Assembly (NCBI RefSeq): GCF_027943255.1
Contig: NC_072892.1
Location: 25,009,792-25,073,791, forward strand
DNA: 64,000 bases
Origin: Anastrepha obliqua
Lineage: Eukaryota; Arthropoda; Insecta; Diptera; Tephritidae
Direction: 5' to 3'
Position numbers and translations under genes: made by a program. Below the pieces are notes generated by a model that searched no databases, had not been told where the DNA came from, and saw only the letters and a list, made by a program, of their open reading frames with translations. Of this stretch, positions 1 through 64,000 are shown one piece after another (positions within the stretch are counted from its first letter, which is position 1; each line of letters starts with the position of its first letter).

Positions 1-59
1 TCTGCACGTGGTCAGAAGAATCTTGCGACTTTGCACGTTTGCGTACTAGCCGAGTGCTC

Positions 60-240
60 CCTGAGTTGATGCTACCCTCCTGGAGTAGACAAAAGGTTCT
101 CAAGGGAACTTTACTACTCTCATTTCGGACCAACTCGAGCGTCCCCTGTCTGGCCAGCTCATCAGCCCTGTAGTTTCCCGCTATGCCACTGTGACTGGGG
201 ACCCAAATGGACCTAATGACGAAGTATCAGGCTTTTTCCA
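60..240 (-). mobile_element. Non-LTR retrotransposon RNase H fragment
   Basis: The minus strand reads WVPSHSGIAGNYRADELARQ around 110-200. This is the conserved C-terminal block of the RNase H domain in Jockey/I-type non-LTR retrotransposons. Only a short piece is open and the rest of the element is not recognisable. It points the opposite way from the retroelement tails just to its right, so it is a separate insertion or an inversion. Confidence 0.7.
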
Positions 241-439
241 ACTAATTTCGAACGCACAAACAACGAGCACAGATTCCTAATTTTTGCTTGGCTGTTGGAG
301 TAGATATTTATCTCCCTTACAGTAATTACAGAAGTAAGCAACCAATCCTGCTTCTTTAATTGCGGGTACCCCCAGCTTGGAAAACATTACAGTGGTTCGG
401 TAGCCTAAATTTTAGCTTGATGGGGAGCTCCTCGTAGAA

Positions 440-830
440 TACTATTCCGCCTACCCTTTCAGGAGTTTAGGTGACACCAAAGTATGGGACTACGTCAGGG
501 AAAATTCCTCCTAGTGGGTACAGCTAAAAGAGGTTCAAAAAACTCATCACTCATAACTCATAGATAAACTGAGACGGCATTTCCACATGCCGTTAGAGGC
601 TACGCAGTTATCTGCAGGTGATGGGGATATGGCCCACTGGCTCCTGTCGTTTCTGTGACCAATTCCAGGAGACTCCGATGCACCTTCTCCTTGAATGCAG
701 CGCTATAACGTGGAAAAGGTTGAGACATCTCGGCCATTTGCAGCCAGAAGAAGAAAGCCACATACGCTCAGTTCAACCCAGTTCTATCTTAAGTTTAATA
801 AGGGAGCTGGGTCTTGATGTGGTACTGTAA
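440..830 (+). mobile_element. Non-LTR retrotransposon 3' coding tail (degenerate)
   Basis: The open stretch at 618-830 contains CRFCDQFQETPMHLLLEC, a Cys/His cluster (C-x2-C, then H and C) typical of the extreme C-terminus of Jockey-type pol proteins, just after RNase H. Upstream sequence from about 440 looks like the rest of the RNase H domain but is broken by frameshifts. It is a dead 5'-truncated copy. Confidence 0.65.
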
Positions 831-1204
831 GATGAGTAGAGGGCGCAAAAGACTATGAAGTCGAAGTGAAAACCTCAAATAAATCGAAACCTAAATATTA
901 CTCTTCCGTCCAGTTTCGAGCTATGCGTAAACATGTCATGCAATGCCTTGCCTTCAAATGTTGCACTCCACCCATTCCTCACTTGAGCGAATATGAATGG
1001 AAAAAGTGAGGGAAATATTAAGAAATTGGGCGAAGTTAAATTTTTTTCCAATTAAGGCACTTCAAATCTTATGAGATAAGACAAATAATGTTGATAAGAC
1101 AAATAAATTCTTGAACTTCCAATACTACTGTTCGGCACAAAAACAAATTTAGAAGCAAAGCAAAAAAAAAAAAACACAAGGCGAAACTATTAAAGCAACA
1201 TAGA

Positions 1205-1690
1205 GGGAAGTGAAATTTCTGATGAGCTTGCCAGGATGGGGACTGAATTAACCTCAGAAACTTCTTACCCGGGCATCGAAAACACTCCTGACAGTTGTTA
1301 AAGGAGAACTGCACAAATTATTTCTCAGGAAAGCGCAGAAAAGATGGAACTCCATTTCTTCGTGTACTATTTCGAAAACCCTTTGGCCCCAGTACAATAT
1401 ACGGAGGATTCAGAAAGTCCTTTGGACTCCTCGTCATTCAATTTCCAAACTCGTTGCTGTGTTTACCGGTCACTGGACGATCGGCACACACGCAGAAAAG
1501 CTAAGAATACCATTTAACCCTTTCAGACCTTTCAGAGAAAGAGACTGTTGATCAGCCAGACGATTAACATCACTGGGTGCTCCTTTTTTCGACATCCTAG
1601 GGCAGTGCGCCAACCTAAATCCCATCAATATTCTCCATTATATTATATAAACAGCTCTGGCTGGCTGTAGATATATGCCTGTTGGAGTGC
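1205..1690 (+). mobile_element. Jockey-like retrotransposon RNase H tail
   Basis: At 1220 the + strand reads DELARMGTEL (RNase H end). At about 1455 it reads TGHWTIGTHAEKLRIPFNP and at about 1575 LGAPFFDILGQCANL, which are successive conserved blocks of the Jockey pol C-terminus. The reading frame is broken between them, so this is a decayed fragment. The ORF on the opposite strand at 1069-1314 is a shadow. Confidence 0.65.
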
Positions 1691-2260
1691 CAAACAGAGA
1701 GGCACTTCAACTATTTCACCTACCTTCCTATTAAAGGTGGGGTTGGTAAATCAGCTGAGTTGGTTTTTTTCTTTCGCCGTGTCCATGTGGCTGTCAGTTT
1801 ATAATGAAACACGGCGAATTCATTATTTGTTTTCTAGTTTTTCAATACTTTGCTTTGACAATCAAACGTACAGAACAGTGTTGTTGGTCTAGTGTCACCA
1901 CCTGTAATGAATGCGCCTTGAAAAAAATTGATTGAAAACAATGAAATTATTAAAAAAATTGGCGATGCGTACTTAACTGCTGTAAGACAGTCTTAGACTA
2001 ATTAGGGTTACATTTTATTCGCAAAACAACAGAGAAGTAATTACCAATGGATGCGTGAAAATCAATTTTAGAGCTCATCAAAGGAAAATGCTGTTAATAA
2101 CTAACCTAAAGTAAATAGTAACTAATACAATACATAAAAGAAAAAGTTTAAACTAGTTGAAAATTATAATCCACAATAAGTAAGAACCAAAAATTTACTA
2201 ACGCAAAAGAAAAAAAAAATCACAAATAATTAGCAAAAGATTAAAATAAAAATTAAAAAA
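1691..2260. other. AT-rich upstream region of the RhoGEF gene
   Basis: No coding sequence is seen. A 10-bp inverted repeat (TTCGCCGTGT at about 1771, ACACGGCGAA at about 1809) flanks a short spacer. The last 250 bases are very A-rich, and an in-frame TAG at 2231 closes the frame before the ATG at 2261. This is plausibly 5' UTR or promoter, but no TATA or initiator element can be assigned with confidence. Confidence 0.4.
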
Positions 2261-2557
2261 ATGACGCATAATCGTGAAAGTCTACGCCTCAGCTTGCTTG
2301 ACTTGCAACAGAATGCGGCGGCAACGTCGAACGGCAACAGCAATCCCAGCGTTTCACAAACAATGTCAGTGATGGCCAACCAAGCCATCACAACCGCAGT
2401 GAACCGCATCAATAAAGTAATTGTCGCACATCAGAATGACAAGTGCGAGCGACTGAAGAAAATGCAATCGATCACCTGCTCCGACTCGGAGGACGACTCC
2501 GAGAGGCGGGCACAACTCGAAATAAACAATCGATGGAATTATGGCGGCTATGATGGT
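2261..2557 (+). CDS. ARHGEF17: RhoGEF exon 1 (start codon, N-terminal linker)
   Basis: Encodes residues 1-99, hydrophilic, with an acidic patch (DSEDDSERR) near the end. The donor GTAAGT at 2558 leaves phase 0. It joins the next exon to give GGYDG followed by DTRTHVVQEIL, the start of the DH domain. Confidence 0.85.
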
Positions 2558-5500
2558 GTAAGTGAAAAATAATAAAACAGGGTTACTTTTTGATGCCTCT
2601 ATGCAACTGGAAAGAGATTTTTATGAAGGCGATAATGACTTTATTACTAACTGTCTCGAATTTTTACCTAAATCTATTCATGTAATTTTTGTCATTTCTA
2701 AATCGAATTCCTCAGGATACGCGCACGCATGTGGTGCAGGAAATCTTACGTAATGAACAGTCCTATGTGGAATCGCTGCAGACAATCGTCACAAAATATC
2801 TGAAGGTACTCAAGTCTCCCGAGCATGCTGGCATGATCGATTCACGCACCGTGGATGAGATATTCTTCATGGTACCCGATATACTAGAGATTCACGAAAA
2901 ATTCCATGCGGAGCTGAAATCGCGCTGGGATGGCTGGGATGCGAACCAGAAAGTTGGTGACGTCTTTCTTGAAACGGTACGACGAATCACATTCAAAAGT
3001 GTAGCTTTTTCTTATTCTCTTTTCAAAACCTAATAAGTACTCAACAAATATTCTTCTTACTTATCTGACGGCAATAGTTTTCAAAGTTGGAGGTGCTGGA
3101 AGTGTACACATCGTTTGTGAATAACTGCAATCGCGCGAAGAATGCCATCCGTAGTACGAAACATCAACGACCTTCGTTTGCGAAATTCCTCGAAATGACT
3201 GCACGTGAGCATAAAGGCAAATTGACGCTAGACAATTTACTCATAAAACCGGTACAAAAGTTCCCGAAGTAAGTTGTTCTTCTAGGCTCCTCACTGCCTG
3301 TGTATGACTCACACGAAATCCTTTTACCCCATTCAGCTACGAAATGCTCTTTCAAAGACTTATCAAACACACCGATTGCGATCATCCCGATCAGAAGCAT
3401 TTACAGGATGTGCTTAAGCTGGTGCATGACATACTCGTTCATATCAATTGTAAGGAGCGTGAAATCCTTGAAAATGGCCAACGCGAAGCGACTTTGCGCG
3501 AGCTCGAGGGCGTTATTGAAGGTATCACCGATCTGATTACACCCGATCGGCAATTTCTGCTCTTCGACTTGGTTTCAATGCCGTCAGGGCAGGGTGCACG
3601 CAAAGAGCGCGGCTTCTTTCTTTTCAATGATTTGCTAGTGTTGACGAGTATTAAGAAGCGTAGCGGCACAATACGAAAGCCAAATCCGTAAGCACGATTT
3701 GAGTGTATGAAAAAAAAAATATGTTTTTCTATTTATGCTAACACTTTCTTACAGTTCTACCTGCCCCGGTACAGTAGCCTCTACATTGGATACCAACAAA
3801 TACAAGTTCCTGACAAAGATCTCTTTGGATTGCTTAGAAATTGTGAAGAGTAAGTGCTCGGTAAGGTATTGGTTTCACTTTTTAATTTTGCTCCTTCTGC
3901 GCGCTCCTTTTAGCTAAAGATGAAAACGTAAAGCGTATTATGCTTGAAATCGAAAATTTAGCCGAGGACTGCAATAAGCTACAAAACATCGCCAGCATCA
4001 CTACATCACTCAAGTACCCACACCAGTATCTGGAGGATGTCATACGTGAACTACTGCGAGATGTGCAGCGACAGCTATCAGAGCGTCAGACTAATGACAC
4101 ACAACTGAATATGCTCGAACTGCTGGTCAACTCACCGTAAGCTAATAAACAAATAACCACTCCTGCATCGACCGAATTCTATGTAATCGTCTAATTCTAG
4201 GAACGGAAGTCAGAAACTGTCGATCGTCTTCAGCAAAGCTGAGAAACGCACTCAGTGGGAGAAGACCTTTAACGAAGCTAAGCAAAAATTGGGTGGGAAT
4301 AAATAGCATTCTTGTATTATTCTGTCATTTACATTGACGCGCTCCTACCCTAAAATACGTGTGCATTTCGATTTTCTCATTTGTAGCTGCCACTCTCGAA
4401 CGACATCCTATTCCAGAGTTCTTGATGTCCATACCAATACGCAAAACGCGAGCCGGCTTGCAGTTTACTTGTGCCGCAGCCACGCTCAGCGAGAAACGTG
4501 ACGTGTGGGTGTGCAACAGTGACGGCTACGTCGGACAAGTGTGCATTATGTCTCTGTACCCGGAACCAAATGTGACCAGCTGCAATGGCGTTTGCAATGC
4601 TCGCATCCTTTGTGTGGCCTCAGTTCCCGCCTACAACTCGAACAATAGAAACTCTGCAAACAGTGGCGCGCAGCTGCAACAGCAGGCACAAGCAACGCAC
4701 CCGCGTAGCGCAAGCACTACGCCGCAACACAGCTACACACAGCAATTGCGTGAGTATCGCAAAAGCATCTCACCGAACTTTCAACCGCCGCTTGCAATTG
4801 GCACGCCGGAGAAGAAGAAGACGCCATCTTCAACTGTGGCAGGCGCGGCTAATTCAATTGGTGCGGGCGCCGCTACCACAACGGACAATGGAAATAGCGA
4901 AGGCACGGCGGACAACCAATTGGATTTGAATTTAAGCTCCAGCGATGATGAGACGGATACTGGCATAGTAAATATCAGCAGCGTTGGTGGCGCGGCGAGC
5001 AGTAATGGCAGTGGCGTTGTCGAGCGCGTGCCGAGTCCCGCTCCGTCAACGCAGACAGTTGCCTCGGCGACACTGCCCGGTAGCAGTAGCAGTGGCACAC
5101 CGTCGCATCACTCGCACCAAGTACGTCATTTGAACTAATTTGGAAAGGAGAATTTTAAACATTAAATACAAATAAAAATATTTACTTTCTTGAATTAATT
5201 TCAGGACTCCAATCCAGATGAGGGAGATGGCAACTTATCAACTATGTGGATCGGCACGGAGGACGGTTGCATTCATGTCTACAACAGCACCGACAATATA
5301 CGCATAAAGAAGAATAGAATAAAGATTGAACATCAGTCGGCTGTATATTCCATATTGTGAGTAGAAATAATACGAAAAATTGAAGAACTAATACGATGCA
5401 GGGGGTCCTATTACGACCGCATGTTTTTGAAATACAAAGAAAGACATACAGAACAAAAATCCGCGGTTATTAGAAAAATTTAGGTGTTCCGGCTAAATTG

Positions 5501-8500
5501 CCTGAATGACGCTTGGAATTTCATTGCTGTTGTTGAAGCAGCGAAAACATTTCCCATAGATGTACGGGGAGTGCTGCTGGAGTGATAGTCCTTGGCCGGA
5601 TATATATAGGGTGGGCCATGTAAAATTTGCTTTTTGAATCGGCTATAAAAAAAAACTAATCAATATTTTTTCAAACTTTTTTTTTTGTTTTAAAGATTGA
5701 ACATTGTCATTTATGAATGAAAAATAATATCGTTTAAATGACTGCCACGACTGGCTTTACAGTAGGCCAATCGATCAACCCAATTTTCAAGCACATTTTC
5801 GATTGTTTGGGCTCCAATTTCATGAATGGCAACTTCGATTTCGTGTTTTAAAGCATCAATCGTCTCTGGATGGTTCGCATAGCATTTGTCCTTAACGACT
5901 CCCCACAAAAAATAGTCCAACGGGTTTAAATCACAGCTCCGAGGCGGTCAATTGATATCGGGATTTCGGCTGATTATTCGGTTTTCAAAAACGGTAGCCA
6001 AAAGTTCGAGTGTAACTTTGGCAGTGTGACAAGTTGCACCGTGCTGTTGAAACCAAATGGCGTCTATGTTATCCTCTTCATCCTCGTTGAGCATGTCACG
6101 GTAACGCTCTCCGTTTACTATAACCACGGCTCCTCGCTCATTTTCGAAAAAAATGGCCCGATGATGCTGCCACACCAAAAACCGCACCAAACAGTGACTC
6201 GTTGGGGATGCATTTGCTTTTCTACAGTAATTGGATTTTCAGTGTGGATTTTCGGGGCCCCAAATCTGACAATTTTTTTTATTGATTTAGCCACCGATGT
6301 GAAAATCAGAAAAGAAGAAGAAGACTCACCACTTTGGAAATAGGTTTCCAATATTTCCCAATTTTGTTCAAGCGTATAGCGTCGTATTTCGTAAATGTCA
6401 AACCTTTAAGTAAATTATGAACACATTTGACATGTCATTTCTGTTACCATTCTCAAAAAAATAGGTGGTTCAAAAAGCAAACGCTATATGGCCCACCCTG
6501 TACATAGTAAACCCGGTAGCGTAGAACCGACTGTCGGGGAAATTTCTTTTAACTGCGTCTTTCGTGTTAGTAATAGTTCTTAAACTTATTGACTTTGACA
6601 CAGGAAAAAGTCCGGCACCGGTAATGAAAATTAATGTTCCCATTTCTCTACAAAAATGTATCTGATATTTTACAGATCTTTCACTTTTAAAAGTAAGCTA
6701 GACAAAGTAACATCTGTTGTAAAATTTGTTTATTAAAAACTTCGCTTTAAAATCTTCTATTTTTTTTATAAAAAAGAGCATGAAGAAAGGAAGGTTTTGA
6801 TTCTTATTAAAACGCTGAATGAATATTGGCCCCAGGCCTCTTCAACCACTTACACCCTTAATTAGCTGTTTAGCCGAGCTCCTGCTCTTATTTGTGCCGT
6901 GCGTCTTGATTGTTGTTCTACAAAAGAAGGGACCTACAATTTTAAGTCGGCTCCGAACGGCACATGGATTTTTATGAGAACCTTTTCATGACAGTAATAA
7001 ACTCGAAGATTTGTCATTGCCTGACCAGGGCCGACCGCTATTAGAAAAAAGTTTTTCTATTATTTGGTGTTTCATGCTCGGAGAAGCGAATCTCTGCATT
7101 TCCCGAGTGGTAGTCACGCGCCAACCCATTCGTCTACGGCAGCCGCTGAACCTTACCAGGCGGAAATCCTACAAGAATAAATGTAATAGCGGGAAATTGC
7201 ATAACTTTAGTGGTCAATTCACAACACCGGAACTCCACATACAACTTTCTTCCTCTAAATTTCGGCTTCGCCACTTGAGCCCGGAAGAAATTATTTTATA
7301 TGTCGCGTTATCGGCCGTTAGGGGTGATCGAATTCCACTCTCATTCTCGAGGAAAGCCAATTGACTTCCTCTAACTGCAAGGAAATGAAATTGAAGATGA
7401 ACTGGCCAATTGTGGATTAGCAGTTACCCCACAGGGACCAGAGCCAATAAACGGAATCAGTTCTGCAGGAATCATGAATTGGATCAGCAATTATGTATGA
7501 AATGTACATAAAGAGCGATGGTCCAGTCTAGAACGCTGCAGAGCTGTTAAGTGTTTTGTGACAAGCCCGAACAGAAAACTGTGGAACTTTCTTCTAAAAC
7601 TTGGAAGAAAAGATGTTCGGTTGATGGTTAATATTATTACAGTACACAGCCCATGGGGTCAGCGTATGCCCACTATTGGAATTATTATTGCCTGTCTCGC
7701 TTACAGGACGCCGATAGCATTCAGCTTTTTTGTTGTGAGTGTCCCACCTTTGCTAAAGCAAGGCTATGAATTTTGAGTTTCGATGTCATGCGAATGATTA
7801 ATATTTGTTCTCTCAGACTGCAGGATATTTTGAGATCTGCTAAAGAAATTGGAAAATTCTCACAGGACTCTCTGTCTCTGTTTTTTATTTTTGTGTAGGA
7901 GGGGAAGCAGCAAAAGCCTATGGTCGAAGCCGTGGTGTGGGACCTACTAAATCCCCCCTCATGTGGTATGTCCTCCTGGAACTTCACCGTTAAGTAGTAC
8001 GTCAGGAGGCCGTTGTGAGTATATTGTTACTCAATCGTCTGTTATTGTCATTCTGTTCTGTACATTGTGTTAAGCAGCTGTTTCTGGGGACCTGCGTGCA
8101 TATTCCGCGTATTGAAGGTTCTTCATGATATTTGCGGTCACTACAAATGTAATTTTCCAGTTTTCTTCGTTTTCGCACGTATGCGGGATACAATTTGTCT
8201 CACTTATGTTTTCACCAAACGCTCTCTCAAGCATATTTCGCTCATTAATGAACCGCGGCCATTGGAACAAGATATGCCTTGCCGTTTCTTGCTCTTCGGG
8301 GCACTGCGGGCAGTATGGGTCGTTCTCAAGATGCAAGCTGTGTAGGTATGCTTTGAAGCAACCGTGCCCAGTAAGCAACTGTGTGATACAAAAATAAATT
8401 TTGCGCAATCCACCTCGCAATGTTTGCTCCCGTCGTATCTGCCACTTTTCCATTTTTCCATTTTTCCATTGTTCTCTGTTTCTGTTTCTGTTTCTGTCTC

Positions 8501-11500
8501 TTTCTCTGTCTTTGTCTCTGTCTCTGTCTCTGTCTCTGTCTCTGTCTCTGTCTCTGTCTCTGTCTCTGTCTCTGTCTCTGTCTCTGTCTCTGTCTCTGTC
8601 TCTGTCTCTGTCTCTGTCTCTGTCTCTGCTTCTTTCTCTGTCTTTGTCTTTGTCTTTGTCTTTGTCTTTGTCTTTGCCTTTGTCTTTGTCTTTGTCTTTG
8701 TCTTTGTCTTTGTCTTTGTCTTTGTCTTTGTCTTTGTCTTTGTCTTTGTCTTTGTCTTTGTCTTTGTCTTTGTCTTTGTCTTTGTCTTTGTCTTTGTCTT
8801 TGTCTTTGTCTTTGTCTTTGTCTTTGTCTTTGTCTTTGTCTTTGTCTTTGTCTTTGTCTTTGTCTTTGTCTTTGTCTTTGTCTTTGTCTTTGTCTTTGTC
8901 TTTGTCTTTGTCTTTGTCTTTGTCTTTGTCTTTGTCTTTGTCTTTGTCTTTGTCTTTGTCTTTGTCTTTGTCTTTGTCTTTGTCTTTGTCTTTGTCTTTG
9001 TCTTTGTCTTTGTCTTTGTCTTTGTCTTTGTCTTTGTCTTTGTCTTTGTCTTTGTCTTTGTCTTTGTCTTTGTCTTTGTCTTTGTCTTTGTCTTTGTCTT
9101 TGTCTTTGTCTTTGTCTTTGTCTTTGTCTTTGTCTTTGTCTTTGTCTTTGTCTTTGTCTTTGTCTTTGTCTTTGTCTTTGTCTTTGTCTTTGTCTTTGTC
9201 TTTGTTTTTGTCTTTGTCTTTGTCTTTGTCTTTTTTAGAGACATTAGTCTCTGTCTCTGTCTCTGTCTCTGTCTCTGTCTCTGTCTCTGTCTCTGTCTCT
9301 GTCTCTGCTTCTTTCTCTGTCTTTGTCTTTGCCTTTGTCTTTGTCTTTGTCTTTGTCTTTGTCTTTGTCTTTGTCTTTGTCTTTGTCTTTGTCTTTGTCT
9401 TTTTTAGAGACATTAGTCTCTGTCTCTGTCTCTGTCTCTGTCTCTGTCTCTGTCTCTGTCTCTGTCTCTGTCTCTGTCTCTGTCTCTGTCTCTGTCTCTG
9501 TCTCTGTCTCTGTCTCTGTCTCTGTCTCTGTCTCTGTCTCTGTCTCTGTCTCTGTCTCTGTCTCTGTCTCTGTCTCTGTCTCTGTCTCTGTCTCTGTCTC
9601 TGTCTCTGTCTCTGTCTCTGTCTCTGTCTCTGTCTCTGCCTCTGTCTCTGTCTCTGTCTCTGTCTCTGCTTCTTTCTCTGTCTTTGTCTTTGTCTTTGTC
9701 TTTGTCTTTGTCTTTGCCTTTGTCTTTGTCTTTGTCTTTGTCTTTGTCTTTGTCTTTGTCTTTGTCTTTGTCTTTGTCTTTGTCTTTGTCTTTGTCTCTG
9801 TCTCTGTCTCTGTCTCTGTCTCTGTCTCTGTCTCTGTCTCTGTCTCTGTCTCTGTCTCTGTCTCTGTCTCTGTCTCTGTCTCTGTCTCTGTCCCTGTCTC
9901 TGTCTCTGTCTCTGTCTCTGTCTCTGTCTCTGTCTCTGTCTCTGTCTCTGTCTCTGTCTCTGTCTCTGTCTCTGTCTCTGTCTCTGTCTCTGTCTCTGTC
10001 TCTGTCTCTGTCTCTGTCTCTGTCTCTGTCTCTGTCTCTGTCTCTGTCTCTGTCTCTGTCTCTGTCTCTGTCTCTGTCTCTGTCTCTTTCTCTGTCTCTG
10101 TCTCTGTCTCTGTCTCTGTCTCTGTCCCTGTCTCTGTCTCTGTCTCTGTCTCTGTCTCTGTCTCTGTCTCTGTCTCTGTCTCTGTCTCTGTCTCTGTCTC
10201 TGTCTCTGTCTCTGTCTCTGTCTCTGTCTCTGTCTCTGTCTCTGTCTTTGTCTTTGTCTCTGTCTCTGTCTTTGTCTTTGTCTTTGTCTCTGTCTTTGTC
10301 TTTGTCTCTGTCTCTGTCTCTGTCTCTGTCTCTATCTCTATTATATCTTATCTCTTTCTTTCTATTACTTCTCTTCTTTCCTCCTTAACTATCTACCCTT
10401 TTACTTTTCATAGCTTTGAATACAAAGGGCTTTTTAGCCTGAGTGTCTTAGGAGTTACCAATCTCTCGGTGCTTCTTGGCTCGCCCTTTTTAAATATCAA
10501 TTTTTTTCCCTCTGACTACTGTATGAGTATTCTTGTGGTGGATGTCTCTGACTTTGATGGATCGCTTTAAGTTCTTAGTTCCCAAAATTCGACAATTACA
10601 TATTTTTTTGACGTGCCTATAGTGTTCGAAATGCGATTATGACTCTGAGAGTCTGAAGAGATTATCTTATAAAAAAAATTATCAATTATTTCTTAACATT
10701 TTAACACGTTAAATTTCTCGGTTAATCGGACCACTATGGGGTGCGCAATATACTGGCGGGTTTTCGATCAAAAAAATATAAAAAATAAAAAAATAAAAAA
10801 TAAAATTTCGTCAAAAAAATATAAATTAAAACAACAGCGGTCTTAATAGGACACCATAAATTTTAAATAAAATTCATTGTGTTTTGTCATCATAAATTGC
10901 AACTACTTTCATTGGACAGGTACCTGGATAATCGCGTGTTTGTGTCTTTAGCTAATGGTGATATTTGTGTCTATCTTCGCGATGGCGGTAAGTTTTGGCC
11001 TCCTTATACTCATTTATGTAAAATCGAGATATTTTAGTTTTTAATTTTGCTATTTTTTTTAATTTGTGTAGCTGCTTGGAATACCAGTTCGTCGCACTGT
11101 CTTCCAATTGGCACCGTGTCGAGTCCTGTAACTAAACTGCTAAACGTGCACGGCAGGCTGTGGTGCTCCATACAAGGCATTGTCAAGGTTTTGGATATGG
11201 ACACATTTCTGGTTCGTTGTGTTCTCTAACTAAATTTGCAGCTTTTAAAAAAATTTTAATTAACTGTAACGTCTCAAATGCTTTAGGTGGTCAACCAAAT
11301 ACAAGTCTCATCCGATTCGAAGCCAGTTACTAATATGACGGTATCGAACAATTACGTGTGGATTTCAATACAAAATTCGGCGAATATAAAGTGTTTTCAT
11401 TCCATGAGGTAAATTTGTTAGCGCTTTTTATTATCGCTTGTGCTTTGTATCTCTTTAAAACGAATGAATTTAGAATGCCTGCTTCGTTTTTAAAAGAAAG

Positions 11501-14500
11501 AGATTTATGCTCGATTTATGGAAATTGCATGCGAGATTGTGGAGTGCACGATGCGAATTTTTACAGAAGAAAATATTAAATATTAAATGCAATCCGCTGT
11601 CTTTGACTGCTCTCAGGTTACTATGCCAGTGCTAGTGCGTCCACTCCAATCTACCAATTGGTACTGTAAATGCTTTTAGCGGTTTGGGGCTCATGTCGGT
11701 TACGGCCACTGACGGCTGGTGGCCGCGTAAAACATACCAGACGCTGTCATATGTGCGAGTCGCTTTGTGCAGAAGTTCGGACATTGAGACCAAGTTAGCA
11801 CAGTCTCAGTCCGCTCCGGAAAATTGCTCGTGGTTCTGCGACTCAATTCTTATTTCGATATGAAAATTATGGTGGAGAAATCGTCTCGCCGTACATACGT
11901 TAGGAGCAGTGTGTGATCCAGCAACTAATAAATTAACCATTGGGCACCCGGCACTTTTTCGTCTTTGGACGTGTAACAAATTTCTATTATAGCCACGTAG
12001 CTCCCTAAAATTTAATTTTCCATCGATTTATAGATATAACCTTTTAAAAAAGATCCTCGAACAGGACGAAAAACCAGACCCGGGTGCCCAACTGAAGGTT
12101 TTAAAAAGGGTGTCCAACGGAGGTTTACATCTCGTACCTTTTCCTCGTAAATCTCTCTTTTCATAGGGGTATTCAGAGAGCAGTAGGCTGAAAATTTAGT
12201 GAAAAAGTGCTTCTACTTGCCCCTACCAGCATGAATCGTATTTCTTCTCATTTACACACCGATTCAACCTAAAACAAACACCACTATTTTTCTTTATAAA
12301 AATATGATTCATACTACGATTAAAATTAGTTTCAAAGGTTGCACATATATTTAAAAAAATTTTTAAAATTTAATCAATACCTTAAACATTTTATCCAGAA
12401 TTTTCCTCTTTACTTAGTTTTACATTCGTCTGAATTTTACCCCAAAAAATATATAACTTTCAAGCGATTACATCATACCGTTGATTTTTGACAATTTTTT
12501 TTTGCTGAGATGCCACACTTTTTCTTTCATACAAAGTCCAGGCTCGAAATGTTTATATTGAAGAAAAACCCACCACCGTCAGCCAAAAAAAAAAATTCCA
12601 AAAAACTAATGGCATTTTGTAGTCACTTTGTTGGACTAAAATTCAATGGACTATAAAACTGTTTACCCAGAAAAATTTTATAAATTTTAAAAAGTTGCAA
12701 ATTTTGGTGAAATTTTGAAAAAATTTGTACAGAGTCTGAATACTTGCGTTATATGGTTTTTGTTGTATTATGAACGGAATTTTCATAAAAAAATAGAGAT
12801 TTTGTTTATAATTTTTAATTTAAAAAATCGTGGCGATACAAATTACGAGGTTTGTTTGAAAAGTCTGTGCAAAAATCAAAACTCTTTAATTGTTTACCCC
12901 AAACCCCACCACTTTTATTTTTCGACATAATCTCCTTTGATTCTTATACACTTTGTTCAACGCTGTTCCAGTTTGTTGGTCTCTTTCCAATAATAGGATT
13001 TGTGCAAGTCTGAAAAATAGCCATTCGTTGCTGCAATTACCTCTTCGTTTGGATATAAAAACTTTTTCTCCGCCTCCCATTTCTTCAAATTGGGGAACAA
13101 ATAGTAGTCCGAGGCAATCGAGGAAGTCTGGAAATTAGGGGGGATGTGAAACGAGTTGGAACTCTATTTCGATTAGTTTTGCGACCACAGCTGCAAAGGC
13201 GTGAGTTGATGCGTTGTCGTGATGGAAAGGGAAAATAATTCGACTTCCTCGATGCCAAACGAAGGACTTTTTTGAAAATCACTCGACTTCCTCGATGCAA
13301 ACGAATGCCAAACGAAGGACTCTTTTGAAAATCACTCCACTTCCTCGATTCAAACGAATGCCAAACACAAATAAATAGGCCGATATGACTGAAACTTGGT
13401 TTGTGTCCTTCCAAGAGATGCCACTAACAAAACATAACCTCGATACCCGCCAGAAATGCCGTCTCGCTGACTTTCCATAGACTTTTTAAACGGCCCTCGT
13501 AATAGTGCTTACGCAAGTAGGGAGTAGGAAGTTTTTTATTAGCTTGCAGTTAGAAAAGGTTGCTACAGGTGGCGCAAAATTAATCATCCAATTTTGTCTT
13601 TGAATAACTTTACATTTTTTTGTTCCTTATTTAATCATTCAATTTGTTTTTGAATAGTTTTTTCACTAAATAAAAAAAATAAATATTTTGAGCAATGAAA
13701 ATGGCTATTTTGAGCTTTACACGAATTATGTACATATTTAAAATTAAACAGTGATTAGTTTGCAGAAAACATGGCTTTAATGTTCAACGTCAACTTAAGA
13801 CTAATCTGTACATTCTAAAATAAATTGCTTATTACCTAAAACAAAGCTGCATTTTATGAACAGTTAAACAAAAAGCATCACGCCACCTAAAAGCTCAGTT
13901 GCAATGGTGTTTTTCCATGCAATATTCCTTTTCACTATTTGTTTATTTGTTGCTACTAGAAGTGTTTAATTAAGGTTCCCCAACATTGTTTTTCCATTAA
14001 GAGTTCTTAACATTTAACTTCTTAACATTTACCATCGTTTATATTGTTTAACATTTCTTTAACATCACTATTGTGTTATGGTAATGTTAATAACATTAGC
14101 TCTGTTATTAACAGAGGCTTATACATAACTCGCGGTTCATTGCTTGTCTGTTTGCATACTGCAGCTGTCTAGTTCGCTAGTGTTAAAAATGATTGATGTA
14201 CGACCACATTTGCAAAAATTTGGTGATCTTTCGTTGGGGTGATTAATTTTGCGCCAGCTTTTATATAAATAATGGCTGGAATTTAGAATAATGTATATTG
14301 GGCAATTTTTGGCAAATTATTATGTCTTTATTAATGAAACTTGGTGGAGATGCTAGTGAGGTGTTAAGGAACACTCTTTATAACTCCAAATTATTCGGGA
14401 ACTAATAATTTCATAATTATTTGCTTTCAAAATGCCCTTTGGAACTTCACTATAATTTGCCACATTACACTATATATTTTTTAACACTTCACTAAAATTC

Positions 14501-14984
14501 ACCAAACATACACTCACACGTGTGTTTTTACTGATTTTTATCCTTATAATCGAATTATTTTTATTAAAATTAAATGCAAATTCATTTGTCCCTGCAATCT
14601 CTTTCCAATTTTAAACGCGAATAAGAAGAAGATTGGAATGACAACAGTATGGTGTTGCCGGATGCCTGCAAATGAAACAAAAATATGAACGAAAATTAAG
14701 TATTTGAGTTTAGTGTTAATGATGGGGATGGGGGTTATTGTGCCTCCTTTCTACATACACGCATATGATGTTTTAATTTTGGGTTCAATGGTTTTAACAC
14801 GGAAAGGAGTTCTACGCAAAAATACTGTGTTAATTAATTTAATTTAATTTTAACTACTTTATTATTTTTTGTGATATGCTTAATATCATTGTTTTTAAGT
14901 TTAAATGAGTTGTATTGTATGTTTTTATTTTCAAAAATATTTCTCAATTTTAAATTACAGCGAAAAATACTGCAGTTTTACCTC

Positions 14985-15019
<35 letters not shown>

Positions 15020-15799
15020 CCCCCCCTTTTAACATTTGTTTTTCAAAGCGATATACATTATACTAAAGTTTTCTCTAAATAATCCACATCAAAATAATAT
15101 CAGTAAAGCTCTTTAGCTTCCAAAGCACTCGCCGCGGCTCATGCAGTTTCCCATTTTCCGTGCCTGTTAATTATTTTACTTATCCATAAATTCTTCTCTT
15201 TTAGTAATGCGTTAATAGCCGAAATAAATCTGGCACCGGCTGTGAATAAAATGCTCTCGAATTGCGATGAGATTATACGCCAGCACAAGGCCGCATGCTT
15301 ACGCGTCACATCGCTGCTTTCGTGTCGAGACCTCATTTGGATTGGCACCAGTGCGGGTGTACTGCTCACCATACCAGGGCAGGGATCCGAAAAGGATGTC
15401 CAAAATGTGGTGCCCACTGGCATTCCCCATGGGCATACGGGACATGTGCGTTTCTTGACCTTTGTCGAGACGAGCGGTCTAACATCGGAAGGCAGTGGCA
15501 GTAGCACCGGCTCAACGGGACGCGATGCCGAAACAGCGGTGAGCAGTACGGATTACAGGAGTCAAAGGTATGGGATTTATGCAATTTATTTATTTTACGC
15601 AAATTAATTGCGGGCCTCTTTACACTTTCACATGCGCAGCACTGCTAAACATGCGAAGCCAAAAGCGGAATCCAGCACAATTTTGGTAATATCCGGCGGT
15701 GATGGCTACGAAGATTTCCGAAATTCGGGTGCGAATTCGCTAAGCGAAATTGCCGGCCGTGAGGATAGCACCAATCACTTGCTGATATGGCAAATTTGA
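2261..15799 (+). CDS. ARHGEF17: Rho guanine-nucleotide exchange factor, ARHGEF17-type (14 coding exons)
   Basis: Predicted cytoplasmic activator of Rho-family GTPases. Joined exons: 2261-2557, 2716-2976, 3078-3268, 3337-3687, 3755-3849, 3914-4136, 4201-4292, 4387-5120, 5205-5356, 10920-10987, 11072-11211, 11287-11408, 15205-15567, 15640-15799. They total 3249 nt with every junction in phase, giving 1082 residues. A DH domain spans about residues 105-292 (NEQSYVESL, then LLIKPVQKFPNYEML and HDILVHIN). A PH-like domain covers about 315-460 (FLLFDL, GFFLFNDLLVL, NKYKFLTKISLDCLEIVK). The C-terminal half, from about 504, is WD40-like (DVWVCNSDGYVGQV, WIGTEDGCIHVY, LIWIGTSAGVLLT) and ends STNHLLIWQI. 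The long N-terminal extension of the vertebrate protein is absent; the ATG at 2261 is in an AAAATG context with an in-frame stop 30 nt upstream, so at least one isoform could start here. Residues 590-740 are low-complexity Ser/Thr/Ala/Gln. The family name is from remembered motif similarity; RhoGEF identity is firm. Confidence 0.88.
2716..2976 (+). CDS. ARHGEF17: RhoGEF exon 2 (N-terminal half of DH domain)
   Basis: The acceptor TTCCTCAG precedes 2716 and the donor GTACGA follows 2976, both phase 0. It encodes the DH CR1 helix (QEILRNEQSYVESLQTIV) and the stretch ending GDVFLET. Confidence 0.88.
3078..3268 (+). CDS. ARHGEF17: RhoGEF exon 3 (DH domain, CR3)
   Basis: Acceptor GCAATAG, donor GTAAGT at 3269, ends in phase 2. 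It encodes FSKLEVLEVYTSFVNN and then LTLDNLLIKPVQKFP, the conserved DH segment that contacts the GTPase. Confidence 0.88.
3337..3687 (+). CDS. ARHGEF17: RhoGEF exon 4 (end of DH, start of PH)
   Basis: The acceptor ATTCAG before 3337 restores the frame as N-Y-E-M-L. It encodes the last DH helices (YEMLFQRLIKHT to HDILVHIN) and the first PH strands (TPDRQFLLFDLV, GFFLFNDLLVLTS). Donor GTAAGC at 3688, phase 2. Confidence 0.88.
3755..3849 (+). CDS. ARHGEF17: RhoGEF exon 5 (PH-like domain)
   Basis: Acceptor CTTACAG, donor GTAAGT at 3850. Encodes NKYKFLTKISLDCLEIVK, a PH-domain strand pair. Ends in phase 1. Confidence 0.85.
3914..4136 (+). CDS. ARHGEF17: RhoGEF exon 6 (PH end and helical linker)
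   Basis: Acceptor CTTTTAG, donor GTAAGC at 4137, phase 2. Encodes a predicted helical stretch (IENLAEDCNKLQNIAS, then YLEDVIRELLRDVQRQLSER) that probably forms the C-terminal PH helix and a linker. Confidence 0.86.
4201..4292 (+). CDS. ARHGEF17: RhoGEF exon 7
   Basis: Acceptor TTCTAG, with a weaker donor GTGGGA at 4293. Encodes SIVFSKAEKRTQWEKTFNEA, a conserved link from the PH region. Phase 1 at the end matches the next exon, which supports the atypical donor. Confidence 0.78.
4387..5120 (+). CDS. ARHGEF17: RhoGEF exon 8 (first propeller blade and Ser-rich insert)
   Basis: Begins AATLERHPIPEFLMSIPIRK and carries VWVCNSDGYVGQVCIMSL and NVTSCNGVCNARILCVASV, the first WD40-like blade. It then runs into about 160 residues of Ser/Ala/Thr/Gln-rich low complexity, including an acidic LNLSSSDDETDTG. 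Donor GTACGT at 5121, phase 0. Confidence 0.87.
5205..5356 (+). CDS. ARHGEF17: RhoGEF exon 9 (propeller blade)
   Basis: Encodes TMWIGTEDGCIHVYNSTDN and a basic strand ending AVYSI. The donor GTGAGT at 5357 opens the 5.6-kb repeat-filled intron. Confidence 0.87.
5515..6545. repeat. Dispersed repeat (TCCTTGGCCGG family) split by a transposon
   Basis: 5515-5606 and 6501-6545 are the two halves of a repeat that is uninterrupted at 34000-34135. Shared blocks are GTTGTTG, CATACATATACGGGGAATGC-like, AGTGACAGTCCTTGGCCGG and GTAGAACCGACTGTCG. A partial copy lies at 21795-21890. It has no coding sequence; the class is unknown. Confidence 0.7.
5607..6500 (-). mobile_element. DD41D (rosa-type) mariner-related transposon, internally deleted
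   Basis: The terminal inverted repeats read AGGGTGGGCCAT on the left and the complement on the right, with TA flanks at 5605-5606 and 6501-6502. The minus strand carries transposase pieces VTVWCGFWCGSIIGPFF, then VIVNGERYRDML and WFQQHGATCHTAK, then DYFLWGVVKDKCYANHPETI. The catalytic Asp of the usual QQDGATCHTA is His here. The N-terminal DNA-binding half is missing, so the 894-bp copy is dead. Confidence 0.85.
6822..7147 (-). mobile_element. tRNA-derived SINE, copy 1
   Basis: Read on the minus strand it starts with a tRNA-like head (GCCGTAGACGAATGGGTTGG, an A-box region) and has a diverged B-box region. The body carries the pol-independent blocks shared with copies at 44825, 56073, 58340 and 59858, and it ends near a GGCCAATATT tail. 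It is old and diverged. Confidence 0.7.
7370..7880 (+). mobile_element. Jockey-like retrotransposon RNase H tail
   Basis: The + strand reads GNEIEDELANCGLAV, then ERWSSLERCRAVKCFV, LLKLGRKDVRLMVNIIT and HSPWGQRMPTIGI, then in another frame CCECPTFAKARL. These are the successive blocks of the RNase H end and Cys/His tail. Frameshifts break it. Confidence 0.65.
7900..8450 (-). mobile_element. R1-like non-LTR retrotransposon 3' end
   Basis: The minus strand from about 8440 to a stop near 8070 reads YFCITQLLTGHGCFKAYLH, then NDPYCPQCPEEQETARHILF. This is the C-terminal CCHC-type tail of R1-clade pol; the last Cys is Trp here. It is cut off upstream by the hexanucleotide array at about 8470. A second, better preserved copy of this type lies at 31290-33625. 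Confidence 0.75.
8470..10340. repeat. Hexanucleotide tandem array, TCTCTG/TCTTTG
   Basis: About 1.87 kb of two interleaved 6-bp motifs, TCTCTG and TCTTTG, with rare single variants (TCCCTG, CCTTTG). It is organised in three blocks separated by the junction TTTTTTAGAGACATTAG at about 9230 and 9400. Each block has a TCTCTG run, then GCTTCTTTCTCTG, then a TCTTTG run with one CCTTTG. All long ORFs here (Leu-Ser, Val-Phe, Lys-Asp or Lys-Thr repeats) are artefacts of an array with no stop codon. It lies wholly within RhoGEF intron 9. Confidence 0.97.
10920..10987 (+). CDS. ARHGEF17: RhoGEF exon 10 (propeller blade)
   Basis: The acceptor TTGGACAG lies before 10920. The codon split across the 5.6-kb intron gives YSIL-YLDNRVFVSLANGDI, a natural propeller strand, so the long-range join is convincing. 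Donor GTAAGT at 10988. Confidence 0.86.
11072..11211 (+). CDS. ARHGEF17: RhoGEF exon 11 (propeller)
   Basis: Acceptor TTGTGTAG; encodes TKLLNVHGRLWCSIQGIVKV and ends DMDTFL. The donor GTTCGT at 11212 is non-canonical at position 3 but gives phase 0. Confidence 0.83.
11287..11408 (+). CDS. ARHGEF17: RhoGEF exon 12 (propeller)
   Basis: Acceptor CTTTAG; encodes VVNQIQVSSDSKPVTNMTVS then NYVWISIQNSANIKCFHSM. The donor GTAAAT at 11409 opens the 3.8-kb intron. Confidence 0.85.
11940..12091. mobile_element. Small MITE with TTGGGCACCCGG ends
   Basis: The left end TTGGGCACCCGG...TTTTTCGTC is mirrored by GACGAAAAA...CCGGGTGCCCAA on the right, giving roughly 22-bp imperfect inverted repeats in a 152-bp unit. 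No coding sequence. No convincing target duplication. Confidence 0.6.
12260..12800. repeat. Diverged long-TIR MITE, copy of the 28140 family
   Basis: The right arm (TTTGTTGGACTAAAATTCAA, then ACTATAAAACTG, then TTGTTGTATTATGAACG) matches the arm at 28480-28660, and the loop shares GATGCCACACTTTTTCT-like sequence. The left arm is poorly preserved. Non-coding. Confidence 0.55.
12846..13499 (-). mobile_element. Mariner element, internally deleted
   Basis: The ends CGAGGTTTGTTTGAAAAGT and, on the right, the complement of CGAGGGCCGTTTAAAAAGT form TIRs. TA dinucleotides flank both ends (12844-12845, 13500-13501). The minus strand holds only C-terminal transposase debris related to 51663-52134. A roughly 60-bp segment (AAGGACT...CCAAACGAAGG) is tandemly duplicated at about 13226-13370. 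Confidence 0.75.
13566..14261. mobile_element. MITE, TGGCGCAAAATTAATCA family, 696-bp copy
   Basis: The left end CAGGTGGCGCAAAATTAATC is mirrored on the right by GATTAATTTTGCGCCAGC, with TA at both flanks. Short members of the same family are at 23845-24059 and 37735. The interior is AT-rich and non-coding. Confidence 0.75.
14784..14828. repeat. 45-bp segment shared with 29272-29316
   Basis: The block GGTTTTAACACGGAAAG and the following TTCTACGCAAAAATACTGTG are nearly identical (one mismatch seen) to a block inside the TIR element at 28743-30239. The flanks differ. Confidence 0.7.
14988..15026. repeat. Poly-C tract
   Basis: A run of 30 C, then AA, then 7 C. It lies 180 bp upstream of RhoGEF exon 13. 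The exact length is likely to be unreliable in sequencing. Confidence 0.9.
15205..15567 (+). CDS. ARHGEF17: RhoGEF exon 13 (propeller)
   Basis: Acceptor CTTTTAG; encodes NLAPAVNKMLSNCDEIIRQH and DLIWIGTSAGVLLTIPGQG, followed by a Ser/Gly/Thr-rich loop. Donor GTATGG at 15568. Confidence 0.87.
15640..15799 (+). CDS. ARHGEF17: RhoGEF exon 14 (C-terminus and stop)
   Basis: Acceptor ATGCGCAG; encodes STILVISGGDGYEDFRNSG and the last strand STNHLLIWQI, then TGA at 15797-15799. The closing strand matches the end expected of a WD40-like propeller. Confidence 0.87.
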
Positions 15800-17520
15800 A
15801 GTAGGCGCCGCAAGAACCGTTGGAAGGAATTGCTTTCACGGTGGAAAAACAACAACTAGTGGTGGCAGCGTAGTCCGGGCGGATACCGGCGCAAGCGTGG
15901 AATTAATCGGCACACGAGCACGAGCATCTAAACGCAAATGCAACGCGAGAATGTGACGAGATATTTCCTGCTTCGCAGCTACCGAACGGCTACCATATAA
16001 GCTAAACCAAAACACATACACACATACAAAAAAAAAAAAAAGAAAACTCAAAAACTACAGAGTAGCGCCGGAAAGTGAAAGCGTTCAGAGAAAATCTCGA
16101 AATTCTTTGAATGCTGCGTTGTGAAAGTGAGTTGGGCTGAAATACAGTTTACTGAGATTATTATTATTGGCGCAAGAGCTCGCATGCATGCATGCAAACA
16201 CACCTACATACACACAAACATGCACAGCATTAGAGGGGGGCGGCACTTTCGCTGTGTTGCCACCAAACGATAATAAATTCGAAAAGCGATTACGCAAAAA
16301 ACTCTTTTAATTGTTAAGTGAAACAAAAACAATACAAAATTGAAATTGTGTGTACGCCTGTGTATACGATGTAAATGTTAGTTTACAATTGTAATATTTC
16401 TTTTGACCCTTTTAAACTTATATTTACATACATACATACATATATATGCAACAACAATACATGCATAGAAACATACTTACAAATATTGTTAAGTGCAAAA
16501 TTCCTATACATATTAAATTATACATAATTATCTTCTATACATGCATGTATACATACATACATACATAGATATTACACACACACACCTACATACATATGTA
16601 TGTAGTATGCGGTGTATAAGTACACACATACACGCACACACATATTTAATTAAAATTTATATAGCGAATTTCAGCACATAATTTTTTATCAAACTACTTA
16701 GAAAGTACGCATAGACTTATGTACACACATACATACATACATGCATACATATGTACAATGTGTGCCCACGCAGTATGTGTGCATACACACACACACACAA
16801 TATTCGGCAAATGAAACATGCAAACAAGCAGTAACAAAACAACAACAAAAACAAAAACAAATGTATGAAACTGAAACTGAATAATGTGCCAAAATGTGTT
16901 TCCTTTGCTATACTAATACATACATACAAACAAAATGAATATATGTAATATCGCAGTACATTGCGAAACTAAAGTAGATAATATAAATAAATGCATAGAA
17001 ATCCTAAATAAAAGTATGCATATGTATGTACACACATACATACATACATATTTAGACAAATCAACATTAACAAGTAGCTTCTGACAGTTGTTTGACATAA
17101 CTATTTTCTTTATTTAAGAAAAAAAAAAACCACAAAAAAAAAAAATTAAGAAACAAACAAACAAAAAATAGAACAAAAAGAAAAATCCTTTTGTATTTTA
17201 AGCGTCGTAAGAATTATAGCAGAATGTGTAAACTAAATACCTACATATATAATTATATAAATACATACATATGTATACATAATTGAAAACAAAAAACAAC
17301 AAAAACAAAAAAATACATGGAAGCATACAAACTTACCTAAAATCATATTGACGGGGTACAACTGATAAATCCCGCAAATATTTTTGAACCGATTGAACAA
17401 TAATTAAATAAATCTACTATTTAAGCACTATTTACAATAAACTAAAAGGAACTAATCATAAATAAATTGTATTTGTAATTGTTTAAAATATGTAAATTAA
17501 ATAAAATTAAAGCAAGTCAA
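15800..17520 (+). other. Probable 3' UTR and cleavage region of the RhoGEF gene
   Basis: Non-coding, increasingly A-rich, with many CATA and CA microsatellite runs. AATAAA polyadenylation signals occur at 16272, 16986, 17007 and 17407, so several 3' ends are possible. No other gene is visible. The choice of the real end needs transcript data. Confidence 0.5.
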
Positions 17521-17700
17521 AGAAAATTCAAGTGAAATTAAAATTTTCAAAATAAAATAAAATTAAATAAAATACGAAAAAAACACAAAATCTTCTATAT
17601 TTAAGTATGTAAATTTGGAAAAGCGTTATGTTCAACCTGCATACATACACACATATATACATACACACATATGTATATGTATAGCCAAAGCAGAGAATTT

Positions 17701-17770
17701 TAATCCATTAATGTTAATGCATTAACATTCTCTGTTAATCCATTAATGTTAATCCATTAACATTCTCTGG
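17701..17770. repeat. 35-bp direct duplication with internal palindrome
   Basis: Two adjacent 35-bp units (17701-17735, 17736-17770) differ at two positions. Each contains ATTAATGTTAAT facing ATTAACATT, so each can fold on itself. Confidence 0.85.
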
Positions 17771-20261
17771 CCAAAGTGAGTTGAGATTGAGCGCAGCCTG
17801 CATAAAAAAAGCAAAAACGAAAACTAAAAACACGCAAAGCAAAACAACGCAAGGCGAAGTGAGTTAATAGGTTTGTTCATGTAAAAATTATCCAGTTACT
17901 TAATTTCCGAGATTTCACACTCAAAGCGAAAATTATCAAAAAAAAAAGTACACGAACGCAAGGCGCATTCATTAAAAGTGGTGGCGCTTGACCAACAACA
18001 ATATTTTTTGTGGGTTTGATTGTCACGGCTAAGCATTGGCGAAAAAAAAAAACAAAAAAAAAACAAAGAATGAATTCGCCTTGAGAGCCACTTGGACATG
18101 GCGAAAGAGAAAACAAACAAACAAAAAACAAATCAGCTGATTTACTGATACCAAATTTAAGAAATGAAAGTAAAAATAGTAAAATTTGCAAGATTTACCA
18201 AGAGCTCATTAATTTTTTTCTCGGGAAAAAATCACAAAAATACATTTTTGTTTCAGTTGGGCTACCTCGTTGTTGTTGTGGCATGTTTATTTATTTCAAC
18301 ATTACTTATTCAAAACCTAATCCTAAAATGAAAATATAAATTAAGGGATTACATACAGTTAAAAGGCCGAAAAAGCGCTTTTTCCAGAATTTTTTGCTGA
18401 GAAAACTTGAATTTATTGATCTAAAAATTTTTACCCACATTAAGTTAAATTTTAACTATATTTTGAGGCTTTGTATTAGTAAAAATATTTATTTGGAAAG
18501 GAGCTACAGCTGATCTCCGGGAGCTCCTCTCAAAACAGACATTTTCGGTGACACATATATATTGCTGAACTGGATCCTCTGAAATTGAATTAACGAATGA
18601 ACAAATTTCGTTAAAGTAATGTTAAATCGAGTAATTAATCGAAGGAATAAGCAAAATAAATATTTTTGACAAAATGGCGGTTTCTAAAAAAATTCTATTT
18701 TTGACCAGAATTTCGACCTTAAATTGTTTATAAAAAAAATGGATCGCTGAGAAAAAATCTTCGATTAACTACTAAAAAATATATTTAAGAAGCTCGTGTT
18801 AAAATTTGAAACTAATCGGTTTAGCCGTTTTCAAATAATGTTGGTCACCGACTTTGAAAACACCATTTTAAGAATTCATTTACATGGGGCTCTCATTAGT
18901 TTCATCGTGTCAGCTGATACGGGCGTACGTTTACGTTGGTGAGTATGGGCACCATAAGAAGTGCAAGCTTAAAACACAAAAGATACCTTCATAGCTTTCG
19001 ATTTGTATTTCGGAAACTGCAGCAACGGTGGCTGGAGACTGTGGTTCAGAAGTACCCAACTCTATATCATTGGCTGATTCCTATTTAATTTGACTTCAAA
19101 TAAACTTTATAAATTTAATCTAAAATATATTTACTTGAATTCACCATTTTAATCACCAATTTTATTTAAATTTAGAACTTTGACTCGATTCGCAAATTTA
19201 AATTCGTGTTTATTTTCAACTTGCGATCAGCTGTTCTTCTCACTTGCAAATTATTTCAAGTAAAAATGTATGCAGAAGAAACTGGCAACTTCCCCTCAAA
19301 ATTAAATGCCATTTTGCTCTCTCCCGTTTCCACTACCTTGCAAATTTTCTAGATACATGAACACCAAAAAGCACTTCATGAACAGACCTAATGCAATAGA
19401 CGACGCGCCTGAACAATTTCAAAACTCACTAAAGGAGTCAAATTTATGTATAGTAAAATAAAAATGGGCAGTAGTTGGCAATACTGGCAGCCAATCAACA
19501 AATAAATACATATACCGGCGAAAGTGATTTAGCTCACCATCGGGTATGGCGAACATTACTTAAATTTTTATATACATATGCATACCTACGCACATACTTA
19601 CATACATACATTTATGCAACCGATTTGTTCAAAAGCAATGCAAAAATATATATTTACAAACATATGTGACATTCAATATTAAACCAAATGAAATGTACTG
19701 TAATTTTAACTGTTACATACATACATACATACATATATAAACTTACAATAATAATGCTTGAAAAAGGCGGCTAAAGGCTTATAAAGTCCCGAAAGTCCTA
19801 ATATCAAAACAGGAGTTGAGACAATTTAGTGCCAACGGGATACTTTTGTTGTATATGCACACAAACACATGCATGCACGCAATGCTAGTTTTATACATTT
19901 TTTAACGGCGAAAAGTTATGCATACTCAGCAAGGACCAGCAGAGCTTTGACGAGAAATCAAAATTCAACAGACTTCTTCTATACTTCGCACTGCGTCGGC
20001 TAAACGATTGCTTGCATAAGTCGTTAAAGAGATTTTTTATGTGGCGGGTCATCTCATGCGCTGCAAAGTATGCACAGTTAGGCCTTAACTTCAGGAGTAT
20101 ACAGGTGGCAATGGTTGACAAACGCACTTGTACTCGTGTGTGAGCAGGAGAAAGTCCCAAATATTTCATACACAAAAGGTCGCAAAGTGTGAATAGGTTT
20201 AATATGGCACTGATATACTTCCCCTACTTTTCTCTATACACTCCGTTGTAAAATTATAAAA
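17771..20261. other. Intergenic, no gene recognised
   Basis: 18351-18905 has the look of a diverged non-coding transposon (AAAAGGCCGAAAAAGCGC at the left, many TTTTGA...AAATT blocks) but I could not pair its ends. The rest is AT-rich with CATA microsatellites. The ORFs at 17877-18191 and 19891-20175 have no family features. Confidence 0.5.
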
Positions 20262-21491
20262 GGGGGCGTCCATAAATTACGTGAGATGTTTAAGGGGGGA
20301 GGGGGTCGAGTCAAATCTCATCTAATCTTACGTTGGAGAGAGGGGGGTTCTCGGCAAATATCACGCAATTTTTTTCTGATTGAAACAAAAAAAAATTATA
20401 CTATTTTGGTCCATTATCCAGATTGTACATGCTTAAGATCTAATCTTAAGCGTAATCGTAATATGATTAAGATCATTCATTAATTCGTTCGAAAGAAAAT
20501 AATTTCATTCATACTTCGACGTTATACATTACTACTGTCAAACCACCATATTTGTTTTATACCAAATAGCTCAATTTAATCTGAATTTACTGTACAGTGT
20601 AGCCCGTCGTTTGTTTTCGCGCCACTATCAGCCGAACGCGAGACTCGATGAACAAGAGCGTACGAGCTGAGTGGCAGCGACACACGGACACACGGATCTG
20701 CATATGATTCTTCACGACCGTTTTCTGCCACCTCCATACCCTATCACTCAGGTAGATGGACGTTTGACAAATCCGGACTTTAAAGAGCATGACGCAAAGT
20801 CATTTGATCCATTTCTAATACGCCTACCGATTCAACCGCCTTCATCAGCACGCCTTATGATCTCTATTGCCCAAGTACACGTGATGATTTAGAGAAAAGA
20901 TGCTGCAGTACACGCGGTATTTACTTCGCATCTATCACAAGAGCTGCAGAGCACAGGCGAGCAGCTCACATTGCACCAGCTAAACAAGCGCGAATGTTCC
21001 GCAAAGTGCGACCCTCATGGATTGTCACAAGACGAGCTAATGAGTTACTGTGCGCAAGCGTCAACGGCTTAGACTGGCTAGATCAGAACGAAGTTGAAGG
21101 AGCAGATGATTTTACTGAAAATCTTATGGACATGTTGGTCCCAATAGTCTCTCTTGAAACCGCACATGATTCTCCATGGACTGAATTAGAGTAGATATTC
21201 TTTTTTTAATCGCAGTAGTTACGATTGTTAAATTTTTATTACATTTATAACTCTCAGCAATATTGATTACTAGTCTTAAATAGTCGTAAATAAAAGCACG
21301 GAGCAAATTTTTTTTTTCTTTTTACAATAACAATCCAACGCGTTTACATAAGAAACCCACATTTTGAAAAATCTCACGTGAGATTGGGGGATGGGGGAAG
21401 GGGTTGAATAAAATCTCACGACATCTCACCAGGGGGGAGGGAGGGTCAGAAAATTAAAAAAAAACACCTCACGTAATTTATGGACGCCCCC
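20262..21491. mobile_element. TIR DNA transposon with GGGGGCGTCC ends
   Basis: The left end GGGGGCGTCCATAAATTACG continues GTGAGATG, and the right end is its complement, with further G-rich inner repeats on both sides (GGGGGGAGGG). The unit is 1230 bp. The superfamily is not settled, and a target duplication beyond AAA is not evident. The interior carries a decayed coding segment at 20680-21195. Confidence 0.75.
20680..21195 (+). pseudogene. Unrecognised decayed coding segment inside the GGGGGCGTCC element
   Basis: The first frame reads HDRFLPPPYPITQVDGRLTN and SFDPFLIRLPIQPPSSARLM. After about 20865 the reading moves to another frame: RCCSTRGIYFASITRAAEHR followed by RAAH, then RPSWIVTRRANELLCASVNG and an acidic tail ending at 21194. 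The Cys-Cys and His spacing looks like a zinc-binding module. I do not recognise the family; it could be an accessory protein of the transposon or a captured host fragment. Confidence 0.45.
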
Positions 21492-21720
21492 AAAGCGCCT
21501 CAGTTTCTTATGAAAATATAGTTCCTACTACAACAAAAAACATATAACGCAAAGTTTCAGACTTTGTGCAAAATTTTTCAAAATTCCATCAAAACGTGGA
21601 ACTTTTTAACAAACACTTTAGAATTTCTGGGTATGCAGTTTTATAGCCCATTGAATTTTAGTCTAGCAAACAATTTTTTTTAGCAGTAAAGAACTCCCGC
21701 CGTAAATTGGAACAAAGGTA
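21492..21720. repeat. Half copy of the 28140 long-TIR MITE
   Basis: Contains TTATGAAAATATAGTTCCTA, then CAGACTTTGTGCAAA and GTATGCAGTTTTATAGCCCA. These match one arm of the element at 28140-28660 in reverse orientation to its right arm. The second arm is absent. Confidence 0.6.
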
Positions 21721-21794
21721 AAACATTTGAAAAAAACAGGCACATTTTCAGAATTTTCTGTTTTCTAAAATTATGCCGGATGTTTGAAAAAATT

Positions 21795-21890
21795 TGGTTG
21801 TTGTACCAGCACAAGTATACCCCGAACATGTACGGGAAACGCTGCTGAAGTGGTAGTCCTTATTTACATATATATGTACCCTATGATCTG
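21795..21890. repeat. Partial TCCTTGGCCGG-family repeat
   Basis: TTGTTGTACCAGC, ATGTACGGGAAACGCTGCTG and AAGTGGTAGTCCTT match the start of the repeat at 34000-34135. A possible remainder (AAATCCGGGTCGAACCGACT) lies at 22112, after the SINE at 21940-22100, which may therefore have split it. Confidence 0.55.
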
Positions 21891-21939
21891 AAAGCCCCGG
21901 GAGTGTTTCAATAAAATTTCAGGCAAATTTATTTTATCT

Positions 21940-22100
21940 CCTTCAAAATATATCCACGAAGTGGAAGAAAAAACTTGCGCTATTAGAAAAAACGTTTTCT
22001 TCATTTTGGACTTTCACCGAGATTCGAACCAATGTTCTCTCTGAATTCCGAATGGTAGTCACGCACCAATTCATTCGGCTACGGCGGCCGACAAACCTTG
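21940..22100 (-). mobile_element. tRNA-derived SINE, copy 2 (head only)
   Basis: On the minus strand it reads GCCGTAGCCGAATGAATTGG, then ATTCGGAATTCAGAGAGAAC and GGTTCGAATCTCGG: a tRNA-like head with an A-box-like start and a well kept B box. The body stops after the AACGTTTTTTC region. Confidence 0.75.
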
Positions 22101-22959
22101 GTAGAACATAAATCCGGGTCGAACCGACTGTAGCTTGAAGCGGTTAACGCAAATGTTAGACGCCGTTTGGCCGTCATTCTAGAATCCAAAGCTCCTTCTT
22201 TCTTTTGCCTCTTGTTTCCCGCTCTCTGTTTTTCTTGTGAATTTGATTCTTCGTCCAAGAGGGCCCCTCGCCTGGGCAGCCATTTGTCCTTATCTAACCT
22301 AAAAGACATGGCCAGATGATTTAGATTTTGTGTGTGAGTGTGGCCCTATGTCCGACCAGGGATGACTGGAATTGAAAAGACGATGAAGAAATAATAACGA
22401 TTTATTTTTGTTTCAATATCTTGTTGAAATGTCAGGTACGGGAGGCCAAAACAAGTATACATAGTGGGGCCATGTATAATAACCGATACACGAACTACTT
22501 ATAAAGCAACAACACAAACTCGGATATCATCTGGTGGCGTGTAATAGGTACGGAGTCCTGAAAAAATGTTCTTGGGGAAAAATTCAAATTCATTCTCATT
22601 TTAAAGATAAACACAACATTTATTTATGTTTCTATTTCATATTTTTTAATTAATGACATTAATAGTTGGCGGATATTGTGCAGATACACACACTGTACTA
22701 ATACTACTCGTAAATGTATTAAAAAGCAAAAATTCCGTTACAATAATTTCATAAGAAGAAACCGGTCACTCTATTTGAAGTCAAAAGGTTAATTGTAATG
22801 AAAAAATACCGTTATGCCACTATAAACGAGGTGAGTGTTCGACAAGTCATCTTGGTTTTTTTTTTGTTGGGACAGACTAGCAAGTACAGCACTCAAACAC
22901 AATTAAGTTTCTTGTACAGCTCTCGGGTTCCCCTTTCAATTTTCTTTAAATCTATTCTA
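22101..22959. other. No gene recognised
   Basis: Mixed-composition sequence without an open frame of known type. The minus-strand frame at 22079-22309 overlaps the SINE and is rich in Lys/Arg but has no family signature. Confidence 0.5.
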
Positions 22960-23600
22960 CTCGATCTGAGTAGATCTTGTGGTGCCCAGGAGCCAAGGTG
23001 GTCGCTTTTTAACACATCAGTGCCAAAGGCTTCAAGCTTGATTCGAGCGAAAGCGGGGCAGACGCACAGGAAGAGGTCCGCCGTCTCATCCTCCTCTCCA
23101 CATGCTGGGCAGAGTGCAGAGTGAAGAGTTTTCCATGTGCTTTGCCCATAGAAAGGGCAACTTCATCAGTCCAACCAGCTGCCTACAGTCCAGCCTGCTT
23201 AGTGACAGGAGGAACTGCGACAGTCGGTCGGACATGATAGGTAACATCAGTTTTGTCCATATGCAGCCTCTCTCAGCCTGCCGAGCTTGGGTTAGAGTAA
23301 CCCGTTTATTAACCGTGGCTTTGGGAAGGGAGGTGCAGAACGGGCTCCGAGCGAAAGAAGTTGACCTCAGAGCCCATTCTGGCTAAAGAGTCAGAGATCT
23401 CGTTACCCACGATACCCACGTGTACCTGGGCCCATGTTAGCATCAGGCTATTATGTCTACCGACATAGTTCAGCCCGGATTTACAGGACTCGCCTACTCT
23501 TGAAGTGGTTGCGGGCTGTCTATGGCCATGAGCTGTCGCTGCAGACACATCTCCATCGGTTTTCCGCAACAAAGTTCATCGCTTCTTGAGCAACTTACAC
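22960..23600 (-). mobile_element. Jockey-like retrotransposon RNase H and tail
   Basis: The minus strand reads VHVGIVGNEISDSLARMGSE, the end of RNase H, near 23440-23380. Downstream blocks around 23160-22980 correspond to the TGH and Cys/His tail (an HMEKLFTLHSA-like stretch and a C-x2-C cluster) in shifting frames. It is a decayed 5'-truncated copy. Confidence 0.68.
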
Positions 23601-23844
23601 CTCCGCTTGAAACACAGATGCATGCATTTCAAGACAAGACATCACTTATAAATGTTTCTTAAGTATCTCTCAATTATCGCATCTTTAAACGGTTACACAA
23701 GAGGCGCGACTTCGAGGAAGCAAGGAAACTTCGGTGTGGCCGCCGACTCGGAAATGAAGTTATCAAAATCGATAGCAGAATTCTATATAGCAAACAAAAA
23801 AAGAAACAAAGCAAGATATCTTTAAAAAGGGAATAGTGTAGGTA

Positions 23845-24059
23845 CAAAGTGGCGCAAAATAATCACCCTATCGAAAGATTTAAAAGTTTTGCAAATGGCG
23901 TTATAAGTCTATCACAGCTGACACCTGTGAACTAGACAGCAAGCAATGGAGCGCGTAAAGCGCAAAATAAAGAGTTCCATTACACCAAATTTTTTCTTTT
24001 ATTTAGTACAAAAGTTATTCAAAAACCAACTAGGATGATTAATTTTGCGCCACCTTGCA
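23845..24059. mobile_element. MITE, TGGCGCAAAATTAATCA family, 215-bp copy
   Basis: Left CAAAGTGGCGCAAAATAATC, right GATTAATTTTGCGCCACCTT, TA on both sides (23843-23844, 24060-24061). Internal AACTAGACAGCAAGCAATG is shared with the 696-bp copy in RhoGEF intron 12. Confidence 0.8.
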
Positions 24060-24061
24060 TA

Positions 24062-24900
24062 TGTGCTAATTCTAAGTGAATTGGCTCAGAGATCGACTGC
24101 CATTTCCATCGACCTACCCACCTATGTATCATACCTTTGTGTGTTAATTGATCTTCCAGGATTCAACAAACTTCTGTAGCCACTTTTTACAAGTCTCTGC
24201 CACTATATAAAGTACATATGCATGTACGTATGTATGCGCATTAGACCGTTATTTGGCTGTCATCGATTTGCGCTTTAATAAATATTTTTCTTAAAATGCG
24301 GCACATTTGTTCTGCTTCACTAAACAAAGTATCTGAATTTTTTGCAGCCGTGTGTTTGTGTGTGTTTGTGTGCGTATCAGCATATCCCAAACTACATACA
24401 AATAAGATACAGAGCAAAGATTCAAAAGCAAAACGAGCAAAAAAAAAAATTCGCGTTTTAAAGTTGGTTAACATATAAAATTTGCTAAATGAGAAAATCT
24501 AAACAAAATACCGACAGATTTTTAAATAAATGTTAAAAAAAATAAAACAAAAAACGATTGCAGCTAAAAATTTAAATAGGCAACTTAAAAATCAACAATT
24601 AATAAATTATAAATAAATAAACCTGTTAAATTTTTAAAGACAAATTTTTGAATGAATCTTTTACCAATGAATTTTGTTCAATAAAAATATACAAATAAAA
24701 TGAAAAACAAAGCCGCAGAAAAAAGTAAAAAAAAAAAAATGTTGGAAAAGTTCAAAATTTACTAAACATATATGTAAATACATAAATAAATAGGTACATA
24801 TCGCGCGTTTAATTATGTAGGGAAGTGGCTCAGAATTTTATTAAACATTTTTTTAAATTAAAATTTTATTTTTTAATATTTACATTTTTTTTATTTTATC
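24062..24900. other. No gene recognised
   Basis: AT-rich non-coding sequence with a GTGTGTTT microsatellite near 24355 and long A runs. The two overlapping short ORFs at 24241-24478 are antisense to each other and lack features. Confidence 0.5.
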
Positions 24901-24929
24901 TTATTTTTTTTTAGAACTTTAACATACAT

Positions 24930-26500
24930 TAAAATAAGCGGCTGTTGAGGTTATGCACAATATTATGGAGTTTTAATAACTTTTTTTAATAATTTTTTTT
25001 ATTTTTCACGATTTTACCATAAATTAAAATAAGTGGCTGCTGAGATTATGCACAATCTTATGGAATATTCAATATGGCGAATTTTAATACATTTTTTTTT
25101 AATTTTGAAATTTTTTTTTTTTTATATTTTTATTTTTATAATTTTTTATTTTATATTTTTCAAGATTTTACCAAAAATGAGAATAAGCGGCTGCTGAGAT
25201 TATGCTGAAACTTATAGAATATGCAATGTGGGGAGTTTTAATGTTTTTTTTATTAGATTAAATGTTTTGTTTTTAATATTTACATTTTTTTTTTGAATTT
25301 TTGTAAATATTTTCCATTATTTTTATATTTTTAAGATTTATTTTTTTTTAATTAAAATTTTTTTGTTTAATATAATATATAAAATTATAAAAAAAATGTT
25401 TTTTAATATTTATATTTTTTTATGTCTTAAGATTTTACCATAAATCAAACTAAGAGATTATGCTCAATCTTATAGAATATTCGATATGGCGAATTTTAAT
25501 AAAATGTTATTTTAGTATTTAAATTTTTTTTCTAATATTTAAAATGTAAAAAAAAATTTTAATATTTTAATAATTTTTATTTTTTTTTACAATAATACAA
25601 TTTTTTTTTTAATTAAAAAAATTTTGTTTTTAATTTCTTTAAAATATTTTTTTATTTTAAGATTTTATCATAAATTAAAATAAGCGGCTGCTGAGATTAT
25701 GCTCAATATTATGGAATATTCAATGTGGGGAGTTTTAATATTTTTTTTTTTAATTAAAATATTTGTTTTTAATATTTAAAATTAAAGAAAAACAATTTTT
25801 TTAATATTTTTATTTTTTTTATGTCTTAAGATTTCACCACAGATTAAAATAAGCGGCTGCTGAGATTATGCTCAATCTTATGGAATATTCAATGTGGGGA
25901 ATTTTAATAATTTTTTTTTTATTAAAATATTTGTTTTTAATATTTAAAAATTTTTTTTTAATATTTTTATTTTTTTTACTATGTCTTAAGATTTTACCAT
26001 AAATTAAACTAAGAGATTATGCTCAAACTTATGAAATATTCAGTGTGGGGAATTTTAATAATTTTTTTTTATTAAAATATTTGTTTTTAATATTTAAAAA
26101 TTTTTTTTTAATATTTTTATTTTTTTTTTATGTCTTACGATTTTACCACAGATTAAAATAAGCGGCTGCTGAGATTATGCTCAATCTTATGGAATATTCA
26201 ATGTGGGGAATTTTAATATTTTTTTTTTAATTAAAATATTTGTTTTTAATGTTTAAAAATTTTTTTTTAATATTTTTATTTTTTTACTATGTCTTAAGAT
26301 TTTACCATAAATTAAAGTAAGAGATTATGCTCAAACTTATGGAATATTCAATGTGGGGAATTTTAATAATTTTGTTTTATTAAAATATTTGTTTTTAATA
26401 CTTAAAAATTTTTTTTTAATATTTTTATTTTTTTTACTATGTCTTAAGATTTTACCATAAATTAAGCTAAGAGATTATGCTCAATCTTACATAATATTCA
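24930..26500. repeat. AT-rich tandem repeat array, about 150-bp unit, ten copies
   Basis: A conserved core, GAGATTATGCTCAATCTTAT, followed by GGAATATTCAATGTGGGG, recurs ten times (about 24938, 25031, 25173, 25449, 25681, 25852, 26008, 26159, 26313, 26463). The spacers are T and A homopolymer tracts. The last six copies are spaced 150-171 bp. Some copies carry AAGCGGCTGCT before the core and others lack it. Confidence 0.9.
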
Positions 26501-26759
26501 ATATGACGAAAATGCTGGAAATAGTTTTAGTTTTTTAGTTAGTCTTTGCTACCTTTTTTTTTATAAACACACGACGCCAAACTGATGCTTACAAAGTGAT
26601 CGAATTCACGTGTTCCACCAGCACAGTTCCTTTTTTTTCAGAGGTTTCAGTGAATTCAGAAACACGCCGTTTGAAAGTATTATGCGAAGCTCTTTGCATT
26701 TTTTGTAATAAAGAAATTTAACTCGGAATAAATTATATTAAAAAATATATGAAAAAATT

Positions 26760-27200
26760 TAAGCTAAAAAGTATCCGCTGTCGCCAATCGATGGTCGTGA
26801 TTGGCCGCTACCAAAATATTGCCTCAATCGCATCTGCATTGCGCGCGTTGACGCCAGTTAGAAACACCAAGGGCGGTCAGGTCGTCGTCGACTTGGTCTT
26901 TCCAACGTTCTTTTCTGCGAGTTCCACCAGTACATTTCGAAAAGAACACCTTTTTTGCTAGAGTGTTGTTGTCTATTCGCTTAACGCAGCCACTGAATTT
27001 TGATGCGCTTCACCACGTTGATGTCGGCGTACAGCTCATACAACTCGGGGTCTCATCTTTTATCGGAATGCATCATTCACACAAATGAAACCCTGACCCT
27101 TGATCTTGCTAAGAATTTTTCTCTCGAAAGCTGCAAATGACCGCCCATCGGTGTTCGCCAATGTCTACGACTCAGCGCTATACAGTGGGACCGGGTGGTT
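26760..27200 (-). mobile_element. RTE-like non-LTR retrotransposon C-terminal fragment
   Basis: The minus strand reads TRRKERWKDQVDDDLTALGV near 26905-26860, preceded by LYELYADINVVKRIK near 27040 and an AFERKILSKI-like block near 27130. These are the end blocks of RTE-like endonuclease-RT proteins. Frames shift between blocks. Confidence 0.62.
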
Positions 27201-28046
27201 GAGTGATTGATAGAGCGTTTTGCTCGTGCGCCGAGCGAGAGCTCTACTTTTCAATTGTCTACCGAGCTCCAAATAGCACCTGCTGGCAAAAGTTATTCTT
27301 CGCTGTATCGCTTGGCTGACGCTGTTGTTGGTGTTCCGCTCTTAACCAATATAAAAATTCTTATCGAGCAGCCTGCTAGCAAATGATAATTATATTTTGT
27401 TTATCTGTCTGCCAGATTTTTAGGAATATTTCGATTTTTTTCATAATTAGCAGTTAAATTAAATTTTTAAAAATTTATTTATAAAATTTTGTTTGCTTTT
27501 TTTGAAAAAAAAAATTAATTGAAATACCTCTGTGTATCATTAAACAAGCGCTATGTACCATAAAAGTTCGTTTTTTAATAATTCTTGAAAATTTTTTAAT
27601 CGCTGCCGCTATAGGTACGCCAACCTAAAAAAAAAGATACGACTTTGTCTTTTATTACAAACAAAAAAGGTGTTAACATCATGATTTGAATGAGACTTTC
27701 AAGACTTTTTCTAATCAAAAAACCAAAAGCAAATTTGTACATGAAAATGCCAAAACGCGCAATGACTTTGAAAGAAAAAAAAAGTTACAAAAAAATATTA
27801 TTAAAAAAAAAAGAAATATATCGCATAATTGCAACTTTTAACAATAAAATCGTAATGCATACAAATTATAATGTGAAATAAATGTTTAAAAGCGCTCTTG
27901 AAGCTACTCGTGCATACTCGTATTTGTATGAATTTTATACTAAATTTTCTTGAATTCTGTTCTTACACTAAAAGCTGCGAAACCACATGGCAACGTATCT
28001 TCTGTGCTATATTTTCTACTTTGCCTGTTATAAAACTACCTCAGTA
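27201..28046. other. No gene recognised
   Basis: 27210-27390 may hold further diverged retroelement sequence. The Lys-rich ORF at 27690-27881 is an A-tract artefact. The remainder is AT-rich. Confidence 0.4.
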
Positions 28047-28080
28047 TGACACATGGGCTGAAAAGTCCCGGGCCTAACAA
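28047..28080. repeat. Orphan mariner terminal repeat
   Basis: GACACATGGGCTGAAAAGTC followed by CCGGG is identical to the end of the mariner at 33658. The element interior is missing here. Confidence 0.7.
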
Positions 28081-28139
28081 CCTGAACAGTTTTGACAGTT
28101 CATTTGCTTCTCGTTTAAATCTAATACTTTTTTTTGAAA

Positions 28140-28660
28140 TTTTTTTTTATTTTATTTTCCTATAAAAACTGTATAAAACCAAGTTTCAACTCTGTGCAAA
28201 TTAAAAAAAAAATAACAAATTGTAATCAAAAGTTCACATTTATTAAATAAGAGTTTTAATAAAAATTCTGAGTATGCAGTTTTATAACGCACTAAATTTT
28301 GGTCCAACAAAGTGCAAGTTTCAAGTAGCTGAAAAATCGCATTGATTTTGAATAATTTTTTTTCTGGTGATGCTGTGCTTTTTCTCCACTCGAATTTTTT
28401 TTATGTGGAAGAAAATACCCAACACCGTGAGCAGAAAATATTCTCAAAAATCAACAAGATTTTTGACCTATTTAAAATTTGCACTCTTTTAGACTGAAAT
28501 TTGGTGGGTTATAAAACTGCATACTGAAATTTTTTCTTGAAACTCTTATGTAAAAAATGTGCAAATGTGAATTTTTGTTAAATTTTTTTTTAATTTGCAA
28601 AAAGTGTGAAGTGTAGTTTATATGGCTTTTGTAGGAGATTAACTATATTTTCATAAAAAA
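28140..28660. mobile_element. Foldback-like MITE with arms of about 180 bp
   Basis: The left arm (28150-28330) carries GAGTATGCAGTTTTATAACG and CCAACAAAGTGCAA. The right arm (28480-28660) carries the complement, TTTGCACTCTTTTAGAC and GGTTATAAAACTGCATAC. The loop between is about 150 bp, non-coding. Related copies are at 12260-12800 and 21492-21720. Confidence 0.75.
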
Positions 28661-28742
28661 CTATTAAAATTAAATAAGGAATAAATGAATTGTCAAAATT
28701 TATCATAAGCCCTTGTGTTGTAGTTATTTAAGGCAGCATACA

Positions 28743-30239
28743 GGGGGTTAGGGGTAGTCAGAGACCCGTAAAAATGATGATTTTCAATAATTTTTGTTAG
28801 TCAATTGCTTTATTTGGGAGCGTGTCATTATTCTGTATTACAAAATTCTGGGTGACAAAATTCTGTAAATGGCAAAAAAATTCTGCTTTTTAAAATTCTG
28901 TTTTTTTTAAATTCTGCTTTTTAAAATTCTGCTTTCTAAAATTCTGCTTTTTCAAAATTCTGCATGTTTAATGCGAAAAATTCTGCTTTATTCAAGTTTT
29001 GTGATTTTCGTCATACAAGAAGAGAGTCAAAGTTCTCATCTCCAGGTGATATTTGATAGCAAACATATGTACATACCAATGTATAACTGTTATCAACTAT
29101 AATTAATGTAGGTATGTACATATGTACGAGGGGATTCTGCTGTTTCCGTGGCGCCGCAATCTTATGGCGGATTCTTATAGAACTCGACAAAAGAAAACGA
29201 AATGAAGGAGTAACATTTTTTGATATCTCGCTTAGTTTTCGAGATATTGAATAAAAAAAAAGGCTGGAAGGCCTCAATGGTTTTAACACGGAAAGAAGTT
29301 CTACGCAAAAATACTGTGGATTCTATCGAAACTGAAGAAAAAATTATTATTATTATTATTGTTTTTTTTAATTTAATATCTCGAATAATAATAAAAAATA
29401 ATAATAATAATAAATTAAATAATTACATTACCTCTTAAACATCGTTAACATTATATTTTAATACAGAATTTTGTAATACAGAATTTTGAAAGCAGAATTT
29501 TAGAAAGCAGAATTTTAAAAAAGCAGAATTTTAAAAAGGAGACTTTTAAAAAGCAGAATTTTGTTTTTAGAATTTTGTACATACAGAATTTGGACACCAA
29601 CCCCTTTATTTTACATAAATAAAAAGATAGCATTAAAACAACATGTTTCGACTTGACTTTAGCAAAATTAAAAAAAAAAAAATTAGTAATTGTAAAAGTT
29701 ATCGCTGTTTGTGTGGAGCTCGTTTCTCCAGAAGTTCCGTGCAGCGATCATCACAAGTCCTTGGAGATTCATCTAAAATCAATCGTACAAGAGAAATTAG
29801 TTTTATTAATAGATAATCTTGTGCCTGGAGGAAGCTTTTTTTTCAAAATTAACAAGGAAATATTTTCCAGATTTTCGAGAAAAAAACCGAGAATTAAATG
29901 TTTAGAAAAAAATCGAAACTAAAAAAAAAAATACTTCCATCAGGCACGAGTTTTTTATGGTTTTCAAAAGCAGCATAAATTCGATTGAAACCTACCAAGC
30001 GGTTTTTAAGTTACAGTGATCACCAGTTCAGAAAACATAGTTTTGAGAAAAACGCATTTAAAGTTTTGCTATCGGCTCCGGAACGCCCGAGCACTCTTTG
30101 TTAATTGTTGAATAACTCGAAAAGTATTTGTCGAATTCACTTCAAATTTTCACACAATATTTTTAAGATATTGTATTTTAACAGAATACAAAAAAAAAAA
30201 GAAATCAATTTTTTGAAAATTCTGACTACCCCTAACCCC
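28743..30239. mobile_element. 1.5-kb TIR element with GGGGTTAGGGGTAGTCAGA ends
   Basis: The left end and the complement of the right end share GGGGTTAGGGGTAGTCAGA (19 bp). No transposase is recognisable inside; the ORFs at 29011-29289 and 29653-29922 have no family features. The interior contains two arrays of CAGAATTTT motifs in opposite orientation, so it could be one complex element or a foldback nested in another. Confidence 0.65.
28833..29597. repeat. Inverted arrays of short AAATTCTGCTTTT repeats
   Basis: 28833-28995 holds about nine copies of a 14-20-bp unit built on AAATTCTGCTTTTT. 29457-29597 holds about eight copies of the complement, AAAAAGCAGAATTTT. Arms made of short tandem units around a roughly 460-bp centre resemble foldback-element architecture. 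Confidence 0.75.
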
Positions 30240-31289
30240 ATAAGTAATCATCTAAATATCTGCTGAGGCTAGCTTCAAGCTGGAATTACTTCTTCTAAAA
30301 TTTATTTACCATTCTCAATTTTCTCTTTTCTTTTTTTATATGAAACTGGCATCCTATTTTTGAGCTTTTCGGTTTCCGTACAGTACTTACTAGAAGTACA
30401 TACCTACACACATCCTCAGATTCATAATCCTTGAAAACTGCTGTCTGTGCTTCCAAATTTTCAATACAAATATTTACTATTATATATAGAAATGTGAAAA
30501 TGTCAAATCATAATTCAATCACTGATGCTCCACTAAGTAATTCATAGTACATGCAAACATACATACATAGAAAAATGTGTGCATATGTATAATATGCATA
30601 AATATAGGTTTTCATATGCTTAGCTGCAAAACGACGATTGAACCGATGCACTCGTACTTACATAGAACATACATATTTACATACGTGTACATACATACAT
30701 ATACAAGTATATATGTACGAGAATGTTGTTTGATATTTTAGATGTGTATCTATTTCGTGATTGATTTCGTGTACCGTAACGTGAATTAATTGATTAAAAT
30801 TTATGTAATCTTATCTTTTTTGAAGAAATTGAATGAATTTGGTAAAATATATCAAAGTATATAAATCAATAATTATGTTATTATTGTTGTATTGTATAAA
30901 AATAAATTAAATTAAGTGTTGTTACATTCTACATACATACAAACATACTTAATAAACCAATTAATATGTAATAATTGTAAGTCTAGAATGGTTTGATTTA
31001 ATGACGGATTACTGTGTCAGACTCAGCAAAGGCGGATTTTGTAAAATAAGTGGCCAATTAAGAGTGTGGAATCAAGTTAATAAACGTAATAAGATAAGAT
31101 CTGAAAACAAAATTTAAAACAAATAAAAGCACAAGTGAATTGGGTATATGGATTTGTTGGATGCTTATTGTATGATCTGAATTAAGAGTTATGTAATAAA
31201 AACCAAACTGAGTTGATTATTTATGATTGGATGAGTGTTTCATTTAGCAATAATTTGTCTATTAAGCAAGTCGGCTTTTTAGTTCTTTC
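30240..31289. other. No gene recognised
   Basis: AT-rich, with CATA microsatellites around 30550-30710. Nothing else is visible. Confidence 0.5.
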
Positions 31290-33625
31290 TGCTTTAGCCG
31301 ACAACGATCCTTGGGAATTAGCTTACAAGATAGCTATGAGCAAAATTAAAGGACCAAGAGCGCCACAGCCGACCTGTCCGGTGCTAATGGAAAAAAAGTT
31401 TCAGTACTCTTTCCCCTACAGGAAGCAGGGGACTCACAAAATGGCGTAATAACAGAAATTGTAATGGTTCCACAAGTTACAGAAGAAGTAGTTCTTAGGA
31501 CCTTAACGAGGATAAAGGATAGCAATGCCCCCGGGCCTGACGGGATTCCCAATATAGCGTTAAAAGAAGCAATACGGTCAACTCCAGAAATTTTTTCAGA
31601 CATATACACGGCATGCCTCACCGAAGGAAAGTTCCCAGCGAGATGGAAAATACAACGTCTGATTCTCCTGCTTAAACCGGGTAAACAACACGATCTACTT
31701 CTGTCATACAGACTCCTATGTCTGCTGGACACAGTGGGGAAGGTACTGGAACGCATTATTTGCGAACGACTTCAGGAGCATCTGGAAGGCTCGACAGGTC
31801 TCTCAGACAACCAATTCGGCTTCCGGAAAGCTAGATCTACGGTGGATGCAATAAGAACGATGGAGGAAATAGCACACAGGGCTATAAATGCGGGAAGATC
31901 GGCAAGAAAGTTCTGCGCTTATAACTCGGCAAACTGGCTCAGCATCATCACGGCTTTCAAAGGTTTCAATGTACCAGCCTACCTTGCCAGCATAATCAGC
32001 AGTTATCTAAGTGACCGCATTCTGCGATAAGAAACTGAAAATGGCCAAAAAGCGTACAAGGTCTCCAGTGGTGTATCACAAGGATCAGTGCTGGGACCAA
32101 CGATGCAGTCCTGAAGGTGAAGCTTCCGGCAAGCGCCGAAATTGTGGGATACGCGGATGATATTGCCCTGGTGGTAGTTGATTGGAAACTTGACCACTTA
32201 AAGGAAAAGTGCAACGATGCTGCAGCGAGAGTGCAACGATGGCCTAGCGAGGCTAAGTTAGATTTAGCCGGTCACAAACCCGAAGCAGTTCTAATAAATG
32301 CTCGAGGGCGAAAGTCGTTTGAGCTGAACATACTAGGTACACACCGTATAATTTCGAAAAAGGCGATCAAATGTCTTGGGATCTGAATCGACACAAGAAT
32401 TTGTTTCAGGGAGCATTTAATAAATGTTAGTTCCAAGGCCGCTTCTGTCAATGGTGCCCTGACGCGACTTCTCCCTAATATAGGAGGGCGCCAGGGAAAA
32501 CGCAGACGACTACTGTCATTGGTTGCTGACTCTATAATTCTTTATGCAGCACCTATCTGGGCGGGGACCAAAAAGTTTAATCTACGGGAAGTCCCCCAGA
32601 CCTACAGGCAAGGCGCGCTGTGTGTAGCTTGCGCGTATAGAACAGTGTCTGATGATGCAATCTGCGTAATAGCGAGAAAGATACCTCTAAACCTCTTGGA
32701 AGATGAAATGTTTCGGCTCTATAACGGACAAGGAGCGCGGCTCACACCAGGAGAAAAAGCAGCGGAGCGACTGCTGACAATAGGCCTGTGGCAGCAGCGG
32801 TGGAATGGGTCACAAAGCGGACGTTGGACCTACAAACTCGTACCACATATTGATGAGTGGTTAATGAGAAAACATGGAGATACCGACTATCACCTTTCGC
32901 AGTTGCTCAGCGGGCATTGCTGTTTTCTGAAATACCTGTACCGTTTTAAGCTGGCAGACAACCCTTTCTGTCCAAACTGCCCGAATACTGGCGAAAACGC
33001 AGAACACGTCATGTTTTATTGCGACTGCTTTAGAGAGGAACAAGCTATGCTGGAGCAAGCCCTGGGCCATCAACCGTCCTCCAGCACCCTCATACGAGAT
33101 ATGTGCGCAACTAGCGGTAAGTGGGAGGCAGCGCAAACGTTCGCAAGTAAGATTATGACGCGACTTCGCCATATTGATTGGGAACGCAAAGCGTTTCAGC
33201 AACAGAGAAGGCGGACAGTTTCTGACGAACCGACAACAAGCACAGACGTTTGAGTGAAACACTCAATATAGTATCGTACAGAAGACAAGATGGTAGTGAG
33301 TTAAGATAACACTACTGCAAGTTTTCGGATGTCTCCTTTACTTTGGAATCACCTATAAACACAGTGGGAGTAATTGGGACTATCGACAGTGTATAGCCTT
33401 TATATGCCTACAGGAGAGGAATCTGGATGCAGGTACCTGTTGTGTCTTCTGACATAAACGCAGCTCTGCCCACAAGTTATACTTTTGTGGTCCCAGGGTA
33501 GAATGAGCCGAGGTGGAGGATTGTTATAGTATTAGTGGGAGCGTGCCCCACATACCATGGGTGTGACGGCCCCTTTGAGATGTTTCTGACATTTTGATTT
33601 CAACCTCCTTTAAAAAAAAAGGTCT
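31290..33625 (+). mobile_element. R1-clade-like non-LTR retrotransposon, 5'-truncated
   Basis: It starts in the EN-RT linker (DNDPWELAYKIAMSKIKGP). The RT domain follows with SNAPGPDGIPN, NQFGFRKARSTVDAI, SSGVSQGSVLGP and the catalytic GYADDIALVV near 32150. Motif A is lost: the text jumps from RKFCAY to NSANWLSI, and another deletion follows LGPT. The last open segment at 32519-33253 covers thumb and tail (APIWAGT, WTYKLVPHIDEWL, HLSQLLSGHCCF) and ends with a C-x2-C...H...C knuckle, CPNCPNTGENAEHVMFYC. The 3' UTR runs to an A-run at about 33620. Several frameshifts and stops make it non-functional. Confidence 0.82.
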
Positions 33626-33657
33626 TTCTGCTTTTTCTTAGCCGTTTATTATAGTTA

Positions 33658-34000
33658 TGACACATGGGCTGAAAAGTCCCGGGAGAAAACACGTTTTTTT
33701 TGTTCAAAATTAATTTTATTCATTAAAGTAAATACCATCAAGAACCACACAATCATTCCAACGCCTCTCTAACATTTCAATACCTCTTTTGTAGAAGGAC
33801 TTACCTTTTGCCTCAAAATAGGGCTTCAGTTTCAGCGATAACCTCTTCTTTACCGGCGAGTATTTTTAAGGCCTGCAAGCATTCAGAAGCTGGGTAAAAT
33901 TAAAACACGAACTTCTTTTTGATCCATTGTTTTGAAAATAACAAAAGTAGCGCCACTCTTATCACCACAACTCACGAACTAATGAAATTTTAATAGCTGT
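33658..34000 (-). mobile_element. Mariner, N- and C-terminal ends fused by internal deletion
   Basis: The terminal repeat ACACATGGGCTGAAAAGTCC is at 33658. Minus-strand reading gives KSFYKRGIEMLERRWNDCVV at about 33800-33740, a mariner transposase C-terminus. A start-like MDQKEVRVLI lies only about 200 bp upstream near 33930, so nearly the whole transposase is missing. The far TIR is not identified. Confidence 0.7.
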
Positions 34001-34135
34001 TGTTGTTGTAACATTGGCAGCGTAACATTGGCCATACATATACGGGGAATGCTGCTGAAGTGACAGTCCTTGGCCGGATATAAATACGGGTCGTTCCGTG
34101 TATGTAGAACCGACTGTCGTGGGAACGGCAGCTGT
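34000..34135. repeat. Dispersed TCCTTGGCCGG repeat, uninterrupted copy
   Basis: Runs GTTGTTGTTGTAACATTGG to GTAGAACCGACTGTCGTGGG. It is the reference for the split copy at 5515-6545 and the partial one at 21795. Confidence 0.7.
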
Positions 34136-34569
34136 CTTTTTAATGTGTGATTAGAGATATAAATCGAATACGAGCATATCGATGAGAATGCGGCTGCCGT
34201 GGTCGAGAGTATGCAACTGAATCCATGAACTTCGTCTCGCCATCAATCGAAACTATTCGACATTTCATACAACACTTTGTTGAGAATTTTGCACAAACAC
34301 CTTGAACTGAAAAGCCTAATTTACTCAGCACTTGCAGACTAACCACCTTATGCGCTTTTCAGGCTAGAATTGGAAGTTGAGTTTGGCTGAAATTGGAGCA
34401 CATATGTCAACAAAAAAAAATGCTCCATCCGGGAATTGGAAACTTTGCGTTTGATTTTCAGGATGCATGCCATTGCTCCACATCACACAGTCACAGTATC
34501 GAAAGAATTTCGAAAAAGTTGCCAAATCGCAGTTCGATCTACCTTGAGCGTCACTTAGCCGTGCAATTT

Positions 34570-35015
34570 ATAGAACAGTTGTTATTAGGCAGGTTCGTAA
34601 TTTCGACGTTGGGCCTCTCGACGATACGCAGATCTATCAGGAGGGGTACCCCTTAGGACGGTATACTTTCTCCTCTGCTGTGGATACTGGCAATGAATCA
34701 ATTGTTAAAGAATCTAGAGGAAAGGAGGATATACCTAGTGGCCTACGCAGAGGATGTCGCAATATTAATAAGAGGAAAATTGCCTGTTACCATCTGCAAT
34801 ATAATGCAAAATGCTTTGAACGATGTAAGCCAGTGGACTATATCGAGTGGTCTTACGGTAAATCCCAACAAAACAGAAGTAATCATGTTCACCAGAAAGC
34901 ACAGGGAGGGACTCACTCTGCCAATTGTGGAGGAAGCGAGCTCCTAGAACTAGTATTAGATAGAAATTATCGTGGAAACAAGCGATTGATGATACACTAA
35001 AAAAAAAGAGGTTGT
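34570..35015 (+). mobile_element. Jockey-like reverse transcriptase fragment
   Basis: Reads GTP, a stop in place of Gln, then DGILSPLLWILAMNQLLKNL, YLVAYAEDVAILIRGK (motif C with YAED for YADD) and SGLTVNPNKTEVIMFTRK. It then passes into an LDRKLSWKQ-like block near 34960. It ends where an unrelated segment begins at about 35015. The RNase H at 36214 may be the continuation of the same element. Confidence 0.72.
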
Positions 35016-35019
35016 CTAT

Positions 35020-36200
35020 AAAGTCGGTTTACTGACGATAGCTTAACGTGACAACGTCATAAGAAAATATTGATGAAATGGTTGCAATTTTCAAAACAAA
35101 ATTTTAATTTTATTTGTTTGATAGATATTTTGTATGGATATAGAGGAGGAGGTAAATGGAATTGCAATGGAATAGGTCAAGTTACACTTACACAAACGTG
35201 AAAACTGACGAAACATTTATCAAATTCATGAAAGATATCTTCAATTTCGATTGTGCATCAGACGTTAATAAGTCAACAACACTAAGAGGCACCATCATCG
35301 ATTTGCCTTTTTCAAGACACTTTACACTCGAAACACTCCCTTTCATTTCCTACTTTTTCTATCATCGACCTATACTCAACAGAGAAATGGTTCATTACCA
35401 TGCACACAGGAAGAAGACATATGCGAATACAAGTATGTGAATTTATATACAAATGCGCATATACATACATATACATACATATATATGCTCACTCAAGTAG
35501 GACAGATCCAGATGTCGATGTGCTCTTTGTCGTTCGTTCCGCGCTCTCGCTTGCAGTTCAAGCACATTAGCTTGCATTTGCTTGCGTACGGAATAGATTC
35601 GTATATTTGATATGTCCATATGACTTGTATGCATCTTTACATATAGATTTGTTCTTTTTGGAAATTGCGCGAAATTGTATATGTATATGCATGTTTATAT
35701 ACAATACATATATTAGTATAAAACATATCTTATAAGGTATATGGTAAATATTACCATACATTTTTTCTTTCATATATAATATAATAAAAAAATTAATAAT
35801 AATAACATTAAAACAACAGGTATTATTAACAAACTTGGTTTTATTTTAAATTCTTCAAGTAAATCAAATTAATAATAATCAATAAGAAGGCATATGCAAA
35901 TATATACAAATACGTGAATTTATATATGTACATATGCGCATATACATACATATATACGCTCACTTAAATAGGAGAGAGCAAGATGTTGATGTTGCCTTTC
36001 GTTTGCTTTGTTTGCTTTGTCGTTCGTTCCGTGCTTTCGCTTGCAGTTCATTCAAGGTAACGACAAATGAGCAAGGTAACGGCAAATGAGCAAGGAAGGG
36101 TCTCGCAAGAATACTAGATAAGAATAGGTATCTTACATCAAACGACAGAATTTTGTAAATGAGTAGAGCTGCATGTAAATACATCCTTTACCACAAATTT
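35020..36200 (+). mobile_element. Inserted repeat with an endonuclease-like remnant and a duplicated block
   Basis: Begins AGGTTGTCTATAAAGTCGG. The frame at 35156-35440 reads FIKFMKDIFNFDCASDVNKS, TTLRGTIIDLPFSR and PFISYFFYHRPILNRE, like the end of an endonuclease/exonuclease/phosphatase domain found in some Helitron2/Helentron-type elements. Two related blocks of about 150 bp (35410-35575, 35887-36060), each with TTTGTCGTTCGTTCCG and CTTGCAGTTCA, are direct repeats. The class assignment is tentative. Confidence 0.45.
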
Positions 36201-36213
36201 TCCAAGGGGAGAA

Positions 36214-37150
36214 GATTGGGATAATAATGGGGTAATGGACAATAGAGATGGAATCAGTATCTATACTGGTGATGCCAAGGTAAATGAACAAGTAGGTGAA
36301 GGCCTTCACTCGGAGGAAATAAGAGCCAAAATATCATTCCGGCTACCGGATCACTGCAATGTATTTCAAGCTGAAATTCTGGCTATCAGGGAAGGCCTGT
36401 TAGCCCTAAATAAAAGTGTTCTCACCACAAGAGCAATAAATATATATTCAGATAGCCAATCGACCCTGAAAGCATTACAATCATCTATCACCGCAGAACT
36501 ATCACAGTACTTTACAATAAACCTGCTCTGGGTGCTGGGTCACAGCGACATAGCAGGCAACTGCAAAGCAGATGAACTAGCGAGATTGGGTGCCACATTA
36601 CTGATCCAACCAGGCAAAGCGAATATACCTATACCTTTAGCAACTTGTAAGATACTTATAGACAAACACATTATCAGTGCTGTCAATGGGCTATGGACTC
36701 AGTCCCTGACCTGTTCAACGAGTAGAATGACGTGACCAGAATGGAACATGGGCCGCACAAACCGACTGTTGAAACCGAACAGGAAGGGCATGAGACATCT
36801 TCTTGGGATTCTAACAGGGCATTGTCTGATTGGCTGATATGCCAGTAGATTGGAAGCACCCTATAATGACTATTGCAGAAGCTGTAACGACATTGAAGAA
36901 GAAGAAGAGACTATAGAACGGGTGCCTGGCTCTGGATGGAAGAAGGTTCAATATTTTAGGAAAAAGTTCCTTGAATAACTTGGCAGAAGTAGCCAATTTA
37001 AAAATAACAAGTCTTGCTAGATATATTAAAGCAACAGGTTGGTTCAATGAGGACATGGTAGAGTGAGGAGAGGGGACAGCTCTGGTGGTATCACAATGGG
37101 CCTACAGCAGGCCTAGGTGTGTCAATTGACAACCACTACCTATATAGCAG
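36214..37150 (+). mobile_element. Jockey-like RNase H domain and 3' end
   Basis: The open frame to 36735 has FQAEILAIREGL, NIYSDSQSTLKALQS and LLWVLGHSDIAGNCKADELA, a fairly complete retroelement RNase H. After stops, RHLLGILTGHCLIG and YNDYCRSCNDIEEEEET (Cys/His tail) continue to about 36930. The first RNase H Asp region (DGSK-like) is diverged. Confidence 0.75.
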
Positions 37151-37734
37151 TAGTTTGTTGTGAGTTGACAGAATAGAGTGTCTGCCAATAAAGTAAAACG
37201 GTTTTTTAGTTTTAATTTCAGCTGTTCACGCTTTCTCTTCTCATGCGAATAACTAATTTTGGAGAACTTTTTTACTTTTGAGAATTTTTTCCTTACTACT
37301 TTTCTAGATGTTGTAGGCTCAGGAAATAAGTAAAAAAAAAATCAAAAATCGTATAATTTGTACTAGCTAGATGTTTGGCCGAAGAAGAGACTAATTTGTG
37401 ATGTCCAAGAGATCAGAAATTTTACGTCATCTTCCATCGGCTGACGATTTTTATAAGCTGCATGTACCATCTTTTGACTGATACCTATATTAAAATCATG
37501 GAGGGCGTGTAAGTATCAAAGAGAGTTTTCGAAAATTTAGTTCTTTGAAAAATTCAAATCCATAAAAAATAAATTGAAGTGAAAATTTAAAAGATCGGCA
37601 TGCGAATCAAGTAAATCGAATTAACGAATCGACATCAATGGCAACGATTACACTGTGCATTAAAAATTAATTTTTTTTTTTATCTACAAAAACTTTCAAA
37701 TGCCCACGAAACTATAGATTTTATACATAAGGGT
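37151..37734. other. No gene recognised
   Basis: Mostly AT-rich non-coding sequence with no open frame or repeat that I can assign. Confidence 0.45.
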
Positions 37735-37875
37735 GGCGCAAAATTAATCACCCTGTATTTGACACTTTTGAATGAGGCAGCTTCAGTATGCAAGCAGACA
37801 AGCAATGAATCCCAAAAAAAGGTTCCATCACACGAAATATATTTTTTTCATTTATGCAAAAGTTAACAAAACGTG
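37735..37875. mobile_element. MITE, TGGCGCAAAATTAATCA family, truncated copy
   Basis: GGTGGCGCAAAATTAATCAC at the left, then GCAGACAAGCAATGAA as in the other copies. The opposite end is missing where retroelement sequence begins. Confidence 0.7.
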
Positions 37876-37879
37876 CCAG

Positions 37880-38600
37880 TCGTTTCTTTCTCCTGCCAGC
37901 CGGCGTCAGTTGGACACAGCAAATAAAGCCAAGTCCTTCTCCATGCAATCCAAGTCCTTTTCAACGCACAGCAGGCCTTTCTCTTCCTCTGCTATCACCA
38001 GTTGGTACCCCATCGAATACTCTCAGATCCGGAGCATTTATCCGAATGGATACAGGACGACATGACCCAGTCAACGAAGTTGCTGGATCTTTATTCGCTG
38101 CGCTCTGTCTATGATGTCGTGAAGCTCATGCAGATCAGCGTTCGCCTACGGTACTCGCCGTCGCTAAAGTGCAAAGGTGCAAAAATCTTGCGCAGAATCT
38201 TTCTCTCAAACACTTCAAGTGTTGCTTCGTCGAATGTTGTCATCGTTGTCTTACGATAGGACGAGCATGATAAGAGCCATATACAGTGTTAGTTTTGTTC
38301 GTCGAGAGAGGACTTTACTTAACTTTAGTAAGCAGCTCAGTTTGCACTAAGTGAAGCAAGTGCACTTGTGAAGTGAAGAAGAAGCACTTGTTGGCAAGAA
38401 AGATTCAATGTTGGATTTCAAGGCTGCCATTGTTATCGGTGTTAATGCTGGTTCCTAAATAAACAAAGTCTTTTACAACCTTAAAATTATAACTGTCAAC
38501 AGTGACGTGGGTGCCAAGACGAGAGTGCGCTGACTGTTTGTTTGAAGACAGGAGGTACTTCGTTTTGTCCTTGTTCAGCACCAGACCCATCCGCTTTGTT
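37880..38600 (-). mobile_element. RTE-like reverse transcriptase fragment
   Basis: The minus strand from 38590 reads MGLVLNKDKTKYLLSSNKQS, HVTVDSYNFKVVKDFVYLGT and SINTDNNGS. Further blocks near 38300-38180 read SYHARPIV and LKCLRERFCARFL in shifted frames. This is the RT thumb region of RTE-like elements, a likely relative of the piece at 26760. Confidence 0.72.
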
Positions 38601-40234
38601 CCTAAGTTATCAAAAAAAAAAAAATATATATATATATAGATGACTAGTTTTGCTTTGCCTTCTTGGTTATTAAAAAATTATGGGTTCGTGTGCATTTGAA
38701 AGTTTTCCTAGGTAACAAATGAAAATTTAATTCCAGCGAAATAAGAACATCCCTAATATTCTTATCAACTACACATATACACACACATGTATGCAGGCAT
38801 GAGTAAATCGTTAAAGTTTTGCGCAAATATTTCACTCATTCGAAGGAAAAATCTCAAAATATTCAAAAAACTTTAGTACCTAATTTTTTGAATTTTCCCT
38901 CACTTGTGACGTTATAGTAATGAAGTGGTCACTGGAACCGGCCCAACTGCTGCGAATAATTGAAACAAATTCATTAGCAATTTCCTTCGTGTGGGACGAA
39001 TTTGGTGGTGCGTGTGGTTAAAAAGTGGGTGGGCATAAAATTTACATAGGCATGTAAATATGTGCGGCCTACGAAAATCACACAACAACATAAAGAGAGC
39101 AAAGTAGCAAAATGACAATGAGCTCATTATAACGCAACAACCGCTACGAGCAGAGCAGCGGTATGTATTGTGGAATAGCGCGTAAAGAGGCGCAGTGGCA
39201 ACCATGGCTGCCGCAACTTTGGAAACAAAAGAAAGCAACAGGGTCAATTGTCAGACAGCCGGCACTGAAGGATTCGCATCCACAACAGTCCGTTGGAGAC
39301 GTTCAACGAAAACAGTCGATTATGGCGGAGAATAAAATGCTCAGCGAAAATAAAAAATAAACAAACAAAAATTGTGGAAACGAGCGCAATAAACAGCACA
39401 CACCAGAATTAGTGGTCCAGCAAGTCAAAGAAGTGATAAGTTAAAATACATTAGGAAATTAATTTAATTGCCGTGTCCGTGATTGAAATCCGTAATAGCT
39501 ATTAATTAAGTTGGCTCGGCGTGGCGGAATAAAAATTCTTGTCAAGGTGGGGATTTGTGTGAATCCATTAGATTTATTCCTTTAGTTTATGGCGAAGATA
39601 ATTAAATATTAAGTGATTGAAGCGAGTTACAACTACAAATATTCATTTGCATATGCGCGTGAAGTAGATATACATACATAGATATGTGTATGTGTGTGTT
39701 TTAATATACACCTGGAGTGAAATATTGAACTCTACTTAATTAGTGGTGACAATTTTAATGGTTTATTTAAATAAAAAATAAAAAAATAAAACAATCTTCG
39801 TACTTAGTGAAGTAAATCCGAATTAAATGCCTACTTTCATGCATTTGAAAAGATATTTGGTATGCAAATCTTCGAGTATTTGTTGCTCCATACTGGGACT
39901 AGTAGATGCATTTGAATAGGAACTGTAAGTATATTTATTAAATTTGTTAATTTCTTATTATATATTATTTTTATAAATATAGAAATTAGCATCATCGTAA
40001 GCTTTCACTTTTATGCAAATGTCAAAACAGTTGTTGATATTGCCTAGGGTGGTCCATGTACAGTACCACATATTCGTATCAACCCACTCTTGATTTTAGC
40101 TTTGCTACCTTCTCTCCCTTTTCTCAATGCATTGCTCACACAACTTCTAACTCATATTGTTTGTCAAACTAACGGAAATTTAGATTGCATGCAAAATCCA
40201 AGTTTCCTTGTTGTTGTTATACCTACAAGGTGAA
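38601..40234. other. Low-repeat stretch, possible untranslated first exon
   Basis: 39100-39927 has GC-richer, repeat-poor sequence and ends in a strong donor-like AACTGTAAGTAT at 39924-39935. It could be a 5' UTR exon of a neighbouring + strand gene. The frame at 39163-39360 has no recognisable features. The rest is AT-rich. Confidence 0.3.
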
Positions 40235-40560
40235 GTCCAAAATAAAAAAAGACTGAGCTAAAATAGAAACGGCAGGAACTTTGTTCTGATCACTTCGAGT
40301 TTATTTATTCAAAATGGCCACCTCTGGTCCCGATACACTGTTTTGCGCGATCTAAAAGCTTTTCGAAAGAGTGTTTCAGGTCATTGACCGGTATGTCCTT
40401 CAGGATGTCAGTACAAGCCTATTGGATGGCCTCTACCGACGCAAAACGTTTGCATTTCATGGCCAAATGCAATTTTTCGAACAGGTAGAAGTCACAGGGA
40501 GTCATATCAGGCGAATACGGTGAACGATTGAAAAAATGCGATTTCTGTTCAATAAATCAG
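40235..40560 (-). mobile_element. Mariner transposase C-terminal fragment
   Basis: The minus strand reads RSPYSPDMTPCDFYLFEKLH, LAMKCKRFASVEAIQ, a stop, then ACTDILKDIPVNDLKHSFEK and RAKQCIGTRGGHFE. It carries the third catalytic Asp (TPCD) and the C-terminus of a mariner. The N-terminal part is not seen. Confidence 0.7.
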
Positions 40561-40929
40561 TCAGAGTGGATCGATGGGATGAGCAATTTTTGGCCCTAAT
40601 TAAAAAGATGGCGCCATTAACCGGTTTAGGAGGCCAAAATGTTGTTGTTTTTCGAGAATTTTTTGAACAAAGAAGGAATAATCAGAAATTGTTTAAGTTT
40701 AGAGGATATTTTATTTATATTTTTAGGTACACTTTTAAATTTTTTTGAAGCTATTTCCGCGGGAGATAGTGGCGTTAGAGCGTGCTGTCCATGGACGATC
40801 GCCATCCGAGTGTCTTGCTGCTGGGAGTTCTTGAAGTTGCAATTTTTCTCTGAAATCAACAGCATTTTTTTTTTATTAACAACATATAATATTTCCTAAG
40901 AATATGAACCTAATTGTGGTAAAAAAATA
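40561..40929. other. No gene recognised
   Basis: Overlapping ORFs on both strands without family features. The sequence is AT-rich. Confidence 0.4.
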
Positions 40930-41300
40930 TTGAAAAAATATATATTTTTAATGATGGCCCGAAGAGAATAATCCATCGGATTCGCGTCTTGTGAATTTGA
41001 GAGCCATTGGGTGGATGTTACGAAGTTCGAAACGTTGCTCACTCGAGCTTGGTGAGACGGTGCCAAGTCCTGTTGAAACGTCCATGGTCTGCCACCGACA
41101 TGTTTGTTTGCCCACGGCTTCAAAGCAACCTCCAGAATACTTCCCCGATAATATTTCGCATTTACCTTGACACCAGGCTCGAGGAAAACGAGTTATGGTG
41201 CGACAAACAATCGAGCTCACGAACATCGCTGGTTGTGATTTCCCAGCCAAATATAATGGAATTACACTATTACGTTTGAAATCCATCACAAAATCCAAAT
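40930..41300 (-). mobile_element. Tc1-like transposase fragment
   Basis: The minus strand reads KPWANKHVGGRPWTFQQDLA, then PSHQARV and a degenerate NPMDYSL. QQD is the second catalytic Asp, and NPMDY the third in Tc1-type DDE transposases. The frame preceding it (NFKRNSVIPLYLAGKSQ) is shifted. It is a dead fragment. Confidence 0.68.
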
Positions 41301-41399
41301 CCGCAAAATGCTTGCGCTAGCTTGTAAACAATACTCTGGACTGTCAACTGCCAACTAACAGACAGCTGATGCCCGTGCAGCAGCGCGAGCGGTCTGAAG

Positions 41400-41700
41400 G
41401 TCAATAATATTCCTTCGAGGGGCTTAAATTGTTGATGGATTGTTCAATTGACAGCCACAAAAGATCATTTGCCATGTCTCTGCAGTGCTCACCGTTGACC
41501 GAAGTGGCGTTTCCAGTAGCAAGAAAAATTGGCCGATATTGCCACCGCTTAAATATCCGCCCCGAATTGCCTCTTGACGATCTCGTGCTGGTTTTCCGAT
41601 CTCCAAATGCGGAGTTTTGATTGTTAACATAGTCGCAGAGATGAAAGAAAATGCGCTCCGCTAGAAAGGACGACTTCAAATTATTTTCAATAAATGCATT
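41400..41700 (-). mobile_element. DD41D-like transposase fragment
   Basis: The minus strand has FFHLCDYVNNQNSAFGDRK and, in the same region, ATSVNGEHCRDM. These correspond to HFWLNGYVNKQNCRIW and VTVNGARYRTM of the intact transposase at 61705. A segment between them is missing. Confidence 0.6.
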
Positions 41701-42069
41701 GTTTGGGTATTGCAGTATTTCGCAACGCCATCCAAGCTAAAGCGATGCACTTCATTCTTCTAGGTATTATTGCACTGAGTTTCTGCCAGGGAAGGAGCTC
41801 TTCCTGTCAAAATAGCATATGATTAAAAAAAAAACCCACACACACAGGGGTGGCCCAACCCTTTATTGAGTTTTATTGCCACTGGCGTTGCTTAGTATCG
41901 ATATTAGCCGATATTTTATATATCAAGTACTCAGAAAGAAAAGTCGCCGCAATTCTTGTCAATTGCTTTTGCAAATATCCATATACATGCGAGTGAAAAA
42001 ATAAGGCTGAAGATGAAGGGTTGGATGGATGATAAAGAGACGGAACAGTATGAAAATATTTTATGTGAC
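41701..42069. other. No gene recognised
   Basis: Non-coding. GGGGTGGCCCAACCC near 41848 resembles a transposon end but has no partner that I found. Confidence 0.4.
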
Positions 42070-43142
42070 GAGTTTTACTGCAATAAGTGACGAATTATTT
42101 GAACAATCAAATAGTACATGAGGTATGTGCCATTGGAAGCTACAGCTTTACTTTATCTTTCAAACAGCATACAGATTCCTCTGACGAAAAATTCAAATCC
42201 TTTTGACTTAATCCATTCATTGAGCCAGTTCGCGATGCTTTCGTAAGAAGTGAACCACTCTCCAATAAGGGCTGATTGCATTGATCGGAACAGATGATAA
42301 TCCGAATGTGCAATATCTGGGGAATACGGCGTGTGGGGCAAGATTTCCCAATTTAGTCACTCTAAATACACTCTGGACCGATTGGCCTGGCGTTGTCATG
42401 CAGCAAACCCAGTTTGTCATGTCTACCGTCCCATTCCGGCCGCTTTTCTTTGAGAGCTCGATTCAAACGCATTGGCTGCAGTCGGTAACGATCGCCAATG
42501 ATGGTGTCAGATAGTTTAAGGAGTTCATAATAGATGACATCCTTCTGATCCCAACAGGTGCACAACATAACCTTTGAAGCATGAATATTTTTTTTCGCTG
42601 TTGATGGACATGGGTCACCTGGCAGGCTCCAACTTTTTCGACGCTTAGGGTTATCATAATAGATCCATTTTTCATCGCTAGTGACGATGCGATGCAGAGA
42701 ACCTTTTCTGCCGTTCAAAAAGCCTCTCACACGTCACCAGACGTCTCTCGATATCCCTCAACTTCAATTGATGTGGCACCTGCCACCAGTTACCTACTTT
42801 CTGGACTATTCCCATCGCGTGCAAACGTTTACTGACGGTTGATCTGTCAACATCGAACTCTTTATACATATTATCAAGTGTTCGACGTGCGTCTTCTTCC
42901 GATAATTGTTGTAGTTGAGTATCTTCGACTTTTTTCGGTGCCTCTTCGCGATTTTTATCACTCACGTCGAAATTGCCATCTTGGAAGCGTCGAAACCACT
43001 CTTTTCAAGTTGTATTTGACGAAGCGTGATTACGGTAAATATTGATCAAAATACGACACGTTTCAGCTGCACTTTTCTTTAAAAGGTAATAATGAAGCAT
43101 GACTTCCCGCAAATGTTTTTTTTTCGGGACGAACGTAGACAT
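42070..43142 (-). mobile_element. DD34D-type mariner transposase pseudogene
   Basis: The minus-strand ATG at 43142 starts STFVPKKKHLREVML. A premature stop lies near 43005, then EFDVDRSTVSKRLHAMG (HTH), LHRIVTSDEKWIYYDNPKRR with the first Asp, and LLHDNARP with the second. After a frameshift, LPHTPYSPDIAHSDYHLFRS carries the third. Gene order is complete but there are at least one stop and two frameshifts. TIRs are not identified. Confidence 0.82.
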
Positions 43143-44279
43143 TTTTGACGTCAGATCAAAAAGGATCTTTACGCTTCAAACGAATGCCAACTACTGCGAT
43201 CGAGACCTCACATATACACCTTCAAATCACCAGTATATTATTAGAGCGTACACAAAAATAGTATCGGCAGAAAGACCTCTTTTACGAGGGCGGAAACTTA
43301 TTGCCATACCCAATATATTTTTTTCAGATTTGATATAATTTTTTACTAAAAAAAATTGATTTTGAGTGATCGAAATCTTTATTTGTACCTTCATAATTTT
43401 TGCTATTAAGTGGAAAAGTATATATCCGTCAAGTGGTCAATTAAGGAAAAAACCAAAATTTGTGTCCTTTGATACATTTGACCTCAAAAGGATTTTCATA
43501 TATCTACGTATACCTATCTCTACATCAGCGCTACCTAGTGAATCCAAATAGACTCTTAATAAACTGGTAAAAATACATCACAATCGATTTAACGGTTTAT
43601 AACAAACATTCTCACTATTTTAGTAGTAAGTTTCGATTTTTATTTTCAATACTCATCATACGTACATTCACATTTACATCCATACTTGTACATGAGTATC
43701 CGTGCATGTCTGTGTTTGTTTGTGATGGAGGCAGGTAGCTGTTGCCCACGGCTTTCATGAGCAGCATTAAATTGCAGCCAAATTTTATACTTAAATTGTT
43801 TTATATACACACATACATATATACATCTGTATATACATAGCTTGATGTTTATCATCTGGAAGCCACTAGCATGGAAATATAATATATTGTATATGTGTAC
43901 GTACATTAGGCTGGGGCAATTGGTATGTAATAATTTTTCTCGCCTTTGTTTTTAGCACGTTCGGGTTCTACATGAAATTTTAAGAAAAAGTGTTCAGTGG
44001 AGTAGAGAGATAAATCAAATTTCAAACACCCTAAGTTATAAAAAGAAGTTGTCTTTAATTAATACGAAAATTAAGAGGGAGTTATGCAATGAACATAGAA
44101 AGTGGAAAAAATACACCACCTGTTTTTTAAATTCAAAATGAATTGTAAATAAGTTGTTAATTGTAAGCAAAAACAAAAACAAAAACAGCCATGGTTAGAA
44201 AAACATGTTAAAAATTAATTTTCAATTTACATATACAAGGCCTATGCCAAAGATCAACTTTTTGAGCTACAAAAATTAT
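43143..44279. other. No gene recognised
   Basis: Includes a short segment at 43910-44000 (GGCTGGGGCAATT, TTCGGGTTCTACATGAAATT) that looks like a fragment of a dispersed repeat. Otherwise AT-rich. Confidence 0.4.
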
Positions 44280-44640
44280 TTGGTGCTGTTTGCGAAAACG
44301 GAATTCGGAGAAAACGATTCAATCAGGGGTTTCAAGGGCTGTATAACCACTCGGATATTATCACGACAATAAAGTTTACCAGTCTACGATGAGTTGGCCG
44401 CCTTATAAGAGCAAACGAAGCGTACGCACCGAAGAAAATTTTACTGGATTCGGACTGAATAAATGGAGGCAAAGTCAGACCAAAACTTCGATGGTTGGAT
44501 GGCCTAGATCAGGATACCGAGCTATTTTGGTATACGTTGTTGGTGAACTAAAGCGGGAGACCAATTGAATTGGAGGCAAATGTTACAGCAGACTCGGACT
44601 GGGTTGTTGAGCTCACAATGATGACGATGACCCAAAAAAT
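44280..44640 (+). mobile_element. RTE-like retrotransposon C-terminal fragment
   Basis: The + strand reads LLLFAKTEFGENDSIRGF, then RLIRANEAYAPKKILLDSD and KVRPKLRWLDGLDQD, then a WVVELTMM end. The KxxRPKLRWLDGxDxD block is typical of the C-terminus of RTE-like pol proteins. Stops break it. Confidence 0.6.
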
Positions 44641-44824
44641 TGCATACATTTCATTAACTTTTCCTATTACAACATTAAAAAAATACACAGAAAAATGTCT
44701 TCACAACGCCATCCTGGGGTTCTCTAAATAAGAAATAGATATCAAAAATAACTGCAACGTTCTGAAAATTTCCAAGCACAAGTTTGTATTATGAACAAAT
44801 TAACATTCGTAATACTTTAGGTTA

Positions 44825-45110
44825 GGCAGCCGCCGTGGCCAAATGGATTGGAGCGTGACTAACATTCGGAGTATGTAGGTTCGGGTCTCCGTGCGAGAAA
44901 CACGAAAATGAAGAGAAAGTTTTTTCTAAAACCTCCGAGCATAGTTCTGCCATTAAAAAGCTCCTCTTTAAAAATAACTGCAGTTCGGAGTCGGCTTAAA
45001 ACTGTATTTTCTTCCATTTGTGGAACAACATCAAGACATACGCCACAAATAGGAGCAGAAACTCGACCAAATACCTAATAGAAATGTATGCGCCAATTAT
45101 TTATTTATTT
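44825..45110 (+). mobile_element. tRNA-derived SINE, copy 3 (full length)
   Basis: The head GCCGCCGTGGCCAAATGGAT holds an A-box-like TGGCCAAATGG. GGTTCGGGTCTCC near 44879 is the B box. The body includes TTGTGGAACAACATCAAGAC, CGCCACAAATAGGAG and a GCGCCAATTATTTATTTATT tail. TTTAGG occurs on both flanks. Confidence 0.85.
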
Positions 45111-45730
45111 TAGGCTAAGGTGGTTACCACGCTCCATAAGATTGTAGAGGGAGCCAACTTAGGCTTATAGGCATATTGTGATACCAATAGTTTAGACTCA
45201 AGTTACCCCTCTACTTCCCAACATGGTGAAACTACTTCATCTGTACCTAAAATGCTTTGGATGCTAGACATCCAAAGTAGTAAGACCCTAGCGATATCGC
45301 ATTCTTGAAAGAGCGGCGCAGTTACAGAAGAAGTGTTCAAAGATCTTCATCTTTTACTCGCTTATGCAGCTACGACAGAAACCCTATATGTTCCCGTTTG
45401 GCCCAGTACTAATGATGAGGGATCCAGTTCTGTGCTTATTCCTTCTAAGCCAGATGTCTTTAGTTACCATACAAGTGGGCTCCGTGTTCCATCTACAGTT
45501 GGCTTGTGCGAAGTAGAACGATCTGCTTCGGAGCTTGCTTGAATATAAAGATATGCCAACATATTGAGCAGCGTTGACCGATTTAAGATCAGTTTCTCTC
45601 CTAGCCACCTCGTACGCAATGGAATTTTCGGAGATGCTTGTGTGTTCAGGAGCCCAGACAACGTTCGTGGTGTACCGCTTAGTCAGCTCATTTAGAATAT
45701 CAGCTCGCCCCTGAAAGAACCGCCAGGTGA
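45110..45730 (-). mobile_element. Jockey-like retrotransposon RNase H fragment
   Basis: The minus strand reads NVVWAPEHTSISENSIAYEV, ARRETDLKS and GISLYSSKLRSRSFYFAQAN, then KDIWLRRNKHRTGSLIIS. This follows RNase H (WxPxH...N.IA.E.AR.G) into the pol tail, with one frameshift near 45650. Confidence 0.7.
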
Positions 45731-45889
45731 CGCTTTAAGTCAACTTATTTGAGTTCTGTTCCTTTGTTAGGTTGCTACGTCTGTGATTAAGATTTCTACC
45801 AAAATTTAATCGCTATTGCTTAACAATTGTAAAAGTTACGTCGTCTTGAGTAAATCGACCTCTGCACGTGTTTTCGATTTTTTATACTT

Positions 45890-46290
45890 TTAGAAATGGA
45901 TTTGGATTTGCCAAAACGAGTTTGTATTAAATGTTGCTTTAAAAATGGATTCAATGGTGCGAACATCTTAGAAATGTCTAGAAACTGTCGTCATTATCCG
46001 TGAATTTTTGACCAAGAACGAAACAAATTCCATTCAACAGCCATCGAGTTCGCCTGATTTGGCTCCATGCGATTTTTTCTGTTAGTTAAAAAACCACCAT
46101 GCGGAACGCATTTTAGCAGCCGTAAGGAAGTAATGGACAATCGAGGACGGCTCTGATCGCTATACTGAAATCAGAGTTTTATGTTTTGAGAGCTGCACCA
46201 AACGTTGGCATAATAACGCTGCAGTTGATGGGGAGTATTTCGAAGGCGATAATATCACTTTTGTGGAATGAACTCATATTTTGAATTTTC
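45890..46290 (+). mobile_element. Mariner with N-terminus fused to C-terminus
   Basis: The + strand begins LDLPKRVCIKCCFKNGFNGA, a mariner N-terminal helix. It then jumps to SSPDLAPCDFFC and CTKRWHNNAAVDGEYFEGDN, the transposase C-terminus. The central catalytic part is deleted, and a stop interrupts the YSPDLAPCDFF block. Confidence 0.72.
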
Positions 46291-46467
46291 TGAATATATT
46301 CCAGGAACTTTTGGATCAAGCTGGTAGATGCTTGCTATATATGATTGCTACTTCGGAATAAGTATTAATGCGCTGTAAAAATTTTACAACAGCTTGACTA
46401 TTCCAGTTGGTAGTGATCAGTTTTGATGCAACATACGAGTTCCGCACCCACAACGCAGCCCTTTGTA

Positions 46468-47408
46468 AAGGGTTTTTCAATTGGCGCGGGTCGATTTTGG
46501 CGCCCTGTGGCAGCCATTTTGTTTTGGTGACATCTGTCAAATCTTTTGTTTATTATTCAGTTGTTTATGCCAAATCATCATGGCAAGTTACTCGATTGAA
46601 CAGCACGTTCAAATGATAAAACTTTATTATCAAAATGAGTGTTCATTAACGCAAACGTTGGGCGCATTGCGACCATTTTTCGGTAGACGTGGTGGCCCTT
46701 CAAAGTCGACTCTTCAACGTTTGGTGGCCAAATTTGAGACGACCGGGTCAGTAAACAATTAGCCAACACCTGTACGTCCAAGGAACGCAAGATCAGCCGA
46801 GAACATTGCCGCGGTCCGTGAAAGTGTACAGCAGAACCCGAGGCAGTCTATTCCTCGCCGTGCACAAGAGCTTGGCCTTTCGCAGACTTAAACTTGGCGA
46901 ATTTTGCGACGGGACTTGGGCCTACACCCGTACAAGATCCAACTGACCCAGGAGCTCAAAGTTGATGACCATAGACAACGCCGTTTGTTCATTGACTGGG
47001 CCTCGAATCGTTTGGAAGAGAACCCCAGTTTTGGACGAAAATTCATCTTTAGTGACGAGGCTCATGTTTGGATGAATGGCTCTGTTAACAAACTAAATTG
47101 CCGTATATAGGACGACACCAATCCACACCCGGTTCACCAGGTGATAATGCATCCTCAAAAAGTTGCCGTTTGGTGTGGATTTTGGGCCGGCGGCGTCATT
47201 GGTCCGTACTTTTTTGAAAACGACGTTGGTGAGGCGGTCACTGTCAACAGCGAGCGCTACAAAACGATGATAAGCAATATCTTATGGCCCATATTGAACC
47301 ATATGGACCTAGACGACATGTGGTTCCAGCAGGACGGCGCTACGTGTCACACAGCAAACGCCACGATTGACGATTTCAGCATCTACCCGCCCTTATTGAA
47401 AAACCCTT
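46468..47408 (+). mobile_element. DD41D (rosa-type) transposon with C-terminal deletion
   Basis: The end AAGGGTTTTTCAATT at 46468 is mirrored at 47395-47408, with TA on both flanks (46466-46467, 47409-47410). The transposase starts at 46580 (MASYSIEQHVQMIKLYY). It runs through RPRNARSAENIAAVRESVQQ, FSDEAHVWMNGSVNKLNC, VAVWCGFWAGGVIGPYFF and WFQQDGATCHTA, then stops short before the third Asp. Stops at 46760, near 46888 and at 47108 also break it. Confidence 0.87.
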
Positions 47409-47410
47409 TA

Positions 47411-48044
47411 ACTATAAACTCAACTTGCCGTAGACTTAAGGGTAGCCATTGGCCACCACGGATAAGAACGGCTCGGTTAGAATCTGGATCTGCAAGGAAC
47501 GATGTCAAAAAAAAATGTATCCGCCCTAATGCACATACAAACGTATTTATGCACATCTGTTTGGCGAATTCATGCGTGATATGTATCTAGGCTATATGGC
47601 CTATTGGCGCTAAAATAATGCTAAAATGCTCGTCATTAGTCGTCATAAGCAACAGAGATTTTTTCTTCATACATTTTTAGAAAATAAATTCGTGTTGTGA
47701 ATAGGTGAAGATATAATGAATGTGTAATAATAAAAAATATTTGTACTATTTATGCATTGAGTCGATGTGTTCAGCGCTGAACGCATCAGTGTTCTTTGTT
47801 TGTTAAGAGCAGCAATGCACCTGCGCCTATGTTCTTATGTTTGTATGTATGTATGTATGTACGCATCTAAAATGTGCTCGTAATTTGCTTTAATGAAGCA
47901 TTACATTTCTTTGCAATTTGGGATGAAAAAAATTTTTCATGCGAAATATCATTTTCAACTTTTTATACTCTAAGCAATTAAAATTACCTGCATTAATTAG
48001 TCTGCTCATTTTTTCTCGGAAAAAAACTGCATAAAAATATTTAC
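47411..48044. other. No gene recognised
   Basis: Non-coding sequence between two transposons, with a GTATGTAT microsatellite near 47840. Confidence 0.45.
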
Positions 48045-48097
48045 GTCTATATTTAAACAATCTTTTATTTTTCCACATAGTCTTCTTCTAGGCTTAT

Positions 48098-48608
48098 GAG
48101 TCAAACCACGTCAAGTGGGCCCCGAATTTTCCATCAAATTCTCGATTTTAAAATCAAATGCATTTTTGGATAGAGAATTTGTCACATAATAATTGCTGTG
48201 AATAGTTTTTTTTATTTCGCTTCTTGTTTAAGTTATTAACAATTGAATTTTTTTGCATGATATTCTTGTAAAATCAATATCTCAGAAACTGCAATTGATA
48301 ATTTGATGAAATTTATTTCGGTTACCGAAAAATGTTTACTCTACCGATTTAACGTTCAAAGACTGTGTATTTGTTGAAGCAATAAGTTTTAACAATAATT
48401 TTTATCAAAAATTGCAATTATTTTTGCGTTCTTCACGCTCTAAATGGACAATATTACAGTCAGATTAAGCGCACAATGCTCACCTTTAATAATCTGTAAA
48501 AAAAACTTTGTTCATCCAATCCGTTCTGAAGATATCGAATTTTTTGTGAGTCGAGGCACTACGCACGAAAACGAACTTGCATGAACATGGCTGTGCAGAG
48601 TCGTATCC
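48098..48608. repeat. Left inverted arm of the long-TIR transposon
   Basis: Aligns almost without gaps to the complement of 51153-51662; only scattered single mismatches are seen. A second partial copy of the motif CCGTTCTGAAGATATCGA follows just inside at 48607. Confidence 0.92.
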
Positions 48609-48802
48609 GTTCTGAAGATATCGATTTTTTTGTGCAACGCGACGCGCTTCACAGTTGGCCTTGCATTGTCCCATGGGATCATACGCTAAAACGTATAGCA
48701 CTTAAAAAAGACATACAAAAGGATTAAGGATTCAAAAATGAGGTGTTTCATTACTAGAATTTTTATTACATACATCAATATCTACATGAAAACATACAAA
48801 AT

Positions 48803-51065
48803 TTAATTAGTAATAATAGTCTCGAAACAAGATGTGTCCTCGGAGAAGATTTTACTTCGAATCTTTTTGTTACTTGCAGGTTCGAAGTGATGAAATTGCC
48901 GCGTTTTTTTGATAGCTATTGCCTCATTGAAGCGTTTGGAAATTTTTTTTTCATGTGCATCATGATATTTTTGCGAACAAAAAACAAAATCTATCGATTT
49001 AAACGCACCTTTGGCCCACTCGAAAAGAGCTTTAGCATCGCGAATATGATTTCCAGCAACACACTGCATACTTGCTTTTCGAGCTAGTCTTTTAACTGCT
49101 CCGCCGACCCCATCCCAAGCTCCCTTGCCATGGGAAGTCGCGAAGAAATTCCATTCAGCTTCGATTCCGAAATCTTTTTTGTGGTAATATAGGTTCAAAA
49201 AGTTAGATTTATTCTTGTACTGCGATGCAGCTCCATCAGATAAATAAGAGAACTTTTTTATATTTCTGGATCCAAATTTGCTTTTAAGATATTTAACAAG
49301 TCTTGTGTTGAATAAGTGAACCGAACTTGTATCGTGGGTTAGTTTTTCAGAAATGATGACAAGGCTTAAATGATGCTGTTTACCATCGATACAATAGTAA
49401 ATTACATATGGATGAATGGTAACTTGAGTATTTGACCAGTGATGAGCTTGGATCGCATCTTACACTTGAATTGTGTAGTTTTCTGCAAAATCTAACGTGA
49501 CAACGAATTCCCCCATCACTTGCAGTATTTTTCTTTTCAACAAAGTAAGCTGCTTGGGCTTTTGATAAAAAGTCATGCTTTAACACGGATGCTAGATCTT
49601 CGCTTAACTTTTTCAAAAACTCAGCTATCTTATCCGTCGTTTGTAATATACTATATCACAACTGCAAAAAAAGTGTACAAGAAATTGCACTGCTAATTCA
49701 TTTAAAATTTTTTAGTTACCGATCAGTGTTGATCCATTGAGTAAACGTGACTTCTTCAACGTTATTTTTAGTCAATATTTCTTGCAGTTCATCAATGATC
49801 GGGGCCACTCCAGAACATTTTTTACATTCCCCAAAATAACAAACTGACGTTGATATTTTGCACACAGCACGCTTTATGTAATCGCCCATAGATTCTTTAA
49901 AGGCGATCTTACGTGTGCAAAGTTCTTGCTTGATTCCATATATTTTTAGAGCCACATTTTGATGTATTTTGCAAACACATATGTACATTGTGCGTGCCGT
50001 TTTGGTCTGCAAGAATACATTGATGGGGTCTGAGGTATCGAAATCTTGATAAACCAATCTGAATGTCAGGATACTCTATTTTAAAGTGTTCATATAAATC
50101 CACCAAATTGTAAAGTAACAGTCTCTTCTGCGGTTTCAATTTCTTTCCATTTTCATAAACAGTTACACAATCTTTCATTCCAGGTAACAACCTGCTGCAA
50201 TAGTCTGATAAATAGAAAGCTTTAACTTTTTCAATAGTCGAGCTCGGAATACGTTTTCCACGCTTCTTATCAGGCACAGATCCAACCCCCCTTTTCTTTT
50301 TCAATTGTTTGGCTTTTGATGCCATCCTTTTCGAAATACTAAATGTTTCACGCATTTGTTTCGATGTTACCTCATCTGGTACCGTTGTTAAAATTTGAAT
50401 TTTATCATTTGTATTTTTTTTCTGACGTAAAGCAGACTTTATATTCTCCACAAATGCTGAATTCAATTTTTTTTTCCTTGTTGAATATTAACTCTCGCGG
50501 TATTTATTTTTTTCGTTGATGATTTCTACTATTATCTCTGTGACATTCATATCACTTAATTTTGAAAAACGTCGTTTTTTTATTGGCGGTTCACCAAGTT
50601 CCTGTAAAATATTGTTCACCTTTTCTAATTTTAGGTTATTCTGAATTTCCTGGTTTTCAAAATTAGCTTCACTATCCGAACATTCTTCTGCATCACAGGA
50701 ATCTTCAGACTCATCGTTTTCTGCTCCTTGGCCAGCACTAGAAAAAATTAATCAAAATTTTCTGTCACAAATTTTGAGAACTAATTGACTTTATTTGCCT
50801 AAATAATAACTATTCAATGCACAATATATGTATATAAATATCAAGATTATACCCACTGTGGACTTGGACGTATATACGCTGCACTTTCAGTAACACTTCC
50901 ATCTCTATATATCTTCATACGACATGATTTGTAAATGTATTTACCGATATATTGCTTGAATTTTACATCCCAGTGAGCGGTTATTTGGAATAAATTATGA
51001 CGTACGTAATTATGACCTTTTTTCCCCAACGGATTGCAACACTCATCAGGTCGAACCATTTTCAT
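48803..51065 (-). pseudogene. Transposase gene of the long-TIR element (introns, two stops, two frameshifts)
   Basis: Proposed exons on the minus strand are 51065-50857, 50737-49715 and 49650-48803. The donors GTGGGT and GTAACT and the acceptors TTTTTCTAG and GATATAG keep the phase. The N-terminus has a Cys-Cys/His patch (PDECCNPLGKKGH). The middle reads KVKAFYLSDYCSRLLPG, KPQKRLLLYNLVDLYEHFK and SRFRYLRPHQCILA, then GTHNV-CVCKIHQNVAL. The core reads EFVVTLDFAENYTIQV, SYLSDGAASQYKNKSNFL and AEWNFFATSHGKGAWDGVGG. The Asp and Glu of these blocks are candidate DDE residues (inference). Defects are TAA at 50488-50490 and 49460-49462 and frame changes near 49990 and 49510. I recall proteins with the HGK..DG.GG block from cnidarian and insect genomes, but no superfamily name is asserted. 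Confidence 0.8.
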
Positions 51066-51152
51066 AACAATACATAATAATTTTTTTCTAACCTCAAAGC
51101 ACAGACAGCATACTACTAATCACAGCACACTGACACTAGAAGTTGCGGCGAC

Positions 51153-51662
51153 TGTACGACTCTGCAAAGCCATGTTCATGCAAGTTCGTTTTCGTGCGTA
51201 GTGCCTCGACTCACAAAAAATTCGATATCTTCAGAACGGATTGGATGAACAAAGTTTTTTTTACAGATTATTAAAGGTGAGCATTGTGCGCTTAATCTGA
51301 CTGTAATATTGTCCATTTAGAGCGTGAAGAACGCAAAAATAATTGCGATTTTTGATAAAAATTATTGTTAAAACTTATTGCTTCAACAAATACACAGTCT
51401 TTGAACGTTAAATCGGTAGAGTAAACATTTTTCGGTAACCGAAATAAATTTCATCAAATTATCAATTGTAGTTTCTGAGATATTGATTTTACAAGAATAT
51501 CATGCAAAAAAATTCAATTGTTAATAACTTAAACAAGAAGCGAAATAAAAAAAAACTATTCACAGCAATTATTATGTGACAAATTCTCTATCCAAAAATG
51601 CATTTGATTTTAAAATCGAGAATTTGATGGAAAATTCGGGGCCCACTTTACGTCGTTTGACT
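51153..51662. repeat. Right inverted arm of the long-TIR transposon
   Basis: Complement of 48098-48608. The transposase ATG at 51065 lies about 90 bp inside this arm, so the arm may carry the promoter. Confidence 0.92.
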
Positions 51663-52136
51663 CTTATACATTTCATTCAACGCTGTTTTTTACCATAGTT
51701 TGTTGACCGCCTCTGAATTATAGGATTTGTTCAAATCTTAAAAATAGCCATTCGTTTCTGCCAACACCTTTACGTTTGAATAAAATCTTTTTCCCGCCAG
51801 TTATTTTTTCAATGGGGAACAAATTGTAGTCCGAGGAACTCAATGGAGTTCTGGAGCTTGGATTATAAGAGGGATGTGAAACGAGTTGGAACTCTATTTC
51901 CATTAATTTTGCGATCACAACTGCTGAGGCGTGAGTTGATGCGTTGTCGTGATGGAAAGGGAAAATCACTCGACTTTCTCGTTTCAAAGGAAAGGGCAAA
52001 CACAAAGAAATAAACCGATCTGTATGAAACTTGGTGTGTGTTCTTCCAAGAGAGGCTACTAACTAAACATAACCTTGATACGCGCCAGTAATGCCATCTC
52101 GCTGACTTTGCACATACTTTTCAAATACCCCTCCTA

Positions 52137-52638
52137 ATTGATCAGTTAATTGTTTTTTTGTTTTGTCTTATTCAAAATAAACTTTTTTCATATAAAACCA
52201 GCAGTCTAGTAGAAATTATTTATTTCTTGGAAGTTAATTTGAATAATAGCGATTTTAAGAGAAAGGTTACAATTTTTTAGGGTTTCAAATAAACATTCAT
52301 CGATTACTTTGCACAGCCATTAATACTTCACTAAAAGTGCCCCTTTTTGTCTTATTCTTAGTGAAACATTAAAACTGTGGGGTAAGCGGCTGAGAACATA
52401 ATTTTGGGGGATAAACACTTCCAACTCGAAGGCAACAAAACACTGCCTTGGTTTTATTAGGGTGGTGTCCTACGGTCCATCTAACAATCGATATTTTGCA
52501 CATTTAAATCGGTAGTCATGTTACGAACCATTTTGGCGCTGGAAATTGTCCACCTTAGTGCAGCAATTTGATCTCATCTTGCTAATAAATAAATATACAA
52601 ATTTTAGTTCACCACAAAAAATTGAGTTTTATTTCTTA
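52137..52638. other. No gene recognised
   Basis: AT-rich non-coding sequence between two mobile elements. Confidence 0.45.
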
Positions 52639-52940
52639 CTAGCTTATACCCGTGAGTTTCATGTTTGGATTCTATCAAGAAGTATGCAATGTAAATAAAT
52701 AAAACAACTTTAACTATTTTAAGTCAGTTAAGGTATTATTTAAAACGATCGGATATACGACATTTTTTGTTATATTATTTTGAGTATAAATAAAAAGGTT
52801 TTTCGGTGCGCCAACTCTGGAGCAGACTACATATAATTGGCCATGGGTAAAACACGAGTTGGTTAGATTGCTGGACTGTTTACTTACCGATAAAGCTTTA
52901 CCAATAAGAGAATGCATTCAATTCAGCAATACCTCTACCG
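52639..52940 (-). mobile_element. Helitron 3' end with Pif1-like helicase C-terminus
   Basis: The minus strand at 52917-52714 reads SCFTHGQLYVVCSRVGAPKN, LFIYTQ and TKNVVYPIVL, which is the last conserved block of Pif1-type helicase (motif VI region) in Helitron RepHel proteins. About 75 nt past the stop the minus strand reads CACGGGTATAAGCTAG followed by T, which fits a Helitron 3' terminus (CTAG, T target). The terminal hairpin is weak. Confidence 0.75.
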
Positions 52941-53089
52941 TTGATATTATAAATTCGTTTCTATATCAAATGGTCTAACCCCCATTTTTCTCTAAGCTCA
53001 TATTTTTTCTAGGAGTACTAAATATTATACTAACTTCATTAAACTTTTTACCAATTTTTGCTATTTTCCGATAAATGCGTCCAGTGATA

Positions 53090-53570
53090 TGCAGTATGAA
53101 AAATCCCATTTGTATAGGAGGTGTCACGCCCCATTTCTAGTTATCACCAGTTTTCATGCAGGTGTTAGGTATTAACCTCATATAATCTCTTACCAAATTT
53201 CAGTTGTCTAGCCCAAATACTTCCGGAGATATGGACAATGAAAAATTGCATTTATATGGGAGGTGCCAAGCCCCCTTTTTCGTTTTTCTCAGTTTTCTTG
53301 GAGGTGTTAGGGATTAATCTCATATAACCCCTTCCCAAATTTCATTGGTCTAGCCTAAATACTTCCAGAAATACGGACTGTTAAAAATTCCATTTGTATG
53401 GGAGGTGCCACGCGCGCTATATATATCAAAATATTTTTTAGTCCATGACCATCCCGGTAAGGTATCCAGTTCGTGTTTCAAATTTGGTTACGATCGGTTT
53501 ATGCGTTTAGGACGCAAGTCGATCTATAGATACATACATAATTTGAATTTTATATATATAGATTATTATT
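53090..53570. repeat. Tandem repeat of about 140 bp, 2.5 units
   Basis: The block TTTGTATAGGAGGTGTCACG (then GGAGGTGCCAAGC, then GGGAGGTGCCACGC) recurs about every 140 bp. Each is followed by GGTGTTAGG...TCATATAA and TTTCAnTTGTCTAGCC. The array ends ATCGGTTTATGCG...ATAGATACATACAT. Probably part of a non-autonomous mobile element. Confidence 0.75.
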
Positions 53571-54290
53571 ATTGATTGACTGTTTGTGCACTGTGACCTC
53601 AATAGATTTATTGTGCAGCTATGTAGCCTACTCGAACAGTTTTAAGCTATTAATAAATCCTAAAACTGCTGTAGGCTTAATTTCTACGAGGAGGTTCGGA
53701 TTTATAGCCCCATTTCACAGGTAATTTAATCTGCGTCGTGCCACTGCTGGGCAGTCGCATAGAACGTGTTCTGCCGTTGTGCCTCTTTGCAGAGTCTACA
53801 GGAATCGTTTTCTATCACATCTATCTTTTTCATGTGATAATTAAGTTTACTGTGTCGTGTTAGTAGTTCAGTCTAAAGTTTTATGTCATTTCTGCTTAGA
53901 TTGAGGATTGCTTCTGCCTTTATCCATTCTGAAGCTATAAGTCTTTTCGATTGCCGCATGCCCGATTGAGCTCTCCAGTGATCGATTAGGCCTCGTTGTT
54001 CCTGCTCACGTAGAAAGGGACTTTTGAAGCTTTTAGAAAGGTTCAGGACCTATGAAAGGAGTGTTTGCCCCCTTTTTTGCCAAACTGTCCGCAATTTCAT
54101 TCCCTTCCTGTCCCTCATGTCTCGGAACCCACATCAAGGTAACAAAGTTTCTTGATGCTAGGGTGTTGAGGATTTTAAAATATTCCCAGACCAACCTTGA
54201 TTGGAATGAGAAGCGATTTTAGAGCTGCTTGACTGTCAGAGAGAATGTTTATATTGGCACCGCGCGTGTCACTCCGTATATATTTGAGTT
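53570..54290 (-). mobile_element. Retrotransposon RNase H remnant, heavily decayed
   Basis: On the minus strand, ANINILSDSQAALKSL near 54260 and a degenerate WxPRHEGQEGNEIADSLAKK-like block near 54100 identify RNase H. The tail blocks down to about 53600 are scattered over three frames. Confidence 0.6.
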
Positions 54291-54599
54291 TTATTCATTC
54301 TGTATCTTATTCAAAGATAGGCTTGCATTTGAACCAGCCTAGACACAATGTGAACTAAGCTTTTTTCATGAAGAGTTACTCCATTTTAGCAACATCATAA
54401 GCGACGAAATATGATAACCAATCGCATGCCAAAGAGTAAATTACTAGATGTTTTTAGCCTAAAAGTCTAGGCGAAAACTAAAGGCTTAGTAATAAGATAT
54501 CCTAAGCCTTGGTTATGCTTAGGCGATAGTGCATCTTAGTTGAAAGTTTCTGCAAGCCAAAAAAATAAAATATGTAAAATAGCAAACTTATAGCTAAAG

Positions 54600-55110
54600 G
54601 AACATACGGGGTAATGAGATAGCGGATGAGCTAGCAAGAGAAGGTTCCACACTAGAAATAGCAGAGGCGGTGGCGGTGGCAGTCTCCACCCCACTCAACA
54701 CATTAAAAGCATCCATTGCTTCACACTATCATGCTTTAGCCGAAAGAAGATGGAAACAACTAACTACATGCATTACAACAAAAAACACATGACCGTCATA
54801 TTTACAAAATCCAGAGGACGAATGATCTGTTAGGATGCTCTCGGCCAAACATCTCACACATCACTGCTACCCTTACAGGCCATTGAAAAGTAGGGGTTCA
54901 TGCAGACAGACTCAACCTCCCCTTCAATCCCATCTGTAGAAGCTGTCAAGCGGAAGGGGCGAAGAAAAGTCTTTTCCACTACTTATGTGAATGTTCAGGG
55001 CTAGCTAAGGTGCGACTTTGCTCCTTCGGCAAGCCTTTCTTGCAGCAAATTTGCTGCTTTACTTGGACCTCACGAAATGGATCTGACTTAAAAAAAAAAA
55101 CAAAAAAAAA
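54600..55110 (+). mobile_element. Jockey-like RNase H and Cys/His tail
   Basis: The + strand reads GNEIADELAREGSTLEIAEA, HYHALAERRWKQLTTC, HITATLTGH and LPFNPICRSCQAEGAKKSLF, then HYLCECSGLAKVRL. It ends in an A-rich run at about 55090-55110 that may be the retroposon tail. Stops at TKNT and after TGH show decay. Confidence 0.72.
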
Positions 55111-55254
55111 AAAACAAACAACATCATACGAGGACGGTGGTAGTAAAACGGTGCTGGCCACTAATTAGTACTCAGCCACTTCAACAACAGTAACATAGGT
55201 ATTAATTGTTTTTGTTTTTAATAGTACGAGTATAATTTTTTGTACCATTTTGAT

Positions 55255-55710
55255 ACTATCAGATGGATACCTGGTTAGGATTATTACAACCAATGGCGGA
55301 TCTGGAGATGATGCTAGTCGAAGACTTCAGATAGCAACACAGATTTTTGGGCGACTAAAACCAGTTGAGAGAATCTCCTTTTTTCCAGAGATGTAATAAA
55401 AAGTGCGGGTTTTTATCATAAAGTATTTGGGACGCATTTACTGTCCAGCAGTCGTTAGGAATAACAGACTATGGGAGATAACTCAACAAGATGCTATTAA
55501 CGTTGCAGTTAGGAGAAGGAAGGCGATGGATTGGTCACGTCCTGCGTAGACCGTAACGCAAATAGCCATCGAATGGAAATCACAGGGCAGCCGTAGGCCA
55601 GTACGCCAAGCACATACCTGAACAAGGCAAATCGAGCTCACAATTGCAGCCCGAAACAAGACCTGAAGAGAGATATAATGCCTAACTTTAGATAGAGAAA
55701 AGTTAAATAC
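55255..55710 (+). mobile_element. LINE reverse transcriptase C-terminal fragment
   Basis: The + strand reads SRRLQIATQIFGRLKPVERI, NRLWEITQQDAINVAVRRRK and AMDWS, then TQIAIEWKSQGSRRPVRQAH in the same or a shifted frame. The order matches the C-terminal end of an RTE/BovB-like pol (ARISKARGAF..., RKRKWKWIGHTLR, WNPQGKRR). Confidence 0.62.
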
Positions 55711-56072
55711 TTTTATAACGGCTCTATATTCCTTGTAGGCATAATGGGAAAATATATACATATCAGATGGATATTAACTGCTAACTACAGAATTCATTTT
55801 CTAGTTGGGATATTCTGCTTATGATTTTGATATAAATTTATACATAGGAGCTGATTTAAAATGTTGAGTTAATTTTCTTAATTTTTTTTTTCTCTTTGCC
55901 TACTAGACGCTAAAACTTTACTTGTACGAGATATTAATAAAAGAATAATAAAAGGGTCATTGACTTGCCACACACTTGTTTAACGCCACTTGCCACACAA
56001 TATTAGTTTAACGCTCACGATACCCTTAGGCGATTGAGGCACATAAAATAAAGAAAGGCGAACACGAATGAG

Positions 56073-56735
56073 CTATTTGTGGAACAACATCAAGACGCTC
56101 GCCACAAATAGGAGGAGGAGCTCAGCCAAACACCCAAAAAAGGGGTGTAGGCGCCAATTATCTATACTATAAAGGTGAATGTCTGTACGTTGTCCGCGCA
56201 TCACTACGAAACGACGACACCAAATGACGTATACATTTTTATACATTCATATTTTCACCCAATTAAGGTTATAGGCATGTTTTTATGATGGAACTCCCTT
56301 CCTACAACCCCCAGGCCGCGCCAACACTCTCATTCGTCACTAATAGTCGAATATTTGCTCAAATATATTCTGAACAACCTTAGTTTTTCCACCACCAGTT
56401 TTTCCTATTTCCCACTATTTATAGCACACTCTAGACTTCATAATCCGCAGAAGCTGTTCAACTATGACCCAAATGCAAAGTTCAAAAACGGTTTGAGATA
56501 GAAAATTAATAAAAATAATTTTGCTTGATATTTTTCTGATTGGTTGTTTTGATTTTATTCAACGAGGCATAGGAACGGATGCCGGGTATTGTAATATTGT
56601 ATTATGGTTATTAATAAAAAATTATTTTCTATGAAATTATTGTTTGTAATTCTTTTATATTCATATCCTAAATCCCTGAAAACTACTCCTATGCGAGCGG
56701 GGCCGCGGGTTAAAGCTAGTATATACGAGTATATA
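56073..56735 (+). mobile_element. tRNA-SINE, copy 4, 5'-truncated, carrying a Helitron
   Basis: Starts TATTTGTGGAACAACATCAA and ends GCGCCAATTA plus a TATATA tail. A perfect 12-bp target duplication AACACGAATGAG flanks it (56061-56072, 56736-56747). The Helitron 56161-56719 sits in its tail. Confidence 0.9.
56161..56719 (+). mobile_element. Non-autonomous Helitron, 559 bp
   Basis: The 5' end TCTATACTATAAAGGTGAAT lies after A56160. The 3' end GCGGGGCCGCGGGTTAAAGC runs into TAG, with a GCGG/CCGC hairpin about 10 bp before the terminal CTAG, followed by T56720. Insertion between A and T without duplication is the Helitron hallmark. No coding sequence inside. Confidence 0.92.
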
Positions 56736-56869
56736 AACACGAATGAGATACAATTGTGCTTGGCTTATAGAGTGCCTTAAGATTGAAATTAGAATCGAGT
56801 TGGGAATATGAAAGTTGCCTTTTATATTTTACGCCCAATAATAAAAACACAGTAAAATAATGATGAAAA

Positions 56870-57900
56870 TGGCTTTATTGTTTTTCAAAATATTTTCTTT
56901 GGGAGTCAATACATTTAGACGTTATCTGAGACCAATTTCGAAAGCAAGTTTCCCACTCAAAAGTAGATATCTCCGAAACGAGCTGTTTTAAGGCTCCAAA
57001 GGCTTGTTAAGGCGTTGAAAGACATTGAAAAATGTTGATCTCGCATTTTATGTTCGAAATTCGGTAACAAAAAGAAGTCACTAGGTGCCAAGTCAGTGCT
57101 GTAAGGTGGATGACCCATTATTTCGACCTTTTTAATGGTCGCATACCCTTGGTGAAAGATGATTCGTCTTTGACGAATTCTCTTAAATGTTCACTTCTGA
57201 TTTTATTCGGTGTTCGGGGACAGAAAGAAATCACGAGATGCCAAATCAGAGCTATTCAGCTGACAACTCATAAACTCGATCTTTTGAGAACTCAAAAACT
57301 CTGATACGTGAGAGCTCATATTAGTCCGGGAGCCAGAGGTAATTTTGACCTCATCATTTCATGCCGACTGATTTTAATACTGAAGGCAGACGCCATCGAA
57401 TGGATGACGAAACCAACCGTCAGCTGGTTCAGTAGCCGTTGGTTACGTGCGTGGGATGCTGCTACTAAATGTCAACAATACATGGAAAAAATTTCAGCCG
57501 GTATAAAATGAGTTGGTAGAAATTTTTTTTCGACACGTTTCGCAGCATCCCACAATCACACCCACCGCGGGTGCGCCAGCTGACGTTCACTTTCGTTATT
57601 CATGAAAGCTAAATCACAAGTATAGTTAAGAATTTAACGGTATAAAAACGCAGTTCAAAATCGACCCCTGGCTCCCGGACTATATTGTCTTGGCGAAGGA
57701 TTACTCGGATTCAGCTGTTGGTTTTCCCTAATTCTCTGAAAACTTCAGGCAAACAAATGGTTGTGTCCCGCTCAAAATTGATTGTGTTAAGTTTCTCTAG
57801 TGGTATAGTTGCAATATGAACGGATTTTGCGAACACTTCCAGAAGAGACGACCATTCGCTTTGAGTTGCTTCTTCCGTGTAACAACTTTTTTGGTGTTAA
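56870..57900 (-). mobile_element. Mariner pseudogene interrupted by a MITE, with duplicated C-terminal block
   Basis: The minus strand from 57900 reads VNTKKVVTRKKQLKANGRLF, PLEKLNTINFERDTTICLPE and VFRELGKTN, then RVILRQD at the MITE border. Past the MITE it reads SSHVSEFLSSQKIEFMS and SSDLASRDFFLSPNTE, then a second similar block HPPYSTDLAPSDFFLLPNFE. Two copies of the third-Asp block mean a local duplication. Dead. Confidence 0.75.
57322..57682. mobile_element. MITE with TAGTCCGGGAGCCAG ends
   Basis: Left TAGTCCGGGAGCCAGAGGT is mirrored at the right, giving about 27-bp TIRs in a 361-bp unit. Flanks allow either a TAT duplication or a TA duplication with ends at 57324 and 57680. It interrupts the mariner at 56870-57900. 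Confidence 0.85.
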
Positions 57901-58339
57901 CCTCGTCTTGAAACATCTATGCCCTCGATTGCTGGTTTGTTTAGCTCATATGCATATATTTGAGAAATGTTACCTTTTACGATTTCATAAACTTATATCC
58001 ATATTAAGCTACATACTTAAATTGTTTAATACATTTGAATCGAATTAAATGGAATCTTAGTTTTAAGAGAAAAATATGAGTTACAATAAAGTCTTCCTGC
58101 TTCTGTGCAAGTCATAAAACATGTTCATAAAAATATTAAAATGCTTCTGCTTAATTTCAAGCACTATAAACTAGAAGTCTTGCTGAGGTTAAACACACTT
58201 TAAAATACAGTACTTTTCTTATTTATTTATATAATATTTTATTTTTTCGAATCTTTTGACTTTGTTTTGATCACTTCAATCAATATTTTCTATCATTATT
58301 ACTCACGTTGCTCACCTCACTCCTTGTAAAAATGTAGTC
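57901..58339. other. No gene recognised
   Basis: AT-rich non-coding sequence. Confidence 0.45.
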
Positions 58340-58480
58340 TAATAAATGGGAGAAAAAGTTTTTTCTCATAGCAGTCACCCCCTGGTAGACAGTGGCAAAC
58401 CTCCGATTGCCTTCTGCCCTCAAAAATCTCCTCATAAAAAATCATCTGCCGTTTGGAGGCGGCATAAAATAGCTGGCATG
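58340..58480 (+). mobile_element. tRNA-SINE body fragment, copy 5
   Basis: GAGAAAAAGTTTTTTCTCAT, GGCAAACCTCCGATTGCCTT and CTGCCGTTTGGAGGCGGC match the middle of the SINE. Both the tRNA head and the CGCCAATTAT tail are missing. Confidence 0.7.
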
Positions 58481-59857
58481 CGTATTGATTATTTACTAAT
58501 TTTGTTATGAAGGCGATTTATTATTTAACTTCACAATTTAAATTCTAAATACAGCACAGACTTTTGCCCGAGGCGCGCGAGTTGATACCTACGATTGCCT
58601 CATAAATGCGAAAGTAGAAAGTAGATGAGAAGGAGTACCGCTGAGTAAGTATATTTAGCTTGGCTACAATTGCGCCCACCTATATACGTACACACACAAC
58701 TGTTTACGGTTATAGATTTGTCTATGTAAGCATACCCACTTCGTTAGCTGTAAATGGCTTTCGTTGTTCTTACAAATGTTAAGTATACGCCGTGTTATCC
58801 ATTGCCGAAAAGTAAATAAAACAAAGCACAAGTTTACCCTTTGCTTCGCAGTTGACGAAAGTTGGAAAAGTTTTACGAAACGCGATTATGCCAAGATATT
58901 TCAGAACTAAAATTCAAACTAACTGTGAAAATACCTTAATTTGGGCTCTGTAGGTGAAAGTTTTGCCCAACATTTGAAAATCAGCATGCAGCTAATTCTT
59001 ATGCGAGTATTTGTAGGAATCTCTTTAATGTTCTTTTATTTTCATTTTTTTTTTTTTTTATTGAGGTATTTTATGAATACAGATTTAAATTTCATGTTAT
59101 TATACCTAACGTAATGCTAGCAATTAATATTTTGCTGCTTCATTCTCAAGTAAAGAAGCTTCAGGATTTATGTGTTTCTTTAGACAGTGAGATTACATGA
59201 TTTATTACACAAATTTTATTTGTTTCGGTTTGAATGCATAGCCTAGGCTTTGTTACAGTAATCTAATTGAAGCTCTCGTACTTGATTTTTAGTTCATTTT
59301 TGCGCGTTTCTTTTGTGACTTGGGTTACATTTTGGCCACATGCTATGATATGCAAGTGTGAATTGCCATAGCAGCAATTTTATCGCTCATTGGGAGTTGG
59401 CAAACGGGTGTATACAATATGTAGATATTGTGTCGGACAGCTCAAAATTTTGTTTACCGTACGAGTACTTTACTTTTTAGTACCTATTACACTGTACGAC
59501 AAAATCGAACTCTTTCCAAAATGACAAGGCTCCAATGGCTAATAACGTAGACTACCTTGGCCGTATAGACGAAAATCTGTTGTCGGCAAAAGCTAAGTCA
59601 AAATCTGACATCGGAAATTAATAGATTTATTTGTACTGGCGTTATGCGCCCACTGATCAGCTCGATAGCAATTAATTATCATCGCCATTGTCAATGGCCA
59701 ACAATGGATTATTGTAGAAGGACAAACAAGTTTTTTTTAGGACGGTCAAAATTTTTCATTTTTTTGCACATAAAAAATAAGTAAATAAATAATCAACATA
59801 AAAAAATAAGTAAATAAATAATCAATATTTGAATATTCGTATGGTAAATTGGCATAA
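58481..59857. other. No gene recognised
   Basis: AT-rich non-coding, no open frame of note. Confidence 0.5.
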
Positions 59858-60161
59858 AAAAAAATAAATAATTGGCGCTTACACTTCTGTTAGGTGCTTG
59901 GCCGAGCTCCTCCTCCTATTTGTGGCGTGCGTCTTGATGTTGTTCCACAAATGGAGGGACCTACAGTTTCAAGCCGACTCCGAACGGCTTTTTCATAGCA
60001 GAAATACACTCGGAGGTTTGCCATTGCCTGCCGAGGGGCGACCGCTATTAGAAAAATGTTTTTTATTAATTTTGCTTTCACCGAGATTCGAACCAACGAT
60101 CTCTCTGTGAGTTCCGAATGGTAATCACGCACCAACCCATTCGGCTACGGCGTAGCACATC
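59858..60161 (-). mobile_element. tRNA-derived SINE, copy 6 (full length)
   Basis: On the minus strand: head GCCGTAGCCGAATGGGTTGG, then GGTTCGAATCTCGGTG (B box), body with TTGTGGAACAACATCAAGAC, tail GCGCCAATTATTTATTTTTT. GGCATAA flanks both ends (59851-59857, 60162-60168), a 7-bp target duplication. It is the best preserved copy. Confidence 0.88.
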
Positions 60162-60168
60162 GGCATAA

Positions 60169-60730
60169 CACACATAATTTGAAAACAATTTTTTCAATAC
60201 ACACCAGCCATATTAACCCTTACACATTGCATTTCGACTTATTTCTGGCGATTTAAGGTGAATTTTTAACTTGTATGTAATATGAAACTTATATTCGAAT
60301 TTTCTGACAAATATTTTTGTAGTACATTTTAACCCGCTATATCCCTCAGTTGTGCGCATTTTTGACAATTTCCCATAAAAGAGACAAAAAATACCCATCT
60401 ATTGTGTAGTTAGAGGGTTAAAATGTTCTACAAAAATATTCGCTGTGGTTTTTTCTATGAAACTGCTGAACATATCATATATCTTAAATGTAAGAATCAC
60501 ACAGTTTCCTATGTCGATTTACCATAAGAAAGAGCAAAAAGATGAAAACTTTGACTTTTGCACTTTTGACTTTGAAAATTCAGACGTAGACCTTCCAATT
60601 CGCCGCTACACGTATATTGTTTTGTTTGTTCATCTCTATCGGAATCCAATTTCAGAACCTTCTTATTAATTTTTTTTGTGTTGCACTGTCTTATCAAAGT
60701 AAGATACGAACATGTCTGAACTGTATATTA
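60169..60730. other. No gene recognised
   Basis: AT-rich. Overlapping ORFs on both strands at 60445-60697 lack family features. Confidence 0.45.
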
Positions 60731-61480
60731 TCTACCTATAATATAAAAATGAATCGCAAAATGTGTTGGTAAGCGCATAGCTCAACAACGCACGGACCAA
60801 TATTAACAATTCTGTTTTTAAAATGTTCCTTGAAGACCAAGGATGGTTTGTACGGTGAGAAAAATTTGAATAATTTCCAAGAAACCCCTAAAACAGCCCT
60901 TTTCTTTTTTCCCATACAAATATTGCGCGTTCGTGTGTGTGCGTGTTCGCGTTGGAGGATCTAATGCGTTCACACAAAAGTGATAATATCGTGAGCCCGA
61001 CCAAATTGAAAAGTCAAAAAATGTAAGAGCTATAGATTTTATTGGCCTCGCAATATTCTTTCTTTTGTTTTAGTTTGAGAACGCGACATAAATCACATTT
61101 TCACGTCGTTGCATCTGTCAAACAAACCGCGTTAAAAAGCGTTTATTATCTTTAATAAGTAATTTTGATTGTTTTATATAGGGGTTTGCGCACAGTGTTT
61201 TAATACCTGTGATTAATAATTATGGCATGTGACATAATTTAGGTAATTATATTCGATATGCCTCCTATAAGACGAAGTAATTTAGGTAGAAGAGCCCGAA
61301 ATGCTACAAACCAAACTAATTACCGATATAATCATACTGCACAAGAACGTGACGACCGAAATGAACGTGAAAGAATTCATATATCACGAACGCGGGAAGC
61401 GAGAGCGAGAGATTCAACTAATAATCGCGCAAGTTTGAATCGAGCTGCTTTCAATTACGATTTGTCAATTGACTACAGCA
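60731..61480 (+). mobile_element. Helitron 5' end (autonomous type, truncated)
   Basis: The 5' terminus TCTACCTATAATATAAAAAT follows A60730. GAATCGCAAAATGTGTTGGT and AAGCGCATAGCTCAACAACG are the strongly conserved subterminal blocks of insect Helitrons. The ORF at 61258 matches the start of a RepHel protein. Similarity stops at about 61480, so the element has lost everything downstream. Confidence 0.78.
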
Positions 61481-61527
61481 GTGGTCGCCAACCTTTTCAA
61501 TGTGTTGAGCTACTTTCAAGATTTTGA
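61258..61527 (+). pseudogene. Helitron RepHel N-terminal fragment
   Basis: MPPIRRSNLGRRARNATNQT starts a very Arg/Asn/Glu-rich region, followed by RAAFNYDLSIDYSS. This is the N-terminal lead of Helitron replication-helicase proteins. It should be followed by a Cys-rich zinc-finger and the Rep domain, but the frame runs into unrelated repeat sequence and stops at 61527. The real protein is over 1000 residues, so this is a stub. Confidence 0.72.
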
Positions 61528-61592
61528 AATAAACAGCGAGCTACTTGCACAAGCCAACATAAATTAAATAATACACAGTTATATTCGACATA

Positions 61593-62896
61593 ACGGGTGA
61601 TCAATTAAGAGGAGTTTTTTTCATTTGCGTTTTTTTTACAGATCGCGCGCGAGTTGTGGCAAACTGTCATCGTGGATTTGTTGAACAGCGTTTGGCATTT
61701 CATCATGGAAAGACTCACACCGCAACAACGTCTACAAATTGTTCAACTGTATTATGAAAATCAGCGTTCTGTGACAAATGTTTTTCGTGCGCTTAGACCG
61801 CATTATGGTCAACATAATCGGCCTGCCTTAAACACTATTCGACATACCATCAACAAATTTGAATCCGAATATTCATTGGTGGATAATTCTCGACCGAATA
61901 GACCACGTCCAGCAAGAAGCATTGAGAATATAGCGGCAGTAGCAGAGAGTGTACGTGAAAACCGCGATGAATCGATTCGGCACCGTTCTCAGCAACTTGG
62001 ACTGTCGTATGGAACAACTTGGTCAATTTTACGGAAGGATCTTCATTTAAAAGCATACAAAATACAGCTCGTACAAGAACTAAAGCCAAATGACCTTCCT
62101 GCACGTCACCGTTTTGCTGATTGGGCTCTTGAAAAGATTGAAGAAGATCCGCTGTTTTCGAGCAAAATTTTGTTCAGCGATGAGGCGCATTTCTGGCTCA
62201 ATGGTTACGTCAATAAGCAAAATTGCCGTATTTGGGATGAAGAGCAACCAGAACAGGTTCAAGAGCTACCTTTACACCCAGAGAAAACAACGGTCTGGTG
62301 TGGTTTATGGGCTGGTGGAATCATCGGTCCATATTTTTTCAAAAATGATGATGGCCGCAACGTAACTGTGAATGGTGCTCGCTACCGTACCATGATATCG
62401 GACTTTTTGCTACCTGAAATTGAATCTAATGATCTCTACGACATTTGGTTTCAACAAGACGGAGCCACTTGCCATACAGCTCGAGAAACAATGACTTTAT
62501 TGAGAAGTCATTTCGGAGAGCAGCTGATTTCACGTTTAGGACCTGTGAGTTGGCCACCAAGATCTTGTGATATCACACCTTCGGACTTTTTTCTTTGGGG
62601 ATTCGTGAAGTCCAAGGTCTATGCTGATAAACCAGCTACGATTGAAGCTCTGGAAGCCAACATTACGCGTGTTATTCACGACATACCAGTCGAAATGCTC
62701 GAACGAGTGATTGAAAATTGGACCTTCAGAATGGACCACCTTAAGCGTAGTTGCGGTCAACATTTGAATGAAGTCATATTCAAAAAGTAAATGTCAAAGA
62801 ATGTCCTTTCAAATGATAAATAAAGGTTTTGAACATAATTTACATTTTGGTTTTTTTTTAACTATTGAAAAAAGCACCTCATGATTGATCACCCGT
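61593..62896 (+). mobile_element. Intact DD41D (rosa-type) transposon
   Basis: Ends ACGGGTGATCAAT and ATTGATCACCCGT are perfect inverted repeats for 13 bp and continue imperfectly to about 30 bp. TA lies at 61591-61592 and 62897-62898. The 1304-bp unit carries one uninterrupted transposase gene. All features point to a recent insertion. Confidence 0.95.
61705..62790 (+). CDS. DD41D mariner-related transposase, intact
   Basis: 361 residues from ATG at 61705 (MERLTPQQRLQIVQLYYENQ). An upstream TTG in the same frame is not needed. The N-terminal HTH region (residues 1-55) is followed by a Pro/Arg linker (DNSRPNRPRPARSIENIAAV) and a second HTH (IRHRSQQLGLSYGTTWSIL). The catalytic core has SDEAHFWLNGYVNKQNCRIW (first Asp), WFQQDGATCHTA (second) and WPPRSCDITPSDFFLWG (third, PSD). 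Exactly 41 residues separate the second and third Asp, the DD41D signature of the rosa group, first described in a Ceratitis fly. It cuts and pastes the element at TA sites by binding the TIRs. No stop or frameshift is seen, so it may be active. Confidence 0.93.
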   Translation: MERLTPQQRLQIVQLYYENQRSVTNVFRALRPHYGQHNRPALNTIRHTINKFESEYSLVDNSRPNRPRPARSIENIAAVAESVRENRDESIRHRSQQLGLSYGTTWSILRKDLHLKAYKIQLVQELKPNDLPARHRFADWALEKIEEDPLFSSKILFSDEAHFWLNGYVNKQNCRIWDEEQPEQVQELPLHPEKTTVWCGLWAGGIIGPYFFKNDDGRNVTVNGARYRTMISDFLLPEIESNDLYDIWFQQDGATCHTARETMTLLRSHFGEQLISRLGPVSWPPRSCDITPSDFFLWGFVKSKVYADKPATIEALEANITRVIHDIPVEMLERVIENWTFRMDHLKRSCGQHLNEVIFKK

Positions 62897-62898
62897 TA

Positions 62899-63084
62899 CA
62901 ATACATGTATTTATTTTACTAATATACGTTCTATATATAATCAACTTATGACTTATAGTGCTTATACTTATGCATAACTACATCCATGTTCACACCTATC
63001 AATAGTAACAAAATTTTTTGCAGTCATAATGGCAAATCACAAGCGACTTAAAAAAACAACAAAACAGTAATAGTAATAGGACTA
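62899..63084. other. No gene recognised
   Basis: Short AT-rich spacer between the DD41D element and the edge mariner. Confidence 0.5.
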
Positions 63085-64000
63085 TGGTTAAGTTCGTGCG
63101 GTTTTTTTTCGAAATTTGAAACTTTATTGACGTAAAATGGTTACAAATTTAATATTCAAAGTATTGTCCATCGCTTGCTACTACTTTTTTCCATCTTTCT
63201 GGCAATTCACGGATTCCCTTTGTGAAAAATTCGGTCGGTTTTGCCGCAATCCACGAATCGATCCATTTTTTGACTTCATCGTAATTACGGAAGTGCTGGT
63301 CAGCCAGGCCATGTTGCATCGATCGGAAGAGATAGTAATCGGATGGCGCAAGGTCTGGACTATACGGCGGGTGGGGTAGGACATCCCATTTGAGCGTTTC
63401 TAAGTATGTTTTGACCACTTGTGCAACATGTGGCCGAGCATTGTCATGTTGCAAAATAACTTTGTCGTGTCTATCGGCGTATTGCGGCCGTTTTTCTCGC
63501 AGTGCTCGGCTCAAACGCATCAATTGTCGTCGGTAGACATCCCCCGTAATCGTTTCATTCGGTTTCAGTAGCTCATAATACACAACACCCAGCTGGTCCC
63601 ACCAGATACACAGCATAACCTTCAGGCCATGAATATTCTGCGCCGACGTCGATGTTGAAGCATGGCCAGGGTATCCATACGTTGCCCGACGTTTTGGATT
63701 GTCGTAATGGACCCACTTTTCATCGCCAGTCACAATTCGATGCAAAAAACCCTTTCTTTTGTGCCGTTGAAGCAGTTGTTCGCATGCCATAAAACGGCGT
63801 TCAACGTCTCTTGGCTTCAATTCATACGGCACCCAATGGCCTACCTTTCGGATCACTCCCATGGCTTTTAAACGTTTGGAAATGGTTGATTGATCAACTC
63901 CCAAAGTTTTTGCAACCTCTTCTTGCGTTTGAGCCGGATCTTGATCGAGCAATTCCTCCAATTCGGTATCCATGAACTTTGGCGGCGCACCCTCGCGTTC
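63085..64000 (-). mobile_element. DD34D mariner, cut by window edge
   Basis: The transposase frame is intact from the right edge to its stop at 63149. About 60 bp beyond the stop lies AAGTTCGTGCGG followed by a T run, the likely terminal repeat near 63085, which cannot be checked because the other end is outside the window. Confidence 0.85.
63149..64000 (-). CDS. DD34D mariner transposase, partial (N-terminus beyond edge)
   Basis: Open on the minus strand from position 64000 to TGA/TAA at 63149 (283 codons visible). HTH VDQSTISKRLKAMGVIRKVG precedes the conserved WVPYEL motif. The catalytic Asp residues are in VTGDEKWVHYDNPKRR, LQHDNARPHVAQ and HPPYSPDLAPSDYYLF; the second and third are 34 residues apart (DD34D). 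The Met at 63973 is internal, since ERE-GAPPKF precedes it in frame. The visible part is undamaged, unlike the other mariners in this window. Confidence 0.9.
   Translation of the reverse strand, partial: EREGAPPKFMDTELEELLDQDPAQTQEEVAKTLGVDQSTISKRLKAMGVIRKVGHWVPYELKPRDVERRFMACEQLLQRHKRKGFLHRIVTGDEKWVHYDNPKRRATYGYPGHASTSTSAQNIHGLKVMLCIWWDQLGVVYYELLKPNETITGDVYRRQLMRLSRALREKRPQYADRHDKVILQHDNARPHVAQVVKTYLETLKWDVLPHPPYSPDLAPSDYYLFRSMQHGLADQHFRNYDEVKKWIDSWIAAKPTEFFTKGIRELPERWKKVVASDGQYFEY

Follow-up and report, generated by a model that had tools for sequence, protein, structure and literature searches.

The window analyzed here, a stretch of 64,000 nucleotides of the genome of the fruit fly Anastrepha obliqua (NC_072892.1, positions 25,009,792-25,073,791), contains a DNA transposon at positions 48098-51663, with its gene on the minus strand. 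The element is 3566 bp long and has the ends GAGTCAAAC and GTTTGACTC, both of which read GAGTCAAAC inward; the initial annotation had located it correctly but placed its right end at 51662 (3565 bp). As also reported there (~510 bp, near-identical), the element is bounded by two terminal inverted arms, one on the 3' side of the gene (48098-48605, 508 bp) and one on its 5' side (51155-51663, 509 bp), which are 98.6% identical. Their inverted alignment pairs 48095-48605 with 51155-51666 over 512 bp at 98.6%, far above chance expectation, and the two-armed structure is repeated at 39 further sites with both ends readable. Near the inner edge of the arm, a 30-bp stretch (48519-48548) recurs at 48605-48634 with 97% identity, and this repeat also adjoins the arms of other copies. 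The element is flanked by two copies of TTAT (48094-48097 and 51664-51667), the 4-bp length of the target duplication being taken from 37 of the 40 insertion sites described below. Instead of the CTTAT initially read on both flanks, the duplication is thus TTAT, the C being the terminal base of the element (GACTC). The insertion splits a degenerate mariner-like transposase relic, also on the minus strand, an assignment made from weak matches and from a presumed C terminus. The upstream part of the relic (51668-52000, upstream end approximate) reports weak PDB sequence matches with SETMAR and Mos1 (E 0.043-0.7), and a Pfam scan of the relic stretch returns no match. Its final codons lie at 48059-48093: when the flanks are joined with a single TTAT, a mariner-like reading, KC/ISLEEDYVEK-stop, is restored, which we take to be a mariner C terminus.

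The transposase gene comprises three exons and two introns, all on the minus strand. Exon 1 (50857-51065) provides the start codon and a Cys-containing N terminus (MKMVRPDECCNPLGKKG...) that matches residues 1-51 of the homolog P0001, and is followed by a 119-bp intron (GTGGGTAT...TTTTCTAG; 50738-50856) and by exon 2 (49720-50737), which contains one stop and one frame change in the window copy. The second intron (GTAACTAA...TTTTGCAG; 49662-49719) is 58 bp long in the window copy and 59 bp in the copies L010, L011, and L013. Exon 3 (48803-49661) encodes the catalytic domain, matches residues 458-702 of P0001 at 57% identity, and carries one stop and two frame changes. Of the damage initially counted, the two stops are retained, whereas the frameshifts number three and not two; the damage is light. 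The initial reading of a minus-strand coding region running through two introns is supported by copy L013, which is open across both junctions: its joined exons give 569 open codons, ahead of a deletion later in exon 3, and its introns (119 and 59 bp) would break the frame if left unspliced, the length of intron 1 not being divisible by 3. Splice sites are altered in L045 (intron 1 donor) and in L012 (intron 2 acceptor). At the site of intron 2, P0001 possesses an extra in-frame stretch, and the confidence of its predicted model falls below 50 there (residues 410-428); an unspliced intron would explain both. A fully open gene is found in none of the seven copies checked (window, L009-L013, L045), L009 matching P0001 residues 430-702 free of stops.

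A search of the genome (836 Mb, 204 contigs) with one arm returns at least 47 matches (40 of 276 candidates scored) and a search with exon 3 at least 50 (40 of 100), both counts being lower bounds since only part of the candidates was scored. Among the matches listed, full-length arms at other genomic positions are 96-99% identical to the query arm. The window and 32 fetched places make up a set of 33 copies, 30 of which have both ends; L020 and L034, with one arm within the stretch, and L027, whose second arm is truncated, were left out. A perfect 4-bp duplication flanks 29 of these 30 copies and a 5-bp duplication none of them. When ten sites with both termini that were not already counted are included, the figures become 37/40 and 0/40, and the 5-bp target duplication that had been put forward for checking on further copies is rejected. 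Shuffling the flanks among copies (2000 shuffles, 40 sites) yields a mean of 2.5 matches of 4 bp and a maximum of 9. The three sites devoid of a 4-bp match are L030, L050, and L069. Two others, L046 and L047 (on C6, around 2.31 and 2.36 Mb), lie ~50 kb apart and exhibit the same flanking bases over the region compared, which probably reflects a segmental duplication rather than separate insertions; counted once, they leave 36 unique sites with a duplication. These sites are rich in A and T: after symmetrising, the first position is A in 67% and the fourth is T in 67% of the 36, and a G or C lies inside several.

The copies differ in their interior. Four of the 30 measure 3481-3566 bp, while the other 26 are internally shortened (1625-2809 bp), and matches to the window element cover at least 99% of the copy length in 27/30. 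L029, L032, and L038 each possess an interior of 505-614 bp that does not match the window element (element positions 899-1512, 762-1366, and 638-1142, respectively) and that may be the interior of another subfamily or captured DNA. In several copies (for example L061, L063-L067, L069, and L070) the deletion is bounded by the same element positions, 1329/2247, indicating that an internally deleted form has multiplied.

The transposase protein has 646 homologs, 120 of which were listed and 52 of those 120 aligned (alignment A1). The homologs share a conserved D..D-40-D motif, although one of the three motif patterns is missing in 6 of the 120 listed proteins. The presumed catalytic aspartates are found in LDFAENY (codon 49490-49492; P0001 D484, D in 51/52), SDGAASQYKN (49235-49237; D569, 51/52), and SHGKGAWDG (49112-49114; D610, 52/52), all encoded on the minus strand. 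The structure model predicts a core resembling the RNase H-like core of retroviral integrases, and catalysis is presumably carried out by the three Asp. Foldseek analysis against the PDB reports weak E-values, the best being 0.019 with an RNase HI; this comparison covers the top 1000 chains, and the lack of other transposase families there is not taken as evidence. By sequence, a profile search of the PDB reports nothing at E ≤ 1 and a search with a window piece only chance matches. Pfam and NCBIfam scans of window pieces give no match above the curated cut-off, a Pfam scan of the 52 A1 members no transposase model (E ≤ 0.01), and a viral structure library no match at E ≤ 0.001, while no transposon name occurs among the 120 homologs listed of 646. 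Related loci are absent from the viral contig and genome contig collections searched, as expected for an animal transposon, and a literature search on the motif letters returned nothing useful. The cores of the retroviral integrase, SETMAR/Mos1, and IstA report no sequence similarity with the family, and the ends, arms, and duplication also differ. One homolog, P0065 from Brassicogethes aeneus, shows 40% identity across the query region and is annotated as 'Cc8L18.2-like protein', so that its link to Cc8L18.2 is one of name; Cc8L18.2 is presumably a bracovirus gene name, and the literature search found no mention of it. The predicted beetle protein P0013 combines a piece of hAT-type transposase with two tandem copies of the catalytic domain of the window family, and probably arose as an artefact when gene prediction ran across nested transposons. 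Four other homologs (P0005, P0040, P0043, and P0118) contain an additional C-terminal domain of ~100 residues (WW..C...FLHP.GP...TGR.Y) that is missing from the window family and from P0001.

The same genome harbors sister families. A search with P0005, in which 58 of the 760 candidates were scored, returns at least 65 matches; in some of these the frame stays open over more than 600 aa. In one sister family, L071 and L072 are 99.5% identical across 3.66 kb and possess 483-bp arms that are 97.7% and 96.7% identical, respectively; L071 contains an open, intronless frame of 650 aa, and a search with an arm of this family, covering each of its 38 candidates, gives 42 matches. The third family, seen as one copy (L073), has 583-bp arms at 98.8% identity and an open, intronless frame of 661 aa. 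The sister proteins are 40% and 38% identical to the window protein over 510 and 511 residues, respectively. With arms of 483-583 bp in the sisters, arms of ~500 bp are common to all three families examined. The fetched sister elements have ATAT at both flanks, after which their ends read GAGGCATT and GGGACG; since ATAT is a palindrome, the length of the duplication is not independently fixed in these families. The suggestion of the initial annotation that active relatives may exist thus gains support from two families with open frames, and the presence of such sisters with matched arms in the same genome makes activity testable.

The window element can be read, with a probability of about 0.7, as one copy, now inactivated, from a Sola-type family of cut-and-paste DNA transposons that is present in multiple copies; this membership is suggested by its architecture. 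The family is genuine and well delimited, and is most likely Sola, with which it is compared by description; it fits this known type better than it would a new kind of transposon. The available part of PMC10741241 describes Sola elements as having a DDD transposase, a 4-bp duplication, a size of mostly 2-9 kb, arms of 11-1124 bp, and variable ends. The window family resembles them in its duplication (4 bp at 37/40 sites; TTAT in the window copy), in its DDD motif (Asp kept in 51, 51, and 52 of 52) with a predicted integrase-like core, and in its size, the 508/509-bp arms and the 3566-bp element lying within that published range. Arm length and element size are therefore not exceptional. For Sola2 of a slime mould, the excerpt consulted of PMC3627910 gives AWWT duplications. 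Those of the window family share the A/T-richness and agree with the AWWT type in part, A and T being present at the first and fourth positions in 67% each and an inner G or C in several. The superfamily had initially been left unplaced, with Sola-like and foldback/MULE types as candidates; the first is now favored by the 4-bp duplication, the DDD motif with its predicted fold, and the 509-bp arms, while the MULE type drops out. A limited literature search found no description of the family in fruit flies.

Duplications of 4 bp are also made by Ginger1 and Chapaev. In piggyBac and Kolobok the 4-bp duplication is TTAA only, according to the part of PMC9587614 consulted, and both are rejected, TTAA being found at 0/40 sites. 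The family might instead represent a distinct DDD superfamily with a 4-bp duplication (a 'DD40D' group), separate from Sola, undescribed as such, and employing the same cut-and-paste chemistry. We consider this unlikely: the lack of a Pfam/NCBIfam transposase match, of a transposon name among the 120 homologs listed, and of a PDB sequence relative at E ≤ 1 speaks for it, but a group with 646 homologs has probably been entered in Repbase, and every checkable superfamily feature falls inside the published Sola description, as far as the consulted part of it extends. Placement in the P superfamily, as an element of the foldback or Galileo kind, is very improbable. P-type elements make duplications of 7-8 bp, against the 4 bp of the window family, and Pfam scans report no P-type or THAP domain (window pieces, E ≤ 1; 52 A1 members, E ≤ 0.01), so that both the protein and the duplication speak against this placement. 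The likeness to Galileo lies in very long, near-identical arms in a fly, the copy described in the available text of PMC4168063 having TIRs with lengths of 1575 and 1608 bp and an identity of 97.5%, and the difference in the 4-bp duplication of the window family and its lack of a P-type Pfam match. Least probable of all is a MULE (Mutator-like) element: the TIRs of MULEs are usually relatively long, sometimes >300 bp, but their duplications measure 7-12 bp (both from the part consulted of PMC10741241) and their domain is missing in the Pfam scans, and MULE/Mutator is rejected on the 4-bp duplication length.

Under the Sola-type reading, the three-exon, spliced transposase with its RNase H-like DDD core would bind the inverted arms and cut at GAGTC/GACTC. 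The ends would then be joined to an A/T-rich target with a 4-bp stagger, leaving 4-bp duplications by a cut-and-paste route, and internally deleted derivatives would be mobilised by enzyme from other copies. In source copies, arm-to-arm copying would take place before or during transposition and be followed by independent change of the two arms. The route to their likeness is probably either repair of the excision gap, in which one arm would be copied onto the other, or gene conversion.

What stands out most in the finding is how close the two arms of a copy are. This was measured over the first 440 bp of 78 arms from 39 copies (L047 dropped as a duplicate). The own partner arm is strictly the nearest for 53/78 arms, tied for 6/78, and not the nearest for 19/78, and the mean arm distance is 1.05% within a copy versus 3.17% between copies, the lowest value from 5000 random pairings being 2.68%. 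Partner arms being closer to each other than to the arms of other copies, the arms seem to be homogenised within a copy, although subfamily structure could explain part of this. In 189 instances a minority variant occurs in the two arms of a copy, and in 173 it is confined to one of them; some of the variants common to both arms will be subfamily markers. That young age and subfamily structure alone account for the likeness, with no homogenisation, is a doubtful alternative. The copies are fairly young, since full-length arm matches are all 96-99% like the query arm; the partner is not the nearest arm in the 19 cases above, subfamilies with common deletion borders exist, and L030, alone among the first 30 copies, has arms less alike (0.970) than their mean identity to other copies (0.978). 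A single source lineage, however, would give equal distances within and between copies, which is not what the values of 1.05% and 3.17% and the random minimum of 2.68% indicate. In a bolder and improbable reading, the 'DD40D' group, of which a single genome holds at least three families separated by deep splits, all three examined having arms of ~480-580 bp, would be its own superfamily, in which the arms would be kept identical by arm-to-arm copying tied to transposition; if this were true, freshly matched arms would date each insertion, as LTRs date retrotransposons.

The element provides a multicopy transposon with sharp ends and a defined duplication for a group for which we found neither a Pfam model nor a sequence-related solved structure. 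The within-copy closeness of its arms makes it testable how and when long-armed DNA transposons keep their arms alike.
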